Assembly (NCBI RefSeq): GCF_014041995.1
Contig: NZ_CP059492.1
Span: 1,736,001-1,800,000 of the forward strand
Direction of reading: 5' to 3'
Origin: Changpingibacter yushuensis
GTDB lineage: Bacteria; Actinomycetota; Actinomycetes; Actinomycetales; Actinomycetaceae
DNA: 64,000 nt
Shown: positions 1-64,000 of the stretch, in pieces
Position numbering within the stretch: position 1 is the first letter of the stretch
Layout: each line of letters opens with the position of its first letter
Position numbers and translations under genes: made by a program
Notes under the pieces: model-generated
The model's database searches: none
What the model was told of the DNA's origin: nothing
The model's input: the letters and a program-made list of their open reading frames with translations, nothing else

Positions 1-51
1 GGCGTTGGATTGTTGCCGCGATTCCAAAGCGGCAACTAGAAGATGTTAGCA

Positions 52-92
52 GGTCTGTTGGAGTAATCCGAATCGGGTTACTCCAACAGACC
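52..92. terminator. Long perfect hairpin downstream of the DUF3052 gene
   Basis: Bases 52-70 pair with 74-92 (19 bp, one G-U wobble, 3-nt loop aat). The arm core is GGTCTGTTGGAGTAA and its reverse complement. It lies about 36 nt past the stop of the minus-strand DUF3052 gene and has no T-tract on either strand. Position suggests a transcription end or 3' stabilising hairpin; a true intrinsic terminator is not proven. Confidence 0.6.
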
Positions 93-127
93 CGCAAGCT
101 TAGGGACTATATGGATTAGCAGCCAGA

Positions 128-526
128 TCAGCGGCGAGGGCCCTGGGCAGTCAGGCGAACGCCTTGCCATCCCTCGTTTACCGCCACACTTGTGGTTGCC
201 ATGAGGCCAGCTGTTTCAGCGGCTTCCTCAATGACGTCCGTTGTGACGTGGCCATCTTTACGCGGCCCGGGCACCAGAATCCAGCACAGCGCGGCATCAG
301 ACTCGAGGTTTGCTTTCATATCAAGCAGCAAGTCTGCTAGATCGTCGGCGTCACCATCCTCGTCGCGCCACCATCCGATGGCACCATCCGCGATATCGGG
401 GTAATCCTCATCCACCAGCTCTTGGCCCGTGGACTTCGCGATCTCTTCCCTCAACGTGGAATCGACGTCGTCGTCGTAGCCGTATTCTTGAACAACACTT
501 CCTTCAGCGAAACCGAACGATCTCAT
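128..526 (-). CDS. DUF3052 domain-containing protein
   Basis: Small acidic protein of about 132 residues with the family signature: an N-terminal block reading GFAEGSVVQEYGYDDDVD, then LVDEDY, then the aromatic-acidic WWRDEDGD, and a C-terminal DGHV..IEEAAETAGL segment. These match the actinobacterial DUF3052 family, whose biochemical role is not established. The family is commonly found beside aceE, as here, where the two genes are divergent. The open frame extends to 628, but the family begins just before the GF..G.VVQE block, so the ATG at 524-526 was chosen; the Shine-Dalgarno there is weak. Family assignment is confident; function is unknown. Confidence 0.85.
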   Translation of the reverse strand: MRSFGFAEGSVVQEYGYDDDVDSTLREEIAKSTGQELVDEDYPDIADGAIGWWRDEDGDADDLADLLLDMKANLESDAALCWILVPGPRKDGHVTTDVIEEAAETAGLMATTSVAVNEGWQGVRLTAQGPRR

Positions 527-895
527 AGGTATAAGCCCACAACATTCGGCGGTATTTCGCAAGTTCGCCCCGCCATTCGGTCCGAAGATGTGAGAATGAA
601 AGAGGTTGATCGCGCAAATCCAGATCAACCTTCATCACAAGACCAGATCAATCGTCAACCCTCCGGCCACAGCGAAGTGCGGCACGCCATGAAACACGAA
701 CTTAAGTCCTAGACGTCACCGCACCTAGTTTTGGCGTAATTTAGAACACAGCAACGACGCGTAATTCACACCATAGGCCGCAACAACCGGCTCCAAACGC
801 CGTGACCATGGAGATAGACTGAACCGCATCCGGGACTTTCGTCCATCAGACACGGCCCCGACGCATGACACCGGCTTCGAAACGAGGAAGATTCA
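527..895. other. Divergent intergenic region, DUF3052 / aceE
   Basis: About 370 nt between two divergent starts, so it must hold both promoters. I see no gene with family resemblance. The only clear element is the aceE ribosome binding site GAGGAAG at 884-890, 5 nt before the GTG. No convincing -35/-10 pair or operator palindrome was found. Confidence 0.5.
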
Positions 896-3640
896 GTGAG
901 CTCACAATCGGAACTGTCACCGCTCATCAACGGTCAGCTTGGCCTAGTGCCCGACATCGACCCCGAGGAGACCCAAGAATGGGTTGACTCACTTGACGAT
1001 CTCATCGAGACAAGCGGTGGCCCGCGCGCCCGCTACATTCTGATGAGTATGGAACGCCAGGCGCGCCGCAAGCGCATCTACGTTCCTACAAACCTTGTGA
1101 CCCCTTACATCAACACGATTCCCGTTGAGGATGAACCGTACTACCCGGGCGACGAAGCCCTCGAACGCACGTTCCGCCGGTGGGTCCGTTGGAATGCAGC
1201 CGTTATGGTCACTCGTGCGCAGCGCCCCGGGATCGGGGTCGGAGGCCACATTTCCTCGTTTGCCGCACAAGCAACCCTGTACGAAGTTGGCCTGAACCAC
1301 TTCTTCCGCGGCAAGGACCACCCCAGCGGCGGCGATCAAGTGTACTTCCAGGGGCATTCAGCACCCGGCAACTATGCTCGTGCCTACCTTGAGGGCCGCC
1401 TGAGCGAAGCCGACATGGATTCCTTCCGCCAGCAGGCGTCACGCCAGTCTGGCGGCCGTGGCCTTCCTTCCTATCCGCACCCCCATCAGATGCCAGACTT
1501 CTGGGAGTTCCCCACCGTTTCGCTCGGCCTTGGACCTTCGGGCGCCATCTATCAGGCATGGTACAACCGTTACCTCAACGATCGCGGTCTAAAGGACACG
1601 TCCGACCAGCACGTTTGGGCCTTTATGGGCGACGGCGAAATGGACGAGGCCGAATCGCGTGGCCTACTCCAGCAGGCTGCATCGCAGAACCTCGACAATT
1701 TGACCTTCGTGGTGAACTGCAACCTCCAGCGCCTCGACGGCCCGGTGCGCGGCAATGGCAAGATCATTCAGGAGCTGGAAGCCTTCTTCAAGGGTGCCGG
1801 CTGGAACGTCATTAAGGTCATCTGGGGCCGTGAATGGGATCCGCTTCTCGAAGCTGACAAGGACCGTGCGCTCATCAACCTGATGAATACCACGCTCGAC
1901 GGCGATTACCAGGGCTACAAGGCCAACGACGGCGCGTTCGTTCGCGATGAGTTCTTCGGCCGTGATCCCCGCACCAAGGCAATGGTTGCCAACTGGACCG
2001 ACGAGCAGATTTGGTCCCTCAAGCGCGGTGGCCACGATTACCGCAAGGTCTACGCCGCTTACAAGGCAGCACTTGAGCATAAGGGCCAGCCAACAGTCAT
2101 TTTGGCTCATACCGTCAAGGGCTACCTCTTGGGCCGCAACTTCGCGGGCAAGAACTCCACTCACCAGATGAAGAAGCTGAACTCGGCAGATCTCAAGCTC
2201 CTGCGCGATACGCTCCAGCTTGATATTCCAGATTCACAGCTGGAGGATCCGTATAGCGCTCCTTACTTCAAGCCAGATGCAAGCGAGCCCGCGTTGCAGT
2301 ACGCAATCGAAAAGCGCCAGCAGCTGGGCGGCTTCTTGCCCGAGCGCCGCGTTCATGCGGGCGGGGTGGCTATGCCTGCGGACAAGCACTTCGATATGTT
2401 GAAGTCGGGTTCCGGCAAGCAGAAGGTCGCCACCACTATGGCGCTCGTCCGCTTGATCAAGGACATGGTCAAGGACAAGGACTTCGGTTACCGCATAGTC
2501 CCGATCATCCCTGACGAAGCGCGCACGTTCGGTCTGGACGCGATGTTCCCAACTGCCAAGATCTTCAACACTCTTGGCCAGCACTACACCGCAGTTGATC
2601 ACGACATGCTGCTCTCCTACAAGGAATCGACTTCAGGTCAGCTCATGCACACGGGCATTTCCGAAGCCGGTTCCACCGCCGCCTTCACGGCAGTGGCTAC
2701 CTCGTATGCCACACACGAATTCCCGATGGTTCCGTTCTACATCTTCTACTCGATGTTCGGATTCCAGCGCACAGGCGATCAGTTCTGGCAGGCAGCTGAC
2801 CAGATGGCTCGCGGATTCGTAATTGGCGCAACGGCCGGCCGCACCACATTGACAGGAGAAGGCCTCCAGCACTTGGACGGCCACTCCCCCGTTATCGCAT
2901 CCACCAACCCGTCAACGGTGATCTATGATCCGGCGTACGCCTACGAGGTTTCCTACATCATCAAGGATGGCCTCACACGCATGTACGGAGACGGTTCTGA
3001 TGGCCGCGATCAGAACGTCATGTACTACATCACGGTGTATAACGAGCCAATCCATCAGCCAGCGGAACCCGAGAACGTTGACGTCGACGGCATCATCAAG
3101 GGCATCTACCAGCTGGATGCCCCGCAGGGAGACGGCCAGCGCGTCCAGCTCCTCGCTTCTGGTGTTGGCCTACCGTGGGCTCACGAAGCCCGTCGCATGC
3201 TTGCTGAGGACTGGGGCGTTCAGGCCGGTGTTTGGTCCGTCACCTCGTGGTACGAACTTCGCCGTGACGCCCTTGCCGTGGACAAGCACAACTTCCTCCA
3301 TCCAGAAGAAGACGCTCAGGTGCCTTACCTGACCGCCAAGCTTCAGGGAGCTGAAGGTCCATTCATCGCCACTTCCGATTTTGAGCATCAGGTTCAGGAT
3401 TCGATCCGTCAGTGGATCCCGGGTGATTATTACACCTTGGGTGCCGACGGCTTCGGGTTCTCAGATACCCGCCCGGCCGCTCGCAGGGAGTTCAAGATCG
3501 ATGCCGCCTCCATGGTTGTTCGGGCTCTTCAGGCTCTAGCAGATCAGGGCAAGGTTGACCGTTCCGTGGTCAAGCAGGCGATCGACAAGTACGACCTCTT
3601 CAACGTAAACGCCGCAGCATCTGTGGCCGAAGAGATCTGA
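896..3640 (+). CDS. aceE: Pyruvate dehydrogenase E1 component, homodimeric type
   Basis: 914 residues, the usual length of the homodimeric (alpha2) pyruvate dehydrogenase E1. It decarboxylates pyruvate with thiamine diphosphate and passes the acetyl group to the lipoyl E2. The ThDP-binding segment begins at [12 protein letters not shown] (around residue 245), with the distal Asn of that motif in [11 protein letters not shown]. Single-chain E1 is typical of actinobacteria and gammaproteobacteria rather than the split alpha/beta type. Start is GTG at 896 with GAGGAAG 5 nt upstream. E2 and E3 genes are not in the window. A strong intrinsic terminator follows the stop, so it is probably monocistronic. 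Confidence 0.97.
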
Positions 3641-3656
3641 TTTGGCTGATTAGTCA

Positions 3657-3696
3657 AGGAGCGGCAGTGCCTTAAGGGTGCTGCCGCTCCTTTTTT
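3657..3696 (+). terminator. Intrinsic terminator of aceE
   Basis: AGGAGCGGCAG (3657-3667) pairs perfectly with CTGCCGCTCCT (3681-3691), followed by a run of six T (3691-3696). It starts 17 nt after the aceE stop. This is the only classical stem-plus-T-tract terminator noticed in the window. Confidence 0.93.
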
Positions 3697-3811
3697 CCCG
3701 ACGACGACGTCCTGACCGTTCAGCTAGCTTTCTGGCCGTCCGCTGGAAGTGATCTCGGTGTAATTTGACGGTGCCTTCTGGCAAGGTTGGATCTGATGTG
3801 AGGAGGTATGC

Positions 3812-5584
3812 GTGACAATTGTCCATTTGGCTTGGGACTTCTTGCGGCACCGGAAGGGCGCGCTTGCTGCGATTCTTGGATTTCAGCTGGTGCAGATCCT
3901 GCTCAACTTGTGGTTGCCGTCGCTCAACGCGAGGATCATCGACGTCGGTATTGCCAACCAAGATCTCCCCTACATCTACCGCACCGGCATCGAGATGCTG
4001 GTAGCAACTCTGGTGCAGATCATGTGTGCAATGGGTGCGATTTACTTCGGCTCACGCACAGCCATGCAGCTCGGACGCCATCTGCGAAAGCAGGTATTTC
4101 GGCACGTTCAGGGTTTCTCCGCAACTGATCAACACGAGTTTGGCGCTCCAACACTGGTCACTCGTACTACAAACGATGTCACACAGGTGCAGATGGTAGT
4201 GCTGCTAACCTTCACTGTGATCGTCACGTCACCCATTATGGGAGTGGGTGGCATCGTCATGGCTATTCGGCAGGATCCACCACTTTCTCTTTTGCTTCTC
4301 ATAGTGGTCCCAGTTCTGGGTCTCATTATCCTGCTAGTGATGCGCGCCCTTACACCACGCTATTCCGTACAGCAGAAACGAATCGATCGAATCTCGACCC
4401 TACTTCGCGAACAACTCACTGGGGCCCGGGTTATCCGTGCATTCAGGCGTCAAGGGAGGGAGCAAGATCGTTTCGCGGGCGCGAACTCCGATCTGCGTTC
4501 CATTTGGCTTCAGATCGGCATGCTCTGGGCGTTTCTCATGCCCGCCACCAACGTTGTAGTGGGGGCATCCAGCGCCGCGGTTGTATGGGTGGGAGGCCAT
4601 CGCATAGCCGAAGGTGCCATGATGGTCGGATCCCTCGCAGCGTTCATCTCATATCTCATGATGATCCTGACGGCCGTCATGATGACAGGAATGATGGCGA
4701 TGCTGTTCCCCCGTGGGGACGTATCGGCAACCCGTATCAATCAGATTCTAGATACGAAGCCATCGATCTCCACTCCGCCCAATCCACGGACTCTTCCCGC
4801 TGGTGCGCTCACGTTCGAGCTCGCATCGGTCAGCCTCACCTATCCTGGAGCCGAGGTTCCCGTCCTTGAGGGGATCAGCATGCGGCTTGACCCCGGCACA
4901 ACCACTGCGATCATTGGGTCCACAGGATCTGGCAAATCCTCCTTGCTGCGGCTCTTTCCGCGCCTTATCGAAGCAAGCGCTGGAAGAGTTCTGGCAGGCG
5001 GTATTGACGTACGCGAACTCGATCTCACTGAACTGCGTGCTCGCATCGCTATCATTCCGCAACAAGCTTTCCTGTTTTCAGGAACAGTGGCCTCCAATGT
5101 TGCAGGACGCCTCCGTGTCACTGACCAGATCGACCGCTCGCGCGTGGAACGCGCCCTGCGTGCCGCCCAGGCGTGGGACTTCGTCAACAGCCTTGACAAC
5201 GGGATGGACACTCAGGTTGAGTCCGGGGGTAAAAACCTCTCCGGCGGCCAACGCCAGCGCCTGACAATCGCTCGCGCTCTGTACCGCTGCCTTCCAGATG
5301 CATCTGGGCATCGCACCGCTGACCTGCTGATCTTCGACGATTCCTTCTCCGCCCTGGACTTTGCCACCGACGCCGCTCTGCGCCTCGGGCTACGTGAAGC
5401 AGTGGGTGATGTGGCGATCCTGATTGTGGCGCAACGCGTTGCCACGATTCGGCAATCCGATGCCATCCTCGTTCTTGAGGCTGGCCAGACCGCCGGGATA
5501 GGCACGCATGAACAGCTCATGGCTTCGTGCAGCACATATCAAGAGATCGTTTCCTCCCAACTATCTGCAGAGGAGGCCGCATAA
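3812..5584 (+). CDS. ABC exporter, fused permease-ATPase, subunit 1 of a heterodimer
   Basis: 590 residues: a six-helix exporter membrane domain (about 1-310) then a nucleotide-binding domain. Walker A GSTGSGKSS is at 369-377, the canonical signature LSGGQ at 476-480, and Walker B LLIFDD at 505-510. The residue after the Walker B Asp is Asp instead of the catalytic Glu, so this subunit's own ATP site should be hydrolysis-poor, as in TM287/288-type heterodimers. GTG start with AGGAGGT 4 nt upstream. The stop overlaps the start of subunit 2 by one base (TAATG), so the two are translationally coupled. Substrate (drug, lipid or peptide) cannot be read from sequence. Confidence 0.93.
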   Translation: MTIVHLAWDFLRHRKGALAAILGFQLVQILLNLWLPSLNARIIDVGIANQDLPYIYRTGIEMLVATLVQIMCAMGAIYFGSRTAMQLGRHLRKQVFRHVQGFSATDQHEFGAPTLVTRTTNDVTQVQMVVLLTFTVIVTSPIMGVGGIVMAIRQDPPLSLLLLIVVPVLGLIILLVMRALTPRYSVQQKRIDRISTLLREQLTGARVIRAFRRQGREQDRFAGANSDLRSIWLQIGMLWAFLMPATNVVVGASSAAVVWVGGHRIAEGAMMVGSLAAFISYLMMILTAVMMTGMMAMLFPRGDVSATRINQILDTKPSISTPPNPRTLPAGALTFELASVSLTYPGAEVPVLEGISMRLDPGTTTAIIGSTGSGKSSLLRLFPRLIEASAGRVLAGGIDVRELDLTELRARIAIIPQQAFLFSGTVASNVAGRLRVTDQIDRSRVERALRAAQAWDFVNSLDNGMDTQVESGGKNLSGGQRQRLTIARALYRCLPDASGHRTADLLIFDDSFSALDFATDAALRLGLREAVGDVAILIVAQRVATIRQSDAILVLEAGQTAGIGTHEQLMASCSTYQEIVSSQLSAEEAA

Positions 5585-7407
5585 TGCCACCACATTCCGG
5601 AGGCGGTGGAGCCGAACCCTACTCCAAGTCCCGTGACCTGTCTGGGTCGATCCGGCGGCTCCTCGTACTCATTGCGCCAGCCCGCCTGCAGATCGCAGCA
5701 ATCCTGATCATGTCCCTTGTTGGCACAGCTGGCACCGTTGCTGCACCGAAGCTGCTGGGCGATGCAACCAATATAGTGGTCGATGCTGTTAGCGCCCATC
5801 AGGCTGTCGACTTCGAAAGGCTGGGCCGCCTTCTGCTCATCGTGGTCGGCTGTTACGCGATAGCCGGGATTCTTCAGTTCAGCGCCGGTGCGATCATACG
5901 CATTGTTGTTCAGAACTTGGGGTACAAGCTTCGCGCGGATGCCCACCACAAGATCAACCGTCTACCTTTGTCGTATCTAGACAAACAGCAGCGCGGCGAC
6001 CTCCTTTCCCGAGTCACAAATGACATCGACAACGTCACACAGACTCTCATGCAAACCTTCAGCCAGCTCATCAACGCGATCTATCAGCTCATTGGAATCC
6101 TCGCCATGATGCTCTGGATCTCGTGGAGTCTCGCCCTCTTATCAGCGACAGTGCTGCCGCTAGGTGTGGTGGCTACACTGGCGATCTTGCGCCGATCCCG
6201 GCCGCAGTTCCGTGCGCAGTGGAAGATGACGGGCGAGGTGTCTGCCATTGTCGAAGAATCGTTCACTGGCCTCGACGTCGTCTCCGCATACAACCTTCAG
6301 GACCAGTTCGAAGACGTCTTTGAAGAGGCCAACACCAAGCTCTTCAATGCGGGCTTCCGTGGCCAAGTCCTCTCCCAGATGTCTCAGCCCGTCATGACCT
6401 TCGTGACCAACTTATCCTTCGTGGTGGTCTCCGTTGCAGGTGCGCTTCAGGTGATCCACGGAAGTCTGACTATTGGCGGTATTCAGGCATTCATTCAGTA
6501 TTCGCGGCAACTAGGTAACCCCATCCAGACCGTGGCCTCAATGGCCAACCTCATTCAGTCGGGCGCGGCATCGGGCGAACGCGTGTTTGACTTCCTTGAC
6601 ACCCCGGAAATGGATGAGGATGCCACTGCCGTCTACGAAGATGTGGTTGCCGCAGATGAACGCAAGGGAAACATCGAGTTCCGCAACGTCAGGTTCAGCT
6701 ACGACCCCGGCAAACCGGTGATCAATGATCTCTCACTTCACGTGCACCGCGGCCAGTCAATCGCGATTGTGGGGCCAACCGGTGCCGGGAAAACAACCCT
6801 CGTCAACTTGCTCATGCGATTCTACGAAATCGACAGCGGACAGATTCTGCTCGACGGCGTCTCCACCGCCAGCATCTCAAAGGACTCATTGCGTGCACGC
6901 ATGGGAATGGTTCTCCAAGACACCTGGCTGTTTGAAGGAACAATCGAAGAGAACATCGCTTTTGGCCAAGAAGACGCCACACATGCCGACGTCGTCGAAG
7001 CGGCACGTATCACTGGGATCGACCGGATGATCCGGCAACTACCTCGTGGGTACGCCACACCTGTGGACGATGAAGGTGGCAACATCTCGGCAGGAGAAAA
7101 GCAACTGCTCACAATCGCGCGAGCATACCTTGCGGATCCGGATATCTTGATCTTGGATGAGGCGACCTCATCAGTGGACACGCGCACAGAGATGCTCGTG
7201 CAGCGTGCCATGAACAAACTGCGCAGCGGGCGTACGTCTTTCATCATCGCCCATCGGCTTTCCACGATTCGTGACGCGGACCTCATCATCGTCATGGAAC
7301 ATGGAGACGTGGTTGAGACGGGCAAGCACGATGGGCTCATCGCGGCTGGTGGCGCCTATGCCAGGCTCTACCAATCCCAGTTTGCTGGGACAAAGACCGA
7401 GGAATAG
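5584..7407 (+). CDS. ABC exporter, fused permease-ATPase, subunit 2 of a heterodimer
   Basis: 607 residues with exporter transmembrane domain (about 25-330) and ATPase domain. Walker A GPTGAGKTT is at 397-405 and Walker B ILILDE at 521-526 with the catalytic Glu intact. The signature is ISAGE (501-505) instead of LSGGQ. Combined with subunit 1, one composite site is complete (this Walker A/B with the partner's LSGGQ) and the other degenerate. An upstream in-frame ATG at 5527 is ignored because the ATG at 5584 sits in a TAATG overlap with AGGAGG just before it. Nothing suggests a specific substrate. Confidence 0.93.
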   Translation: MPPHSGGGGAEPYSKSRDLSGSIRRLLVLIAPARLQIAAILIMSLVGTAGTVAAPKLLGDATNIVVDAVSAHQAVDFERLGRLLLIVVGCYAIAGILQFSAGAIIRIVVQNLGYKLRADAHHKINRLPLSYLDKQQRGDLLSRVTNDIDNVTQTLMQTFSQLINAIYQLIGILAMMLWISWSLALLSATVLPLGVVATLAILRRSRPQFRAQWKMTGEVSAIVEESFTGLDVVSAYNLQDQFEDVFEEANTKLFNAGFRGQVLSQMSQPVMTFVTNLSFVVVSVAGALQVIHGSLTIGGIQAFIQYSRQLGNPIQTVASMANLIQSGAASGERVFDFLDTPEMDEDATAVYEDVVAADERKGNIEFRNVRFSYDPGKPVINDLSLHVHRGQSIAIVGPTGAGKTTLVNLLMRFYEIDSGQILLDGVSTASISKDSLRARMGMVLQDTWLFEGTIEENIAFGQEDATHADVVEAARITGIDRMIRQLPRGYATPVDDEGGNISAGEKQLLTIARAYLADPDILILDEATSSVDTRTEMLVQRAMNKLRSGRTSFIIAHRLSTIRDADLIIVMEHGDVVETGKHDGLIAAGGAYARLYQSQFAGTKTEE

Positions 7408-7436
7408 ACCCGCGCCCATACGCCACACGCCAAGCT

Positions 7437-7498
7437 CGGGACGTCGGAACCGGCGATCAGGCCGGGACGCCAGAACGGGCGATCAGGCCGGGACGTCG
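7437..7498. repeat. 26-bp tandem repeat, about 2.4 copies
   Basis: Units start at 7437, 7463 and 7489 and share CGGGACG(T/C)C plus GGCGATCAGGC; copies 1 and 2 differ at a few bases and the third is partial. The array lies between the convergent ABC exporter and HAD genes and supplies the stop codon and last codons of the HAD gene. No hairpin or terminator was seen here. Confidence 0.85.
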
Positions 7499-8142
7499 GC
7501 CCTCTCTAACGTCTCGGTCAGAATAAGGCGTTCGAGTGCGGCCACGGTTCCAACAGTGCGCCAAGCCAATGCTTGCTCATCAGCCGGTCCCTCACCCCAC
7601 TCAACGAGTACACACCGCAGCCCATTGGCGGCGGCGCCTTCGATGTCAAAGATACGATCCCCCACCATCAGCGCATCAGTAGTATCTACGCCTTGGTGCC
7701 GCAGAGACGTGAGTGCCTCAGCCACGCGAGTCGCCTTTGAACCATTGGTCTCATCAGGGCTTGCACCACAGACAGCATCGAAGAGGTCGGCTATACCGAG
7801 GTGATTGATCAGTATGTTGATTGCATTGAGAGGTTTGGACGAAGCGACAGCCACGGGAACACCGCGAGCCTTCAGATTGCGAAGCATTACTTCGATGCCG
7901 GGAAACAGTGGAGTGCTCAGCATCTCTTCGAGGTAGCGCTGCCGATACAGCTTGGTCATTCTGGGGATGTCTAGGCCCAATTCCGCAAAGGTATCCGGCA
8001 GAGGAGGGCCCACATACTTCAGCAAGGCAGCAGGTTCTAGGTTGATACCTGCGTGTTCTCTGAGAACCTCAGACAGGCACTGCGTGATGATTGGCGCCGA
8101 ATCCGCCAAAGTTCCGTCAAAGTCGAAGAGTACTGCTCTCAA
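7483..8142 (-). CDS. HAD-family phosphatase, phosphoglycolate phosphatase-like
   Basis: 219 residues with all HAD motifs: motif I DFDGTLADS (7-15) with the nucleophilic and acid/base Asp, motif II Ser in VASSKP, the conserved Lys in the NGSK region, and motif IV MVGDRIFDIEGA. The helical cap of about 70 residues after motif I is of the Gph/PGMB type, so small phosphorylated metabolites are likely substrates. The start is TTG at 8142, in a four-base TTGA overlap with the stop of the upstream YciO-like gene, so the two are coupled. The last codons fall inside a 26-bp tandem repeat. Exact substrate unknown. Confidence 0.88.
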   Translation of the reverse strand: MRAVLFDFDGTLADSAPIITQCLSEVLREHAGINLEPAALLKYVGPPLPDTFAELGLDIPRMTKLYRQRYLEEMLSTPLFPGIEVMLRNLKARGVPVAVASSKPLNAINILINHLGIADLFDAVCGASPDETNGSKATRVAEALTSLRHQGVDTTDALMVGDRIFDIEGAAANGLRCVLVEWGEGPADEQALAWRTVGTVAALERLILTETLERADVPA

Positions 8143-8756
8143 AGTGTGATTCCTGAAACGTCGCCTGCACCTACCCGTGAAATCTTACGCTTCACAAGGT
8201 TGATGACGCTGGTGGGGCCTTCTTCACCACATGGGCCGTCGATCACAACATCGAGCACGCTGCCCAGCCGATCATTGACCTCCCATCCCTCCGTCATCGG
8301 ATCGGATTCACCCGGCAGAATAAGGGACGAGCTGAGAATGGGCTCTCCCAGCTCGGCAAGGAGTGCTTGAACGATCTTGTGGTCTGGCAGTCTGACTCCA
8401 ACCGTGTTCTTCTTCGGATTCAAGGTCATCCTCGGGACTTCCTTCGTGGCCTTGAGAATGAACGTATACGGGCCAGGCGTGAGTGACTTGACCAGCCGGA
8501 AGTCAGAGTTGTCCACGATCACGAACTTCCCAAGCTGCGCGAAGTTGTGACACAACATGGTGAAATGGTGCTTATCCCCCACGTGTCGGATTGCCTGAAT
8601 TCGTTCTAGGCCTTCCTTGTTGCCAAGGGAACAACCAATCGCATACCCGGAGTCTGTGGGAAAGGCGATGACCTCACCGGCCCGCACATGATCAATGGCC
8701 TTCTCGATGAGCCTCGGCTGGGGATCGATTGGGTGAATCTCAACGTAATGTGCCAT
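8139..8756 (-). CDS. yciO: Sua5/YciO/YrdC family protein, YciO subgroup
   Basis: 205 residues covering a complete YrdC-like domain: N-terminal AFPTDSGYAIGC, GPYTFIL in the middle, and VGVRLPDH...SSSLILPGE near the end. The segment DKHHFTMLCHNFAQL resembles E. coli YciO more than TsaC/YrdC, which makes threonylcarbamoyladenylate for t6A tRNA. The biochemical role of YciO is less certain, so a tRNA-modification function is inference. Its ATG shares one base with the stop of the upstream TPR-like gene and its stop overlaps the HAD start, making a tight three-gene unit. Confidence 0.85.
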   Translation of the reverse strand: MAHYVEIHPIDPQPRLIEKAIDHVRAGEVIAFPTDSGYAIGCSLGNKEGLERIQAIRHVGDKHHFTMLCHNFAQLGKFVIVDNSDFRLVKSLTPGPYTFILKATKEVPRMTLNPKKNTVGVRLPDHKIVQALLAELGEPILSSSLILPGESDPMTEGWEVNDRLGSVLDVVIDGPCGEEGPTSVINLVKRKISRVGAGDVSGITL

Positions 8757-9376
8757 CAGTTCTCCTTCGCGGATCGTATTGCTTCTTCAAGCGAGGCAAC
8801 CTCGCCTTCGTGGCCCTCAAGCGTCAGCTCGCTCAGATAGGCACTCGCTTCAGCTACATGTCCCGATTCGATTGCAGCCCGTACCACCTGTTCCCCGGCT
8901 TCGAACACCTGCGTTCCCGGGCGCCAGCGCCCAAGCCCCAAGTTCAGCGCATCATGAGGAAGATCGGCATCGCGCAACACCCGAATACCTGCTGCCAGTG
9001 CCTTCCCTGTCGGATCGCGATCCGCAGCAACGGATACACGCCTCAAAGCACCCTCGCGATCTGAGTCCACTGAAAGCCGCGCGAGTTCGACAAGCGGATA
9101 CCACGCATGTGGTGATGCTCCGATCTCTTCCGCCAACGCCCACAGTGCAAGGTCCGCCGTGATCGGAATTCGAGAGGATGTATCCGCCGTTAGTGGATCG
9201 ACAGGTTCTGACTGGCGGTCCATGTCGCGAACAAGCTGCGCGAGCTCTTCGAACGCCTCGACATCATTGGGATCAGCCTGCAGCTGGGCACGCAACCCCT
9301 CCGCGCGCTGAGCCGTAGCTTGCGCGGATTCCTCCGTATGCTTGAGTAGTTGACGAAGTAGGTCCAGAAACGCCAT
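8756..9376 (-). CDS. TPR-like helical protein of unknown function
   Basis: 206 residues, almost entirely predicted helix, with alternating small and hydrophobic residues like degenerate tetratricopeptide repeats (blocks such as DLALWALAEEIGASPHAWYPLVELA and LPHDALNLGLGRW). No signal peptide or membrane segment and no catalytic motif visible. It is the first gene of the unit with yciO and the HAD gene (TGATG overlap) and is divergent from the gene at 9411. I do not recognise a named family. A scaffolding role would be a guess. Confidence 0.7.
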   Translation of the reverse strand: MAFLDLLRQLLKHTEESAQATAQRAEGLRAQLQADPNDVEAFEELAQLVRDMDRQSEPVDPLTADTSSRIPITADLALWALAEEIGASPHAWYPLVELARLSVDSDREGALRRVSVAADRDPTGKALAAGIRVLRDADLPHDALNLGLGRWRPGTQVFEAGEQVVRAAIESGHVAEASAYLSELTLEGHEGEVASLEEAIRSAKEN

Positions 9377-9410
9377 GCCCTGAGCCTATCCAATTACGAG
9401 GGAAGATGTT

Positions 9411-9731
9411 ATGGACTACTCAACTGCACTAACCGCCGCGCGTGAGGCTCTGGCCCGCGACGGCTACGGAATCTCACCCGAAGAAGGGGCTGATTCCACC
9501 CCCTCTGACCGCGCGAGTCGAATCGAAATTGGGCCGGGCTTTCGCCTTGATCAGGTCGACGACGTCACGCGCTGGGTTATCGCCGTAGCACTGGAAGCCG
9601 CTTCGGACAGGAAGATCAAAGATCACATCGTCTGTGAAGCTTCGACCCTTGCGGAGCTTATTGCTGAAGTTGTGGATCCGGGCCTTGAGGTTTCCGAATC
9701 AGGTCGTGATTCCCTGACGCCTCAGCCGTAG
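9411..9731 (+). CDS. Small conserved-looking hypothetical protein
   Basis: 106 residues, acidic, no membrane segment or signal peptide. The N-terminal half reads like a helix (MDYSTALTAAREALARDGYGI); the middle has a helical stretch around DDVTRWVIAVALEAASDRKIKD. A purine-rich GAGGGAAG lies about 5-12 nt before the ATG, and the frame is divergent from the TPR-like gene 34 nt away. No family recognised. The frame, start signal and amino acid usage look genuine, but a function cannot be given. Confidence 0.6.
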   Translation: MDYSTALTAAREALARDGYGISPEEGADSTPSDRASRIEIGPGFRLDQVDDVTRWVIAVALEAASDRKIKDHIVCEASTLAELIAEVVDPGLEVSESGRDSLTPQP

Positions 9732-9823
9732 TCATCGCGTCTGGAAGCACCTGCCCGATGCGAAAAGTCCCCGCAACTCCCCGGCCGAGTGCCTAAATAG
9801 CCTGTTGGCCTGCGTTGCGCATC

Positions 9824-10327
9824 TCAACCCACGCGATGTAGCCAGCGGATCGGTGCCCCGGCACCGGCATACCGGAATGCCTCTAGTTCGTCGTCCCACG
9901 CTTGCCCAAGAGCCAAGTCAAGGAGACGCTGCAGCTCATCCGAGTCGCCTGCAGATTCCTCCAGCGCCGAACGCAACCGGTTCTCCGGAATCACAACATT
10001 GCCAGCCAGATCAGTCTGGGCGTAGAAGATCCCAAGTCCGGGTGTACAGGACCACCGGCCGCCTTCACTCACAGGGGTGGGATCCTCGGTAGTTTCAAAT
10101 CGCAAGTGCTCCCATCCGCCCAGTGCGGAGGCAAGCACGGCTCCCGTGCCAATCTCACCGGTCCACGAAGTCTCTGCCCGGTTCATCCCGGGCAGAGCAG
10201 GCTGGTGCGTCCACTCCATGTGCACCTCGTATCCAAGCACGCTGGATACTGCCCATTCAACGTGTGGTTGAACGGCTGGTGGCACCGAGTGGATGAATAT
10301 GACACCACGTGTGGAGTATTTGTTCAT
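9824..10327 (-). CDS. DUF3145 domain-containing protein
   Basis: 167 residues matching the actinobacterial DUF3145 family: N-terminal STRGVIFIHSVPPAVQPHVEWAV, central GYEVHMEW and LGGWEHLRFETTEDP, and C-terminal LGQAWDDELEAFRYAG. The role of this family is not known; the protein looks cytosolic and full length. GGAGGAACGCAAG precedes the ATG, giving a good Shine-Dalgarno. It is separated by about 300 nt from the upstream epimerase gene and so probably has its own promoter. Confidence 0.88.
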   Translation of the reverse strand: MNKYSTRGVIFIHSVPPAVQPHVEWAVSSVLGYEVHMEWTHQPALPGMNRAETSWTGEIGTGAVLASALGGWEHLRFETTEDPTPVSEGGRWSCTPGLGIFYAQTDLAGNVVIPENRLRSALEESAGDSDELQRLLDLALGQAWDDELEAFRYAGAGAPIRWLHRVG

Positions 10328-10624
10328 CTTGCGTTCCTCCTGAGAGCGGGTGGCTTTCCCCTTGCTACCCCCTGACAGTGCCGAAACGCGTTTTTAGGCA
10401 GGTGCCCGAATCGGAATCTTGCTCATTCCTCAGATACACAGATGATGAGCGCTGACTCGAAAACTCGAACACGTCTACTGTGCCACAGATTACGAGCCAA
10501 CAGTTACAGAATGCTGATTCTGAGATCAGGTTGGCCGCTGGGTGGCGCTGAATGTGTCCCGCCACGGCAGGCTCCCCCAATGCTGCAACTGGCCGCCGCC
10601 TCTGCACCCTACCTCACCGCTGCG
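10328..10624. other. Intergenic region upstream of the DUF3145 gene
   Basis: Just under 300 nt between the end of the epimerase gene and the DUF3145 start. It holds a strong ribosome binding site (AGGAGG next to 10330-10345 on the minus strand) and a perfect 6-bp hairpin CAGAAT/ATTCTG (10507-10522). No coding sequence with family resemblance and no convincing promoter hexamers were found. Confidence 0.4.
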
Positions 10625-11545
10625 CTACATTTCGGCGGCGAAGATCTTCTGAATCGTAGGGTTGCGAAAAGTGAAGCCTGCATCCAGAAGCTTGCCGGGT
10701 TGCACGCGTTGAGAAGCTAGAACTGCCTCGGTGCCAAACTCGCCCAGCACAGCTTTGATGGCCCATCCTGGCACTGGCAGAAACGCCGTACGCCCAAGAG
10801 CACGCGCAAGTTCCTTGTTCCATTCCTTGTTCTTCACCGGATATGGAGCTGTCAGATTCACCGGACCTGACAGGTGCTCTGCTGCGAACAGAATGGCCCG
10901 TGCGATGTCCTCCCCCGAAATGCAGCTCATCCAGTTTCTTCCCCCAGCCAACGGTCCAGCCAGGTTGAAGCGATAGAGGGGCAACACCATTTTGAGGAGC
11001 ATTCCATCGGTGCCCATGACAAGGCCTGTGCGGAGCTGAACAGTGCGCAAACCAGCATCTGCAGCAGGTTGAGCAGCCTTCTCCCACGCTTCGCACAGTT
11101 CGGCCAAGAAACCAGTTCCCGGCGTCGAATCCTCGTCCAGAAGCTCATCACCGCGCGAGCCGTAGAATCCGATTGCAGATCCCGAAAGGAACACAGGACC
11201 CTCGGGAGAGCTCCCCATTGAGCCCATTCTTCCGTCCGCGTGGGCCTTAGCCACAGCGTGAGCCAACGTGGAGACCGAGTCCACGCGAGAGCGCCACAGC
11301 TTCTCCTTGTAAGCAGCTGTCCATCGCCTACCCAAACTCACGCCGTTAAGGCAGATTACGGCGTCCACTCCATCGAGGACGCCGTCCGCGATGGACCCGG
11401 AATCAGGATCCCAGTGCCACGGTGACGACGAATCGCGAACCAGTTGCCTGACAGCCCATCCTTGCCGCGCCGCCTCCCATTTGATGCGGCCTCCCACAAA
11501 ACCTGAACCACCAGCCAACAACAGCGTGCGTTTGAGATCGCTCAT
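10625..11545 (-). CDS. TIGR01777-type SDR epimerase (YfcH/SDR39U1-like)
   Basis: 306 residues: an NAD(P)-binding Rossmann motif GGSGFVGG near residue 12, a VDAVICLNGVSLGRRW segment and FLSGSAIGFYGSRGDELLDE typical of the TIGR01777 extended-SDR family, then a DUF1731-like C-terminal part (PGWAIKAVLGEFGTEAVLASQRVQPGKL..AGF.F). Substrate unknown for the family. The ATG at 11543-11545 overlaps the def stop by one base (TGATG); a GTG one codon upstream is possible. Co-transcription with def is likely. Confidence 0.9.
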   Translation of the reverse strand: MSDLKRTLLLAGGSGFVGGRIKWEAARQGWAVRQLVRDSSSPWHWDPDSGSIADGVLDGVDAVICLNGVSLGRRWTAAYKEKLWRSRVDSVSTLAHAVAKAHADGRMGSMGSSPEGPVFLSGSAIGFYGSRGDELLDEDSTPGTGFLAELCEAWEKAAQPAADAGLRTVQLRTGLVMGTDGMLLKMVLPLYRFNLAGPLAGGRNWMSCISGEDIARAILFAAEHLSGPVNLTAPYPVKNKEWNKELARALGRTAFLPVPGWAIKAVLGEFGTEAVLASQRVQPGKLLDAGFTFRNPTIQKIFAAEM

Positions 11546-12030
11546 CACAGCTCCCTGATTGCCCTCATCGCTTTCTTGCGAACGGACTTTTCCAGACGGT
11601 CGATGTAGAGATGACCATCAAGGTGGTCACATTCGTGCTGAATGCACCGCCCCATGAGCCCATCGCCTTCGACGATCTTCTTTTTTCCGTCCAAATCAAT
11701 GCCCTCAGCGCGAGCGTACCAAGACCGCTTGCATGGGAACCAGAGTTCAGGGACAGAAAGGCACCCTTCGTCACCATCCTGATAGTGCTCCTCATCCAGA
11801 GCAACGATGACAGGGTTGAGGATGTAGTCCACTTTGCCTTCGATGTTCCATGAGAACGCCCGCAATGAGACGCCGATTTGATTTGCTGCGAGTCCTGCAC
11901 GTCCGTCGTCGTCGACATTCTCAAGGAGGTCTTCAACAAGCGCACGCACACCAGGTGTGATTTCCTTTATGGGTGAGCACGGCGTGCGTAGTACTGGGTC
12001 GCCAACAATTCGGATCTCGCGAAATGACAT
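11545..12030 (-). CDS. def: Peptide deformylase
   Basis: 161 residues. Removes the N-formyl group from nascent proteins using a metal held by one Cys and two His. All three motifs are present: G-L-A-A-N-Q-I-G (motif 1), EGCLS with the metal Cys (motif 2) and the metal-binding HECDH of the HExxH motif (motif 3). Motif 1 has AGLAANQ where the common form is GxGLAAxQ, as in some actinobacterial deformylases. Length is normal. It overlaps the downstream epimerase gene by one base. Cytosolic and ribosome associated by family knowledge. Confidence 0.95.
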
Positions 12031-12123
12031 GGTCAGATTCTCTCACATGGGTTAGGGAAAAGAGGCTGCGTGGGGTATGCGCCACGTGTGGTGCCTGCTC
12101 CAACTGGACGCAGACCACATGCT

Positions 12124-12154
12124 GATGGCCGGTCACTTGCGGCGACCGGCCATC
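12124..12154 (-). terminator. Hairpin immediately 3' of tRNA-Asn
   Basis: GATGGCCGGTC (12124-12134) and GACCGGCCATC (12144-12154) form an 11-bp perfect stem starting 5 nt beyond the tRNA 3' end. There is no T-tract. Its position makes it a likely terminator or 3' processing barrier for the tRNA transcript. Confidence 0.65.
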
Positions 12155-12159
12155 TCTTG

Positions 12160-12231
<72 letters not shown>

Positions 12232-12363
12232 TCGCAACGAGTTATAGCTTAGTTGGGACTCGCTCAGGCTGGCAAATCAGAAAGGCGTTTGCAAGGTCAC
12301 ACCCCTTGAGATGGGCCCGTGAGCGGCGTGTACCCTTGCCATCGCGCCCTACCACTCCCCGTC

Positions 12364-12912
12364 TCAGCCCTCCTCAGGCTCCATGCCCGTCACGTCTCGC
12401 AAAGAACGCTCGAGTTCCGCCAGACGCGGTTCATCAGCGGCCTCACTTCTCCCATCTACAAGGACCTGTGTGAAGAGGTTCTCGCTTCGGTCCCTTCGGA
12501 CCATACCGCGCGCCTTCGCACCCGAAGGAAGTACCGCGTGCTCCTGATAGACAATTGAACGTTGGACTCGCTCCCGCACTACCCAGACAATCTTCTGGTC
12601 CTCATCCTCAGCGATGCGGACCAAGAAAGGCTTCCTCTCAGGCTCCACAAAAACCATGCGAATGAGGCGTGCACCTTCGTCCCAGGTTGCGCCCTCGAAG
12701 TCCGACCATTCGAGTTCTTCCGTGTGATCGCCAACGACGACGAGGCGATCCGCGAACGGCACAAACCAGACGGGAGAAGTGGAAGCGTTGGTATCCACGT
12801 CGTCGGTACTGTGTGTGGCGGAGAGGCCAGCCATGTTCTCAATGCGGATGTAGCCCAATGGGTGGCCGCCGAGTTTCGCGACGGCTGCGGGCTTCTTGTG
12901 GAACATCAGCAT
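12364..12912 (-). CDS. Hypothetical cytosolic protein
   Basis: 182 residues without signal peptide or membrane segments. It is beta-rich in the middle (VWFVPFADRLVVVGDHTEELEW, RLIRMVFVEPERKPFLVRI, KIVWVVRERVQRSIVYQEHAVL) with a charged helical C-terminus. I recognise no family. The upstream TM-protein gene ends inside its first codons: the stop at 12906-12908 overlaps either the ATG at 12906 (TGATG) or lies just within a start at 12912. Both starts are plausible and differ by two codons. It follows the FemAB/TM-protein genes on the same strand. Confidence 0.62.
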   Translation of the reverse strand: MLMFHKKPAAVAKLGGHPLGYIRIENMAGLSATHSTDDVDTNASTSPVWFVPFADRLVVVGDHTEELEWSDFEGATWDEGARLIRMVFVEPERKPFLVRIAEDEDQKIVWVVRERVQRSIVYQEHAVLPSGAKARGMVRRDRSENLFTQVLVDGRSEAADEPRLAELERSLRDVTGMEPEEG

Positions 12913-13253
12913 TCTTCGCCCTCCGTGGGTGTGGGCGCGTTGGAATCTTGCGTTGCATGCGGCTGAACTAAGACAACTACAGATACCGCCCGTTCAGGCG
13001 TCCCAATCGAGTCCGAACCGCGATCCGCCAAGTTCCGACCAGCGAAGAAGGCGACGATCATGAGCACTACGCCTGCGATAGCAGCCACGATGAAGCGCTT
13101 GCGTTGAATCCTTTTCAGTTCCGCTAGCTCCTCGTCACTCAGAACCGCCCTGACCTGCGGGCTCGGATCCAGTACCCCATTCCCGTCAGAGATCGAATCG
13201 GGCTCTGAAGCGTGGTGTGACAAGCCCGCTTCGTCTGTTTCATCTAGTGGCAT
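12906..13253 (-). CDS. Hypothetical single-pass membrane protein
   Basis: 115 residues: an acidic N-terminal region (about 1-45), a short basic patch (RIQRKR), one clear hydrophobic helix (FIVAAIAGVVLMIVAFFAG, about 53-71) and a 44-residue tail. With the positive patch before the helix, the N-terminus is probably inside and the tail outside. AGGAGG lies 8 nt before the ATG. It begins 42 nt after the FemAB transferase gene and overlaps the next unknown gene. No family recognised. Confidence 0.65.
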   Translation of the reverse strand: MPLDETDEAGLSHHASEPDSISDGNGVLDPSPQVRAVLSDEELAELKRIQRKRFIVAAIAGVVLMIVAFFAGRNLADRGSDSIGTPERAVSVVVLVQPHATQDSNAPTPTEGEEC

Positions 13254-13295
13254 TCGTGTTCCTCCTGAAGTAGAGCCTAACGGTTGCCGGGCCGC

Positions 13296-14564
13296 TCATC
13301 CGATCATTCCCGTCCAAGCTGCAAGGTGCTTATGAACGGGGATGTCGTATGTTCCCGCGTACTCCTCCACGTTGCCGCGAAACTGGCGCTTGAAATGGAG
13401 TACTCCCGCATCAGAGGCATGCTCAGAGAAGTCGCCGGAAATGCCGAACATGTTGTACCAGCGCACGTCGTGCTCTGTTGCCCATTCGAACATCGCCCGG
13501 TGAATGAGATAAATGCCTTGGAAGCTTTGGAACTCGGAATAGGCGCCGGACACGAGGTAGACCAGTTCGTGTGGCGAATGGACGAAGAAGCTCGCGGCGA
13601 GCTCAACCTCATCACCATGGTCGGCTTGCACCTCACGCACCTCTGCCTCGCGGCGCGCGATGACCTCCAAGCGTGCACGGTGTTCCTTCAGCGCGTTGTG
13701 TTGCTTCTTTCCCACGGCGCGCCCTTCCGCCTCCGCCTTCTCATGAGCCTCTTCAAGCGCAGCCACCTTCGCTTCAACCTCGTGGCGTTCGGCATCTAGG
13801 TCTGCGAGTGCTGTGGGGCAATTGAGGATGGCAACTGGAAGGAAAGCACCATCCGGTCCCATGCGCTCCATGAGCTCACGGTAATACTCAATGGTCTTCT
13901 TGCTGATCTCGGACATTTCAGTGCGGCTGGCGGTGTGCTCAAGCACCCGCGCTAGAACGTCAATTCGATCCGGACCGAGGAAGCGAACCTCAACGCCGTT
14001 CGTCCCCTTACGGTTGAATGCAGTCCGAACGACCTGCCCACAGGACGCTGCAGCTTCCTTATACGTCATGCCGCCGATGTCCTTGGTGTAGGCAAACCGA
14101 ATCTGCACACTGGAGTCCTCGTAGAACTCCCTGTGGAGCAACGTGCCGCCTAGCTCCTGAGCCACGCGATCCATGATTGCCGCCGCAGAAACCGTCTCAC
14201 CAGGCGTGATGTCCTCGTACTCCCGGCGCACCACGAATGGGTTAACTCGGATAGCCAACACTGAGCGCTTGGCCGCGATGAAGGCACGCAACTGCCGGAA
14301 GAACTCGCCCACGAGGACGTCGTCGTCCCAGTTGAGGACGGGACCGTAAGGAATCGTGGCGCGGCGAAAGATCCTCTTCCACGGTTGGTAGACGATGGTG
14401 GCGGCGGCGAGGATCTGGCCGGACTCAACCAACCCCACCCGTTCCACTTCAAGTCCATCAGATTGACGGACTTCTCCGTATTCAACCAGTTGCGTGTAGA
14501 AACAGCGCTCTTGAGAGTTGACGAATTTCTGGTAATTGTCTGGAGAAAGCACGGAGAATTCCAT
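13296..14564 (-). CDS. FemAB/FmhB-type peptidoglycan bridge aminoacyltransferase
   Basis: 422 residues resembling the FemX/MurM family, which transfers amino acids from aminoacyl-tRNA to the stem-peptide Lys side chain of lipid II. Two GNAT-like halves are separated by a long charged coiled coil (roughly residues 255-310, rich in Glu/Lys/Arg and Ala), the hallmark of Fem enzymes. The second half contains YLVSGAYSEFQSFQGIYLIHRAMFEWATEHDVRWYNMFGISGDF, a typical C-terminal segment. Start at 14564 (MEFSVLSPDNY...) fits the family; an upstream GTG at 14606 would add 14 atypical residues. Same strand as the ATP-grasp ligase and murJ. Confidence 0.9.
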   Translation of the reverse strand: MEFSVLSPDNYQKFVNSQERCFYTQLVEYGEVRQSDGLEVERVGLVESGQILAAATIVYQPWKRIFRRATIPYGPVLNWDDDVLVGEFFRQLRAFIAAKRSVLAIRVNPFVVRREYEDITPGETVSAAAIMDRVAQELGGTLLHREFYEDSSVQIRFAYTKDIGGMTYKEAAASCGQVVRTAFNRKGTNGVEVRFLGPDRIDVLARVLEHTASRTEMSEISKKTIEYYRELMERMGPDGAFLPVAILNCPTALADLDAERHEVEAKVAALEEAHEKAEAEGRAVGKKQHNALKEHRARLEVIARREAEVREVQADHGDEVELAASFFVHSPHELVYLVSGAYSEFQSFQGIYLIHRAMFEWATEHDVRWYNMFGISGDFSEHASDAGVLHFKRQFRGNVEEYAGTYDIPVHKHLAAWTGMIG

Positions 14565-14675
14565 GACCTCTATTGTCCACAGATGGAGGAGCAATGTGAA
14601 CCGCACCTGCCGGACGGGCCATGAGGAGAGAGCTGACCAGTCAGCTTCGTTCTTCGTCCAAAGGCCAGAAGAGCC

Positions 14676-15935
14676 CTAGAAACCAGTCTGGGTGGGCCTA
14701 GGGTTGTACTGGCGCATCTGGCGGAACTGGTTGAGATTGTTCACACACCGATAGATCGTCCTTCTGATATGGCGATCTTGCGCATATTGGAGCGGGTTAA
14801 TAGGGCGACGACGGCGCTTGACCGCCTTTACCTTCTGCAACAGATGCGGATCTTGGATGTAGGTCGAATTGGCTAGGTTCGAGGGTATGACTGTGTAGAT
14901 ACCATCAAGCGAGTTGGTTTGGTAGGTGATCTCTTCGCCGCGCATATCTGCCATCATCGCGGCTACCAGATCTATGCCGCCGATCTTGAGGTAATAGTGG
15001 CCTCGGCCAATACGAGGATTGAGATCGAGCCAATATGGCTGAGCGTTGCGGGAATCGAACTTGACGTCGATGGAGAAGAAACCATGCATGCCTGCGGCAC
15101 GTACCACGCGCTTGGCGGCCTCAATGAGCCCATCGTTGTGCTCCAACAGGATCATCGCCGCATTGCCAATGAGGTTGGGTTGGTGAAGCCCCAGAAGCAC
15201 CCTGCCAGACCCGGCGGCAGTTACCACTCCACGCGAATCCACGTAACCGTTGATCACCCACTGGGTGGTGTCATCTCCCATGATCAGTTCCTGTGCAATG
15301 AGTGGAACGGTGACGTCATTATCTGCCAGAGACTCGAAGTACTGCCTGGCCTCATCTGGGCTCTGGGTAGGCATGACCTTTTTGAGGCCCTTCTTCCACA
15401 ACACATCGAGGTCTGCACCATTCTCTGGTTTGACGACGGCGGGGAACCGAATGGCCGCGAGCGCCGCATCCCAGCTTTCCCTCGACGTCAGATCCACAAT
15501 CGTTCGTGCCGGAGCATTAAGCCCGAGCGAGGCAAACAGATCCGCCATAGATGATTTGGAGTTTGCGCGTTGAACGGCTTGCGCAGAGGCGTATGGGAGG
15601 AACCAGTGGGGCTCGAGTTCTGACGCGTGTTTCATTGCGAAGTCCACGCCCTCATCCGTATTCACGCACAAGATGAGGCGCTCATCGGGGTGCTCAGCGG
15701 AGATCTGGCGCAGTAGAGAAATGAAACGATCCTCATTCCCCAGCGTGGACTTAGCCACGAACTGAACATCGAATATCTTCGAGTCGTTGATTGGGCCACG
15801 CGCAATCTCAGAAATCACAAGAGAGCGCACTCCAAGTGACTCATGGAAGATCCGAGCGAAAGCATAGTCGGCAATGTCAAAGCCAAAAATGACAGGCAGG
15901 ATGGGACGAGGGTCGGGCGGGTAGTGCGATTCCAT
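14676..15935 (-). CDS. ATP-grasp carboxylate-amine ligase, D-aspartate-ligase-like
   Basis: 419 residues, close to the length of enterococcal D-aspartate ligase. ATP-grasp features: FPAVVKPENGAD with the ATP-binding Lys, a substrate-loop region IAQELIMGDDTTQW, and metal-binding YWLDLNPRIGRGHYYL. In the related family a D-amino acid is activated by ATP and joined to the Lys side chain of the peptidoglycan precursor. Located 5 nt after murJ and 111 nt before the FemAB gene, so a cross-bridge role is inferred; the amino acid (D-Asp or D-Glu) cannot be told. Start at 15935 (ATG) is used because the longer frame runs into murJ. Confidence 0.82.
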   Translation of the reverse strand: MESHYPPDPRPILPVIFGFDIADYAFARIFHESLGVRSLVISEIARGPINDSKIFDVQFVAKSTLGNEDRFISLLRQISAEHPDERLILCVNTDEGVDFAMKHASELEPHWFLPYASAQAVQRANSKSSMADLFASLGLNAPARTIVDLTSRESWDAALAAIRFPAVVKPENGADLDVLWKKGLKKVMPTQSPDEARQYFESLADNDVTVPLIAQELIMGDDTTQWVINGYVDSRGVVTAAGSGRVLLGLHQPNLIGNAAMILLEHNDGLIEAAKRVVRAAGMHGFFSIDVKFDSRNAQPYWLDLNPRIGRGHYYLKIGGIDLVAAMMADMRGEEITYQTNSLDGIYTVIPSNLANSTYIQDPHLLQKVKAVKRRRRPINPLQYAQDRHIRRTIYRCVNNLNQFRQMRQYNPRPTQTGF

Positions 15936-15940
15936 ATGAC

Positions 15941-17719
15941 TCACTTCTTGATACCAAACTTGCGCAAGAGTGCCCGCGCGGGGCCTTCCAGAGATTCCAG
16001 CTCTTCCATTCTCAGGAGCTTCATGAGACCCACGTAGACGAGGCCAAGGATCGGCGCCACTATAACGATGGATGCCGCCGCTAGGAGCACGCTTGCATCC
16101 ACGGCCCATACACGCGTGATGACCTGCATGAGCAACTCACCCACCACAAACGTCACGAAGCTGATTCCCAGTAACTTGGCGTGACTCGAAAACAGCTTCG
16201 CACCATCAATCCCACCCATTCTCTGGGAAAGACCGCGCCCAAGCGCAAACGCTGCGCCAGTGTTAGTGATCGACATGACTAGGCCGATACCCACCACTAT
16301 CCACACCGGCGGCAGGAATGCGCACAGCGCATATCCCACCAGGCCAATGACTTGGAACGGGAGGTTGATGAGGAAGGCCCGCCGGGTGTCTTCTGTGGCG
16401 TAGTACCCGCGGTTGAGAACGTTGACGGCAGCCACGCCTACCAGGCCAAGGCACATAGCAATGACAACCCTAGAGAGGGTGACTACTTCGGCCGCCGAGA
16501 TAGATGCCGCGAGCACTCGGGAAACTGGAACCGCGAGCACGATCATCCAGACTGTGCAGAGGGCCATGAGTGTGGAGACCATCCGAAGTGTCTTGGACAT
16601 GTCTTTGCGCATGGAGACCATGTCAGCCTCCGCAGCGTGACGCGCCAAGCGAGTAAACATCGCGGTGGCAACGGAGACCACTATGAGCGAAGTTGGGATG
16701 GAGTAGATGGTATATGCGGTGGTGTATGCAAAGTTGCCCGCCACCTGCTCAAAAGGAATGCCGAGCGTCTCTGCTCTGTTGGTGGCACTCGCAGCTGCAT
16801 TGGAGAGCGCGACCGTAGGAATCATTCCCACAACCATCGTCAGCAAGATCCACCAAGATGCCCTGCCTGCAGATCCGAGCCCTGCACCGCGCCACTGGAA
16901 ATCGAGTGTGAAACGAATACCAAGCCTGCGCATCGGCCAGATGAGGATCAGTGCCTGAGCTACGATCCCCAACGTTGACACCCCGCCTAGCATCGCGATG
17001 CGGTCACCAGTCCAGATACCTGAATCACTCGCAGTGGCTGAATCGAAACCACCGTAGATCGCCAACATGGCCATCATGCCAACGACCGCCACGATGTTGT
17101 TGAGAACCGGCGCCCACATGTATGGCCCGAAGCTCTCGCGTGCGTTGAGAATCTGGCCCAGAACCGTGTACAAGCCATAGAAGAAGATCTGCGGCAAACA
17201 CCAGTAGGCAAAAGCAACCGTCAATGAGTACCACTCATGGGACATCGTGGCTGCGAATACCTTCACGACTATTGGTGCCGCAAGAGTCAGCACAACAGTG
17301 ACTGCACCGAGGAACACGATTGCCATCGTGAGAAGCTTGTTGATGAAGGCGGCGCCGCCGTCGTCAGAAGCTTTCGTCGCCCGAACAATCGCGGGTACCA
17401 GCACCGCGTTGACCAAACCACCTACTACCACCATGTAGATGAGGTTCGGGAGTTTATTGGCGACGTCGAACGAGTTGGCCGCTGGTGAGGTCATACCAAC
17501 GATTGCGCCCAAGAGGATTGGAGAGCGGATGAGACCAAGGACGCGGGACGTGAGTGTGCCAAGGAACATGATCGCTGACGACTTCGCCACGCTGTTGTGA
17601 GCCGTAGCCGGTCGGCTGGTCCCAGAGCTCCGCTTTGCGTTCTCAGTGTGGCGAGACCACCCTCGGCCGGTTCCATCTGTGAAATGGCGGCCGAGCGGGC
17701 GTTGCGGACGAAAAGGCAT
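15941..17719 (-). CDS. murJ: Lipid II flippase MurJ (MviN family)
   Basis: 592 residues with about 14 hydrophobic helices. It begins after a basic leader with SSAIMFLGTLTSRVLGLIRSPIL, the MviN/MurJ signature. It flips lipid II to the outer membrane face. Unlike mycobacterial MviN there is no long C-terminal pseudokinase extension; the sequence ends about 25 residues past the last helix. It heads a same-strand block with the ATP-grasp ligase and the FemAB transferase, so lipid II modification and export are likely co-expressed. The start at 17719 is uncertain because no strong Shine-Dalgarno precedes it. Confidence 0.93.
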   Translation of the reverse strand: MPFRPQRPLGRHFTDGTGRGWSRHTENAKRSSGTSRPATAHNSVAKSSAIMFLGTLTSRVLGLIRSPILLGAIVGMTSPAANSFDVANKLPNLIYMVVVGGLVNAVLVPAIVRATKASDDGGAAFINKLLTMAIVFLGAVTVVLTLAAPIVVKVFAATMSHEWYSLTVAFAYWCLPQIFFYGLYTVLGQILNARESFGPYMWAPVLNNIVAVVGMMAMLAIYGGFDSATASDSGIWTGDRIAMLGGVSTLGIVAQALILIWPMRRLGIRFTLDFQWRGAGLGSAGRASWWILLTMVVGMIPTVALSNAAASATNRAETLGIPFEQVAGNFAYTTAYTIYSIPTSLIVVSVATAMFTRLARHAAEADMVSMRKDMSKTLRMVSTLMALCTVWMIVLAVPVSRVLAASISAAEVVTLSRVVIAMCLGLVGVAAVNVLNRGYYATEDTRRAFLINLPFQVIGLVGYALCAFLPPVWIVVGIGLVMSITNTGAAFALGRGLSQRMGGIDGAKLFSSHAKLLGISFVTFVVGELLMQVITRVWAVDASVLLAAASIVIVAPILGLVYVGLMKLLRMEELESLEGPARALLRKFGIKK

Positions 17720-17887
17720 ACTGCGATGGTAGCCCGTAGACCTTGGCAGACCGGCGTGGCACGCTCATTCTCACAGTGTGACCCGCACATGGTTTCTTTG
17801 ATACCCAGAAACCAGAACTTGGCGGCCAACGCGATCGGTAGAACCATGGACTCGCGGCTCCGCTCAGTGATCCCAGCTCAACGGGGC

Positions 17888-18751
17888 TCAGTGAACATCG
17901 GTGATGAGCTTCTTCGGACTGTGTTTATCGCCCCGCGTCAGCTTCTTCACCTGCCACCACTCCCATCCTGCGCAAATGCCGATTGCTGAGAAGTAGAGGA
18001 ACACAATTGGTGAGGTGAGCACCGCGAGAGTGGCGATATCTCCGCTTGGAGAAGCGACCGCCGCGAAGACAACAGCAACTATCATCGCAACGCGCCAACC
18101 ATGAAGCCACGCCGAAGCTGCCATGACCCCCATCATCGTCAAGCCCACCATGACGATGGGAAGAAGAAATGCGACACCGAAAGAGACAAGCATTCGCATG
18201 ACGAAAGTCAGATAGTCTTCGGCGCTGACCATTGTGGCTGTAGAGGCGGGTGCGAAATCCGCCATCACCGCGATAGTCGACGGCATGCACAGCCAGCCAA
18301 AGGCGATTCCCGTGAGGAAGAGCGGCGTGGCGGATATCAAGAGCACCGCGATGACCCGCTGCTCCCGCTTGGCCAGACCTGGCCACACATACACACCCAC
18401 TTGGAGAGCAGTCCACGGAAGTGATATCAGGAATCCGAGGAATATCGAAAGCTTGATCTGCGTGGAAAGAGCGCTGCCGAGCCGTGGAAAGTTCAGCAGC
18501 GTCATTCGGCCATCGGCACCACCGGCGTCTAACAGCGGTTGCTGAATGAACTCAAAGGCGTGCGGGTACACACACCACCCGATCACACTCCCGATGGTCA
18601 GCCCCGCTGAAATCCACAGCAGGCGTCTGCCCAACTCCTTGAGATGATAACCAATCGTGCCCGCTTGAGGGCCGTCAGATTCGGGACCGCCTCGAACGTG
18701 GGAGGCGGTCCCTCTTCCGATGATCGGGTGCCACCCACCCGTTCTTTTCAT
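17888..18751 (-). CDS. tatC: Sec-independent protein translocase TatC
   Basis: 287 residues, six predicted membrane helices. Family hallmarks: HLKELGRRLL near the N-terminus (the HLxELR motif that binds the twin-arginine), PWTALQVGVYVWPGLAKREQRV, FGVAFLLPIVMVGL and ASPSGDIATLAVLTSPIVFLYF. TatC is the receptor for twin-arginine signals. The N-terminal 25 residues before the HLxELR motif are longer than usual. Its ATG overlaps the tatA stop by four bases. Together with tatA (adjacent) and tatB (24010) it forms a complete Tat set flanking a Tat-signal GH127 gene. Confidence 0.95.
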   Translation of the reverse strand: MKRTGGWHPIIGRGTASHVRGGPESDGPQAGTIGYHLKELGRRLLWISAGLTIGSVIGWCVYPHAFEFIQQPLLDAGGADGRMTLLNFPRLGSALSTQIKLSIFLGFLISLPWTALQVGVYVWPGLAKREQRVIAVLLISATPLFLTGIAFGWLCMPSTIAVMADFAPASTATMVSAEDYLTFVMRMLVSFGVAFLLPIVMVGLTMMGVMAASAWLHGWRVAMIVAVVFAAVASPSGDIATLAVLTSPIVFLYFSAIGICAGWEWWQVKKLTRGDKHSPKKLITDVH

Positions 18752-19023
18752 CCCATGTGCTCCATCGGAGCGGGGTTGGCTGAACTCGCTTCAGAGGTCG
18801 CAGAATCCAGCACGGCTGGTGGTGTTGGCGCAGTTGTTGTATTCGAACCACTAGTTACGGACGCCTGTGCGGATGGGCTCGGAGCCTCACTTACCTCTTT
18901 CCTCAGGATGTGCAGTGACTCTCCCAATGCTCTGGCGAGCTCAGGCAACTTCTTCGCACCAAAGAGCAGCACGATGACAGCAATGATGACAGCAACTTCT
19001 ATTGGCCGCATGTTCGCGAACAT
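18748..19023 (-). CDS. tatA: Sec-independent protein translocase TatA
   Basis: 91 residues: an N-terminal hydrophobic helix followed by the hinge FGAKKLPELARALGESLHILRKEV (the TatA FGxxKLPxLAR motif with amphipathic helix), then a low-complexity Ser/Pro/Thr/Ala tail. TatA oligomers form the protein-conducting element. AAAGGAG lies 8 nt before the ATG. tatA and tatC overlap by four bases (ATGA). A strong hairpin separates it from the upstream secreted-protein gene. Confidence 0.95.
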   Translation of the reverse strand: MFANMRPIEVAVIIAVIVLLFGAKKLPELARALGESLHILRKEVSEAPSPSAQASVTSGSNTTTAPTPPAVLDSATSEASSANPAPMEHMG

Positions 19024-19059
19024 GACGAATCTCCTTTGTTGGGTCTATGGATGGGTCTG

Positions 19060-19107
19060 CGCGCAGTTCCCGCTCTTACCCCTGGGGCTCTATGCGGGAA
19101 CTGCGCG
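19060..19107 (-). terminator. 14-bp hairpin between the surface-protein gene and tatA
   Basis: CGCGCAGTTCCCGC (19060-19073) pairs perfectly with GCGGGAACTGCGCG (19094-19107), with a 20-nt loop that can fold further (CCCCTGGGG). It starts 6 nt after the upstream stop and ends 37 nt before tatA. With no T-tract, it may be a partial terminator or an RNA-stability hairpin that sets tatAC level against the secreted proteins. Confidence 0.7.
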
Positions 19108-19113
19108 TCTTTG

Positions 19114-21522
19114 TTAGTACCGAATGGCAGCGACTGAATCGAAGCCCTTGCCGAACCAATCACCAGCGACTCGTATATCCCCGACTCGGCCGTAGACGAC
19201 TCGGCTTTCTGCCGCGCCCGCTCGTAGCGAGTTGTTCACGTGCAGAGTTGTCACACGGACAATGGAGATCGCATCCTTGCCGTCACCATCGAAGTCGCCG
19301 ACTATTGGCGTGTCACCAGGCCTCCCATAGGCAAACGAAATGTTCGCAGCACCTGAGGAGACTTTCTTACGAAGCAGGAAGTGCCGGCCGCGTTGCACAC
19401 CCAGTGAGTCGGTCCCATCGCCATCCCAATCGCCAGCGATCGGGACGTCACTCGGACGCCCGAATGTGATGACCTTGTCCGGACTACCGCCCGGGATGGC
19501 TCCGCCGCGGTTGTACGAGATGGAGAAGTTGTTGTTGCGTGCGGCACGAACAGCAAGATCGTCCAGACCGTCACCGTTAAAGTCGCCAACCACAGGAATC
19601 GACGTCGTCGTCCCAAACGTGACAGAAGTGCCGTCAGCACCGGTCCTGTTCGATCCGAGGAAGGTGTATACGTTTCCTTTTCGCAGAACCAAGGTGTCAA
19701 CGCCATCGCCATCCCAATCTCCCGCAAGCACGTCAGTCGCCGATGCGACTGTCATCGCTGTGCGTGCGATTGAATCCTTGACGGTGTCCTGGAAGAAGGC
19801 GTTAGTTCCCTTGCTCTTCTCAGGAACTGGGCGAGGATCATCCTTTGGCTCCGTGGGTTTGAGAGCATCCACGGTCATCGAATTTGTCTGTTCCTGATTG
19901 CCAGCTACGTCCTGAGCGCGGACGTGAACATACATAGGGACATCGCGACGTGCAACCGTAAACGGTTCATCATACGTGGCCCACATATCGTTCTCAGTGC
20001 TTTCGGGGTCAGCCGATGGCCCCATCGAATACACGATTCGGCTCACGCCACTGCCCACTTCTCCATCGAAAGCAGCGAGGTCAACAGTCACAACTTTGCC
20101 CTCTGAATCCTCGGCCACTGTGAAGGTGGAACTCGGGGCCTTCGTATCAACCTTGAGTTGTGCCTCCGCATTTCCTACTCGACCCTCGGTGTCAGTAGCC
20201 CGCACGTAGACCGTTACGAGGCCTTCACCTGGAATCTGAACGGCGTCCGCACTAGCTTTCGTCCAATCCCCACCGAATGAGTATTCGACGGAGGCAATGG
20301 GCGAAGTGCGTTCTTGCGCGATGATGGTGAACGCAGGACGTTGTGTGTACCAGCCAGTCGCGGTGGGCGAATCCGCCATATCAACCTTTACGTAAGGAGG
20401 TGTATCAACCGCTACGGCAGGCTCAACCACCCAGAATGTACACAGGGCAGGTTCTTCCGCACCGGAAATACTTCCGGAAATGTCTCCATAGGATTCCGCC
20501 TCAGCGTAGGTTGACGGATCAGCCTTTTCCCACGTGACTCCAATCTGAGAACTCTGCGAGCCATCGGCATAATGCGCCACCACAGTATTAGGGCACACAG
20601 GGGCAACCCCGGGGGTGGTGATGGTGGCAGCATAATCGAAACTCTCGACATCCAGATCTGGATCGGCCACAACATAGATAGTGGCTTGAACCTTGGTTGT
20701 TCCGTTTGCAAGTGTTCCTGCAACCGTGAACTTGCCAGTCTCAGCAAGAGCTGCAGAATCAACGCTTGCCCACTCCACCTTTGAGTAACTCAATGGACCA
20801 TTTTCAGGAAGGACCCACACATTGTTTGGGAGTATTGGCTGCTGGTTAACAGCTGTCCGCACATGCACCGCTTCGACGTCAATCGGAGCGCTTGGGTCTA
20901 CAGGCTCCGGCTCTTCCTCCGTGAATGATCCCATGACCTCCCATTCTGTGGCCGCCACAGAGAACCAAGAATCATCTCTTGCTTGAGCGTTGAGGACGAT
21001 CCGCACTTTCGTGGTCTTCACTGGATCGAATGCGACGGTGTTGGGTCCAAGCACGCTACCGTCACCGGCGGCAACTGGATATTCGGCGACGACGTCGACG
21101 AACTCCTCTGCTTCTTCATCCCAGTATTGGAATGTCCAATCCTGCGGATTGAGGACATTTCCGGCGCTTGCAGCATCGTTCCAGAACCATACCGATGTGG
21201 TTGACACTGTGACGGGGGTATCCCATTCATACTGTGCCCAATGCGACGCGCTGAAATCGCCGTATGTCCCCCACACGTCTCCATGACCGGGTGCCGCACT
21301 TGATCCATTGTTGAGCGCGCCAGCGCTGTTCCACGCGGGAACGTAGCTGACAGTCACTTCGGGTTCGTGCTCACTTGTTTGGCTGGCAACATTCACTAGT
21401 TCGGGAGTATCTGCGGCTTGTACTGGGACCGTGAGGCCACCCAACGCGAGCGCGGCCACGAGCCCGGCGATCCACTTACGCTTCCCGCGTGCCGGGCGCG
21501 ATTCCTGTTTGTGCACCATCAT
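19114..21522 (-). CDS. Secreted multidomain surface protein (discoidin-like, Ig-like, FG-GAP repeats)
   Basis: 802 residues. Sec signal peptide: basic KRK, hydrophobic core, cleavage after VQA (36); no twin arginine. Domains: discoidin/F5-8C-like module (about 41-200, with NVASQTSE and SHWAQYEWDTPVTVSTTSVWFWND); two bacterial Ig-like group-4 modules (about 215-285 and 300-368); two further Ig-like modules (about 375-555); then a C-terminal set of five FG-GAP/VCBS-type repeats with calcium-loop motifs GDWDGDGVD (601), GDFNGDGLD (646), GDWDGDGTD (697), GDFDGDGKD (742) and a degenerate GDWFGKGFD (787). No sortase motif. It overlaps the GH127 stop by four bases. Likely a carbohydrate- or wall-binding partner of GH127; no catalytic domain seen. 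Confidence 0.85.
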   Translation of the reverse strand: MMVHKQESRPARGKRKWIAGLVAALALGGLTVPVQAADTPELVNVASQTSEHEPEVTVSYVPAWNSAGALNNGSSAAPGHGDVWGTYGDFSASHWAQYEWDTPVTVSTTSVWFWNDAASAGNVLNPQDWTFQYWDEEAEEFVDVVAEYPVAAGDGSVLGPNTVAFDPVKTTKVRIVLNAQARDDSWFSVAATEWEVMGSFTEEEPEPVDPSAPIDVEAVHVRTAVNQQPILPNNVWVLPENGPLSYSKVEWASVDSAALAETGKFTVAGTLANGTTKVQATIYVVADPDLDVESFDYAATITTPGVAPVCPNTVVAHYADGSQSSQIGVTWEKADPSTYAEAESYGDISGSISGAEEPALCTFWVVEPAVAVDTPPYVKVDMADSPTATGWYTQRPAFTIIAQERTSPIASVEYSFGGDWTKASADAVQIPGEGLVTVYVRATDTEGRVGNAEAQLKVDTKAPSSTFTVAEDSEGKVVTVDLAAFDGEVGSGVSRIVYSMGPSADPESTENDMWATYDEPFTVARRDVPMYVHVRAQDVAGNQEQTNSMTVDALKPTEPKDDPRPVPEKSKGTNAFFQDTVKDSIARTAMTVASATDVLAGDWDGDGVDTLVLRKGNVYTFLGSNRTGADGTSVTFGTTTSIPVVGDFNGDGLDDLAVRAARNNNFSISYNRGGAIPGGSPDKVITFGRPSDVPIAGDWDGDGTDSLGVQRGRHFLLRKKVSSGAANISFAYGRPGDTPIVGDFDGDGKDAISIVRVTTLHVNNSLRAGAAESRVVYGRVGDIRVAGDWFGKGFDSVAAIRY

Positions 21523-23888
21523 TTCTCCATTCGTGCGCGTGAGGCAGCGAGGAGGACCTTTTGGCGGTCCTTAGATGTCATCGCTCCCGAATCTTGGTAC
21601 TGCTTGGATAGATCCCGCACGCGTTCGAGGAAGTCAGCGCGACTAGCGAAGGGTGCTGCCGTCCATAGTTCGTCGAGGAATGCTGACCCGTTGGCTCCCT
21701 GCATATTGAGGACTCCAGAGTCCTGCCCGCCGAAGGCGATCGATTTCTCGACTCGTTCGAAGTAGGTGCTGTAGTAGATATCGTGACCGGCGTAGAGCGG
21801 ATCGAATTCGCGTCCGGCCAGTATGAGAGACGTACCGTTCCACGTCGCTGCGTGATTCAGCCCACCGCTGAGGTCGTACATCGCAGACAACGAGATCTGA
21901 GGAAACTTCGTCGTCTTCCCAACGGCAGCGTAGACCACAGGACCGTAACGAAGCGCTTGTAGTTCGGGACGATCCACCGTGGGATCTACCCACACCCGCA
22001 TGGGCACAGAAAGCGCGATCATGTCACCCGCCGCCCATGTCCGCTTGATACGGATGTATGCTCCCCCGGACGAGGTCACTTTTGCTCCAGAAACGGCAGC
22101 GGATGCCTCTCCCGTGACCCATTCAGGAACCCTGATGGCAATCTCAAGAGACGTCGAAGGTGCTGACACAACTTCGAGTGTCGCCTTTCCATCCAGCGGA
22201 TACTCGGAGGAAACTCGAAGGACAAGCCCCTTCTCTTGCCACGTCAGGGTTGACGGCATAAGGAAGTTGACAAAGAGTGTCGTGTTGTCGGCCGAATGCG
22301 CATAGGCCGTCTCTTGATAGCGCATCGGGCTTTCCATACCTGTACCACCGCAACAGGTTCCGATGTTTCCGTCGCCGTACTCCTTCTGAGCCCCAGCATG
22401 TACCGGAAACATATACAGGTTTTCTGGTGACGTAGTGGAGTTCTTATCGCGGTGCCCGCCAAGAAGATGATTGAGAACGGTACGTTCGCAGTAATCCGAA
22501 TAGCGTTGTTCTCCTGTGATGTGAAAGAGCTGCCACGCGACTTTCACCATGTTGTATGCTGCGCACGATTCGGCATTACGGGAGCCAATATCGCCGGCCA
22601 CCGTATCGGCAGGGCCCCAAAGCTCTCCCTCTCCGGTGCCGCCATGGGCGTACATACGCCCTGGCACAATCATGTCGAAGAATCCTTTGACCGCCTTGAG
22701 ATAACGTTCCTCACCGGTGACCGCATAGAGTTTCGCGTATCCAACAAATTGAGGAATATGTTGGTTTGCATGCTTGCCGTTGAGAGTGTCACGCCCTTGT
22801 GCACATGCGTCGATGAGTGTGGGAAGGTCAAACAGACGGGCAGCTTTGAGGAACACGTCGCGATCCGTGGCCTTCGACGCCGAATACAGGTCCACTAGCG
22901 AATCGTTCATGCCACCATATTCACCGCCAATGTAGATCGACCACATCTTGGTCAGTTGATCACTGGTGCACTTTGATAGCCGTGAATAGACCCATCGGCC
23001 AATTCCCTCAGCCAGCTCTAGTGAATCTTGACTGCCGGTCAATAGATATGCGTTGTTGAGCCCATCGAGGATCTTGTGAAGAGTGTAGTAGGGTGCCCAA
23101 ATCTCTCCATATGGCGCATATTCTTCCAGTGCGGAAAACTGCCATTCCCCGTAGGCGGAAAGAAATCCGGGATGAGAGTAGCGCGGTTTGCCTTGATACG
23201 TTTGCGCCGCTAGCGCATCCCGACATTCCTTGAGACCCACCACCAGTTCGTCAACCCTGCTCTTGAGTGCGGCCTCACCAGTTGACGCATAGGCCATCGA
23301 GATCATCGACAGAAAATGGCCAGCATAGTGGCCCCGAAGCAATCCACCTGCTCCTGCCTTGTTCTGCCCACGCACATATTCGGCTGCTCCCCACTTCTGA
23401 GTATCGGGAGCCGGGCCATACTCTTCCCAACCACCTGGGGGTGTTGCACCTTTCGTGTCCAGCCCCGCATTGCGACGGAACACTGCGAGTATCCGATCCA
23501 CGGAGTAGGCGCGCGCGAGTGCCAAGCCTTGATCCTGACCTCGCTTGTAAACACCGCTATCAATGGACACGTCAGATAGACCGAACGGACGATTAACCCA
23601 AACATCCGGTTCAAACTGATTCGGCTGAGAAGCTCTGACCTTCGAAAGTGGAACAACGCTACCGGTCACTGCTGCACGTTGCTGCTCTATCCCACTGAGT
23701 TGCGCTACCGGAACACGTGATGCTTGGGCAGCAGCTGCGGCCGGCGAGCGTGCCAGAAGGGAACTGGCCCCTACCACCACACCGGTAAGTGCTGCGCCTT
23801 CCAGAAACGACCGCCGTGAGATCTTGGCTCGCGCGAGATCCGTGAATGGACCATCACCATGGACCCCTTCTCTTTCATGTTGGTTCAT
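21519..23888 (-). CDS. GH127 beta-L-arabinofuranosidase with Tat signal peptide
   Basis: 789 residues. An N-terminal twin-arginine signal S24-R-R-S-F-L-E30, a hydrophobic stretch and a run of Ala indicate folded export through Tat. The body is a GH127 (DUF1680) alpha/alpha barrel. By analogy with HypBA1, the zinc-cysteine site is present: E440-x-C442 in NAESCAA and C512-C513 in GTCCGGTG; E422 in GEL is the likely acid/base. These enzymes release L-arabinofuranose from beta-linked arabinosides; substrate here is inferred. The ATG at 23888 starts the Tat leader; the frame is open to 23984 but upstream codons look non-native. The partner surface protein follows with an ATGA overlap. Confidence 0.92.
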   Translation of the reverse strand: MNQHEREGVHGDGPFTDLARAKISRRSFLEGAALTGVVVGASSLLARSPAAAAAQASRVPVAQLSGIEQQRAAVTGSVVPLSKVRASQPNQFEPDVWVNRPFGLSDVSIDSGVYKRGQDQGLALARAYSVDRILAVFRRNAGLDTKGATPPGGWEEYGPAPDTQKWGAAEYVRGQNKAGAGGLLRGHYAGHFLSMISMAYASTGEAALKSRVDELVVGLKECRDALAAQTYQGKPRYSHPGFLSAYGEWQFSALEEYAPYGEIWAPYYTLHKILDGLNNAYLLTGSQDSLELAEGIGRWVYSRLSKCTSDQLTKMWSIYIGGEYGGMNDSLVDLYSASKATDRDVFLKAARLFDLPTLIDACAQGRDTLNGKHANQHIPQFVGYAKLYAVTGEERYLKAVKGFFDMIVPGRMYAHGGTGEGELWGPADTVAGDIGSRNAESCAAYNMVKVAWQLFHITGEQRYSDYCERTVLNHLLGGHRDKNSTTSPENLYMFPVHAGAQKEYGDGNIGTCCGGTGMESPMRYQETAYAHSADNTTLFVNFLMPSTLTWQEKGLVLRVSSEYPLDGKATLEVVSAPSTSLEIAIRVPEWVTGEASAAVSGAKVTSSGGAYIRIKRTWAAGDMIALSVPMRVWVDPTVDRPELQALRYGPVVYAAVGKTTKFPQISLSAMYDLSGGLNHAATWNGTSLILAGREFDPLYAGHDIYYSTYFERVEKSIAFGGQDSGVLNMQGANGSAFLDELWTAAPFASRADFLERVRDLSKQYQDSGAMTSKDRQKVLLAASRARMEK

Positions 23889-24009
23889 GATCTGCTTTCT
23901 CTTGTTCAGAACCGCTCCACGCGGTACTGATTCTGCTGACGACTCCACGCTCGGCATTGAGCGCAGCGCACATGTACTTCTCACTTATCGCCGCATTGCG
24001 AAGGTTGCC

Positions 24010-24342
24010 TCAGGCAACGTTCCCGATCCCCTGCTCTGAGCTCGTGGAAGCATCTTCAGGCAGGGCTGGCACGGGAGGCGGAAGTGCCACGAAACTCTGC
24101 GCGTCATCTTCGACCAGATCTGATTGGACCAGATAACGTGGATCGAAAGAGTTGATGCCTGAGGAGGCCCATAGAGCCACCGCGTCTGCATCGGCACGGT
24201 CGTTGGCAGCTCGCCACAGTACCTTCATATGACGAATCCGTTCGGTCAGCCGCGACACCAGTAGCGGAAGTCGCTTAGGCCCAACAATGAGCGCCATCAA
24301 CGCAAGTATGACAATTGCTTCATCAAGTGAAATCCCGAACAC
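24010..24342 (-). CDS. tatB: Sec-independent protein translocase TatB
   Basis: 110 residues from GTG at 24340-24342, read as MFGISLDEAIVILALMALIVGPKRLP: one membrane helix, the TatB GPKRLP hinge, an amphipathic helix (LLVSRLTERIRHMKVLWRAA) and the INSFDPRYLV segment that matches the LDPRRFV block of actinobacterial TatB. A Pro-rich acidic tail follows. The ATG at 24387 would add 15 atypical residues; the GTG has GGAG 7 nt before it and gives the family's N-terminus. It is the first gene before the GH127 enzyme, 121 nt away. TatB hands twin-arginine substrates to TatC. Confidence 0.9.
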   Translation of the reverse strand: MFGISLDEAIVILALMALIVGPKRLPLLVSRLTERIRHMKVLWRAANDRADADAVALWASSGINSFDPRYLVQSDLVEDDAQSFVALPPPVPALPEDASTSSEQGIGNVA

Positions 24343-24871
24343 CGATACTCCAAAGATGCAACCCAATAATGGCCAATAACCGGCCATTAGGCGTCGTTGT
24401 AGAAGGAACCGGTGACACCGCTGGCACCCGTTCCTGGCGGCAATATATACCCGCCCGTGGCCCTCATTGGCCCCGGACCGACCAAAATGTTAGCCCTAAC
24501 ATTTCGTCTGCGAGTGAGACGCTACCAGTCTGAGAAGACCATGACAAATGAAAGGGAGTCGTTGGGGAATACCGAAAATTTTCGCTGAAAGTGGGTGTGT
24601 GTGGCTATCCTTGTCATTCCGTCACTTTGTGACACCTCACTACCCGAAATGAGGCGCTTTTTCGCAACTTGCAGTCACGTTTGTGAGCTTCTGCCCAGCA
24701 AGATTCACGGCAGATAGATGCATGAAACCTTGACAAACTGCAGGTCAGGTACACAGACTCGACGAGTCCCCAAAATAGAATACTTCGTGATATGAATCGA
24801 ATGTGCCAGGCCGAACCGTGCGCAACACTGCCGTCAAGATTGGAACATATCCAATTGTCTTACTCGGGATT
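24343..24871. other. Non-coding region upstream of the tatB operon
   Basis: About 530 nt, visibly more AT-rich than its surroundings, between tatB and the VOC gene. It contains the LacI-type palindrome at 24485-24504 and a TATATATT element (about 24441-24448, minus strand) that could be a -10 but has no good -35. A GTCAC-TTT-GTGAC inverted repeat (24621-24633) is also present. No gene recognised on either strand. Confidence 0.5.
24485..24504. promoter_or_regulatory. LacI-family-type operator palindrome
   Basis: AAATGTTAG (24485-24493), spacer CC, CTAACATTT (24496-24504): perfect 9-bp arms. The TGTTAG..CTAACA core resembles operators of LacI/GalR-family sugar repressors, which often have a central CG. 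It lies about 143 nt upstream of the tatB GTG. No regulator gene is in the window; control of the tatB-GH127 operon by a sugar-responsive LacI protein is inference. Confidence 0.65.
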
Positions 24872-25801
24872 CTAGAAGTCATCTATGACAATTTTGTGCA
24901 TTGCCATCATGTTGTTCCACGCGTTGGGGCGGCGCATGAGTTCTTCCATATTCTCTGGAACGATCTGCCACGCTACTCCGAACTGATCAGCGAGCCAACC
25001 ACATTGCTCTGCCTCGGGAACTGCTGAAAGCGCCTCCCATAGAGAGTCAATTTCCGTTTGATCTCGGCAATCAACTTGGAATGAGACCCCGCAATCGGAG
25101 CTGAATGGCATGTCATCTTTAGAATCTGTGGCAGCGAACCACTGATTGCCAATCCGAAAATCGGAGTACATGACCGGTCGCCGGCTATGTACTGACTCAG
25201 GAATGCCACCGGTTTCGCCATCTTGCTCCGGGTAATAGAACCGATCTCCGAGCTCCGAATCCTCAAACACATCTAGGTAGAAGTCCACTGCGGATTCGGC
25301 TTTGAAGTCTGACGTTCCTGAAAACAGCATCGCGGGAATCACGAATGGGCGCGGGGCGCCGTCGGGATCCGACGATATCAACTGCCAGTTGACCCCGTAT
25401 TTGTCTTCGACCCAGCCGTAATGCGGGCTGAACGGGTACTCTCCGAGATCCATCCGTATCTCGCCACCTTCGCCGAGTGCTTTCCACACGCGATCCAGTT
25501 CGTGGCGCGCTGCCGTCTTGTCATTACCAAACAGAAGCGGGTCGAAGTTGAGGATGAATGAGATCCGGGGGTTTGGCCGAAACTCCGGACCCGCATTGAT
25601 GAACACAAAGCGGTACTCGCCAAGTTGGAAGGTGACAGTTAAGGCCTCACCGGCTAGGTCTTCTTGGAAGTCCATCAGACCTTGGGTCGGGTAGAACGAA
25701 TCAATTGATGCCTTTGAGCCAGGAAAGATCGCCTCATAGAAGGCGCCCGCCTCGGGCGCAGTCTTGTTGAACCAAATGTTCGGAATGATCTTCTGCATCA
25801 T
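24872..25801 (-). CDS. Two-domain VOC family protein (PhnB / 3-dmu-9_3-mt type)
   Basis: 309 residues made of two homologous PhnB-like halves: IIPNIWFNKTAPEAGAFYEAIFPGS...WQLI (1-145) and FVIPAMLFSGT...AVDFYLDVF...WQIVPENMEELM (150-300). Each half has the repeated beta-alpha-beta-beta-beta fold of the vicinal oxygen chelate superfamily. Members of this subgroup often lack known activity, so no reaction is assigned. GAGGAGTGC precedes two possible ATG codons (25801 or 25798). It shares strand with the DJ-1 gene upstream. Confidence 0.85.
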   Translation of the reverse strand: MMQKIIPNIWFNKTAPEAGAFYEAIFPGSKASIDSFYPTQGLMDFQEDLAGEALTVTFQLGEYRFVFINAGPEFRPNPRISFILNFDPLLFGNDKTAARHELDRVWKALGEGGEIRMDLGEYPFSPHYGWVEDKYGVNWQLISSDPDGAPRPFVIPAMLFSGTSDFKAESAVDFYLDVFEDSELGDRFYYPEQDGETGGIPESVHSRRPVMYSDFRIGNQWFAATDSKDDMPFSSDCGVSFQVDCRDQTEIDSLWEALSAVPEAEQCGWLADQFGVAWQIVPENMEELMRRPNAWNNMMAMHKIVIDDF

Positions 25802-25911
25802 GCACTCCTCACCACGAAGCTCGGCACAGTGCCGAGTTAGCTATGAGTATTCCGAATATGTGGCGTAGGACACAAGACCTAGAGGCGGGCGCCGTCCAGT
25901 TTGGCGAGGGC

Positions 25912-26436
25912 TCAGCCGAGCACCTCTACAATTGCTTTGTTGAATGCCGGAAGATCGCGCGGGCTTCGGCTCGAGATGAGATTGCCATCAATGACCACTT
26001 CCTCATCTATCCATTGGGCTCCGGCATTCTTGAGATCCGTCGAAATGCGGGCTGTGGAGGTAATCTTCTTGCCCTTGACTGCCCCTGCCTCAATGAGAAT
26101 CCACGGGCCATGGCAGATCGACGCAATTGGCTTACCGGCATCCACGAATGCCTTGACGAAAGCCAACGCTTCCGGAACAGTGCGAATTTTGTCAGAATTC
26201 AACGTGCCGCCGGGCAACACGAGTAGCGCATAGTCATCCGGATTGGCATCCTTCAGTTCGAGATCGACGGGGAAGGATTCTCCTCGTTCCCAATCGTGGA
26301 TGAGCGCAGTGACTTCACCGGGGGCGTCTGAAATGAGAACCGGCTCATAGCCCGCTTCCTTCACGGCCGCCCACGGTTCCGTGAGTTCCGGCTGTTCAAC
26401 GCCGCGCTTGAGAACAAAAGCAACTTTCTTCGCCAT
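25912..26436 (-). CDS. DJ-1/PfpI family protein (type 1 glutamine amidotransferase-like)
   Basis: 174 residues with the nucleophile elbow ASICHGPW (catalytic Cys followed by His), the preceding LVLPGG motif and RSPRDLPAF near the end, as in PfpI/YhbO. Related proteins are reported as proteases, chaperones or deglycases; which applies is not decided by sequence. Start MAKKVAFVLKRGVEQ at 26436 with AAGGTG upstream was preferred to 26466, which adds 10 residues. It lies between a VOC protein and a zinc alcohol dehydrogenase on the same strand. Confidence 0.9.
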   Translation of the reverse strand: MAKKVAFVLKRGVEQPELTEPWAAVKEAGYEPVLISDAPGEVTALIHDWERGESFPVDLELKDANPDDYALLVLPGGTLNSDKIRTVPEALAFVKAFVDAGKPIASICHGPWILIEAGAVKGKKITSTARISTDLKNAGAQWIDEEVVIDGNLISSRSPRDLPAFNKAIVEVLG

Positions 26437-26606
26437 GTCAGGCACCTTTCTATCGGGTCGCTCCATTCATCCTTGCAGATGCATACTCATGTGCGGCAGG
26501 GCCTCTTTGCAGTCGGCGAAAAGGGTGGCCCACATCGGTGCCAGAACACGTTGGAACTGGTCCAGGATGTGAGCCACCCTTGTGAAGGCGTTATTGCACG
26601 CGCACG

Positions 26607-27650
26607 CTACGGCCGCACCAAGATCCTGATGGGGCTGCCTTCATGTTCATCGAGCTGGCGAATGCCTTCCTTGATGTTCTCCAATGAGATCACCCCTGAG
26701 ATCGAACGGCTCAGGTCAAGACGTTCGAAGCTCAAGAGATCGGCCAGCGTTGCAATATCCTCAGATTTGTACCCGAAGTGACCCGAGGCAGTCAGCCTCT
26801 TCATACTGAACTGTGCGCCGTGGCCAACCGAGAGCTTCTCAGCTGACATGCCAACAGAGACCAGACGCCCGCCAACACCCAAGCACTCAATGGCCTTGGA
26901 GAAGGTCGCCGAGATACCCACCGCATCGAAAGCGACATTGAGGTCACGCCCACCCGTTGCCGAATGGATCTTCTCAACCAGATCTGGATCCTTCGAGTTG
27001 AAAGCATAGTCAGCACCAGACTTCATAGCCCGGCGCAACACTTCGTCATCCACGTCCACAGCGATGATCGGTACGGCTCCGGTAATCCGAGCAATCTGCA
27101 CAATGTGCGTTCCAACGCCACCCAGACCCCAGACTCCAACTGCCTCACCTGGACGAACCTTTGCCGTGCGAACAACAGCGCCGTACGGTGTGGCGACGGC
27201 GTCGGCCAAAATGGCAGCCTCTTTGAAGTCAACGTTATCGGGAATTCGGGTGAGGCCAGCGGCCGGAGAGATGCAGTACTCAGCCCAAGCGCCGTCATAG
27301 TTGAATGCCATGACCTGCATGTGCAGGCAATCTGTGTAGGCGCCGCGGCGGCAGTTGCGGCACTTCATGCATGGTCTGCCGGCCGAAGGAATGACGCGGT
27401 CTCCCAGATCCCAACCGCTGACGCCAGCTCCGATTCCAGCGATGGTTCCCGAGGCTTCGTGGCCTTGCGTCACGACGGGAAGCGAGCTGGGCAGAGTTCC
27501 ATTGATGAGCGAGATATCCGAGTGGCAGATACCGCAATACTCAACCTTGATGAGCACCTCGCCCGGTCCTGGTTCCGGAATTGGCACATCTTCGACTGTG
27601 ACTTCCTTGGTTTCCAAGTTCAGGCGCTCGGCGCGCATGGTTTCGGTCAT
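26607..27650 (-). CDS. Zinc-dependent medium-chain alcohol dehydrogenase
   Basis: 347 residues. Catalytic zinc ligands C39 (CGICHSD), H63-E64 (GHE) and a distal Cys/Asp; structural zinc from C94, C97, C100 and C108; NAD(P)-binding GLGGVG near 175. Belongs to the MDR family that interconverts alcohols and aldehydes or ketones; substrate and cofactor preference are not certain. Divergent from the thiamine-binding gene. The upstream region contains a CCTTGAC/GTCAAGG inverted repeat (27703-27709 and 27740-27746) that could be an operator. The last gene before it on this strand is unrelated. Confidence 0.93.
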   Translation of the reverse strand: MTETMRAERLNLETKEVTVEDVPIPEPGPGEVLIKVEYCGICHSDISLINGTLPSSLPVVTQGHEASGTIAGIGAGVSGWDLGDRVIPSAGRPCMKCRNCRRGAYTDCLHMQVMAFNYDGAWAEYCISPAAGLTRIPDNVDFKEAAILADAVATPYGAVVRTAKVRPGEAVGVWGLGGVGTHIVQIARITGAVPIIAVDVDDEVLRRAMKSGADYAFNSKDPDLVEKIHSATGGRDLNVAFDAVGISATFSKAIECLGVGGRLVSVGMSAEKLSVGHGAQFSMKRLTASGHFGYKSEDIATLADLLSFERLDLSRSISGVISLENIKEGIRQLDEHEGSPIRILVRP

Positions 27651-27851
27651 CGTATGGTCCTTCCTGAGCCGTCCTCATTGACGGCGATAACCTGCCTGTC
27701 ATCCTTGACAGGATAAGAGTGAGACGTTCGTCCCGACCAGTCAAGGCTACGTCCATTTCGGTCTAGGTACATACAGAATATCGATCTTCTTATACTCAGA
27801 CTTTCGTCCCGCCAAGACATCACCACCGTGAACACGGATTAGGATGAAGTT

Positions 27852-28166
27852 ATGTTGTTTGCCTTCTCTATTGCACCATCAACTACGTCCGATCCTGACG
27901 GCTCCATGAGCGATATCGTTGCGCGCGCCGTCGAAGTCATCCAAGCCTCCGGCCTCCCCCAGGAGACCACATCGATGTTCACCACCGTTGAAGGTGAATG
28001 GGATGACGTCATGCCGGTTATCAAAGCCGCATGCGAGGCCGTGGCAGAGGTGTCTCCCCGGGTCTCGCTCGTGCTGAAGGCCGATCTGCGCCCGGGGCGC
28101 TCTGGCGAGATCACAGGCAAGGTGGAGCGCCTGAACGCCGCAATGAAGCGCGACGCCGACGCCTGA
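27852..28166 (+). CDS. MTH1187/YkoF-type thiamine-binding protein
   Basis: 104 residues of the DUF77/MTH1187 family: ferredoxin-like fold with FAFSIAPSTTSD at the start, EVIQASGLPQETTSMFTTVEGEWDDVMPVIKAA in the middle and RVSLVLKADLRPG at the end. Related proteins bind thiamine or thiamine precursors in the cytosol. GGATGAAG lies just upstream of the ATG. Divergent from the alcohol dehydrogenase gene. No thiamine riboswitch is visible in front of it. Confidence 0.82.
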   Translation: MLFAFSIAPSTTSDPDGSMSDIVARAVEVIQASGLPQETTSMFTTVEGEWDDVMPVIKAACEAVAEVSPRVSLVLKADLRPGRSGEITGKVERLNAAMKRDADA

Positions 28167-28466
28167 TCACATCTGAGCTCCACCCCACCCCAGCTGAGAT
28201 CTGGCGTTTCACAATCCGAAGCTGGCTGTGGTGCGATGCTTCATCACGGATCATTTCTCGGGCCAAACCGTCATCGTGCCAGTATGCGAAAACCGCAGTC
28301 TGACGATTGGTGTTGGCATCGAGCGTTGGGACCGGACGCCTCTCACATCCTGCAAAGCATGGTCGAAAACCTGGAATAGACGACGACTTTCTATCGACTT
28401 TCCGATGACTTTCCGATGACTCTTGCCGTTTTTGGCGAAATTAGACGGCTCAGTGACGTAGGAAAG
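28167..28466. other. Intergenic region with a short tandem repeat
   Basis: About 300 nt between the thiamine-binding gene and the tRNA(CAU) terminator hairpin. No frame resembles a gene on either strand. The one structured element is an 11-bp tandem repeat at 28385-28417. Confidence 0.45.
28385..28417. repeat. 11-bp tandem repeat, three copies
   Basis: GACTTTCTATC, GACTTTCCGAT, GACTTTCCGAT at 28385, 28396 and 28407, followed by a fourth partial GACTCTT. Copies 2 and 3 are identical. Direct, non-coding; probably slippage-derived. Confidence 0.8.
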
Positions 28467-28482
28467 TGGCGGTATTCCGCCA
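28467..28482 (-). terminator. Terminator-like hairpin 3' of tRNA(CAU)
   Basis: TGGCGG (28467-28472), loop TATT, CCGCCA (28477-28482), located a few bases beyond the CCA end of the minus-strand tRNA and followed on that strand by ACTTTCC. Short but well placed. Confidence 0.6.
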
Positions 28483-28486
28483 TTAT

Positions 28487-28563
28487 TGGTGCCCCCAACA
28501 GGACTTGAACCTGTGACCGATGGGTTATGAGTCCACTGCTCTGACCAACTGAGCTATGGGGGC
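28487..28563 (-). tRNA. tRNA with anticodon CAT (elongator Met, or Ile2)
   Basis: Mature body 28490-28563 with CCA encoded at 28487-28489. Acceptor stem GCCCCCA/TGGGGGC is perfect, D arm GCTC...GAGC, anticodon loop CTCATAA, T arm ACAGG-TTCAAGT-CCTGT. The anticodon stem has an A-C mismatch next to the loop. It is not the initiator (first pair G-C). Met versus lysidine-modified Ile2 cannot be settled by eye; Met is slightly favoured. Confidence 0.9.
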
Positions 28564-28665
28564 TAGCAGCAGATCCGAGCAAGCCTCCATCTGCAACCTT
28601 GACCATAATAGCGGCTCAAAGCTGATTCTTCTGAATCGGCGTAGGTATCAGCTTCAGCACACGTA

Positions 28666-30801
28666 TCACGCTTCAGGTGTCTCAATCTGCTCATCGCAGG
28701 CCCGCCGCTGGTTCTCAAGCTCGATAAGCCGAGCGAAGAGCGCGCTATAACGTTCATCTGCTGGCGGGGTGCGCTGGAGTTCGGATCGAACGTCGGCAAT
28801 CTGACGTGTGATGCCCTGACGAATAAGGGCCATGGCGATGCTCCACGAGTACCACCGCATTCGATCTTGCCGGTTCTCTGGCAGATCTTCCACCACGAGC
28901 TGGTTCACAGCGCGCGCCACGATAGGGTCAGAGTTGCGCAATACTCTCTCTATATACCACGAACTGGCGTCGCGCCGAGCCTGTTCCTCAGTCAAACCCT
29001 TTTCTCTGAGCTCATCAAATCGAGTGGTGAAGGATTGAGTTCCACCTGTGGCACGGATGGCATCATGGACACTCGCATGAATGGGCACTTGGAAGGTTTG
29101 GGGTGGCAACTGATCCATGAGCGCGTCGGCTGCATACCACGGCACCTGCAAGTACACTTCCAGGGCCTCGCGTTCTACCCGCTCAATTGGATCACGCAGC
29201 TGGTTGCGCGGTCTGAGTACAGGCTCGCGCGGAAGCTCTGCACCGCCTTGGCTCCCCGATGATTGCTGTTCGCTACCTTGGACCGCTCCACGAGCCGCCC
29301 CCATGCCAGCTGGCCCACCCGCACCGGCCGGTCCAAAGCTCCCCTGCCGTGCGCCATCAAACTGAGAACCAGCACCCCCGAACTGAGAACCAGCACCGCC
29401 GAACTGGGAATCGTTCCCCCGCCGAGCCTGTGGGTGACGCGCGGCGCCCTTAACCGCCATGCGCACAGTCACTTCGTCCATGCCGAGCCATCCAGCCAGC
29501 TGGCGAGTGTATTCCCCACGCAACACTCTGTCGCGGATTGAGGCAACCATAGGCGCCGCGGCTCGAAGCCCAGCGGTACGGCCTTCCGCAGTGTTGAGCG
29601 GCAGGCCCGCAAGCGCAGACTGAATCGCGAACTCGAAGAGAGGACGGCGTGCGGCCACGACCTGGCGCACACCCTCATCTCCGTACGTCATTCGGACTTC
29701 GCATGGATCCATACCGTTCTCAGCAACGGCTACAAACGTCTGCGCGGCGAATGACTGATCCTCCTGGAATGCGCGCAACGCGGCCTTCTGGCCCGCGGCG
29801 TCGCCGTCGAAGGTGAAGACGACCTCGCCACCGTAGGACTTCCCATTGGAAAGCATGACGCCAGCGGCCGGATCTGCGCCATCACCAATGAGGCGCCGAA
29901 CGATCTTGACATGGTCTGTACCAAACGCCGTACCGCACGTGGCCACCGCACACTCGATTCCGGCAAGTTGCGCTGCCATGACGTCCGTGTAGCCTTCTAC
30001 GACGACGACGCGGCGTTCTTGCGATATTGCCTTCTTTGCGAGGTTGAGTCCATAGAGAACCTGCGACTTCTTGTATATGGGGGTCTCAGGAGTATTGAGA
30101 TACTTCGGGCCATTATCGTCATCCTTCAGGCGGCGTGCGCCAAATCCGATCGGGTCGCCAGTAATGGAGAAGATCGGCCACATGACTCGGCCGCGGAACC
30201 TGTCATACATACCGCGGTTACCTTGGGTCGCAAGGCCAGAAACAGATATCTCGCGTTCACTGAAACCGTGGTTGCGCAACTCCCTGAGCAGCGAATCCCA
30301 CGAATCGGGCGAATAACCGATCTGGTAGTGGGCGATCGCCGCATCGTCAAAGCCGCGCTCAGCGAGCATTGTGCGAGCAGCTTGCGCATCCGGGGTGTGG
30401 AGTTGCTTGATATAGAACTCCATTGCCACACGATGTGCGTCAATCAATCGAGCTCGGCTTGGTCCGCCTTGATCGCGCGGCCCGGTGCGGCCATCCTCCT
30501 CGTAGTGGAGCTGCACGTTAGCTTTGCGCGCCAACAGCTCCACAGCTTCAACGAATGAGATGTGCTCAACCTTCTCGATGAACGAGATAGCATCGCCACC
30601 CTCACCGCATCCGAAACAGTGCCACCTGCCAACGTTTGGGCGTACGTGAAATGACGGAGTCTTTTCATCATGAAACGGGCACAAGCCCTTCATGGAATCC
30701 ATACCGGCCGTGCGGAGCGCAACGTATCCCGAGACGACGTCGTCGATCCGAATGCGGGCGCGGACTTCGTCGATGTCCTCCCGCCTGATAAGGCCAGGCA
30801 T
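28666..30801 (-). CDS. dnaG: DNA primase DnaG
   Basis: 711 residues. N-terminal zinc finger C41-H44...C62-C65 in CPFHDEKTPSFHV / HCFGCGEGGD; central RNA-polymerase domain; TOPRIM motifs VVVVEGYTDVMAAQ and FTFDGDAAGQKAA with acidic metal ligands; C-terminal DnaB-interacting helical domain. A low-complexity linker (about 470-520) contains SQFGGAG repeats encoded by a 21-bp tandem repeat, then Gly/Ala/Gln-rich sequence. It synthesises RNA primers at the fork. Length is somewhat above the common 600-650, explained by the linker. Upstream lies the dGTPase gene on the same strand. Confidence 0.96.
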   Translation of the reverse strand: MPGLIRREDIDEVRARIRIDDVVSGYVALRTAGMDSMKGLCPFHDEKTPSFHVRPNVGRWHCFGCGEGGDAISFIEKVEHISFVEAVELLARKANVQLHYEEDGRTGPRDQGGPSRARLIDAHRVAMEFYIKQLHTPDAQAARTMLAERGFDDAAIAHYQIGYSPDSWDSLLRELRNHGFSEREISVSGLATQGNRGMYDRFRGRVMWPIFSITGDPIGFGARRLKDDDNGPKYLNTPETPIYKKSQVLYGLNLAKKAISQERRVVVVEGYTDVMAAQLAGIECAVATCGTAFGTDHVKIVRRLIGDGADPAAGVMLSNGKSYGGEVVFTFDGDAAGQKAALRAFQEDQSFAAQTFVAVAENGMDPCEVRMTYGDEGVRQVVAARRPLFEFAIQSALAGLPLNTAEGRTAGLRAAAPMVASIRDRVLRGEYTRQLAGWLGMDEVTVRMAVKGAARHPQARRGNDSQFGGAGSQFGGAGSQFDGARQGSFGPAGAGGPAGMGAARGAVQGSEQQSSGSQGGAELPREPVLRPRNQLRDPIERVEREALEVYLQVPWYAADALMDQLPPQTFQVPIHASVHDAIRATGGTQSFTTRFDELREKGLTEEQARRDASSWYIERVLRNSDPIVARAVNQLVVEDLPENRQDRMRWYSWSIAMALIRQGITRQIADVRSELQRTPPADERYSALFARLIELENQRRACDEQIETPEA
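29360..29410. repeat. 21-bp tandem repeat inside dnaG
   Basis: Two near-identical 21-bp units (29360-29380 and 29381-29401, one base difference) plus a degenerate third. On the minus strand they encode SQFGGAG, SQFGGAG and SQFDGA in the primase linker. Because the unit is a multiple of three, copy-number change would keep the frame. Confidence 0.85.
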
Positions 30802-30939
30802 GGGGACAGTCTAGTAGCTGGCGGCGACAAGTATTAGCTGGCCTACGTCACCTTGACACTCGGCTGCCAAGCGAAACCTCAATTCCGTCAGAGCAAATGA
30901 TCCTCGCTCGCAACCAGCGACCGCCGCACTGACGCGGAT

Positions 30940-32187
30940 TCAGTTCCTTAGCATCCCGCACAATCTGGCATGCCACTGACGCGCTGACTGGTCAGTGAGA
31001 GAAGCCACCTGATCAACAACTACCCGAAGCCGGGCATCAGAATCCTCGCGCTTCCACATGTCGTAGAAGTGAGGTTCGAGATGGTGGGGATTGGCTGCGA
31101 TTGCATCCACGAGGTCGAAAAGGAGTGTCCGCTGCTCGTAGTAGAGGGGTTCATACTCGCGTGGCAGCATGACGTACTCAACGGCGATGCCCTTGAGTAC
31201 CGTGATCTCGTCGCAGATATCGTCCGGGATCACCACGTTACCCTCATACCTGACCAAAGGATCCTCGCCATACTCACGGTAGGTGGCCTCACACACAGCA
31301 GAAACGAATCTGCCGATGAGATCGCTGGTCAGATCCTTCATAGCGGCCAAATCTCGGTACGATCCAGTGAAACCGCCGGGCCACAGTTCCTCGCCGAGCA
31401 GGCGATCAAGTGCGGCCTCCAGGCGCCCGGCATCTGGCATTGCGTACCAGTCCTGAGTGGCGGCTATGATGCGTTGTTGCTGGATGGAATCGCGCAGAGC
31501 CTCCGGCTTCACAAAACCGCGCACTACTCCATCCTCGACGTCATGGACCGAATACGCGATGTCATCCGCCAGATCCATAATCTGGGCCTCTATACACTTT
31601 GCATGGCCATGTTCGCCGTGTATCCACCGGAACACGGCTTCGTCGTCGGAATAGACATTGAACTTGGGCGTTGCCGAACCATCCGAGAGCGGCGGCCCTT
31701 CCCTGTTTAGCCAGGGGTACTTGATCGTGGCATCCAAGGTGGCGCGTGTGAGGTTGAGCCCGGCCGGTTCGCCATCCGGAGTCAATCGCTTGGGTTCGAG
31801 CCGTGTGAGAAGCCGAAGCGTCTGCGCATTGCCTTCGAAGCCACCCACGGACTCAGCAACTTCATTAAGCGCCGCTTCCCCGTTATGTCCAAATGGTGGA
31901 TGCCCCAAATCGTGGCACAAACAAGCGGTTTCCACAATGTCTGGATCGCACCCGAAGTTCTTTCCCAGTGATCGCCCGATTTGTGCGACTTCAAGAGAAT
32001 GAGTGAGGCGGGTGCGAACGAAATCATCGGATTCCGGGCCCAGTACCTGCGTTTTTGCCCCAAGCCGCCGCAGGGCCGAGGAGTGCAGAACGCGGGCGCG
32101 GTCGCGTTCAAACTCTGTTCGACTAGGGTTCTTCGCGGGTTCACGAACCCATCGTTCCCGATCTTGCGCACTATACCTGTCTGCCAC
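30940..32187 (-). CDS. dgt: Deoxyguanosinetriphosphate triphosphohydrolase (dGTPase)
   Basis: 415 residues of the HD superfamily: FERDRARVLHSSALRRLGAKTQV near the start, RLTHSLEVAQIGR with the first metal His, CHDLGHPPFGHNGE with the HD pair, and later DLADDIAYSVHDVEDG. Converts dGTP (or other dNTPs) to nucleoside and triphosphate, and is thought to tune dNTP pools. The frame stays open to 32328, but that would overlap the divergent gene at 32239. The GTG at 32185-32187 (VADRYSAQD...) has AAAGGTAGG upstream and the family's N-terminus, so it is preferred. Same strand as dnaG. Confidence 0.93.
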   Translation of the reverse strand: MADRYSAQDRERWVREPAKNPSRTEFERDRARVLHSSALRRLGAKTQVLGPESDDFVRTRLTHSLEVAQIGRSLGKNFGCDPDIVETACLCHDLGHPPFGHNGEAALNEVAESVGGFEGNAQTLRLLTRLEPKRLTPDGEPAGLNLTRATLDATIKYPWLNREGPPLSDGSATPKFNVYSDDEAVFRWIHGEHGHAKCIEAQIMDLADDIAYSVHDVEDGVVRGFVKPEALRDSIQQQRIIAATQDWYAMPDAGRLEAALDRLLGEELWPGGFTGSYRDLAAMKDLTSDLIGRFVSAVCEATYREYGEDPLVRYEGNVVIPDDICDEITVLKGIAVEYVMLPREYEPLYYEQRTLLFDLVDAIAANPHHLEPHFYDMWKREDSDARLRVVVDQVASLTDQSARQWHARLCGMLRN

Positions 32188-32238
32188 GCAGTAGAGCCTA
32201 CCTTTGCGTAGGGCCGCACGTGATGGTACTAAAGAGTT

Positions 32239-33336
32239 GTGGACATCCTTGTTGACCGCAGTTCTGCGCCTGAATCCTCCGGCAAATCGAGTACAGAGGT
32301 TGCTTCCACGCGGCTCGCTCCGCTCCAAAGCCTTGCGGATTCTGGGAGCTTGCGCGCGAAACTACTGTTCCCAGCCAATAGTGCGGGCCAGTGGTGGCAT
32401 CAGGAAACTCTTTACCAGTCAAACCACACCCAGGCTGAGGGCGTGCGCGCAGATATTTCGCGCGCCGGGCGCTTCCAGATTCCCAGCGTCTCAGTGCCCT
32501 CAACCGTCCCAGACGAACCGGATTACCTTGAGCGTGTGATGGCCAAAGCCGAGCAGATCGGCGTATCTATCATCGTGCGGCTCGATACGCGCGATGAGGT
32601 CGCCAACATTCCCGCCGCCCGCCGCTGGCTCCAATCAGGCGCCAAAGGTATCGCTGTTATGAGTCAATGGCACGACGACGACGAAGTTGCCACGGCCATG
32701 CTTCCGCTCCTGGCACTCACCGCGCAGTTCAGCGAAGGCGCTGCCCTTCTACTCAGCCACACTCCCGAAAATACTGACGCTCTTCTGCACGTTCTGGCAG
32801 AGAACTGGGTGCACGTGCTCTTCCATGGCTTGCTGGATGGCGGCCCCTGGAGAGCCACAGCGTTCGCTTCGAAACTTGACGAGATCTATAGCTCCTACCG
32901 GCGTTTTGGCACTACCCCGGGTTGGTATGTAGGAAAGACAACTCTTGAGCGCACTCACGGAGCTCTCACACCCACAGGTGCAGCCCTTTTGCGCCTGGCT
33001 CTCCCCGGAATGATGACAGTTGGATCCAGTCTGGACATCACCCCAACGCTTCGGGCAGCCCTTCGGATTCGGAACGAATACCGCCTCGCAACCGCTCCGA
33101 TCACTCTCATTGACATGGATCCTCAGCTTGACGTAGTGAGCCTGAGTGTCGGCCGCATCGTCGTCGTTGCCAACTTCAGCAACAATTCAGCACTGCTCCA
33201 GGAAGCATCCGGCACTCTTGTGGTCTCCGACGATGCCGCAACCACTGATCCCGAGGGCGTGTGGCTGGCGCCGGGCGGTGTGGCTTGGCTCAGCGCGTCA
33301 GACGCCACCATCGAGACGCTTCCAGAGGCCATCTAG
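32239..33336 (+). CDS. GH13-like protein lacking catalytic residues
   Basis: 365 residues. Order and wording of segments recall alpha-glucosidase/trehalose synthase-type GH13 enzymes: IIVRLDTRDEV, AARRWLQSGAKGIAV, a TPGWYVGKTTLERTHGALT stretch where the NHDxxR region would be, LLRLALPGMMTVG where LPGTPxLYxG occurs, ALRIRNEYRLA, and a C-terminal beta domain (DVVSLSVGRIVVVANFSNN...WLAPGGVAWL). The nucleophile Asp (GFRxD) reads GIAVM and NHD is absent, so catalysis is unlikely. No signal peptide. GTG start with weak RBS; divergent from dgt. Assignment is by pattern, not search. Confidence 0.6.
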   Translation: MDILVDRSSAPESSGKSSTEVASTRLAPLQSLADSGSLRAKLLFPANSAGQWWHQETLYQSNHTQAEGVRADISRAGRFQIPSVSVPSTVPDEPDYLERVMAKAEQIGVSIIVRLDTRDEVANIPAARRWLQSGAKGIAVMSQWHDDDEVATAMLPLLALTAQFSEGAALLLSHTPENTDALLHVLAENWVHVLFHGLLDGGPWRATAFASKLDEIYSSYRRFGTTPGWYVGKTTLERTHGALTPTGAALLRLALPGMMTVGSSLDITPTLRAALRIRNEYRLATAPITLIDMDPQLDVVSLSVGRIVVVANFSNNSALLQEASGTLVVSDDAATTDPEGVWLAPGGVAWLSASDATIETLPEAI

Positions 33337-33352
33337 TCACCAGCGGTACGCA

Positions 33353-34621
33353 TTAGCCGCCCGAGACTCCGATTTCGGCTAACGCGATTTTCGCTTGTTG
33401 CTCTGCACTCAGAACACGCGAGTCCAACCATCCGTCTGGAAGGTGGGGACGTTTTGGGCTCCCTGCCCGGCCTCGAGGCCCTTCTGCAGCAGAAGGGAAA
33501 GGCTGATCGAGATCAAGGTTTCCCAAGCGGTCCTTCAATTCGTCAAGGGTTGAGACCAATGCGAGTTCGTTCCGGGCTTCGCCGCCGACTGCAAATCCAC
33601 GAAGATACCACGCCATATGCTTGCGCAGCTCGCGAAGAGCGCGGTGTTCATCGTTGTTGAAGTGCTCGATGGAGAGCTCAGCGTGACGAACAAGAGTCTG
33701 CGCCACCTCCGCCAACGTAGGTAGCGCGCGGGCCGCGGAACCGTGAAGATAGGCGGCTAGATCGTGGAAGACCCATGGGCGGCCTTGGCATCCCCTCCCA
33801 ACGGCCACTCCCTTGGCTCCCGTCTGCTCCATGAGGTTCTGTGCGTCATCCACCCCAAACACGTCACCATTGCCCAGCACAGGGAGGGCGGTTGCCTGCA
33901 CAAGTTCGTTGATGGCATCCCAGTGGGCATGACCCGCGTAGTGTTGCGCCGTCGTGCGGGCGTGGAGAGTGAGTCCCACGATTCCTGCATCTTCGGCAAT
34001 GTGTGCCGCATCGGAGAACGTCAGGTGATCCTCGTCGATGCCAATCCTGATCTTGGCACTGATGGGCACTTCGAAGTCGCGATCCACGCTGGCAGCACGC
34101 GAAGCCGCAACCGCGGCCGTCACGAGCTCACGGAAAAGGTCGAGTTTCCACGGAAGGGCTGAACCGCCGCCCTTACGCGTGACTTTCGGGGCCGGGCAGC
34201 CAAAGTTGAGATCAATGTGGTCCGCACGATTCTCCGCCACAAGTATCCGCACAGCTTCGGCTGTGGTGGCCGGTTCCACACCATACAGCTGAATCGAACG
34301 GACCGGATCGCCTAGATCCGGTTTGATCATGTTCATCGTTTCAGCGTTGCGCTCCACAAGCGCCCGAGTTGTTACCATCTCACACACCCACAAGCCCGCA
34401 GGCGCGTAGGTCCCGGGAATGTGCCCAGCCTCGCGCATGGGCGCGTCAACATCGCATCCTGCCGCGCGCATGCCGGCTTCGCCTTGCTCCCGGCACAACT
34501 GGCGGAATGGAGGATTCGTGACTCCAGCCATGGGTGCCAGCATGACGGGCGTGCCCAACCGTAACGCACCAAGCTGAACTGCTTGGCCCGTCATGGTTCC
34601 TGTGTTTGCTACCCCGGCCAT
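33353..34621 (-). CDS. dus: tRNA-dihydrouridine synthase, DusB/Nifr3 family
   Basis: 422 residues. FMN-binding TIM barrel with MLAPMAGVTNPPFRQLCRE at the start, QLYGVEP, DHIDLNFGCPAPKVTRKGGGSAL with the catalytic Cys142, RIGID and LPVLGNGDV. Reduces uridines in tRNA D-loops using FMN/NADPH. Between PPFR and EMV is an insertion of roughly 25 residues (EAGMRAAGCDVDAPMREAGHIPG) longer than in E. coli DusB; actinobacterial homologues often have a shorter one. GGGAGAGG precedes the ATG. A strong hairpin separates it from glyS. Confidence 0.94.
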   Translation of the reverse strand: MAGVANTGTMTGQAVQLGALRLGTPVMLAPMAGVTNPPFRQLCREQGEAGMRAAGCDVDAPMREAGHIPGTYAPAGLWVCEMVTTRALVERNAETMNMIKPDLGDPVRSIQLYGVEPATTAEAVRILVAENRADHIDLNFGCPAPKVTRKGGGSALPWKLDLFRELVTAAVAASRAASVDRDFEVPISAKIRIGIDEDHLTFSDAAHIAEDAGIVGLTLHARTTAQHYAGHAHWDAINELVQATALPVLGNGDVFGVDDAQNLMEQTGAKGVAVGRGCQGRPWVFHDLAAYLHGSAARALPTLAEVAQTLVRHAELSIEHFNNDEHRALRELRKHMAWYLRGFAVGGEARNELALVSTLDELKDRLGNLDLDQPFPSAAEGPRGRAGSPKRPHLPDGWLDSRVLSAEQQAKIALAEIGVSGG

Positions 34622-34704
34622 GCATCCTCTCCCGCCATCTGGTATTTGTGCTCAGTCAAGACTAGCGGAGACCCCGCCACACACCAGTAGCACGTACCTC
34701 ACAG

Positions 34705-34750
34705 AAAGGCTCGGGTGGTTGCCGAAGTACCGGCAACCACCCGAGCCTTT
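34705..34750 (-). terminator. 19-bp hairpin downstream of glyS
   Basis: 34705-34723 (starts AAAGGCTCGGGTGG) pairs perfectly with 34732-34750, loop about 8 nt. It begins about 20 nt after the glyS stop and ends in TTT on the minus strand. A very stable stem with only a short T run. Confidence 0.85.
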
Positions 34751-34769
34751 CACCGCATTGGTTCAGTGA

Positions 34770-36167
34770 TTAGCAGCCAATCAACTTGCCCGCCAAGAAT
34801 CCTTGCACCTCATCGATTGGAATACGGATCTGCTCCATTGTGTCGCGATCACGCACGGTTACCGCGTTGTCCTCCAAAGAATCGAAGTCCACCGTGATGC
34901 AGTATGGCGTGCCGATCTCATCCTGGCGGCGGTACCGGCGGCCAACGGCTCCGGCGTCGTCGAAATCAACGTTCCAGTACTTACGCAACTTGCTCGCGAG
35001 TTCTCGCGCAACGGGCGATAGCTTCTCAGAACGCGAGAGTGGCAGCACTGCCGCCTTGACCGGGGAGAGACGCGGATCGAGCTTGAGCACAACACGCTTG
35101 TCCACCCCACCCTTCGTGTTGGGAGCTTCGTCTTCCACGTATGCCTCACACAGGAAAGCCATGAGGGAACGAGTTAGGCCGGCTGCAGGCTCGATGACGT
35201 AGGGCACCCAGCGTTCGCCGCTGGCCTGATCGAAGAAAGAGAGATCCTTGCCCGAATGCTTCGAATGGGTCGAAAGGTCAAAATCGGTACGATTGGCAAT
35301 ACCTTCCAGCTCACCCCAATCCGAAGCTTGGAATCCGAACTTGTACTCGATGTCAACAGTGCGCTTGGAGTAGTGGGAGAGCTTCTCCTGTGGATGCTCG
35401 TAGAAGCGAAGGTTCTCCTCACTAATGCCGAGGTCTGTGTACCAATCGCGGCGTTGATTGATCCAGTATTCGTGCCAGTCCTCATCCGTGCCGGGCTCCA
35501 CGAAGAACTCCATTTCCATCTGCTCGAACTCACGAGTGCGGAAAATGAAGTTTCCTGGGGTGATCTCGTTGCGGAAAGACTTACCGATCTGGCCAATGCC
35601 AAACGGCGGCTTCTTGCGTGCCGAGGTCGCCACATTCTGGAAGTTGATGAAGATACCCTGAGCCGTTTCCGGCCGCAGGTAGTGCAATCCGGATTCATCT
35701 TCCACGGGCCCAAGGTAGGTCTTGAGCATCATGTTGAAGTCGCGTGGTTCGGTCCACTGGCCGCGAGTGCCGCAGTTAGGACATGGCAGCTCAGTGAGCT
35801 CAACTGCGTCAGGGTCCTCTAGCCCCTTGCGTTGCGCATACTCCTCTTGCATCTGGTCCACGCGGAAGCGCTTGTGGCAGGAAAGGCATTCTGTGAGCGG
35901 ATCCGTGAACACACCGACGTGACCGGAGGCCACCCACACTTCCTTGGGAAGGATGATGGATGAATCCAAGCCCACGACGTCGTCACGGGAAGTAATCATG
36001 TAGCGCCACCATTGGCGCTTGATGTTCTCCTTAAGCTCCACACCCAGTGGGCCATAGTCCCAAGCTGAGCGCGTGCCGCCATAGATTTCGCCGCATGGAT
36101 ACACAAAGCCACGGCGTTTGGCGAGGGAGATAACGTTGTCGAGGCGCGAGGGGGCCGACTTGGCCAT
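34770..36167 (-). CDS. glyS: Glycine--tRNA ligase, class II homodimeric type
   Basis: 465 residues of the alpha2 glycyl-tRNA synthetase: [31 protein letters not shown] near the start, class II motif 2-like [25 protein letters not shown], and a CxxC...CxxC zinc pattern ([13 protein letters not shown]). The N-terminal frame is open to 36320, but [11 protein letters not shown] at 36167 has a perfect AAAGGAG 8 nt upstream and the expected N-terminus. Charges tRNA-Gly. Followed by a strong hairpin. Confidence 0.96.
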
Positions 36168-36313
36168 ACGCGTACTCCTTTCGTTACGCATCTGGATGAT
36201 GCGAATTGGGTCCGTACCCGGCTGGCACGGACTGACCACCATCCTAGCCACCTCACAGATCCCGCTGCGTATCGCTCCGCACGGCGGCCTTGCACACACC
36301 ACTTTGATTGAAA

Positions 36314-36343
36314 TTGACAATCATTCTCATCAATAGTGATAAT
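36314..36343 (+). promoter_or_regulatory. znuA promoter, -35 TTGACA and -10 GATAAT
   Basis: TTGACA at 36314-36319 and GATAAT at 36338-36343, 18-nt spacer. Predicted transcription start is about 36350-36351, i.e. at the ATG, which would give a leaderless mRNA. Confidence 0.75.
36315..36329 (+). promoter_or_regulatory. Zur/Fur box 1
   Basis: TGACAAT-C-ATTCTCA, a 7-1-7 inverted repeat fitting the Fur-family zinc-box pattern TGAnAAT n ATTnTCA. It covers the -35 element. Bound Zur would block RNA polymerase. Confidence 0.75.
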
Positions 36344-36351
36344 CGTTCTCA
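36337..36351 (+). promoter_or_regulatory. Zur/Fur box 2
   Basis: TGATAAT-C-GTTCTCA, one mismatch in the right arm, centred 22 bp (two helical turns) from box 1. It covers the -10 element and the first base of the znuA ATG. Confidence 0.75.
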
Positions 36352-37292
36352 TGAAGAAGACACACATCGCTTTCGCAGCAAGTGCGGTAATCACACTGGG
36401 CCTATCCGGATGCTCCAGTTTGGCCAGCACGCCTGACAACTCGTCAGACGGCAAGCTTCAGGTTTCTGCATCCTTCTACCCCATCGCATGGCTTACCGAG
36501 CAGATTGGCGGCGATGCGGTTGACGTCACCCTCATAACTCCCGGGAACGTGGAACCCCACGATTTCGAGCTCTCACCCAAAGATATTGCGAAGCTCGAAG
36601 ACGCCGATACCATCATTTACGTGCCGGATTTCCAGCCGTCTCTCGACGACGCCGTCGCCCTCATTTCTGGCCCGACTATCCTCGATCTCACCTCCACGGT
36701 TGACCTTGTGCCACTGAGCGAGGATACCGACGGTAATCACTCAGTAGCTTCCGAAGAAGAGTCTTCCGATGGTCACAGCACCACAGATCCTCACTTCTGG
36801 CTGGATCCGCATCGAATGGAAGCGGCTGCCGGCGCAATCGAGAAGCAGTTGGCCACTTCAGATCCCGAAAACGTGGATCTGTTCGCCGCAAACCTCTCTG
36901 CCGTCCAGACTTCCCTTTCTGACCTAGATGACTCCCTCGCAGCCGGCCTCCAGACCTGCGAGCGGCGCACGATTGTGGCAAGCCACTCTGCATTCGGCTA
37001 TTTCGCCGATAGATACGACCTCGAGCAAGTATCAATTTCGGGAATCGATCCAGAGTCCGAGCCGAGCCCCGCAAACCTTGCTGCAATGAAGAAGGTCATC
37101 GAGTCCACCGGATCAACCACCGTTTTCACTGAAGAGCTCGTGTCATCGAAAACCGCCGATGCTCTTGCAACTGAAACCGGTGCCACCACCAAAGTCCTCA
37201 ACACTCTGGAGGCACAGCCAGAAGATGGGGACTACGTCAGTGCAATGACCGACAATCTCTCCGCACTTCGCACTGCACTCGACTGCCAGTAG
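36351..37292 (+). CDS. znuA: Zinc/manganese ABC transporter substrate-binding lipoprotein
   Basis: 313 residues. Lipoprotein signal with lipobox LSGC (Cys21). Family features: VEPHDFELSPKD with metal-binding His, an acidic His-containing loop (DTDGNHSVASEEESSDGHS), DPHFWLDPHR, ASHSAFGYFADRYDL, and TVFTEELVSSK near the end. This cluster A-I protein captures zinc (or manganese) outside the membrane. Start ATG at 36351: no Shine-Dalgarno, but the promoter places the transcript start at the same position. A GTG at 36336 sits inside the -10 region. Regulated by Zur boxes overlapping the promoter. Confidence 0.93.
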   Translation: MKKTHIAFAASAVITLGLSGCSSLASTPDNSSDGKLQVSASFYPIAWLTEQIGGDAVDVTLITPGNVEPHDFELSPKDIAKLEDADTIIYVPDFQPSLDDAVALISGPTILDLTSTVDLVPLSEDTDGNHSVASEEESSDGHSTTDPHFWLDPHRMEAAAGAIEKQLATSDPENVDLFAANLSAVQTSLSDLDDSLAAGLQTCERRTIVASHSAFGYFADRYDLEQVSISGIDPESEPSPANLAAMKKVIESTGSTTVFTEELVSSKTADALATETGATTKVLNTLEAQPEDGDYVSAMTDNLSALRTALDCQ

Positions 37293-37436
37293 ACTCTATG
37301 TCTCGCGGTCATGGTGCGTGCTCTTACTCGCGCTCGCGAAATCTGCTGCTGCGTGCGAATGCCCTCCTCCTTTCCGTCCTTCAGCGCTATCCGTTCCCCC
37401 ATTTGGGGGCATCCCCACATACGAATTCAGGTAACA

Positions 37437-38240
37437 ATGGCCAGAGAAACATCCATCGCTCCAATCGTTGCGCGTGATGTGTCAGTGGTTCTCGGCAACA
37501 GCCGGATCCTTCATGGCATCACCTTTTCGGTTTCTGCTGGCGAATCCGTCGCCCTACTTGGCCCCAACGGTTCAGGCAAGTCAACTCTGGTTCGCGCAAT
37601 GCTCGGGGTGGTGCCGCTCGCCTCCGGATCCATCGAACTGTTCGGACAAGATATCTCCATCAGGCACAAAGTGAGCTGGGATGAGATTGGGTATGTGCCG
37701 CAACGCGTCAGCGCTGGATCTGGAGTTCCAGCCACCGCGCTCGAGGTGGTGAAAGCTGGATTGCTTGGCCCTGGCAAGCGTTTGTGGGCAGACCGCGGCC
37801 GGAAGGCGCGCGAAGCTGCTTTGGCTGCGCTTGATGCCGTCGGCTTGGCAGATCGCGCGAATGACCACGTTCAGGTTTTCTCCGGTGGTCAGGCCCAACG
37901 CGTACTCATTGCGCGGGCACTGGTGCGCCAACCTGATCTCCTCTTCCTAGATGAACCCTTAGCAGGAATCGACCGGGAGTCACGCGAGACCTTGGCCGAA
38001 CTCCTTGCCAATTTGCAGTCACAGAGCTTGACTCTGGTTACCGTGCTCCACGAAATGGGAGAACTCGAATCTCTCATGACTCGCGCAATCGAACTCCGCG
38101 ATGGTCATATTCGCCGCGATGGAGCCCCGCCACGCCCCGATCCGGGACATGACGATCTTGAGCATGATCACGTGCATCCCCACGAATCTCCAGCCCCTAC
38201 TTCCCACCACGCTCCCATCCTTCGAACGGAGATGCCGTGA
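37437..38240 (+). CDS. znuC: Zinc ABC transporter ATPase
   Basis: 267 residues. Walker A GPNGSGKST, signature FSGGQAQR, Walker B LLFLDEPLAGID, followed by a C-terminal extension of about 35 residues rich in His and Asp (RPDPGHDDLEHDHVHPHES..HHAP). The His-rich tail is plausible as cytosolic zinc binding. Start chosen at 37437 (MARETSIAP...) with AGGT upstream; the frame is open from 37311 but earlier codons look non-native. A 6-bp CCCCCA/TGGGGG hairpin (37396-37409) in the gap to znuA could lower znuC expression. The stop overlaps the znuB start by four bases. Confidence 0.93.
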   Translation: MARETSIAPIVARDVSVVLGNSRILHGITFSVSAGESVALLGPNGSGKSTLVRAMLGVVPLASGSIELFGQDISIRHKVSWDEIGYVPQRVSAGSGVPATALEVVKAGLLGPGKRLWADRGRKAREAALAALDAVGLADRANDHVQVFSGGQAQRVLIARALVRQPDLLFLDEPLAGIDRESRETLAELLANLQSQSLTLVTVLHEMGELESLMTRAIELRDGHIRRDGAPPRPDPGHDDLEHDHVHPHESPAPTSHHAPILRTEMP

Positions 38241-39121
38241 TCATCGAAATGCTTGCCTCCCCACTCATGCAGCGCGCCCTTGTAGTCGCGCTGCTTGTGG
38301 GCTTTGCGGCCCCGATTGTGGGCACGTATCTTGTCCAACGAGGTATGGCCTTGATGGGTGACGGTATTGGCCATGTTTCCCTTACAGGCGTCGCACTCGG
38401 TTGGTTGGCAGCAGGTTGGTTCGGTATCAGTCCCAATGATGCTCTGGCTATCCCTGGCGCTATCCTTGCGTCACTCGTGGGCGCGATTCTCATCGAAATA
38501 GTTCGCGAACACGGCCGAACTGGCGGCGACGTGGCACTTGCGATGTTGTTCTATGGGGGTATTGCTGGCGGCGTCCTGCTCATCCGCATTGCGGGCGGCA
38601 CCACTACCAACTTAACCAGCTATCTCTTCGGCTCTATCGCAACGGTCTCAACTGCAGACGTTTGGTATACCGTCATTCTGGCGGTCTTCATCGTGCTCGT
38701 GGGTATCGGCCTGCGTGGTGCCCTCTTCGCACTGTCCCATGACGAGGAGTTCTCACGTTCCACCGGCCTGCCCGTTCGTTTGTTGAACATTCTTGTGGCA
38801 GTGCTTGCCGCCCTCACCGTATCGGTATCGATGCGGGTCGTGGGTGTGCTTCTGGTATCGGCAATCATGATTGTGCCCGTGGCCATCGCTCAGCTTCTTT
38901 CCACGTCGTTCGTCCACACGATGCGCATTTCTCAGGGGATCGGCGCAGTGGTGTGCGTGGCTGGACTGGTCATCACCTACTCCGTTGCCGCATCCCCGGG
39001 CGCTACAATCGTGGTCATCCTCATTGCCATCTATGCAATCGTGGCCTTCGTTCGTTCGATCGCCGGAATGCGTTCCCGCCACGCAACCTCAAGGAGTCAA
39101 GAATGCCCAGCGCACGCATGA
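38237..39121 (+). CDS. znuB: Zinc ABC transporter permease
   Basis: 294 residues, ABC-3 family permease with eight or nine hydrophobic helices. Typical segments: AAPIVGTYLVQRGMALMGDGIGHVSLTGVALG and MRVVGVLLVSAIMIVPVAIAQLLS. GTG start overlapping the znuC stop (GTGA); an ATG four codons later is an alternative. Its last 19 bases overlap the zur gene, so ATPase, permease and regulator are translated as one coupled block. Moves zinc or manganese into the cytosol with ZnuA/ZnuC. Confidence 0.94.
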   Translation: MIIEMLASPLMQRALVVALLVGFAAPIVGTYLVQRGMALMGDGIGHVSLTGVALGWLAAGWFGISPNDALAIPGAILASLVGAILIEIVREHGRTGGDVALAMLFYGGIAGGVLLIRIAGGTTTNLTSYLFGSIATVSTADVWYTVILAVFIVLVGIGLRGALFALSHDEEFSRSTGLPVRLLNILVAVLAALTVSVSMRVVGVLLVSAIMIVPVAIAQLLSTSFVHTMRISQGIGAVVCVAGLVITYSVAASPGATIVVILIAIYAIVAFVRSIAGMRSRHATSRSQECPAHA

Positions 39122-39504
39122 CGGCCCAGCGCGCGGCGATCACTCAGATGATCTCGGACCAAAAAGGGTTCGTTAGCGCACAACAACTTCACGAACAGAT
39201 GATGGTGGCAGGCCAGAAGATTGGGTTAGCGACCGTATACCGAACGCTTCAGTCCATGTCCGACGACGGCGAACTGGACGTACTGCGCCTCGACGTCGAA
39301 ACCCTGTATAGGCGGTGCCAAACGAGTTCGCACCACCACCATCTGGTCTGCCGCACCTGCGGACGCACGGTTGAGGTCTCCGGTGCAGGAGTTGAGGAAT
39401 GGGCACGCTCAGTTGCGGCTTCGGCAGGGTTTTCTGAAGTGGAACATACGCTCGAGCTCTCAGGGCTGTGCGCCCAGTGCTCAATCCGCGCTGCCAAGAC
39501 GTGA
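39103..39504 (+). CDS. zur: Fur-family zinc uptake regulator Zur
   Basis: 133 residues: winged helix with GLATVYRTLQSMSDDGELDVLR, then the SSHHHHLVC zinc-binding segment and two CxxC pairs (CRTC, CAQC) of the structural zinc site. Being the last gene of a zinc-transport operon and downstream of two Zur-type boxes it is called Zur rather than Fur. AAGGAG lies 6 nt before the ATG; the frame is open much further upstream inside znuB, which is ignored. Likely autoregulated through the operon promoter. Confidence 0.9.
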   Translation: MPSARMTAQRAAITQMISDQKGFVSAQQLHEQMMVAGQKIGLATVYRTLQSMSDDGELDVLRLDVETLYRRCQTSSHHHHLVCRTCGRTVEVSGAGVEEWARSVAASAGFSEVEHTLELSGLCAQCSIRAAKT

Positions 39505-39535
39505 ACCCTGAGCTCCCTCCGATAGGATTTGCATC

Positions 39536-40048
39536 ATGAACGAAATCCCCCAATTCATTGCCGAGGGGCCCTTCGCTCTCTTGTTTGCCTTCTTCATGTT
39601 TGGGGCATTTGCTAGATCGAGTGCCACATACGCTCTGGGCCGCTATGCCAACCATCTCATGTTGAGACCAGCACCTCCTACCTCTGGCTTCCCTCTGAGG
39701 ATCTGGACGTGGGCTAATCTACCTACCACTCAGCGAGCCATGGCGACGGTGCGGCGTCGTGGCTGGATCGCTATTCCCCTGGCATTTCTTACGGTTGGCG
39801 TGCAGTCATTCGTTATGCTCGCCGCCGGTATCATTGGCCTGAGCTATCCCCGGTTCGCCCTTGCGGCGTTCCCTGGATGGGTGGCGTGGGCCGCGATTTA
39901 CTCCACTATTGGCTTTGCCGTGTGGAACGCAGCAATTGCCGCTGCCGCAGGATCCCCAGCCGGAATCGCCGTGATGTGCGCTGTGATTGTGGGCTGTGGA
40001 GCCTATATTGTTCTCAAGCGACGCCGTAAGCGGCGCATCAGCAAGTAG
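39536..40048 (+). CDS. Small integral membrane protein
   Basis: 170 residues with four or five hydrophobic stretches and a strongly basic C-terminus (KRRRKRRISK). FMFGAFARSSATYALGRYANH near the N-terminus faintly recalls DedA/VTT proteins (which carry a GxxxG...R pattern), but the length is short and the match is weak. It starts 31 nt after zur, so it might be read through from the zinc operon, but nothing links it to zinc. Function not assigned. Confidence 0.6.
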   Translation: MNEIPQFIAEGPFALLFAFFMFGAFARSSATYALGRYANHLMLRPAPPTSGFPLRIWTWANLPTTQRAMATVRRRGWIAIPLAFLTVGVQSFVMLAAGIIGLSYPRFALAAFPGWVAWAAIYSTIGFAVWNAAIAAAAGSPAGIAVMCAVIVGCGAYIVLKRRRKRRISK

Positions 40049-40094
40049 ATTCCGCCGTAGCCAACCACACCACACTCGAAACGCAGGAAGTCTG

Positions 40095-40322
40095 ATGGAC
40101 AGAATTGAAGTTACCCTCCCTATTAAGCTTGGCCAGTTCGTCAAGCTTGCCTCGCTGGCGGAATCAGGCTCCGAAGCTCGCGAGATGATTGAGCTGGGTG
40201 ATATCACGGTCAATGGCGTGGTGGAAACCCGCCGCGGACATCACCTCAGTGATGGCGACGTCGTGGCCTTGGAAACAGTCCACGGCGAGATCGCCGTGGA
40301 ACTCGTAGCCCTCGAAGAGTAA
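40095..40322 (+). CDS. Small S4-domain RNA-binding protein (YbcJ/RqcP-like)
   Basis: 75 residues that are essentially one S4 domain: IKLGQFVKLASLAESGSEAREMIELGDITVNGVVETRRGHHLSDGDVVAL. Such stand-alone S4 proteins bind rRNA or tRNA on ribosomes. AGGAAG is 5 nt before the ATG. Followed by a 15-bp GC hairpin shared with the convergent dnaE gene. Confidence 0.85.
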   Translation: MDRIEVTLPIKLGQFVKLASLAESGSEAREMIELGDITVNGVVETRRGHHLSDGDVVALETVHGEIAVELVALEE

Positions 40323-40340
40323 CTGCGCACAGGCGCGAAC

Positions 40341-40374
40341 GCGGGCGGGCCGGGTGTTGACCCGGCCCGCCCGC
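40341..40374. terminator. Bidirectional GC-rich hairpin between S4 gene and dnaE
   Basis: GCGGGCGGGCCGGGT (40341-40355) pairs with ACCCGGCCCGCCCGC (40360-40374), loop GTTG. Fifteen perfect pairs between two convergent genes. No T-tract on either strand. Confidence 0.75.
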
Positions 40375-40422
40375 ACGTCTGGACCAAACCACACGGCGTA
40401 CCTGCGTTATTTGGCATTCGCC

Positions 40423-43400
40423 CTATTGCATAAGGCAGTTGCGGCCCAACAACACGCGCAGATCTGAAAACATGCCTGCGCCTTGCTTCACGTAGTACTC
40501 CTGCGATACCTGAACCACAGCGGTAGTAGAGGGCCTGCGGATATGCAGCCGCACCGGTGATGAGCCCGGGTAGGACTTGAGGATCACTGCAAGGTTGGCC
40601 ATGAGTTGCTGCGTGCACATGCGTTCAGGCAGCTGGAGATCCAACGGCGAATCCGGCATGAGATCACCCGAAGGCAGGGTCATGGACTGCGCGGAGAGTT
40701 GGATCGATCCATCGCGATCTTGCACTCGGCAGGTGACGATTGCAACTTGATCCTGGGTGAGCATCGTAGAGACCGTCTGATAGGTCTGCGGGAAGAAGTT
40801 GATTTCCGTGCTACCTGTCAGATCCTCAAGCGTGATCGTGGCCCACATCTTGCCGTTCTTCTTGGAGATACGTGGCTGAACCGATGTGATGAGCCCCGCC
40901 AGATTGATCGAAGAGCCATCGGGAATCGCCTCCTCGTTCATGAGTCTCACAATGGTGATGTCGGCTCCCCGCTCCAACACGTGCTCCAGTCCGGAAAGCG
41001 GATGATCGGAGACATACAGGCCGAGCATGTCGCGTTCATGATCAAGCTTCACCTTCTTATCCCATTCGGGCAGGTCTGGGATAACTACGTCAAGTCCGCC
41101 TTCGAGTTCAACGCCAGCTCCGCCGAAGAGGTCAAACTGGCCAGCGGCTTCATTCTTCTTGAGTGCGACGACGGCGTCCACGGCCTCTTCAACGCGGGTG
41201 AGCAATGCACGGCGGGTGTATCCGAGAGAATCGAAAGCCCCTGCTTTGACCAAGCATTCAATAGCGCGCTTGTTGCATACCTGTAGCGGCACCTTGTCGA
41301 GGAAGTCTTGGAATGAGGTGAACTTGCCCTTTTCTTCGCGAGCCTGAATGATCCCTTCCACCACGTTGGCGCCAACGTTACGAATAGCAGTCAATCCGAC
41401 TCGAATCTCGGCGCCCGCCGGGGAGAAATCGGAGAGTGATTCGTTGACATCAGGAACCAAAACCGTGATACCCATCCGGCGCGCTTCGCCGAGGTAGAGG
41501 GCAAGCTTATCCTTGTTGTCTTTCTTGGAGGTGAGCAGGGCCGCCATGAACTCCACTGGGTAGGTGGCCTTGAGGTAGGCCGTCCAGTAGGAAATAAGGC
41601 CATAGCAGGCCGAATGGCTGCGGTTGAAGGCGTACTGCGCGAAGGGAACCAATACGCCCCACAGCGTATCGATGCACTCCTTCGAGTAGCCGTTATCAAG
41701 CATGCCTTTGGAGAAGCTTTCGAACTGCTTGTTCAGCACATCGATCTTCTTCTTACCCATGGCCTTGCGAAGCGTGTCTGCCTGACCCATTGTGAATCCG
41801 GCGCAGGTACGCGCAATCTGCATAACCTGTTCCTGATACACAATCAGGCCATATGTGCTTGCAAGCACATCCTTTAGTGGCTCCTCAAGCTCCGGGTGGA
41901 TCGGGGAGATCACTTGAAGCCCGTTCTTCCGCAGCGCGTAGTTTGTGTGCGAGTTCATGCCCATAGGGCCTGGGCGATACAGAGCTGAAACCGCGGAGAT
42001 ATCCTCGAACTCGGTTGGCTTCATCTGTTTGAGAAGGGCGCGCATTCCAGAACCATCAAGCTGGAACACGCCAAGTGTCTCTGCACGCCCTAGCAGATCA
42101 AACGTGGGTTGATCATTAAGTGGAACTGACTCAATCTCAACCGGGTCCTTGCCATTAGCCACAATGTTGTGGAGGGCATCGTCAATAGTTGTCAGGTTTG
42201 ACAGACCCAAGAAGTCCATCTTGAGGATGCCCAGTTCTTCGCACAGCGGGTATTCGAACTGGGTGATGGTGGCGCCGTCGGCTGGCCGTTTCATGACTGG
42301 GATTACGTCTGTAAGCGGCACAGAGGACATGAGAATGGCACAGGCGTGCACACCCCACTGACGGGTCAGACCTTCGAGGCCCTGAGCCAGATCCAAGACC
42401 TTCTTCGCATCGTGATCCGTTGCAACCAGCTGGCGGAAATCCTCGGCTTCTTTGTAACGATCGTCTTGCTCGTTGTAAATGCCTGCCAGCGAGATGTCCT
42501 TGCCCTGAACGGCCGGAGGAAGCGCCTTTGTGAGGCGTTCTCCCATCTCAAACGGGTAGCCAAGCACACGAGAGGAGTCTTTGAGTGCCTGCTTGGTCTT
42601 GATGGTTCCGAAGGTGACTACCTGGGAGACTTTGTCTGCCCCATACTTTCGTTCTACATACTCAATGACCTCGCCGCGGCGCCGTTCGTCGAAGTCGACG
42701 TCGATATCGGGCATCGATACGCGTTCCGGGTTGAGGAATCGTTCGAAGAGGAGGCTGTACTTGATGGGGTCAAGTTCTGTAATGCGCAGCGCATACGCCA
42801 CCATCGAGCCAGCGCCTGAGCCTCGGCCAGGTCCAACGCGAATGCCGTGTTCCTTCGCCCACCGGATGTAATCAGAAACGACAAGGAAGTAACCCGGGAA
42901 ACCCATCTGAACGATGACGCCCACTTCGTAGTCCGCACGTTCCCGCACATCGGCGGGGATATGTTCACCGAATCGGCCGTGTAAGCCGTTCTCCACTTCT
43001 TTCACAAACCAAGATGTGACGTCCTCTCCTTCGGGAACGGGAAACTCTGGCATGAAGTTCGCGCCTTCGGAGGCGGTGCGGAAGGACACGTCGCAGCGTT
43101 CGGCTATTGCCAAGGTGTTCTCGCATGCACCCGGCAGATCGCCAAACAGTTCCCACATGTCTTGTGACGAACGCAGGTGGTAGCCAGTTCCATCGAACGA
43201 GAAGCGGTTGGGATCCTGAAGTGTAGAACCAGAGTTGATGCACAACATGGCGTCTTGGATTGGAGCATCATTCGCTGTCACATAGTGCGAATCGTTGGTG
43301 GCCAGAAGTGGCGCACCAATCTTCTTGGCTAGATCGAGCAAGTCATTGTGCACCCGCCGCTCGATCTGATTGTCATGGTCCATAACTTCGACAAAGTAGT

Positions 43401-43965
43401 TCTCCTTGCCGAAGAGGTCCTGCATACGGCCAGCAGCAGCATAGGCCTCATCAAACTGACCCAAGCGCAGGCGGGTCTGAACCTCACCCGATGGGCATCC
43501 GGCGGTGGCGATGAGCCCATCGTGGTAGGTCTCAAGAAGATCCATGTCCAGACGTGGCCACTTGCCCATCTGCCCTTCCAGCGAGGCCCGTGAAGCCACC
43601 CGGAAGAGGTTATGCAACCCCGTGTTGTTGTATGAGAGGAGTGTGAGATGCGTGTAGGCACCGCGAGCCGAGACATCGTCCGAACGCTGCGTATCATCGC
43701 CCCACAACACCCGATTGCTGGAATAGCGGGATGTTCCGGGGGTCATGTAGGCTTCGACGCCGATGATCGGCTTGATATCTGCGTCCTTGCAGGCCTTGTA
43801 GAATTCGTAAGCCCCAAAGCAGTAGCCGTGATCAGTGATGGCAACTGACTTCTGCCCCTGAGCCTTGGCTTCCTTGACCAGTTTCTTGATCTTCGCAGCG
43901 CCATCCAGCATCGAATACTCAGTGTGGACATGGAGGTGAGCGAAGTCTTTTGCCATGCCAACCAT
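40423..43965 (-). CDS. dnaE: DNA polymerase III alpha subunit
   Basis: 1180 residues, normal for DnaE1. N-terminal PHP domain with HLHVHTEYSMLDG and ITDHGY; palm motif MPDIDVDFDERRR with the catalytic acidic residues; C-terminal helix-hairpin-helix, beta-clamp-binding and OB-fold parts (NLAGLITSVQPRISKKNGKMWATITLEDLTGS). Replicative polymerase of the fork. Two starts possible: ATG 43965, which has GAGGAGG 9 nt upstream, or the ATG at 43956, whose product begins MAKDFAHLHVHTEYS as in most homologues. 43965 kept for its Shine-Dalgarno. Confidence 0.97.
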   Translation of the reverse strand: MVGMAKDFAHLHVHTEYSMLDGAAKIKKLVKEAKAQGQKSVAITDHGYCFGAYEFYKACKDADIKPIIGVEAYMTPGTSRYSSNRVLWGDDTQRSDDVSARGAYTHLTLLSYNNTGLHNLFRVASRASLEGQMGKWPRLDMDLLETYHDGLIATAGCPSGEVQTRLRLGQFDEAYAAAGRMQDLFGKENYFVEVMDHDNQIERRVHNDLLDLAKKIGAPLLATNDSHYVTANDAPIQDAMLCINSGSTLQDPNRFSFDGTGYHLRSSQDMWELFGDLPGACENTLAIAERCDVSFRTASEGANFMPEFPVPEGEDVTSWFVKEVENGLHGRFGEHIPADVRERADYEVGVIVQMGFPGYFLVVSDYIRWAKEHGIRVGPGRGSGAGSMVAYALRITELDPIKYSLLFERFLNPERVSMPDIDVDFDERRRGEVIEYVERKYGADKVSQVVTFGTIKTKQALKDSSRVLGYPFEMGERLTKALPPAVQGKDISLAGIYNEQDDRYKEAEDFRQLVATDHDAKKVLDLAQGLEGLTRQWGVHACAILMSSVPLTDVIPVMKRPADGATITQFEYPLCEELGILKMDFLGLSNLTTIDDALHNIVANGKDPVEIESVPLNDQPTFDLLGRAETLGVFQLDGSGMRALLKQMKPTEFEDISAVSALYRPGPMGMNSHTNYALRKNGLQVISPIHPELEEPLKDVLASTYGLIVYQEQVMQIARTCAGFTMGQADTLRKAMGKKKIDVLNKQFESFSKGMLDNGYSKECIDTLWGVLVPFAQYAFNRSHSACYGLISYWTAYLKATYPVEFMAALLTSKKDNKDKLALYLGEARRMGITVLVPDVNESLSDFSPAGAEIRVGLTAIRNVGANVVEGIIQAREEKGKFTSFQDFLDKVPLQVCNKRAIECLVKAGAFDSLGYTRRALLTRVEEAVDAVVALKKNEAAGQFDLFGGAGVELEGGLDVVIPDLPEWDKKVKLDHERDMLGLYVSDHPLSGLEHVLERGADITIVRLMNEEAIPDGSSINLAGLITSVQPRISKKNGKMWATITLEDLTGSTEINFFPQTYQTVSTMLTQDQVAIVTCRVQDRDGSIQLSAQSMTLPSGDLMPDSPLDLQLPERMCTQQLMANLAVILKSYPGSSPVRLHIRRPSTTAVVQVSQEYYVKQGAGMFSDLRVLLGRNCLMQ

Positions 43966-44081
43966 TCTAGCGAGCCTCCTCGACGAAAAAACGTCGCAAA
44001 ATTCTCACGCGGGTTCGCGCCCCATTCGGCGCGTCAAAGCCCCCGACACGCCATGGAACTGAACCACCCTGTGGGGCCCAC

Positions 44082-44537
44082 CTATTGCCCGGAGAAATGG
44101 GCCACCATGTCACGATGCCAGATCCCTGCATCGAGGTAGCGCTCGCCAGGTACCAGCACATATCCGCACAACTCGTAGAACGGGATCGCGTGTTCCTGTG
44201 CCGAGATGGCGATCTCTAGGTTGCCCCGACTGTCTGAGTACCGCTCAACAGCGATACGCGCTGCTTCTTCCATCAGTTCCCGGCCCACGCCGGTGCCGCG
44301 GGCTAGCTTGCGCACGGCCACGCGCCCGATGTGGCAACGGCCTGCTTCCTCAGCAACGATTCGGGCCGTGCCAAGATCCACTCCGTCACGCGAGGCCAAG
44401 AAGTGCACGGTGGATTCGAGCAGATCGATTGCGTCGATCTCTTCATCTTCGGAGACCTTCTGCTCCTCCACAAAGACCTCGAGCCGGATCGCCCAGCACC
44501 GCTCCAACTGTTCGCGCGTGGTTACCTCTTCAATCAC
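44082..44537 (-). CDS. GNAT family N-acetyltransferase (ElaA-like)
   Basis: 151 residues: [19 protein letters not shown] at the start, [25 protein letters not shown] with the acetyl-CoA pyrophosphate loop (RGTGVG), and [27 protein letters not shown] at the end. The ending resembles E. coli ElaA/YjaB-type acetyltransferases. Substrate unknown. GTG start overlaps the rluD stop by four bases, so it is coupled to the pseudouridine synthase gene. Confidence 0.88.
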
Positions 44538-45463
44538 GTGAACACTCCTTCTCGCATAGCATCAAGTGCGTGCTGCAAATCGTCTGGGTACTCCGAAACG
44601 AACTCCACCCACTCTCCCGAGCTCGGATGTTCGAATCCGAGCCGCGTGGCATGCAACCATTGCCTTGTCAGGCCCAGCCGCTGGGTGAGTGACGGATCGG
44701 CTCCGTACATCTCGTCTCCCACACATGGATGCCCGGTTGCAGCCATGTGGACCCTAATCTGGTGCGTGCGCCCAGTCTCAAGGTGTACCTCTAGCAATGA
44801 ACCGCCTGCCATTGCCTCCAGCGTTTGGTAGTGAGTCACAGAATGCCGCCCATCTTGACGGATTCCCATCTTCCACTGGTGGCGGTAGTCGCGGCCGATT
44901 GGTGCATCGATCGTTCCAGCACTCGGATCCGGATGTCCCTGTACCAAAGCGTGATAGATCTTCTCAACGGTTCTGTCCCGAAATGCCTGCTTGAGCACGC
45001 TGTAGGCCCACTCAGACTTTGCCACGACCATGCACCCCGACGTCCCCACATCGAGTCGATGCACAATCCCCTTGCGTTCGGGTGGCCCCGACGTCGTTAG
45101 CCTCTTCCCCATCGCTAAGAGCGCACCAAGTACGTCCGGGCCTTCGAAGTTGAGCGAAGGATGTGCGGCGAGCCCGGCTGGTTTGTCTACAACGACCACG
45201 TCGTCGTCTTCGTACAGGATCGGTAGATCCGCGGGCGTTGGGACGGCCTCCACGCGTGGCGGTTCGGGCACGAGGACTTCGAGAAGCTGGCCTGCAGTGA
45301 CCTTGTCAGACTTCGAGGCCATCTTGCCGTCAATGAGCACATCGCCAGCGTCGATCGACTTGGCACACAGTGCGCGCGAGGCTCCCGTCAGGCGCGCTAC
45401 CACCGCATCCACTCGGTCGCCATGGAAGCCATCTGGGACTGGGTAGTACCGCTTCTCACGCAT
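44534..45463 (-). CDS. rluD: 23S rRNA pseudouridine synthase, RluD family
   Basis: 309 residues: N-terminal S4-like domain ([32 protein letters not shown]), catalytic motif [18 protein letters not shown] with the essential Asp, and the RTHQIRVHM motif. Modifies uridines of 23S rRNA helix 69 in the RluD group; specificity within the RluA/C/D family is inferred. Start at 45463, inside the last codons of lspA (8-nt overlap). The frame is open to 45511 but those codons are antisense-like overlap with lspA coding. The lspA-rluD pairing is common. Confidence 0.92.
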
Positions 45464-46145
45464 CGGTTCCCTCACCGAGGATTGGCGAATCGTCACTAGT
45501 GCCCGGTTCAATGTGAGGGAGTCCCGTCATATCCGGCGCGCTGGCCTCTTCTAGGGCTGTGTTCTGCAGGCCATCTTCTTCTACGTCCGTGTGATGTGGA
45601 TCATCTGCACGTTCGCCAGTACCCTCGATCTCGCCACCGAATTCACCGCCCGCCTCATCACCTGGGTCCACCGTGAATGCGACACCCGCAAGCGTCAGTA
45701 TTGCGACGACGGCGATGCCAGCCACCAGCGCAATATCGGCCACGTTTCCGATAAACCAGTTGCCGTAGGCGATGAAGTCCACCACGTGCCCTCGGCCGAA
45801 GCTTGGCTGACGGAAGAGACGATCGACGAGGTTTCCTGCGGCTCCGCCCCAGACAACAGCCAGCACACTTACCCACACGCGGGATGTTGACTTCAACGTG
45901 TAGAAAGGTAAGCCAATCACCACAATCGTTGAGATAACGGTGAAGACTGCCGTGGTACCTACACCAAAGGAAAAGGCAGCGCCTGGGTTGAAGAGCAGCT
46001 GTAGGCCAAGCGCATCACCAATCAGTGAATGGCGTTCACCTTCCACAAGGTTGCGCAATGCCCATACCTTGGTCAGCTGGTCGGCGGCCAGAACCAACAC
46101 CGCCCACACCAACCACGTGAAGAAGAGGCTGCGTCGAGATCTCAT
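45456..46145 (-). CDS. lspA: Lipoprotein signal peptidase (signal peptidase II)
   Basis: 229 residues, four helices. Aspartic protease motifs: [34 protein letters not shown] (Asp123) and GNVADI (Asp137). It cleaves prolipoproteins such as the ZnuA precursor. The C-terminal tail after the last helix is about 70 residues and highly acidic ([21 protein letters not shown]...), longer than the usual E. coli form. AAGGAGCAC precedes the ATG. Overlaps rluD. Confidence 0.95.
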
Positions 46146-46161
46146 CGTGCTCCTTACAAGA

Positions 46162-46194
46162 AATCGGCGGCAGCCAATGTGACTGCCGCCGATT
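46162..46194 (-). terminator. Terminator of the divIVA transcript
   Basis: AATCGGCGGCAG (46162-46173) and CTGCCGCCGATT (46183-46194) form a 12-bp stem about 20 nt after the divIVA stop, continuing on the minus strand as TTTCTTG. It separates divIVA from lspA. Confidence 0.8.
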
Positions 46195-46215
46195 CATAAT
46201 ACAGATGCTGGGCTA

Positions 46216-46800
46216 TCAGTTGTGCAGGCCCTCGCCTGGCGCCGAACCCGTCTCTACGTTGGAGAGAAGAGATTCGAGGTAGCTCTTCAGGCGGGTGCGG
46301 TAGTCGCGTTCGAAATCGCGAAGCTCGGAGATCTTGCGTTCGAGCAGACCACGTTCCTGTTCAAGCTGAGCGAGCGTGCGGTTGTACTGCTCTTGTGCAT
46401 CGCCAACAAGCTGTTCGCTGCGAGACTGGGCTTCCGCGATGAGGCGGTCACCTTCCTCTTTGCCTTCACGAATGTGCTTGTCATGCAGTTCCTGAGCAAG
46501 CAGCAGCATTCCTGTTGCCGCTTCAGACTCATTTGGCTGAGTACTAGCAAATGCTGCGGTTGACGTTGCAGAATCGGGGCTCTGATCTGCCGAAGCGGAG
46601 GAACCTTCGAGTTCCTTTACGCGAGCCTCGGCAACCTTCACCTGGTTCTCAAGGGCAGCCTTATCCTTAGCGAGCTGAGCGACCGTTTCGGCGACTTCAT
46701 CAAGGAAAAAATCGACTTCGTCTTGGTCGTAGCCCTCGCTGACTGACTGTGGCTCCTTGAAGCGCATGTTGACAACGTCGTGTTCCGTAAGCAGCGCCAT
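46216..46800 (-). CDS. divIVA: DivIVA/Wag31 polar growth protein
   Basis: 194 residues. N-terminal DivIVA domain with MALLTEHDVVNMRFKEPQSVSEGYDQDEVDFFLDEVAETV, then a coiled coil, a variable Ser/Ala-rich linker (about 67-97), and a second helical coiled-coil block (ELHDKHIREGKEEGDRLIAEAQ...). Marks cell poles and septa in actinobacteria and organises wall growth. GAGGTG 7 nt before the ATG. Last of the sepF-yggT-divIVA segment. Confidence 0.96.
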   Translation of the reverse strand: MALLTEHDVVNMRFKEPQSVSEGYDQDEVDFFLDEVAETVAQLAKDKAALENQVKVAEARVKELEGSSASADQSPDSATSTAAFASTQPNESEAATGMLLLAQELHDKHIREGKEEGDRLIAEAQSRSEQLVGDAQEQYNRTLAQLEQERGLLERKISELRDFERDYRTRLKSYLESLLSNVETGSAPGEGLHN

Positions 46801-47140
46801 AAGTGTTCACCTCTATGAATCGGTCCAATGAGCTGTGCGTGACGTACTGGCCGTCACTTACAGTAGAAGATTACCCGAAAATACTGCGCGCGTTGGCAAA
46901 GCGCGCACACCAAGACACGCGAGTGTTCCTTGTGGAAAAGAAAACTGCGTGACGATTCGGACGGAGCAGCACAGATTGCGCAGTGTGAACTCACGAGTCT
47001 GGAAAACAAAACCAACGCGCGAGGTCAGTCTCACCGTAAGAGTGGCTGCATCCTAAGACTTCGGGAAGCTGCATGGGAGCAAAGCCACGTCGACGAATTA
47101 TGGCGAACTGGATCTACCACACCAGCCCCACGAAACGTGA
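46801..47140. other. Intergenic region upstream of divIVA
   Basis: About 340 nt between yggT and divIVA on the minus strand, so it should contain the divIVA promoter. I see no gene. TTGCCA at about 46896 with TAATCT 20 nt further is the best hexamer pair but the spacing is poor; no operator or riboswitch was recognised. Confidence 0.4.
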
Positions 47141-47428
47141 CTACGCTAGTCGCGCAAAAATGGACTGGAGAATCTGAATGCCAAAGAACAACACAAGGAA
47201 TCCCATGTCGAACTGAATGGCACCGAGCCGCAGCGGTGGAATGTACTTGTTGAGGAATCGGAGCGGTGGATCCGTCACTCGATACACGAAGTTCGCGATG
47301 ACCAGGAGGAATCCCGACGGCGACCAATCACGCGCTGTGCTCAGGACCAGATCCAGAATAATCCGAGCCAACAAGACCAGCGTGTACAGGGCACATATTA
47401 AATACAGAAGTGTAAAGATCGTTCGCAT
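47141..47428 (-). CDS. yggT: YggT family membrane protein
   Basis: 95 residues with two hydrophobic segments (YLICALYTLVLLARIILDLVLS and FDMGFLVLFFGIQILQSIF) separated by DPPLRFLNKYIPPLRLG, the conserved YggT motif. Role in division or membrane organisation is not clear. Sits one base from sepF as in many Gram-positive bacteria. Confidence 0.92.
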   Translation of the reverse strand: MRTIFTLLYLICALYTLVLLARIILDLVLSTARDWSPSGFLLVIANFVYRVTDPPLRFLNKYIPPLRLGAIQFDMGFLVLFFGIQILQSIFARLA

Positions 47429-47429
47429 C

Positions 47430-47840
47430 TCAGAAGGTACGGGTGGGCTCCGAACGACGTGATTCGACCTTAACCGTATGTGGAGTCATGAGCAGCACGT
47501 CATCAGAGATTGGGTTTAAAAGGCCACGCAGACCATAGCACACCCCAGTCGCAAAGTCGACGATACGGCGGCGGTCATCCTCGTTCGTCTCGGCGAGATT
47601 GAGGATTACGGGCAGTCCCTTACGGAACTCGTCCGCAAACGCCTGAATATCGTTGAACGAGCGTGGGCGGACTGTCACGATACGGGAAAGATCGGGCATC
47701 GGAGCTACGGAACGGATAGGCGTGACTTCCGGTTCCTCGGCCACTTCCTCTTCATCTTCGTACACGTCGTCGAGGTATTCGTCGTCGTACTCTTCGTCGA
47801 CCAGAGTCGCCTTATCGACAAACTTCTGCATAAATCCCAT
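47430..47840 (-). CDS. sepF: Cell division protein SepF
   Basis: 136 residues. N-terminal amphipathic helix (MGFMQKFVDKATLV), an acidic linker, and the SepF domain IVTVRPRSFNDIQAFADEFRKGLPVILNLAETNEDDRRRIVDFATGVCYGL. Anchors FtsZ to the membrane and substitutes for FtsA, which is absent here. Start at 47840; the frame is open to 47933 where it overlaps pgeF. AAAGGACAAAG precedes the ATG. Confidence 0.95.
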   Translation of the reverse strand: MGFMQKFVDKATLVDEEYDDEYLDDVYEDEEEVAEEPEVTPIRSVAPMPDLSRIVTVRPRSFNDIQAFADEFRKGLPVILNLAETNEDDRRRIVDFATGVCYGLRGLLNPISDDVLLMTPHTVKVESRRSEPTRTF

Positions 47841-47899
47841 GACTTTGTCCTTTTCCAGAATCCGAGAGCCAGCTGGTTTCAAGGTATTAGACAGGGCAC

Positions 47900-48772
47900 T
47901 CAAGGTACTTGAGGCTCGCTGGGCGTGTCGCAAATTACCTGAAGAACGCCGGCAAACCTGCCAGATTGGGAGCCACCGCCGCGATGAGAGAAATAGCGAT
48001 CATCCTCCAACGTGCAAATATCCACATCTGCGACATGTTGGATGCCCGCACGCGAGAGTTGCGCTTTCAACCCTGCCTTGAGATCGATCGACGGCGTGCC
48101 CCACGAGGTCTCGCTGGCACATTCGGGCACGCGGTGAGCGGCATCAACGCGCATGGCTTCGGGCACTTCGTAGCACTTCCCACATATTGCGGGACCGATG
48201 AAGGCGCAAAGATGTGAGGCTGGGCCACCCAACGATCGAATGGCTTGCGTCGCGATGTCGGCCAAGAGCCCAGCCCTACCCACATGAACGGCAGCACCAC
48301 GAAGCGCAGTCTGGTCTACAAGTATCAGTGGGATACAGTCAGCAACCATTACGCAAGCTGCATAAGCCCTCTGCGTTGCTGGGTGGGCGCAGAATGCGTC
48401 TGCTTCACCACTAAGCCACGGCAGTGGCCCACCTGCCAGCACCGCATCGTCACCAGCGTTGTGAAGAGGGCCAGTGCCACCGCTGGGCCCACGTGCAACC
48501 ACAAGGGCGTCCGTCGCCTCGGCCGTCACACCTGGTTGCGCTAGCTCCACGCGTGACCCATGCACCTGATTCATCCACGCTGGTTCGCAGCCGAGTTGCG
48601 CACCCAAGATCGCGCGATTAGCCTGCACGTGCGTGGGAGCATCACCCACATGAAAGCCGAGATTGAGTGAATCATAGCCAGCTGTGGAAACTCCTCCGTG
48701 GCGCGAGGTGAAGCCAGCGCGCACGCGCCCCTGTGGAACACGGAAATCGGCAACCCACTCAATGACGTTCAT
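47900..48772 (-). CDS. pgeF: PgeF/YlmD-type multicopper polyphenol oxidase family protein (DUF152)
   Basis: 290 residues: GFTSRHGGVS near the start, AWMNQVHGS, VMVADCIPLILVD with metal-binding Cys, VHVGRAGLLADI and IGPAICGKCYEVPEA. Homologues are peptidoglycan-editing factor PgeF (YfiH) and purine nucleoside phosphorylase-like enzymes. It normally precedes yggS and sepF; here sepF follows directly (59-nt gap), so yggS is missing. ftsZ lies upstream. Confidence 0.93.
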   Translation of the reverse strand: MNVIEWVADFRVPQGRVRAGFTSRHGGVSTAGYDSLNLGFHVGDAPTHVQANRAILGAQLGCEPAWMNQVHGSRVELAQPGVTAEATDALVVARGPSGGTGPLHNAGDDAVLAGGPLPWLSGEADAFCAHPATQRAYAACVMVADCIPLILVDQTALRGAAVHVGRAGLLADIATQAIRSLGGPASHLCAFIGPAICGKCYEVPEAMRVDAAHRVPECASETSWGTPSIDLKAGLKAQLSRAGIQHVADVDICTLEDDRYFSHRGGGSQSGRFAGVLQVICDTPSEPQVP

Positions 48773-48795
48773 CGTTCACATACTAACTATGAAGA

Positions 48796-48824
48796 GCGGC
48801 CCGTGCCTGAAAGGCACGGGCCGC
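48796..48824 (-). terminator. Hairpin between ftsZ and pgeF
   Basis: GCGGCCCGTGCCT (48796-48808), loop GAA, AGGCACGGGCCGC (48812-48824): 13 perfect pairs, about 50 nt past the ftsZ stop. No T-tract; likely limits read-through from ftsZ to pgeF. Confidence 0.8.
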
Positions 48825-48874
48825 ATGAAGTCAGACACCGTGAGATGCCCCTCGACGCATGACGCCGAAGCTAT

Positions 48875-50101
48875 TTACTCCTCTTCGAAGAGGAATGCCG
48901 GGATCGTCAGATTCTGGCGGTTGCGCGACTCTTGCTGTGTGTAAGATTCGGCAACGGAGGGGAGCTCAGGGCTCACGCTCTCTGCTACCGGGTGAATTGG
49001 ACTAGCAATCTCTCCCTGCACAAGGGGCGAGACCGCCTGGGCCACTCGGCGTTCGGGAGCCGTGCGGGCTTCAACCCCACGGTCAGCAGAGCTCGCCGAA
49101 TGGCGAGGGCCGGCCGATTGATTCCCGCTCTGGCGCCCGAGATTGAGGAGGTGATCCTCGGTTTCGTCGAATCCTGCGGCAATGACGGTCACACGGACTT
49201 CATCACCAAGGGATTCGTCGATGATCTGGCCAACGATAATGTTGGCGTTCGGGTCCACCGACTCCTTGACAAGCTTGGATGCGCGGTTCATCTCCTTCAG
49301 GGAGAAGTTCTCACCAGCTTGGAAGGAAATCAGCACGCCGTGTGCTCCATCGATCGAAGCCTCAAGCAGTGGAGACGAGATCGCATTCTCAGTAGCGAGC
49401 ATGGCTCGGTCCTCGCCCGTAGCCGATCCAATACCCATCAAGGCGGTACCGGCATCCTTCATGATTGCCTTAACGTCCGCAAAGTCGAGGTTCACAAGGC
49501 CCGGAATGGTAATGAGGTCCGAGATTCCCTTGACGCCATTGCGTAGAACCTCGTCCGCAAGATGATAGGCCTCAATAACTGAGAGCTCATCATTTGCGAT
49601 TTCCAGCAGACGATCATTAGGAATGACGATCAACGTGTCAACGGACTTACGAAGGTTCTCAATGCCCGCAATGGCGTTATTTGCGCGCTGGAGGCCTTCG
49701 AACTCAAATGGGCGCGTAACCACACCCACAGTCAAGGCACCGCTCTCTCGAGCAATCTGGGCGACGATAGGAGCCGCACCCGTGCCAGTTCCTCCACCTT
49801 CTCCAGCGGTTACAAAGACCATGTCTGCACCCTCGAGTGCGGACTTAATGACTTCTAGATTTTCTTCCGCGGCGCGTTTGCCCACAGTTGGATCCGCGCC
49901 GGCTCCCAAACCACGGGAGACATCGCGCCCGATGTCCAGTTTGGTTTCGGCTTCGGACTTCACCAGCGATTGGCCGTCCGTGTTGACTGCGATAAATTCA
50001 ACCCCAGCTAGGCCATCTTGGATCATGCGATCTACGGCGTTAACACCGCCACCGCCCACACCAATGACCTTGATGTTTGCGGCGTTATTGAGAGCAGGCA
50101 T
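48875..50101 (-). CDS. ftsZ: Cell division tubulin FtsZ
   Basis: 408 residues. Nucleotide-binding [10 protein letters not shown] (tubulin signature), N-terminal [14 protein letters not shown], a T7 loop region ([15 protein letters not shown]), a variable linker of about 70 residues and a conserved C-terminal peptide ([12 protein letters not shown]) that binds SepF. Forms the division ring. AAAGGA precedes the ATG. ftsQ is upstream with a 138-nt gap, so ftsZ likely also has its own promoter. Confidence 0.98.
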
Positions 50102-50239
50102 GTTCTCATCCTTTCAGACCTCAAGTTGAACTTGAGGTTTCTCGCGTCTGACTTCGCGCAAAAGGTAGAGGTCTAAATCTCTACGATCAATGACCTAGGC
50201 GGTGTGTCGCACTTTTGCCTGAAAACAACCTGTTTTGAG

Positions 50240-51409
50240 TTAGCGAGTAACCGGAGCCGTGGGTGCAGAAACGTCATAGTACTGAGCGTTTTGAGTCATG
50301 AGCGCCTTGAGGACAGTGGCTTTGAGATCGCTATCCTCGGTATCGCCCCACAACACGGTTGCGCCACCAGACAACGTCAATGTTGCCTGCAGATTCTCAT
50401 CCACTTCGATACTTGCAACGCTGGACCTTGTGCCCGAATCGAGCGCAGCCAACACCACCAACATCGTCTCCATAGTCTCACTCGTGGGAGCTTCGCCATT
50501 CTGCGTGGTCAGATGCGGCAAAGCGTCAGCGCTCTCCTGTGGAAGCTCAAGTTGCACCCCGTCCGAATCCAGGCCGACGCAAGAATCGTCCACTACAAGA
50601 CATGCCACCGGAGTCCGTAGCGTGACATCAACGGTCAATCCATTGGGCCAATCGCGCGAGACGGTTGCCGTCTTGACCAGTGAGACCTTGTCTTGGATTT
50701 CTGTGGCAAGCTTCCCCACATTGATCCGCAGAATCGAGGTTCCGTCTGCCTCGGAAATACTCTCCAGAATATCGGCTGCCGATACTGAAGAATCCTTAGA
50801 GATACCGGTGACCTGCACGTTTGCCGACTTCACCCCGAGTAGCGGAGAGAAGAACAGTGCCCAAACAACACCCAAGATGATGACCAGCGAACCGAGGCCA
50901 ACCAATGCCCGTTTGCCCCACAGGCGGCGGCGCTCTGCCTGCCGTTCACGCCTGCGCGCCGAGATCTCATCCGGCTCTGACTCCCGTGAGGACGCCACCG
51001 AACTCGCCATCTTCCGGCGAGCACTCTCATAGGCCGAGACAGCCGATTCGGATGCAGGTTGAGGATCAGGAGCGTGCGATTCCTTGGTACGCGCAACCTC
51101 GCCAGTGCCCATGTGGACCGACCCGTGCTGGACCGCCTTATCGTTGGCATTCTTCGCGACTCTCTTGTGCCCTGCGGAGGTTTGGCGTTGAACGTCCGTC
51201 CGTTGGGACGCGGGAGTACGTTCCTCTTGCCCCACCACCGGGTAGTTGCTCGGATCGGCTAGAAGTCGAGCCTCGTCGGGGCTCAAAGCTGCGGTTGCTA
51301 TGTCATCGATCGCGCGGGGATCTGAGGCGCGGCGAACCTCCCCGCCGCTGGTGCGGGGCTGAGCTTCACCCAAGGATCGGGGGCGGCCAGGTCGGCGCGG
51401 TGGCCTCAT
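50240..51409 (-). CDS. ftsQ: Cell division protein FtsQ
   Basis: 389 residues: a long charged cytosolic region (1-165), one membrane helix (about 168-187), then POTRA (GVKSANVQVTGISKDSSVSAADI) and the beta domain with CLVVDDSCVGLDSDG. The cytosolic part of about 165 residues is longer than E. coli FtsQ and rich in Arg/Ser/Ala, common in actinobacteria. It scaffolds the divisome with FtsL and FtsI. Start ATG overlaps the murC stop by four bases. Confidence 0.92.
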   Translation of the reverse strand: MRPPRRPGRPRSLGEAQPRTSGGEVRRASDPRAIDDIATAALSPDEARLLADPSNYPVVGQEERTPASQRTDVQRQTSAGHKRVAKNANDKAVQHGSVHMGTGEVARTKESHAPDPQPASESAVSAYESARRKMASSVASSRESEPDEISARRRERQAERRRLWGKRALVGLGSLVIILGVVWALFFSPLLGVKSANVQVTGISKDSSVSAADILESISEADGTSILRINVGKLATEIQDKVSLVKTATVSRDWPNGLTVDVTLRTPVACLVVDDSCVGLDSDGVQLELPQESADALPHLTTQNGEAPTSETMETMLVVLAALDSGTRSSVASIEVDENLQATLTLSGGATVLWGDTEDSDLKATVLKALMTQNAQYYDVSAPTAPVTR

Positions 51410-52776
51410 AACGCGGCAATCTCCTCCAGTATGAACGGTCCAAGTTCTGTTACATCACCTGCACCGATAGTCAGCACCATATCGCCCGGCTTTGCTACGT
51501 GTGCGATGGATCGCGCGGCCTCAAACTTATCCTCGACGAAGGCCGCGCCACCAGCCATCTTGTCCGAAATGAGATAACCGTCCACGCCGTCCATCGGATC
51601 CTCGCGAGCGGCATACACGCCAGTCACAATCACGTAGTCAGCCAGTTCAAGCGCCTTCGCGAACTCGGCGGCAAAGTTGCGGGTACGCGAGTACAAGTGT
51701 GGCTGGAAAATCGCCAATACCCGGCCATCTCCCACGCGCTCCCGTGCAGCCCGTAACGTGGCAGCCACTTCGGTTGGATGGTGACCGTAGTCATCCACCA
51801 CGGTGATGCCATGGACTGTGCCTCGAAGCTCGAAGCGCCGACCCGTGCCTGCAAACTCGGTAAGAGCAGCAGCCATGGCCGTACCCTCAACTCCAAGTTC
51901 CACACCAGCCGCCCACGCTCCAGCGGCATTGAGCAGATTGTGCGCACCCACTACCCGCAAGGTAACTGGATAGCGCGCCACGCCGTCGTCAAATACTCCG
52001 GAGGCTACCCCTGCGTCATGGGTTTCCTGGGTGATCCTGACGTGCTTTTCTTCGCCACCTATGCCGGAACCGCGGCCGTAGCTCACTACGCGTAGCCCGT
52101 TCTCGATGGCTTGCATTCCCAGACGCTTCGCGCCGTCGTCGTCGGAACACACAACCAACAGTCCGCCGGGCACAAGCAGCTCCGAAAACTCGACAAAAGC
52201 CTGCTCAAAGGCGGCTCGCGTTCCGTAATGGTCTAAGTGGTCCGGTTCGACGTTCGTCACCACCTCAATGCGCGGTTGGTAGTTCAGGAACGAACCGTCC
52301 GATTCGTCTGCCTCCGCCACCACGACCTGGCCCGAACCCAAATGACCGCCTGCTCCATAGCCCGTCACGCTGCCACCAATCGCCCACGACGGGTCAAACC
52401 CAACTTTCGAAAGCGCCGTGGCAATCATCGCTGATGTGGTGGTTTTGCCATGCGCACCGGCCACGGCCACAAAGTCACGGCCCTCAGCTGCCAGTGCCAA
52501 TGCCTGCGATCGGTGAAGAACTCGCTGACCATGAGCACGAGCCGCTGCAAGCTCCGGATTGTCGTCACGGATCGCGGATGAAACCACCACGACGGCGTCG
52601 CGCGGAACATTCTGAGCAGCTTGACCAATGCTGACTGCAATGCCCAGCCCTTCAAGGTGTGCCGTCACAGCGGAAGCCTTGGCATCTGAACCAGAGATAG
52701 TTGCTCCTTGGCTGTGCAAAAGCTCCGCTACTACCGACATCCCCGCGCCACCGATTCCTACAAAATGGAATCTCAT
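51406..52776 (-). CDS. murC: UDP-N-acetylmuramate--L-alanine ligase
   Basis: 456 residues: MRFHFVGIGGAGMSVVAELLHSQG, ATP loop GAHGKTTTSAMIA, EADESDGSFLNY and DDYGHHPTEVAATL. Adds L-Ala to UDP-MurNAc, the first peptide step. Start ATG at 52776 is 2 nt after the murG stop; its stop overlaps ftsQ. Confidence 0.97.
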   Translation of the reverse strand: MRFHFVGIGGAGMSVVAELLHSQGATISGSDAKASAVTAHLEGLGIAVSIGQAAQNVPRDAVVVVSSAIRDDNPELAAARAHGQRVLHRSQALALAAEGRDFVAVAGAHGKTTTSAMIATALSKVGFDPSWAIGGSVTGYGAGGHLGSGQVVVAEADESDGSFLNYQPRIEVVTNVEPDHLDHYGTRAAFEQAFVEFSELLVPGGLLVVCSDDDGAKRLGMQAIENGLRVVSYGRGSGIGGEEKHVRITQETHDAGVASGVFDDGVARYPVTLRVVGAHNLLNAAGAWAAGVELGVEGTAMAAALTEFAGTGRRFELRGTVHGITVVDDYGHHPTEVAATLRAARERVGDGRVLAIFQPHLYSRTRNFAAEFAKALELADYVIVTGVYAAREDPMDGVDGYLISDKMAGGAAFVEDKFEAARSIAHVAKPGDMVLTIGAGDVTELGPFILEEIAAL

Positions 52777-52778
52777 GA

Positions 52779-53894
52779 TTACTTCTTTCCAGCTTCAATG
52801 ATCATCTGGGCTAGCTGTCCAGCGGCATCGGTGGGGCTAACGCCTCGAGCGGCCGATCCCATGGAAACGAGTTGCTCCGGATCGCGGAGCAACGCAACGA
52901 TCTGGGATCGCACCGTCTGGGGCGTGAAGTCCTTATCTCGCACAAGTTTGGCGCCGCCAACAGCAATCACGTCGGCAGCATTAAGCTCTTGTTCACCGTT
53001 TCCGATGGGAAGCGGAACAAAGAAACCTGGTAGTCCTAACGAACTCAGTTCTGCCACGGTTCCAGCGCCTGACCGGCAGACCACCAGATCAGCCACCGCA
53101 TAGGCATCCTCCATCTGAGTGAGGTAATCGCGCACGTGGTAATCGGCCAAGTCTGCAGCAGCCGCCGCGACCTTGGCATCCTTGCCGCGTCCGGTTAGGT
53201 GAAACACTTGGAAACCAGCGAGCTGGGGCATAACCTCAGTAAACACCTCGTTCAGGTGTTGAGCGCCAAGCGATCCTCCGGTCACCACGAGTGTGATTCG
53301 GTCAGGGTCCAGGCCAAGCCGTTGTGCAGCCTCAGCGCGGTGGGCGCGCGGATCTACGGCACGATCAGCGGCAAGGCCAGCAATAGCCGGTCGCAAAGGC
53401 AACCCGATTGTACGGGTCACACCAACCTTGGCCGCAAGCTTGGTTGAAGGAAAGGTGAGCCCAATTGCGCTAGCGAATCGAGCACCATATCTGTTGGCCA
53501 GTCCAGGTTTGGCATTCTGCTCGTGAATCACTACCGGGATACCGCGCTTCTTCGCCGCTGCATAAATGGGTGTGGAAGCGAACCCACCAAAACCCACGGC
53601 AACGTCAGCCCGGGACTCATCGAGGATTTCACCCGCATGCCGCACGGCGGCGGCATAACGTGCTGGGAAGCGCACCATGGCAGCTCCAGGGCGGCGTGGA
53701 AACGGCACACGTTCGATCGTGCGCAGCTCAAATCCAGCAGCGGGAACCAGGTCGGCCTCCAGTCCTTCCTTGGTGCCAACAGCCACAACCCCAGCGCCCG
53801 CATCACGCAGAGCTGAAGCCGTAGCGAGAAGCGGATTAACATGACCAGCGCTTCCGCCACCGGCCAATACGACACGTAGATCAGACACACTCAT
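52779..53894 (-). CDS. murG: Undecaprenyl-PP-MurNAc-pentapeptide-UDPGlcNAc GlcNAc transferase
   Basis: 371 residues: N-terminal VVLAGGGSAGHVNPLLATASAL and C-terminal TGGSLGAQHLNEV...VVCRSGAGTVAELSSLGLPGFFVPLP typical of MurG. Makes lipid II from lipid I at the inner membrane face. The start at 53894 overlaps the ftsW stop (ATGA); the frame is open to 54227 but those codons overlap ftsW. Confidence 0.96.
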   Translation of the reverse strand: MSVSDLRVVLAGGGSAGHVNPLLATASALRDAGAGVVAVGTKEGLEADLVPAAGFELRTIERVPFPRRPGAAMVRFPARYAAAVRHAGEILDESRADVAVGFGGFASTPIYAAAKKRGIPVVIHEQNAKPGLANRYGARFASAIGLTFPSTKLAAKVGVTRTIGLPLRPAIAGLAADRAVDPRAHRAEAAQRLGLDPDRITLVVTGGSLGAQHLNEVFTEVMPQLAGFQVFHLTGRGKDAKVAAAAADLADYHVRDYLTQMEDAYAVADLVVCRSGAGTVAELSSLGLPGFFVPLPIGNGEQELNAADVIAVGGAKLVRDKDFTPQTVRSQIVALLRDPEQLVSMGSAARGVSPTDAAGQLAQMIIEAGKK

Positions 53895-55204
53895 CCCTTT
53901 CGCAGCAGAACCCGGGCACGGGAGGCTAGACGTCCTCGCACCCGGAAAGACTCTTTGACACCGGGTACGGCGCGCGCACATGAAATAACCAAGCCCACGG
54001 CCATCACACAGGCCATTACTGACGATCCACCCTGTGAGATGAATGGCAGCGGCACGCCAAACACAGGCAACACGCCAGTCACAACAAGCATGTTTGCAAG
54101 CGCCTGCCCACACAACCAGACCGCGACACCACCGGAGACGAGGCGAGCAAACCGAGAGGGGTGGTAGCGGGAGATCCTCAGAAGAGCCCAGCCGAGCATC
54201 ATGAAGAGAGCAATAACCACGAGGCATCCAAGCAAGCCGAGTTCCTCCCCCACCACGGCAAAGATGAAATCAGTCTGGGCCTCAGCCAAGTTACCTGGCC
54301 ACTTCTCGGCGCCAGTTCCTAAGCCCGATCCACCAATACCACCAGAGCCGAATGCCCACAGCGCGAAGTCCGACTGACTTGGCGTGGACGTGTTGGGCAA
54401 CGTAAACAGATTCTGGAAGTAGCTGATCACGCGTTCCAGCCGGGAACGGCTCGCGGCCACCAAGATGCTCGCGGCCAATACTCCAAGCCCGCCAAGGTAG
54501 GCGAACACTTTTCCCGGAAGGCCTGCCAACCAGAACATGCCGACGCACAGGAGGGCATACATCATGCCCGTGCCCATGTCCTTGCCCGCCATGATGAGTA
54601 TCAGTCCAAAAAGCGCACATCCACCCGCAATCTTGAACTTCCGCCAGTCAGATTCGCCAGGTTTCACCTTGCTGAGTTCAACACCCAAGATCACCACGGT
54701 TGCGAGCTTGAGGAACTCAGAGGGTTGGAGTGTGAATCCTCCGATTCCCACCCAGTTGGTGTTGCCGCCTACGTTCACGCCGAGCGGGGTAAACACTGCT
54801 AGCTGAAGCAGAACACCAAGACCAAACAAGATCTTTGCAAGACGCTGGTAAACCTGCATCGGCACGAATGCCATAGCCGCGGCGATCACTGATCCCATCA
54901 CGGCCAAAACAAGCTGCTTATTGGCTGTGGAGAAGCGAGAGACATTCGAGTTGTACATGGAGTCGCGGATACTCTCGGGAGCAGTCGCCGAATAGACCAT
55001 GATCACGCCAAAGACAACAAGAACGCTCGTGACAACGATCAGTACGATGATCGACTGATACATAACGGCACGAATCTGTTCGCCCCTTTCAGAAGGAGCT
55101 TCGGGTGACGCCGCAACAGCTGCGGGCTCCTGTGGACCCGCAGCGGACCGGCGCCTGCTTCCCGGGCTAAGCACGGCTGGCTCGGACCGCAGCGGCGAAG
55201 GCAT
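53891..55204 (-). CDS. ftsW: Lipid II polymerase FtsW (SEDS family)
   Basis: About 437 residues with a Ser/Pro/Ala-rich cytosolic N-terminus then ten helices. Segments MVYSATAPESIRDS, GGNTNWVGIGGFTLQPSEFLKLA, GKDMGTGMMYALLCVGMFWLAG and GIGGSGLGTGAEKWPGNLAEAQTDFIFAVVGEELG are SEDS hallmarks. Septal glycan polymerase paired with FtsI. Start uncertain: ATG 55204 (38 nt into murD), ATG 55219 or GTG 55174; none has a strong Shine-Dalgarno. Confidence 0.93.
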   Translation of the reverse strand: MPSPLRSEPAVLSPGSRRRSAAGPQEPAAVAASPEAPSERGEQIRAVMYQSIIVLIVVTSVLVVFGVIMVYSATAPESIRDSMYNSNVSRFSTANKQLVLAVMGSVIAAAMAFVPMQVYQRLAKILFGLGVLLQLAVFTPLGVNVGGNTNWVGIGGFTLQPSEFLKLATVVILGVELSKVKPGESDWRKFKIAGGCALFGLILIMAGKDMGTGMMYALLCVGMFWLAGLPGKVFAYLGGLGVLAASILVAASRSRLERVISYFQNLFTLPNTSTPSQSDFALWAFGSGGIGGSGLGTGAEKWPGNLAEAQTDFIFAVVGEELGLLGCLVVIALFMMLGWALLRISRYHPSRFARLVSGGVAVWLCGQALANMLVVTGVLPVFGVPLPFISQGGSSVMACVMAVGLVISCARAVPGVKESFRVRGRLASRARVLLRKG

Positions 55205-56642
55205 CGCCGCGCTGTGCATAGGAACTGAACTGATCAAACGAGGCAGATGCAGGCGCAAGCAGCACAGTGTCATCTGGCCGCGCCACATCACGTGATAGTG
55301 CAATGGCGTCTTCCATCGGCGTGGTGGTGGAAGGATCCACCCAGCGGATGGGGACATCGGGGATTTGGCCCAGAGCGTCCCTCCATGGCTCTTGATCAAC
55401 ACCAATAACGACGACGGCGCGGAGTTTGGACTTGACGGCGCCCACTAGCTCGTTGAAGCGCGCACCTTTTGCAACTCCCCCAGCGATCCAAACCACTGAG
55501 CCGTCGCGTTGGGAAGCGATCGATGCCAGTGTGGCATGTGCATTCGTGGCCTTGGAATCGTCTACATACCGCACGCCATTGAGGGTTGCGATGAGTTCGA
55601 TGCGGTGATGGCCTGATTCGAAAGACTGCAGCGCCGCTCTGATGTCAGAACCACTGACTCCGGCAGCACGTGCCAAGGCGGCCGCCGTCAATGCGTCCTT
55701 GACGATGTGTTCGGGCAGCGGTGAACCAGCCGGAGCGAGGTGCGCAATATCCGAGATCTCAAAGAGTTCAATGGCTTCGTTGAATCGGCTCGCGTGATAG
55801 GCCCTGTCGACAACAACGCCCTCAACAATGCCGATGGATCCTGCGGCGGGAACGTCTGCAGACACGCCAATGGCGCGTGCACCTTCCACCACATCGGCCT
55901 CATCAACCATGCGCTGGACAATTGAGTCACCCACCGGGTACACACATGCCACCTGAGTACGCTCATAGATCCGCGCCTTCGCGGCCCAATATGCCTCGCG
56001 GCTACCATGCCATTCAAGGTGATCATCGGCAAAGTTCAGACAGACAGATGCAAGAGGTGATACCGAATGGGTGGTGGTTAGTTGGAACGAAGAAAGCTCA
56101 AGAACAAAAGCTTTCGGCGCAGCGGCGTCTGTTCTGGTGGTCTCCAGAACGGCGGGGTTTCCAACGTTGCCAATGGGTAATCCACCTAGACCAGCTTGCT
56201 TAAGCATGGCTCCCACCATCGAGACGGTGGTGGTTTTCCCATTGGTGCCAGTTACACACAGCCACGGCGCATAGTTACCCTGTTCGTCCATCGCCCGCAA
56301 ACGCCAAGCCAGCTCGATCTCGCTCCACAGCTCAACATCTGCCTCGCGGGCAGCTTCAAACAAAGGCCCAACTTCGGCAATGGCAGGGGCAGGAATGATG
56401 ATGTCCGGGTGCCATGCAAGGACCTTTCGCGCGAGGCTTGCGGCATCCAGATCGCTGCCCGCGGTATCAACGCGACTACCGGCGATGCGCGCCAGCGCAG
56501 TCATATCCGCGTCCCAAGCAGACAGCGTTGCTTGCGTGAGTTCACCCAAGACCTTGAGGCTAGCTCGCCCTGACTTTCCCAACCCAACAATCGCTATACG
56601 CTTGCCGTCCAGTTCCCGTGCCCCAGGATTTGTGAGTGTCAT
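55167..56642 (-). CDS. murD: UDP-N-acetylmuramoyl-L-alanine--D-glutamate ligase
   Basis: 491 residues: RIAIVGLGKSGRASL, ATP loop VTGTNGKTTTVSMVG, SSFQLTTTHSV and NFADDHLEWHGS, then DDSKATNAHATLASI and LLAPASASFDQFSSYAQRGDAF at the C-terminus. Adds D-Glu. Start ATG at 56642, overlapping the mraY stop (ATGA); an ATG at 56657 is an alternative that reads into mraY. Confidence 0.96.
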   Translation of the reverse strand: MTLTNPGARELDGKRIAIVGLGKSGRASLKVLGELTQATLSAWDADMTALARIAGSRVDTAGSDLDAASLARKVLAWHPDIIIPAPAIAEVGPLFEAAREADVELWSEIELAWRLRAMDEQGNYAPWLCVTGTNGKTTTVSMVGAMLKQAGLGGLPIGNVGNPAVLETTRTDAAAPKAFVLELSSFQLTTTHSVSPLASVCLNFADDHLEWHGSREAYWAAKARIYERTQVACVYPVGDSIVQRMVDEADVVEGARAIGVSADVPAAGSIGIVEGVVVDRAYHASRFNEAIELFEISDIAHLAPAGSPLPEHIVKDALTAAALARAAGVSGSDIRAALQSFESGHHRIELIATLNGVRYVDDSKATNAHATLASIASQRDGSVVWIAGGVAKGARFNELVGAVKSKLRAVVVIGVDQEPWRDALGQIPDVPIRWVDPSTTTPMEDAIALSRDVARPDDTVLLAPASASFDQFSSYAQRGDAFAAAVRASRA

Positions 56643-57724
56643 TGACGCGCCAACCATTCCGCATAGAACAAACCAAGAGCAATCACCACGAACACGATCT
56701 CAATGATCCAGAAACGAACGGTCACCGTCACTTCCTTCCACCCCTTCAACTCGAAGTGATGGTGAAGAGGAGCCATTCGGAAGACTCGTTTCTTCGTGAG
56801 TTTGAAGGAACCGACTTGAATCACGTCCGAAAGAACTTCAACGAGGAAGAGTCCGCCAATGATCACAGCTAAGAATTCGGTATGCGTGAAGATCGAGAGG
56901 CCCGCGAAGGCTCCTCCCAAAGCGAGCGAACCGGTATCACCCATAAAGATCTGGGCAGGAGACGTGTTCCACCACAGGAATCCAAAGCAAGCGCCCATGA
57001 TTGCAGCACACACAATTGCCAGATCACGAGGATCGCGAACGTCGTAGCATCCGGGAGCCGGATTCAGCACGCTCTCACATACTTGACCCATCTGCCAGAT
57101 CGTGATGATTGTGTACGCCCCGAACGCGATCATTGAGGCGCCAGTGGCTAAGCCGTCGAGGCCATCGGTCAAATTGACTGCGTTGGACCATGCCGTGATC
57201 AGGAAGTTCGCCCAAATGACAAACAGAACTATGCCTATACCAACTCCGGCAAAGGCTAGATCGATTTGGGTATCGCGAACCGTGGAGATACGGAACGAAG
57301 CGGGCATGCGATTCGCATCGTCGCGGAACTGCACGGCAAGCACAGCGAAGAGGATTCCCACAATCGCTTGCCCCAGAATCTTCGCCCATGGTGTGAGTCC
57401 AAGCGACTGCTTGTGGCGAATCTTTGAGAAGTCATCGAGAAAGCCAATCAAGCCCAAGCCAGTCATAAGGAAGAGGACTAGCAGGCCCGACGCATTCGGC
57501 CCACGACCTGTGGCGAGGTTACCAACGAAGTATCCCGCCAGCGTTGCAAAGATGATGACCAACCCGCCCATGGTTGGGGTGCCACGCTTGGTCAGGTGCG
57601 CAGTGGGACCGTCCTGCCGAATGAACTGACCGTACTGGTGCTTGATAAGCACCTTGATGAGTACTGGCGTGCCGAGCAGTGTGACGAACAGCGATACCGC
57701 ACCCGCGACGAGAATTGACAGCAT
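56639..57724 (-). CDS. mraY: Phospho-N-acetylmuramoyl-pentapeptide transferase
   Basis: 361 residues with ten helices. Motifs RQDGPTAHLTKRGTPTMGGL, DDFSKIRHKQSLGL, NAVNLTDGLDGLATG and MAPLHHHFELKGWKEVTVTVRFWI are diagnostic. Transfers the pentapeptide to undecaprenyl phosphate (lipid I). Start ATG at 57724, directly adjacent to the murF stop. Confidence 0.98.
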   Translation of the reverse strand: MLSILVAGAVSLFVTLLGTPVLIKVLIKHQYGQFIRQDGPTAHLTKRGTPTMGGLVIIFATLAGYFVGNLATGRGPNASGLLVLFLMTGLGLIGFLDDFSKIRHKQSLGLTPWAKILGQAIVGILFAVLAVQFRDDANRMPASFRISTVRDTQIDLAFAGVGIGIVLFVIWANFLITAWSNAVNLTDGLDGLATGASMIAFGAYTIITIWQMGQVCESVLNPAPGCYDVRDPRDLAIVCAAIMGACFGFLWWNTSPAQIFMGDTGSLALGGAFAGLSIFTHTEFLAVIIGGLFLVEVLSDVIQVGSFKLTKKRVFRMAPLHHHFELKGWKEVTVTVRFWIIEIVFVVIALGLFYAEWLARQ

Positions 57725-59128
57725 CTACTTTCCCTTCCCGTTAAGCGCATCGGCGATTCGCCATACACCGGACCCGTTGGATCCCTTGACGAGTACAGCG
57801 TCTCCAGGATCGAGAGTCTTGGACAAAACAACCAGCGCAGAATCAGGATTCTCCGCATTAATCACATTCAACCCTTCTGCGATCGCAGATGCAGAGAGGG
57901 CGCGCGTGCCAGATCCTACACACACCAGAATGTCTACTCCGGCCTCCTTGGCAACTGAAGCTAAAGCCGCATGTTCGGCCGCAGAAGCATCGCCGAGTTC
58001 AAGCATCTCGCCCAGTACGGCAATCTTTCGATGTCCCAAACCGACGTGTCCAAGTCCAGCGAGTCCTGCGCGCATGGAGTCTGGGTTGGCGTTATATGAG
58101 TCGTCAATGATCGTCACGCCGTCAACTACACGGACATCCATGCGATGCGGGCTGGCGGGTCCCGATGAACTGAGTACGCCGGCAACGTGACGAAGCGAGG
58201 TTCCCAGTGCGATAGCTACGCTCGCGGCAGCCAGCGCATTACTGACATGGTGTACGCCTACCAGCTGAAGTGTGACGGGCAGTGACTCCTGGCCGTGGTG
58301 CAGGACGAACGAAGCGTGACCGGCTGCGTCGGTGGTGATATCGGAAGCAAAGACGTCAGCATTACCGACGGCAGAAAACGTGACCACTGGACCCGTCGCC
58401 AGCGAACGCATGGCGGTTACGCGGGCGTCGTCGGCATTGAGAACGGCAGTGGCTCCGGGCCTGGAACCAACGATGATCTCGGACTTCGCGCGCGCCACGT
58501 TCTCTATGCCACCAAACTCGCCCAAATGCGCGCGCGCCACAATGAGTACGGCCGCAACATCCGGTGATGCGATCGAGGTCAGGTATTCAATATTGCCGAT
58601 GTGGTCAGCGCCCATCTCAAGCACGAGCGTCGCAGTATTGGCATCAGCGCGCAAGACTGTCATGGGCAACCCGATCTCATTGTTGAATGAGCCCGGTGGC
58701 GCAATAATGGGGCCGCGCTCGGCCAGAATTGCAGCAAGCAGATCTTTGGTGGTGGTCTTTCCAACGGAACCAGTAACGGCTACTACGGTCAGATCCGGAT
58801 TTCCGTATGAACGTGCGCGTTCCAGATTCCCGCGCGCCACGGCACCCAAGGCCTGCACCACGTCAGGAACCACGACGAGGCGGTCGGCTGGCGCGCCAGA
58901 AGCCACTGCAGTTTCAGGATCGCTTGTGAGCACACCGACGGCTCCGGCGCGTATTGCCTGACCAGCCAAAGAAGCGCCATCGACACGTTCGCCGCGAATG
59001 GCTACGAACAGTTCGCCACCACTGAGCGAACGGGTATCGGTCGAGATGTCCGTGACCAGAGCCTCTGCATGACCTCCGAGGTCACCCATGCAGTCGTTGG
59101 CCAGCTGCGCCAGCGTCACCGGAATCAT
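57725..59128 (-). CDS. murF: UDP-N-acetylmuramoyl-tripeptide--D-alanyl-D-alanine ligase
   Basis: 467 residues: SGGELFVAIRGERVDGASLAGQAIRAGA, ATP loop VAVTGSVGKTTTKDLLAA, and DDSYNANPDSMRAGL. Adds D-Ala-D-Ala to UDP-MurNAc-tripeptide. ATG shares one base with the murE stop (TAATG). Followed directly by mraY. Confidence 0.96.
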   Translation of the reverse strand: MIPVTLAQLANDCMGDLGGHAEALVTDISTDTRSLSGGELFVAIRGERVDGASLAGQAIRAGAVGVLTSDPETAVASGAPADRLVVVPDVVQALGAVARGNLERARSYGNPDLTVVAVTGSVGKTTTKDLLAAILAERGPIIAPPGSFNNEIGLPMTVLRADANTATLVLEMGADHIGNIEYLTSIASPDVAAVLIVARAHLGEFGGIENVARAKSEIIVGSRPGATAVLNADDARVTAMRSLATGPVVTFSAVGNADVFASDITTDAAGHASFVLHHGQESLPVTLQLVGVHHVSNALAAASVAIALGTSLRHVAGVLSSSGPASPHRMDVRVVDGVTIIDDSYNANPDSMRAGLAGLGHVGLGHRKIAVLGEMLELGDASAAEHAALASVAKEAGVDILVCVGSGTRALSASAIAEGLNVINAENPDSALVVLSKTLDPGDAVLVKGSNGSGVWRIADALNGKGK

Positions 59129-60651
59129 TAGTTCATCTCCTGAGTTTCGTGGACCCCACGCTGAGCGAGCGCCCGCCGGGCTTCGACTCGGTCATCAAGT
59201 TCTACGAGGTTGCCCCCAACATCTTGAATCGTCTCGTGGCCTCGCCCCGCTAGAAGAATCGTATCGTCCAAACCGGCCATCGTGATCGCCCGTTCAATTG
59301 CCTGCCCGCGGTCGGGAATCTCAATGACGGGCGTGTCAAACGCCGCGGTTCCCGCGATTATTGCCTCTCGGATCGCGCCAGGATCTTCACTGTGCGGATC
59401 GTCATCCGTGATGATCACAATATCGCCGAGCCTTGCCACCGCGGCGCCCATCGCTGCCCGCTTGCCTTTGTCACGATCGCCGGCGGACCCCGTCAGTACG
59501 ATGAGCTTCCCACGCGTTGTTGGACGCAACGCCTCCAGCGCTTTGATGAGCGCGTCCGTATTGTGCGCAAAGTCGACGACGACGCGTGGCCCAACAGTCC
59601 GCCCGTCCACGTCGATCCGCTCCATCCGGCCTGGAACTGCAGGACTGACAAGCGTCGGCAAATCGGACACGGGCACACCCGAAGCAGCGACCATGAGCAA
59701 CGCCAACGCAGCATTCGCCACATTGAAATCGCCAGGGAGCTCCGTGGCAAAGGTGAACTCCTCACCATTTGTGCTGGCTAGAGTCACGCGAGTGCGCCCT
59801 TGTTCAGGGAGAATGGCGGTGACCTTCCAACCCACAGCGCCCTGAGGCAAGTCACCCAGAACGGCGAGTGCCCATACTGTGCCCGGAACCTCTTCCTGAG
59901 CGCGCATGTAGAGGCGCTGGCCCCACTGGTCGTCGACAGTCACAACGGCGTTGCGCGCCTTCTTCTCCGTGAAAAGTGATGCTTTCGCCTCAAAGTAGGC
60001 GTCTAGAGTCTTGTGGAAGTCCAAATGGTCTTGCGTCAGGTTGGTGAAGCCCACTGAATCAAACTGGATGGGATCGGTGCGGCCTTGTGCAAGCGCGTGG
60101 GAAGAAGCCTCCATAACGAGGTCCGTGCCGCCCCGCGAAACGAGATCTGCCAGCAGTTCCTGAAGGTCAGCAGGCATCGGTGTAGTCAGCGCTGCCGGCA
60201 CCGGCTCCCCTGCTAAACGAATCTCCACAGTGCCGATGAGCCCATTTGTGCGTCCCAAGCTGGTCAAAATGTTGTCCACCATATATGCGGTGGTGGTCTT
60301 TCCGTTTGTACCTGTCACCGCAAAAGTGCGGAGCGAATCTGCTGGACGACCATAGATCTGAGCTGCAACCTCGCCCAACCGCGCGGCGACGTCGTCGACC
60401 ACAATATAGGGAACCGCAACACCGTGTGACGTGAGAAGCGCTTCGCCATCATGGTCTGTAATGACAGCGGGAGAACCTTGCTGAACGGCGGTTTCAGCGA
60501 AGACCGCGCCGTGAACGTGTTGGCCCCGCACCGCGGCGAAAAGGATACCCGGACCAGCCTTACGAGAATCCGAGGTCACCCCAGAAACAGCGACATCGCC
60601 ATGGCAGGCCCCACCGCACAGTTCTGCCAGCTCTCGCAACTCACTTGTCAT
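59128..60651 (-). CDS. murE: UDP-N-acetylmuramoyl-tripeptide synthetase MurE (L-Lys/L-Orn type suggested)
   Basis: 507 residues: GVTSDSRKAGPGILFAAVRG, ATP loop FAVTGTNGKTTTAYMVD, VMEASSHALAQGR, and DFAHNTDALIKALEALRP. The position of the diagnostic DNPR motif of diaminopimelate-adding enzymes reads DDPHSED (about 417-423), with no Arg, as in L-Lys or L-Orn adders. Start ATG at 60651 overlaps the end of the PBP gene by 11 nt; 60672 is also in frame. Confidence 0.93.
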   Translation of the reverse strand: MTSELRELAELCGGACHGDVAVSGVTSDSRKAGPGILFAAVRGQHVHGAVFAETAVQQGSPAVITDHDGEALLTSHGVAVPYIVVDDVAARLGEVAAQIYGRPADSLRTFAVTGTNGKTTTAYMVDNILTSLGRTNGLIGTVEIRLAGEPVPAALTTPMPADLQELLADLVSRGGTDLVMEASSHALAQGRTDPIQFDSVGFTNLTQDHLDFHKTLDAYFEAKASLFTEKKARNAVVTVDDQWGQRLYMRAQEEVPGTVWALAVLGDLPQGAVGWKVTAILPEQGRTRVTLASTNGEEFTFATELPGDFNVANAALALLMVAASGVPVSDLPTLVSPAVPGRMERIDVDGRTVGPRVVVDFAHNTDALIKALEALRPTTRGKLIVLTGSAGDRDKGKRAAMGAAVARLGDIVIITDDDPHSEDPGAIREAIIAGTAAFDTPVIEIPDRGQAIERAITMAGLDDTILLAGRGHETIQDVGGNLVELDDRVEARRALAQRGVHETQEMN

Positions 60652-62515
60652 CTGATTCGATCTCCGATTCATACCACGGGTACTTGAACAGCGGTTGGGT
60701 TGATGGGGAGATTCCCAACTGCCTGACCGCGAACGTTGTCACGTCACTGAAAACCGGAGCCGCCACGTCACCTCCGTAACCAGCGCCCGCAGCGTTGTAC
60801 ACCACCACTGCCACCGCGATCTGCGGATCCTCGGCAGGAACGATACCAACGAAGGTGCCCACACGCTTGGTAAGGTTGCCGTTCTCGTCGGCGACCTGAG
60901 CCGTTCCGGTTTTGCCCGCAATATTGTACCCGTTGACGCGAGCCCTCCATCCCGTGGACTGCGAATCGGTCACCGCCTGCATCATGTTGATCATGGTCTG
61001 AGAGGTGTCCTCTGATATCACCCGATGTGATTCTTCAAGAACCGTAGGGGTTTCCGTGCCTGAGGAGTCAATGGTCGAATCGACTAGGTGTGGCTGAACG
61101 TACACGCCACCATTTCCAACTGTCGCTGCCATTTGGCCAAGCTGAAGTGTGGTCAACGCCCAACCCTGACCAAACATTGTGGTGTAGCGCGTTCGATTGT
61201 CCCACGTGGTGTAATCGGAAAGGATTCCGGCCGATTCTGCGGGCAACTCAATGCCCGTCTTGGATCCGATCCCGAAGCTCCTCATGTAGTTGAATCGTGT
61301 TTCGTCTGAGATCGTATCGCCAACCTGGATAAGCCCCGTGTTATACGACTTTGCCAGAATGCCAGCCACGGTCATAGTGGACGTGCCATGCGAATCGTTG
61401 TCATGAATGGTCTGGCCATTGGGCATGGTCAGAGAGTCAGGAACCTGATAGACGGTCAGGGGCGTCACAGTACCCTGATCAACTGCAGCGGAAAAGGTGA
61501 TGATCTTCCCCGTTGATCCCGGTTCAACAGGAGAAGAGACCGCACGCGATCCCCAATCGTCAGGATCAGTTGCCGAAAGATCAGAGGGATCAGGAGAGTT
61601 CGAATCCACCAGCGCTAAGACGCGTCCCGTGCCGATCTCGATTATGACGGCGGCGCCCCATTCGGCGTCGTTTTCCTTGACCGATGAATCGACGGCCTCC
61701 TGAAGAGTATTTTGTAGGTCTCGATCGATCGTCAGCTTGACTGTATCGCCATCTTCAGCTGCAACTTGCGTTTTCTCGCCGTTGGGCAGCACGGCACCAC
61801 CGGAAGCAATCTGTACAGTCAGCGAACCGTCAGTTCCGGTTAAGACGCTGTTCTCCGACTTCTCAACTCCGGCTTGGCCCGTCACTGTGTCATCATCGCC
61901 GGTCTCGCCTGTGTAGCCGAGGATATTTCCCGCCACAGTCCCATTGGGATAGATGCGCTTCATGTACTGCTCAGGCTCAATACCGGGAATACCGAGTGCG
62001 TTGATCTCGCGCCAGAGTTCAGGCGAAATATCCTTCGCGATGTACACGAATGTGGACTTGGTTTGACCGCCCAGAAGCGTGCCACCAAGTGTTGCCTGAT
62101 CGACCTCGAGAAGCGGTGCCAGGGCCGCCGCCGCAGCGGCTGCTCCCGTACCGGTCACCTTGCCGTTGTCGTCAGTAACGACGTACGAACTAATGAGATT
62201 CTGGTTCACTCCAACGTTGTAGCGTTCCACAGAAGTGGCGAGCACCGCACCCGATGAGTCCACGATGTCGCCACGCTTGGCCTGCAGCGTGTATGTGCGC
62301 GTGCGAAACGATGATGCGCTCTCAGCCAGTTCAGCGGACCGTATCACCTGAACGTCAACGAGCCGCACAGTCAGCAGCGAAGCACAGACCATGAACATCA
62401 CCGTCAATGAACGCAACCTGCGAACCGGCATTGATTGGCGCGTGAACGAATGCCGCCAGTTCGAGAGTCCCTGACTCGCTTTGCGCAGTTTGGGGTTATC
62501 TCGTAAGTTCGGCAT
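60641..62515 (-). CDS. ftsI: Septal penicillin-binding protein FtsI (PBP3 type)
   Basis: 624 residues. One N-terminal membrane helix (LRSLTVMFMVCASLLTVRLVDVQVI), a PBP dimerisation domain, then the transpeptidase with SxxK (PGSTGK, about residue 332), SxN (KSYNTG, about 388) and KTGTAQ (about 532). Class B transpeptidase that crosslinks septal peptidoglycan with FtsW. Its TAG-ended partner ftsL lies directly upstream with no gap. The stop overlaps murE. Confidence 0.95.
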   Translation of the reverse strand: MPNLRDNPKLRKASQGLSNWRHSFTRQSMPVRRLRSLTVMFMVCASLLTVRLVDVQVIRSAELAESASSFRTRTYTLQAKRGDIVDSSGAVLATSVERYNVGVNQNLISSYVVTDDNGKVTGTGAAAAAAALAPLLEVDQATLGGTLLGGQTKSTFVYIAKDISPELWREINALGIPGIEPEQYMKRIYPNGTVAGNILGYTGETGDDDTVTGQAGVEKSENSVLTGTDGSLTVQIASGGAVLPNGEKTQVAAEDGDTVKLTIDRDLQNTLQEAVDSSVKENDAEWGAAVIIEIGTGRVLALVDSNSPDPSDLSATDPDDWGSRAVSSPVEPGSTGKIITFSAAVDQGTVTPLTVYQVPDSLTMPNGQTIHDNDSHGTSTMTVAGILAKSYNTGLIQVGDTISDETRFNYMRSFGIGSKTGIELPAESAGILSDYTTWDNRTRYTTMFGQGWALTTLQLGQMAATVGNGGVYVQPHLVDSTIDSSGTETPTVLEESHRVISEDTSQTMINMMQAVTDSQSTGWRARVNGYNIAGKTGTAQVADENGNLTKRVGTFVGIVPAEDPQIAVAVVVYNAAGAGYGGDVAAPVFSDVTTFAVRQLGISPSTQPLFKYPWYESEIESDDK

Positions 62516-62923
62516 CTATTTTCCTGAGGCTGCCTGGGTTTGGTCCGGATTCACAATCGCGCCCGTGTCCACATCAAGGTGGAGGATCGTCGTTGCTTGT
62601 TCCATTCCGAGATCCTTCGCCTTCTGCTCAAGGCCAAGAGGCGTGGAGACGCCCACAACCTGATCTTCAAGCGTCTGCTGATGAGCAGTCACGACGTTGA
62701 GTTCCTTGTTGATCTGTTGAATCTCGAATGCAGAAGCCACCATCTGAGTGTTGAGGAAGAAGACCAATCCGAAAGCGCCCACGAACAGTGCGGCGCACGC
62801 CAAAACTGTTCCGATGAAGCCACTTCGTTTGGCCGGAGTGGGCACCACGGAGAGCTCAGGAAGTCCCTGAATAACTGGGCGTGGAGCAGCCGAACGCACA
62901 GCTGAACTTGACACGGCACTCAT
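62516..62923 (-). CDS. ftsL: Cell division protein FtsL
   Basis: 135 residues: cytosolic N-terminus, one membrane helix (GFIGTVLACAALFVGAFGLVFFL), then a coiled-coil segment (SAFEIQQINKELNVVTAHQQTLEDQVVGVSTPLGLEQKAKDLGM) typical of FtsL. Low sequence conservation but correct size, topology and place between rsmH and ftsI. Its start overlaps the rsmH stop by four bases. Confidence 0.88.
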   Translation of the reverse strand: MSAVSSSAVRSAAPRPVIQGLPELSVVPTPAKRSGFIGTVLACAALFVGAFGLVFFLNTQMVASAFEIQQINKELNVVTAHQQTLEDQVVGVSTPLGLEQKAKDLGMEQATTILHLDVDTGAIVNPDQTQAASGK

Positions 62924-63978
62924 GAGTTGCTCCCTTCGTTACGCAACCTTTCGGCACCCCTGAGGCGAACCGATGCACTGCGTGGATTGACGGCGATTTC
63001 TTCGGCGCTCGCTTTGCGGGCCCCTCGTGTGAGAAGTCTGAGGTAGGGTTCGTGGCCCGGTAGTTCCATCGGTAACCCTGGAGGGGTCGACGACGTGGCG
63101 CCCTCGGCCAGCGCTCGCTTCACGATCTTGTCTTCGAGCGATTGGTAGGATTCGACGGCGATTCGCCCACCTACTCGAATCGCTGAGATTGCCGCAGGCA
63201 TTGCCCGCTCAAGAACAGAAAGCTCATCATTGACTGCGATCCTTAGGGCTTGGAACGTGCGCTTTGCCGGGTTTCCACCGGTTCGGCGAGTTGCTGCCGG
63301 AATAGCGTCTCTGACAAGTTCAGCCAAATCTCGCGTACGCACGATTGGATCCGTATCACGCCGAGCCACGATTCTCTGGGCGATTCGCATTGCGAATCGT
63401 TCCTCTCCATACGTAGAGAGAATCCGGGCGATCTCCTTAACAGGCTCTGTGGCAAGCAGATCCGCGGCTGTGCGCCCACTCCGCGTGTCCATCCGCATGT
63501 CCAGTGGAGCATCGTGAGCGTATGAGAAGCCGCGCTCTACTTCATCAAGCTGTAGAGATGAGACGCCAAGGTCCATCAGAACTGCATCAACACGTCCGTT
63601 GGTTCCATACGTGGAGGCCACATTGGCGACGTCGTCGTAGGTGGTCTGAACCGGTTGGAACCGCGAACCAAATCCGCTCAGGCGCTCCGATGCCAAAGCG
63701 ATAGCATCCTTGTCGCGATCGATTCCCACCACAGTCAACAGCGGAAACTGCTCAAGGAATGCCTGAGTGTGCCCGCCCATTCCAAGCGTGCAATCGATCA
63801 TGACTGGCGTGCGCCCATCCAAGGCGGGGGCGAGCAATTCCAAGCACTCGTCGAGCATGACCGGCTTGTGAAGGGCGTTGCCGGCTGCGCGTGGCCCGCT
63901 TGGGTCAATGGGAGAGAAGTCGCCGTGAGGGCCTTCAGGTGACTCAGCACCATGAGGTGCAGCAAAGTGGTCCCGCAT
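62920..63978 (-). CDS. rsmH: 16S rRNA m4C1402 methyltransferase RsmH
   Basis: 352 residues: HKPVMLDECLELL, IDCTLGMGGHTQAFLEQFP (SAM motif), VVGIDRDKDAIALA, GVSSLQLDEVERGFSYAHDAPLDMRMD, and RTGGNPAKRTFQALRIAVNDELS. Methylates N4 of C1402 in 16S rRNA. The N-terminal 35 residues are Pro/Gly/His-rich and precede the HKPVM start of most homologues. AAAGGA is 9 nt before the ATG. It is the first dcw gene in the window; mraZ would be expected just outside. Confidence 0.96.
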   Translation of the reverse strand: MRDHFAAPHGAESPEGPHGDFSPIDPSGPRAAGNALHKPVMLDECLELLAPALDGRTPVMIDCTLGMGGHTQAFLEQFPLLTVVGIDRDKDAIALASERLSGFGSRFQPVQTTYDDVANVASTYGTNGRVDAVLMDLGVSSLQLDEVERGFSYAHDAPLDMRMDTRSGRTAADLLATEPVKEIARILSTYGEERFAMRIAQRIVARRDTDPIVRTRDLAELVRDAIPAATRRTGGNPAKRTFQALRIAVNDELSVLERAMPAAISAIRVGGRIAVESYQSLEDKIVKRALAEGATSSTPPGLPMELPGHEPYLRLLTRGARKASAEEIAVNPRSASVRLRGAERLRNEGSNS

Positions 63979-64000
63979 CCACAGTTCCTTTCTCTTGAAA

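Follow-up and report, generated by a model that had tools for sequence, protein, structure and literature searches.

A twin-arginine translocon linked to its candidate glycosidase cargo: a probable horizontally acquired module in actinobacteria

The window analyzed here is a 64-kb stretch (G000:C1:1736001-1800000) of the Changpingibacter yushuensis genome, which comprises 2,661,583 bases in a single contig; coordinates without a locus name are those of the window. Five genes lie consecutively on its minus strand: tatB (24010..24342), a glycosidase of the GH127/146 superfamily that is the proposed Tat cargo (21519..23888), a secreted partner (19114..21522), tatA (18748..19023) and tatC (17888..18751). 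Outside this module lie a VOC/3-dmu-9 family gene upstream (24872..25801, minus strand; PF06983, E=3e-51) and the conserved chromosomal gene murJ downstream (15941..17719, minus strand; PF03023, E=3e-65). An earlier note, written from the letters of the DNA alone, had described this same run of genes between murJ and a VOC-type gene, and all five were found.

TatC (PF00902, E=5e-48) and TatA (PF02416, E=4e-15) exceed the cut-offs of the NCBIfam tatC and tatAE models, and the glutamates that bind the twin-arginine (RR) signal are found in the HLKEL and PGLAKREQR motifs of TatC. The TatB protein is divergent, falling below curated cut-offs (PF02416, E=0.009; NCBIfam TatB models, E=5e-8 for the actinobacterial model and 1e-4). 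A TatB counterpart is present in every relative whose cluster is complete, and the N-terminal half of the window protein is 32% identical to the TatB that adjoins the glycosidase of G172, a genome from another genus of the host family, Actinomycetaceae. The tatB reading frame is open to 24387, although GTG 24342, with GGAG 5 nt upstream, is the more likely start. Overlaps of 4 nt join the glycosidase frame to that of the partner and the tatA frame to that of tatC, a sign that each pair may be translationally coupled.

What kind of enzyme is the cargo? Matches to PF07944 (E=2e-74) and PF20736 (E=4e-19) bear out its membership in the GH127/146 superfamily, while its earlier designation as a GH127 arabinofuranosidase needs amending: the best solved relatives are GH146 enzymes (5opj, E=2e-63; 8k7y, E=3e-52; also 8k7x), well ahead of GH127 HypBA1 (3wkw, E=3e-7). 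Formal CAZy class aside, the protein is probably a GH146-like beta-L-arabinofuranosidase, nearer GH146 than GH127. Residues E440, C442, C512 and C513 of the Zn/nucleophile motif and the acid/base E422 match the relatives' site in the sequence alignment. GH127/146 enzymes hold a Zn ion on a Cys3-Glu site and use a cysteine nucleophile (PMC10850190), and Tat cargo consists of folded, cofactor-containing proteins (PMC6708511). The Zn-Cys3-Glu site and catalytic cysteine of this family suggest a reason for export in the folded state. The longest reading frame begins at 23984, and the most likely start is ATG 23888. With that start, the twin-arginine motif SRRSFLE lies at residues 24-30, as had been reported (23799..23819, minus strand), and a hydrophobic core and an Ala-rich stretch come after it. 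All three elements are conserved over the glycosidase clade, also where tat is unlinked. The host encodes a second glycosidase of the superfamily (G000:C1:186922-188721, L053), 45% identical, which belongs to a non-RR clade and has no linked tat genes.

The partner begins with an ordinary Sec-type signal peptide that lacks an RR motif. Pfam and NCBIfam domains show a galactose-binding/CBM-like region (41-200), Big_4 and OmpL47-type domains and C-terminal FG-GAP repeats. Its AlphaFold model best matches the sugar-binding domains of BgaA and BbgIII (Z 17.6), with an rmsd of 2.4 over 147 residues in the BgaA match. A homologue of the partner adjoins an RR-type glycosidase in about 40 loci, with C-terminal anchors that vary from FG-GAP repeats in the window to CWB2 in Herbiconiux and a transmembrane tail in B. 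longum. The partner probably keeps the enzyme, or the glycan on which it acts, attached to the cell surface.

How many Tat systems and how many Tat substrates does this host possess? A whole-genome search detected no tatC, tatA or tatB outside the locus, and a second full tatABC is absent from the 2.66 Mb searched; this is therefore the only Tat system of the genome, one of the two possibilities entertained in the earlier note. Substrates were sought with one HMM, TIGR01409, and with the pattern RRxFL encoded by CGN codons. The glycosidase scored 21 bits against a cut-off of 16.7 and was the sole entry well above it; the remaining matches, a histidine kinase, a membrane protein and an unconvincing reading frame, were rejected as Tat substrates. 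The pattern occurs at 98 sites in the genome (157 for the reversed pattern, as a control), only one of which, that of the glycosidase, stands in an N-terminal signal-peptide context. Given that these searches were limited to one HMM and CGN-coded RRxFL, further substrates with variant motifs may exist. The suggestion that the system is maintained for one enzyme thus survives in part: the glycosidase is the sole credible substrate in two signal searches and likely the single one.

Could the host instead have re-acquired a general Tat system that serves several substrates, the glycosidase merely being the adjacent one? The restricted motif search leaves room for such a reading, Mo-enzymes and DyP peroxidases are Tat cargo in relatives, and one Tat system in the Bifidobacteriaceae, described below, adjoins another RR protein. 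Neither the HMM nor the RRxFL pattern revealed a second convincing signal in this genome, however, and the TatC clade tracks the glycosidase across hosts. We regard a general system as unlikely.

Is the neighborhood conserved? TatC is present in 152 of the 213 Actinomycetaceae genomes. It is absent from three congeners, which keep the murJ-ATP-grasp neighbors without tat, and from two genomes of a different genus in the same family (g2). The RR-type glycosidase is found in just two genomes of the family, those of the window and of G172, with 69% identity between the glycosidases over the part present and 53% between the TatC proteins. The G172 assembly is fragmented and 88% complete, and the cluster halves lie on separate contigs: tatB-glycosidase at one contig end, tatA-tatC opening another. 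Its flanks, the ribonucleotide reductase genes nrdI-nrdE and a serine dehydratase gene, differ from those of the window.

Beyond the family, a scan with a glycosidase alignment over one genome per species yielded 80 glycosidase loci; searching the species-wide genome collection with a single TatC sequence gave no confirmed relative. In the upper glycosidase clade, the enzymes have an RR signal and a partner homologue is encoded downstream; the hosts, Microbacterium and Cellulosimicrobium for example, are mostly without linked tat. Linked tat genes were detected in Bifidobacterium aesculapii, a Bifidobacteriaceae MAG and Herbiconiux oxytropis, the last of which has three TatC genes (L163, L164 and L165, on contigs C2, C1 and C30 of G215), one of them glycosidase-linked. 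The Bifidobacteriaceae were then surveyed across 189 genomes. TatC exceeds the cut-off in five and the RR-type glycosidase occurs in exactly four (E 1e-238 or lower, the next best match being 1e-106); in all four, tatA, tatB, tatC and the partner are adjacent to it. A naive hypergeometric test gives p=1e-7 for this overlap, a value that is too small since kinship is ignored.

In total, the cargo family and the TatC lineage are linked in seven genomes from three families, and the linkage persists in distant relatives, a check that the earlier note had proposed. The order of the genes is not kept. The tat genes enclose the glycosidase in the window and probably in G172, are divergent from it in the three Bifidobacterium species, where a LacI regulator lies alongside, include a tatB downstream of the partner in the MAG, and all lie upstream in Herbiconiux. 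Because linkage is conserved and gene order is not, we regard the cluster as a functional module, not a fixed five-gene operon.

G361, the remaining Bifidobacteriaceae genome with TatC, presents a separate case. Its tat genes (L160, G361:C1:1372000-1391900; about 9478-11092 and 11129-12478, minus strand) adjoin ABC permeases and an RR-signal solute-binding lipoprotein (VSRRDFLRLSLGATVLGAGALTLSGC) within a mannoside cluster (GH38, GH92), and its TatC is of a different kind, falling inside an Actinomycetaceae-like clade. This locus is another cargo-translocon pair.

The earlier note had proposed comparing a tatC phylogeny with species relationships. In our trees, the seven linked TatCs form one clade spanning three families, apart from housekeeping TatCs, with support of 100/99 in a tree that holds 57 other TatCs and of 100/98 in one with 72, drawn from across the class; a misassigned row (L231) and two other rows were dropped from the first of these trees. 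The window and G172 TatCs fall outside a clade of 40 TatCs, 39 of which come from the host family, and the two other TatCs of Herbiconiux group with Microbacteriaceae. From these positions, the TatC of the window is not the housekeeping TatC of its family. Two top-scoring TatCs of a class-wide scan (G768 and G656) were rejected as relatives of the module, having no linked glycosidase and lying outside its clade.

The glycosidase tree is less simple. The tat-linked glycosidases form no clade of their own, the label requiring three changes, so that either losses or repeated pairings must be assumed. Did tat genes from related donors join glycosidase loci several times? The four different gene arrangements and the incongruent label would fit such convergence. 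Set against it are the single well-supported TatC clade and the arrangements that are shared, one by the window and G172 and another by the three Bifidobacterium species. Furthermore, Microbacterium trichothecenolyticum has a tatA-tatB pair that lacks tatC, divergent from its RR-type glycosidase (L065:9009-9633, minus strand); this looks like partial loss and is possibly a remnant of the module. Repeated pairing is thus an improbable account. The scattered label would instead be explained by loss of the linked tat genes in hosts with a resident Tat.

Differences in gene order and flanks indicate that the tat and glycosidase genes probably moved horizontally as a functional module. The description of the locus as a self-contained, possibly mobile module is supported by this recurrence. 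Of mobility machinery nothing was identified: no integrase, transposase, flanking repeat or tRNA-derived repeat occurs among the genes examined at the locus, the GC content of the module is that of its surroundings and bears no foreign mark, and the GH127/146 relatives on plasmid records are all distant. What lies between murJ and dnaG varies, and in the congener G003 it is an ABC transporter instead. A tRNA-Met adjoins dnaG in the window (28487-28563), about 10.8 kb from murJ, and a different tRNA-Met abuts murJ in G003 (L056:12816-12890). Integration of an island at tRNA-Met was considered and is not claimed, the two tRNAs being only about 75% alike and no attachment repeat being found.

Could this be the ordinary, vertically inherited Tat system of the family, lost in the congeners and with the glycosidase as a chance neighbor? 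Most genomes of the family do have Tat, and its relatives often have tat near Tat cargo. The earlier note had assumed that tat genes usually have unrelated neighbors. This does not hold for these bacteria: of the 33 housekeeping tat loci sampled, 11 encode an RR-signal protein no more than 4.5 kb from tatC, in most cases a molybdopterin oxidoreductase or a DyP peroxidase. Cargo in the vicinity of tat is therefore not rare in actinobacteria, and the tendency of these loci to lie close to cofactor enzymes speaks for the reading of the window locus as a cargo-translocon module. Loci of this type in related genera include L216, L217, L218, L220, L221, L226, L227 and L228. The TatC tree already contradicts vertical inheritance, however, since the window and G172 proteins cluster with the linked TatCs of Bifidobacteriaceae and Herbiconiux, and the same linkage appears in three families. 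We consider inheritance of a housekeeping system very unlikely. What sets the window locus apart is that a glycosidase cargo, a separate TatC lineage that crosses families and otherwise Tat-less hosts occur together. In two genomes of family f5, both of which have a second TatC, a ferritin-like RR-signal protein (SDRRNFLRAAGVAGFGVG) lies about 0.5 kb from tatC (L333:10075-11067 and L337:10035-11141).

The B. longum homologue offers a view of the likely substrate. Among the four bifidobacterial genomes with the linkage is that of B. longum subsp. longum (G276). Bll3HypBA1 is one of its proteins, and its TatC (360 aa) and TatA (96 aa) equal in size those of B. longum strain E18 (PMC4472781). The glycosidase beside these tat genes shares 30% identity with Bll3HypBA1 and is encoded at about the position of the 89th gene. 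Bll4HypBA1 (BLLJ_0089) is a characterized GH146 beta-L-arabinofuranosidase for arabinofuranosyl-hydroxyproline, likewise 30% identical to Bll3HypBA1 (PMC10850190). From the sizes, the position and the shared identity to Bll3HypBA1, we infer that the Tat-linked enzyme of B. longum is almost certainly Bll4HypBA1. The window enzyme and this protein are 49% identical; the B. longum tat genes are divergent from the glycosidase, whereas those of the window enclose it. We found no paper joining Tat and Bll4HypBA1 in the literature searched. Among bifidobacteria, Tat has been described as confined to B. longum (PMC3827258, PMC4472781), and two proposed Tat signals of this species, judged in a Tat-less host, are probably Sec signals (PMC4472781). 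That the signal of the window enzyme is equally misleading, the protein leaving by Sec or staying inside the cell, is suggested by this Sec-compatible precedent yet highly improbable, in view of the conserved RR motif, hydrophobic core and Ala-rich region, the linked tat genes and the metal-cysteine active site. In B. longum, where the earlier candidate signals failed, Bll4HypBA1 can be named as the likely genuine Tat substrate.

Why would a genome keep a whole translocon beside one enzyme? We think it highly probable that the GH146-type enzyme and TatABC were acquired horizontally as a functional unit that joins a cargo to its own translocon. The enzyme would fold and take up zinc at its Cys3-Glu site in the cytoplasm, its SRRSFLE signal would be recognized by TatB and TatC, and TatA would assemble to let the folded protein cross the membrane. 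The partner would exit by Sec and hold the enzyme or its glycan through the CBM-like domain and C-terminal anchor. Outside the cell, judging from the B. longum homologue, the enzyme would strip beta-linked L-arabinofuranose from glycoproteins of plants, for example the hydroxyproline-rich ones. A host lineage that had lost or lacked housekeeping Tat would then have gained the module by horizontal transfer, while hosts with a resident Tat would use the same enzyme with no linked tat genes.

The locus suggests that transfer of a single enzyme can bring an entire export apparatus along as its accessory. A broader proposal, which we rate at about even chances, is that a TatC lineage is specialized for, and travels with, one glycosidase family, so that Tat-less gut and oral actinobacteria gain folded export as an accessory of a carbohydrate cluster, and that all five bifidobacterial Tat systems are cargo-linked acquisitions. 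The recurrent linkage provides a testable answer to the sporadic presence of Tat in bifidobacteria: four of the five systems adjoin one glycosidase, and the fifth a solute-binding lipoprotein in a mannoside cluster. The cargo and TatABC would also be a minimal natural set for studying TatC-cargo specificity and the export of a folded metalloenzyme.

Dedicated pairs of cargo and translocon are known elsewhere. Bacillus subtilis TatAdCd has one known cargo, PhoD, with which it is co-expressed (PMC6708511, PMC3068169), and in phoD-tatAd-tatCd, as in the window, the cargo gene adjoins the tat genes. That system is a two-component TatAC with a phosphodiesterase cargo, is phosphate-regulated and shares its host with a second Tat system, whereas the window module has TatABC and a glycosidase cargo, is the sole Tat system and is spread over actinobacterial families. 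In Staphylococcus and Listeria, tatAC is present in only some species and clusters with the fep operon, which encodes FepB, a protein with a Tat signal (PMC5020093, PMC4481299). There the cargo is an iron-dependent peroxidase and the setting is iron uptake; the window has a Zn-cysteine glycosidase for plant glycans and, in addition, tatB. Actinobacterial housekeeping tatAC genes belong to the same protein families and sometimes have Mo-enzyme or DyP cargo nearby, but their TatC falls in a different clade and their cargo is other. To the dedicated pairs already known, phoD-tatAdCd and fep-tat, the window module would add a horizontally spread, three-component version dedicated to a glycosidase.
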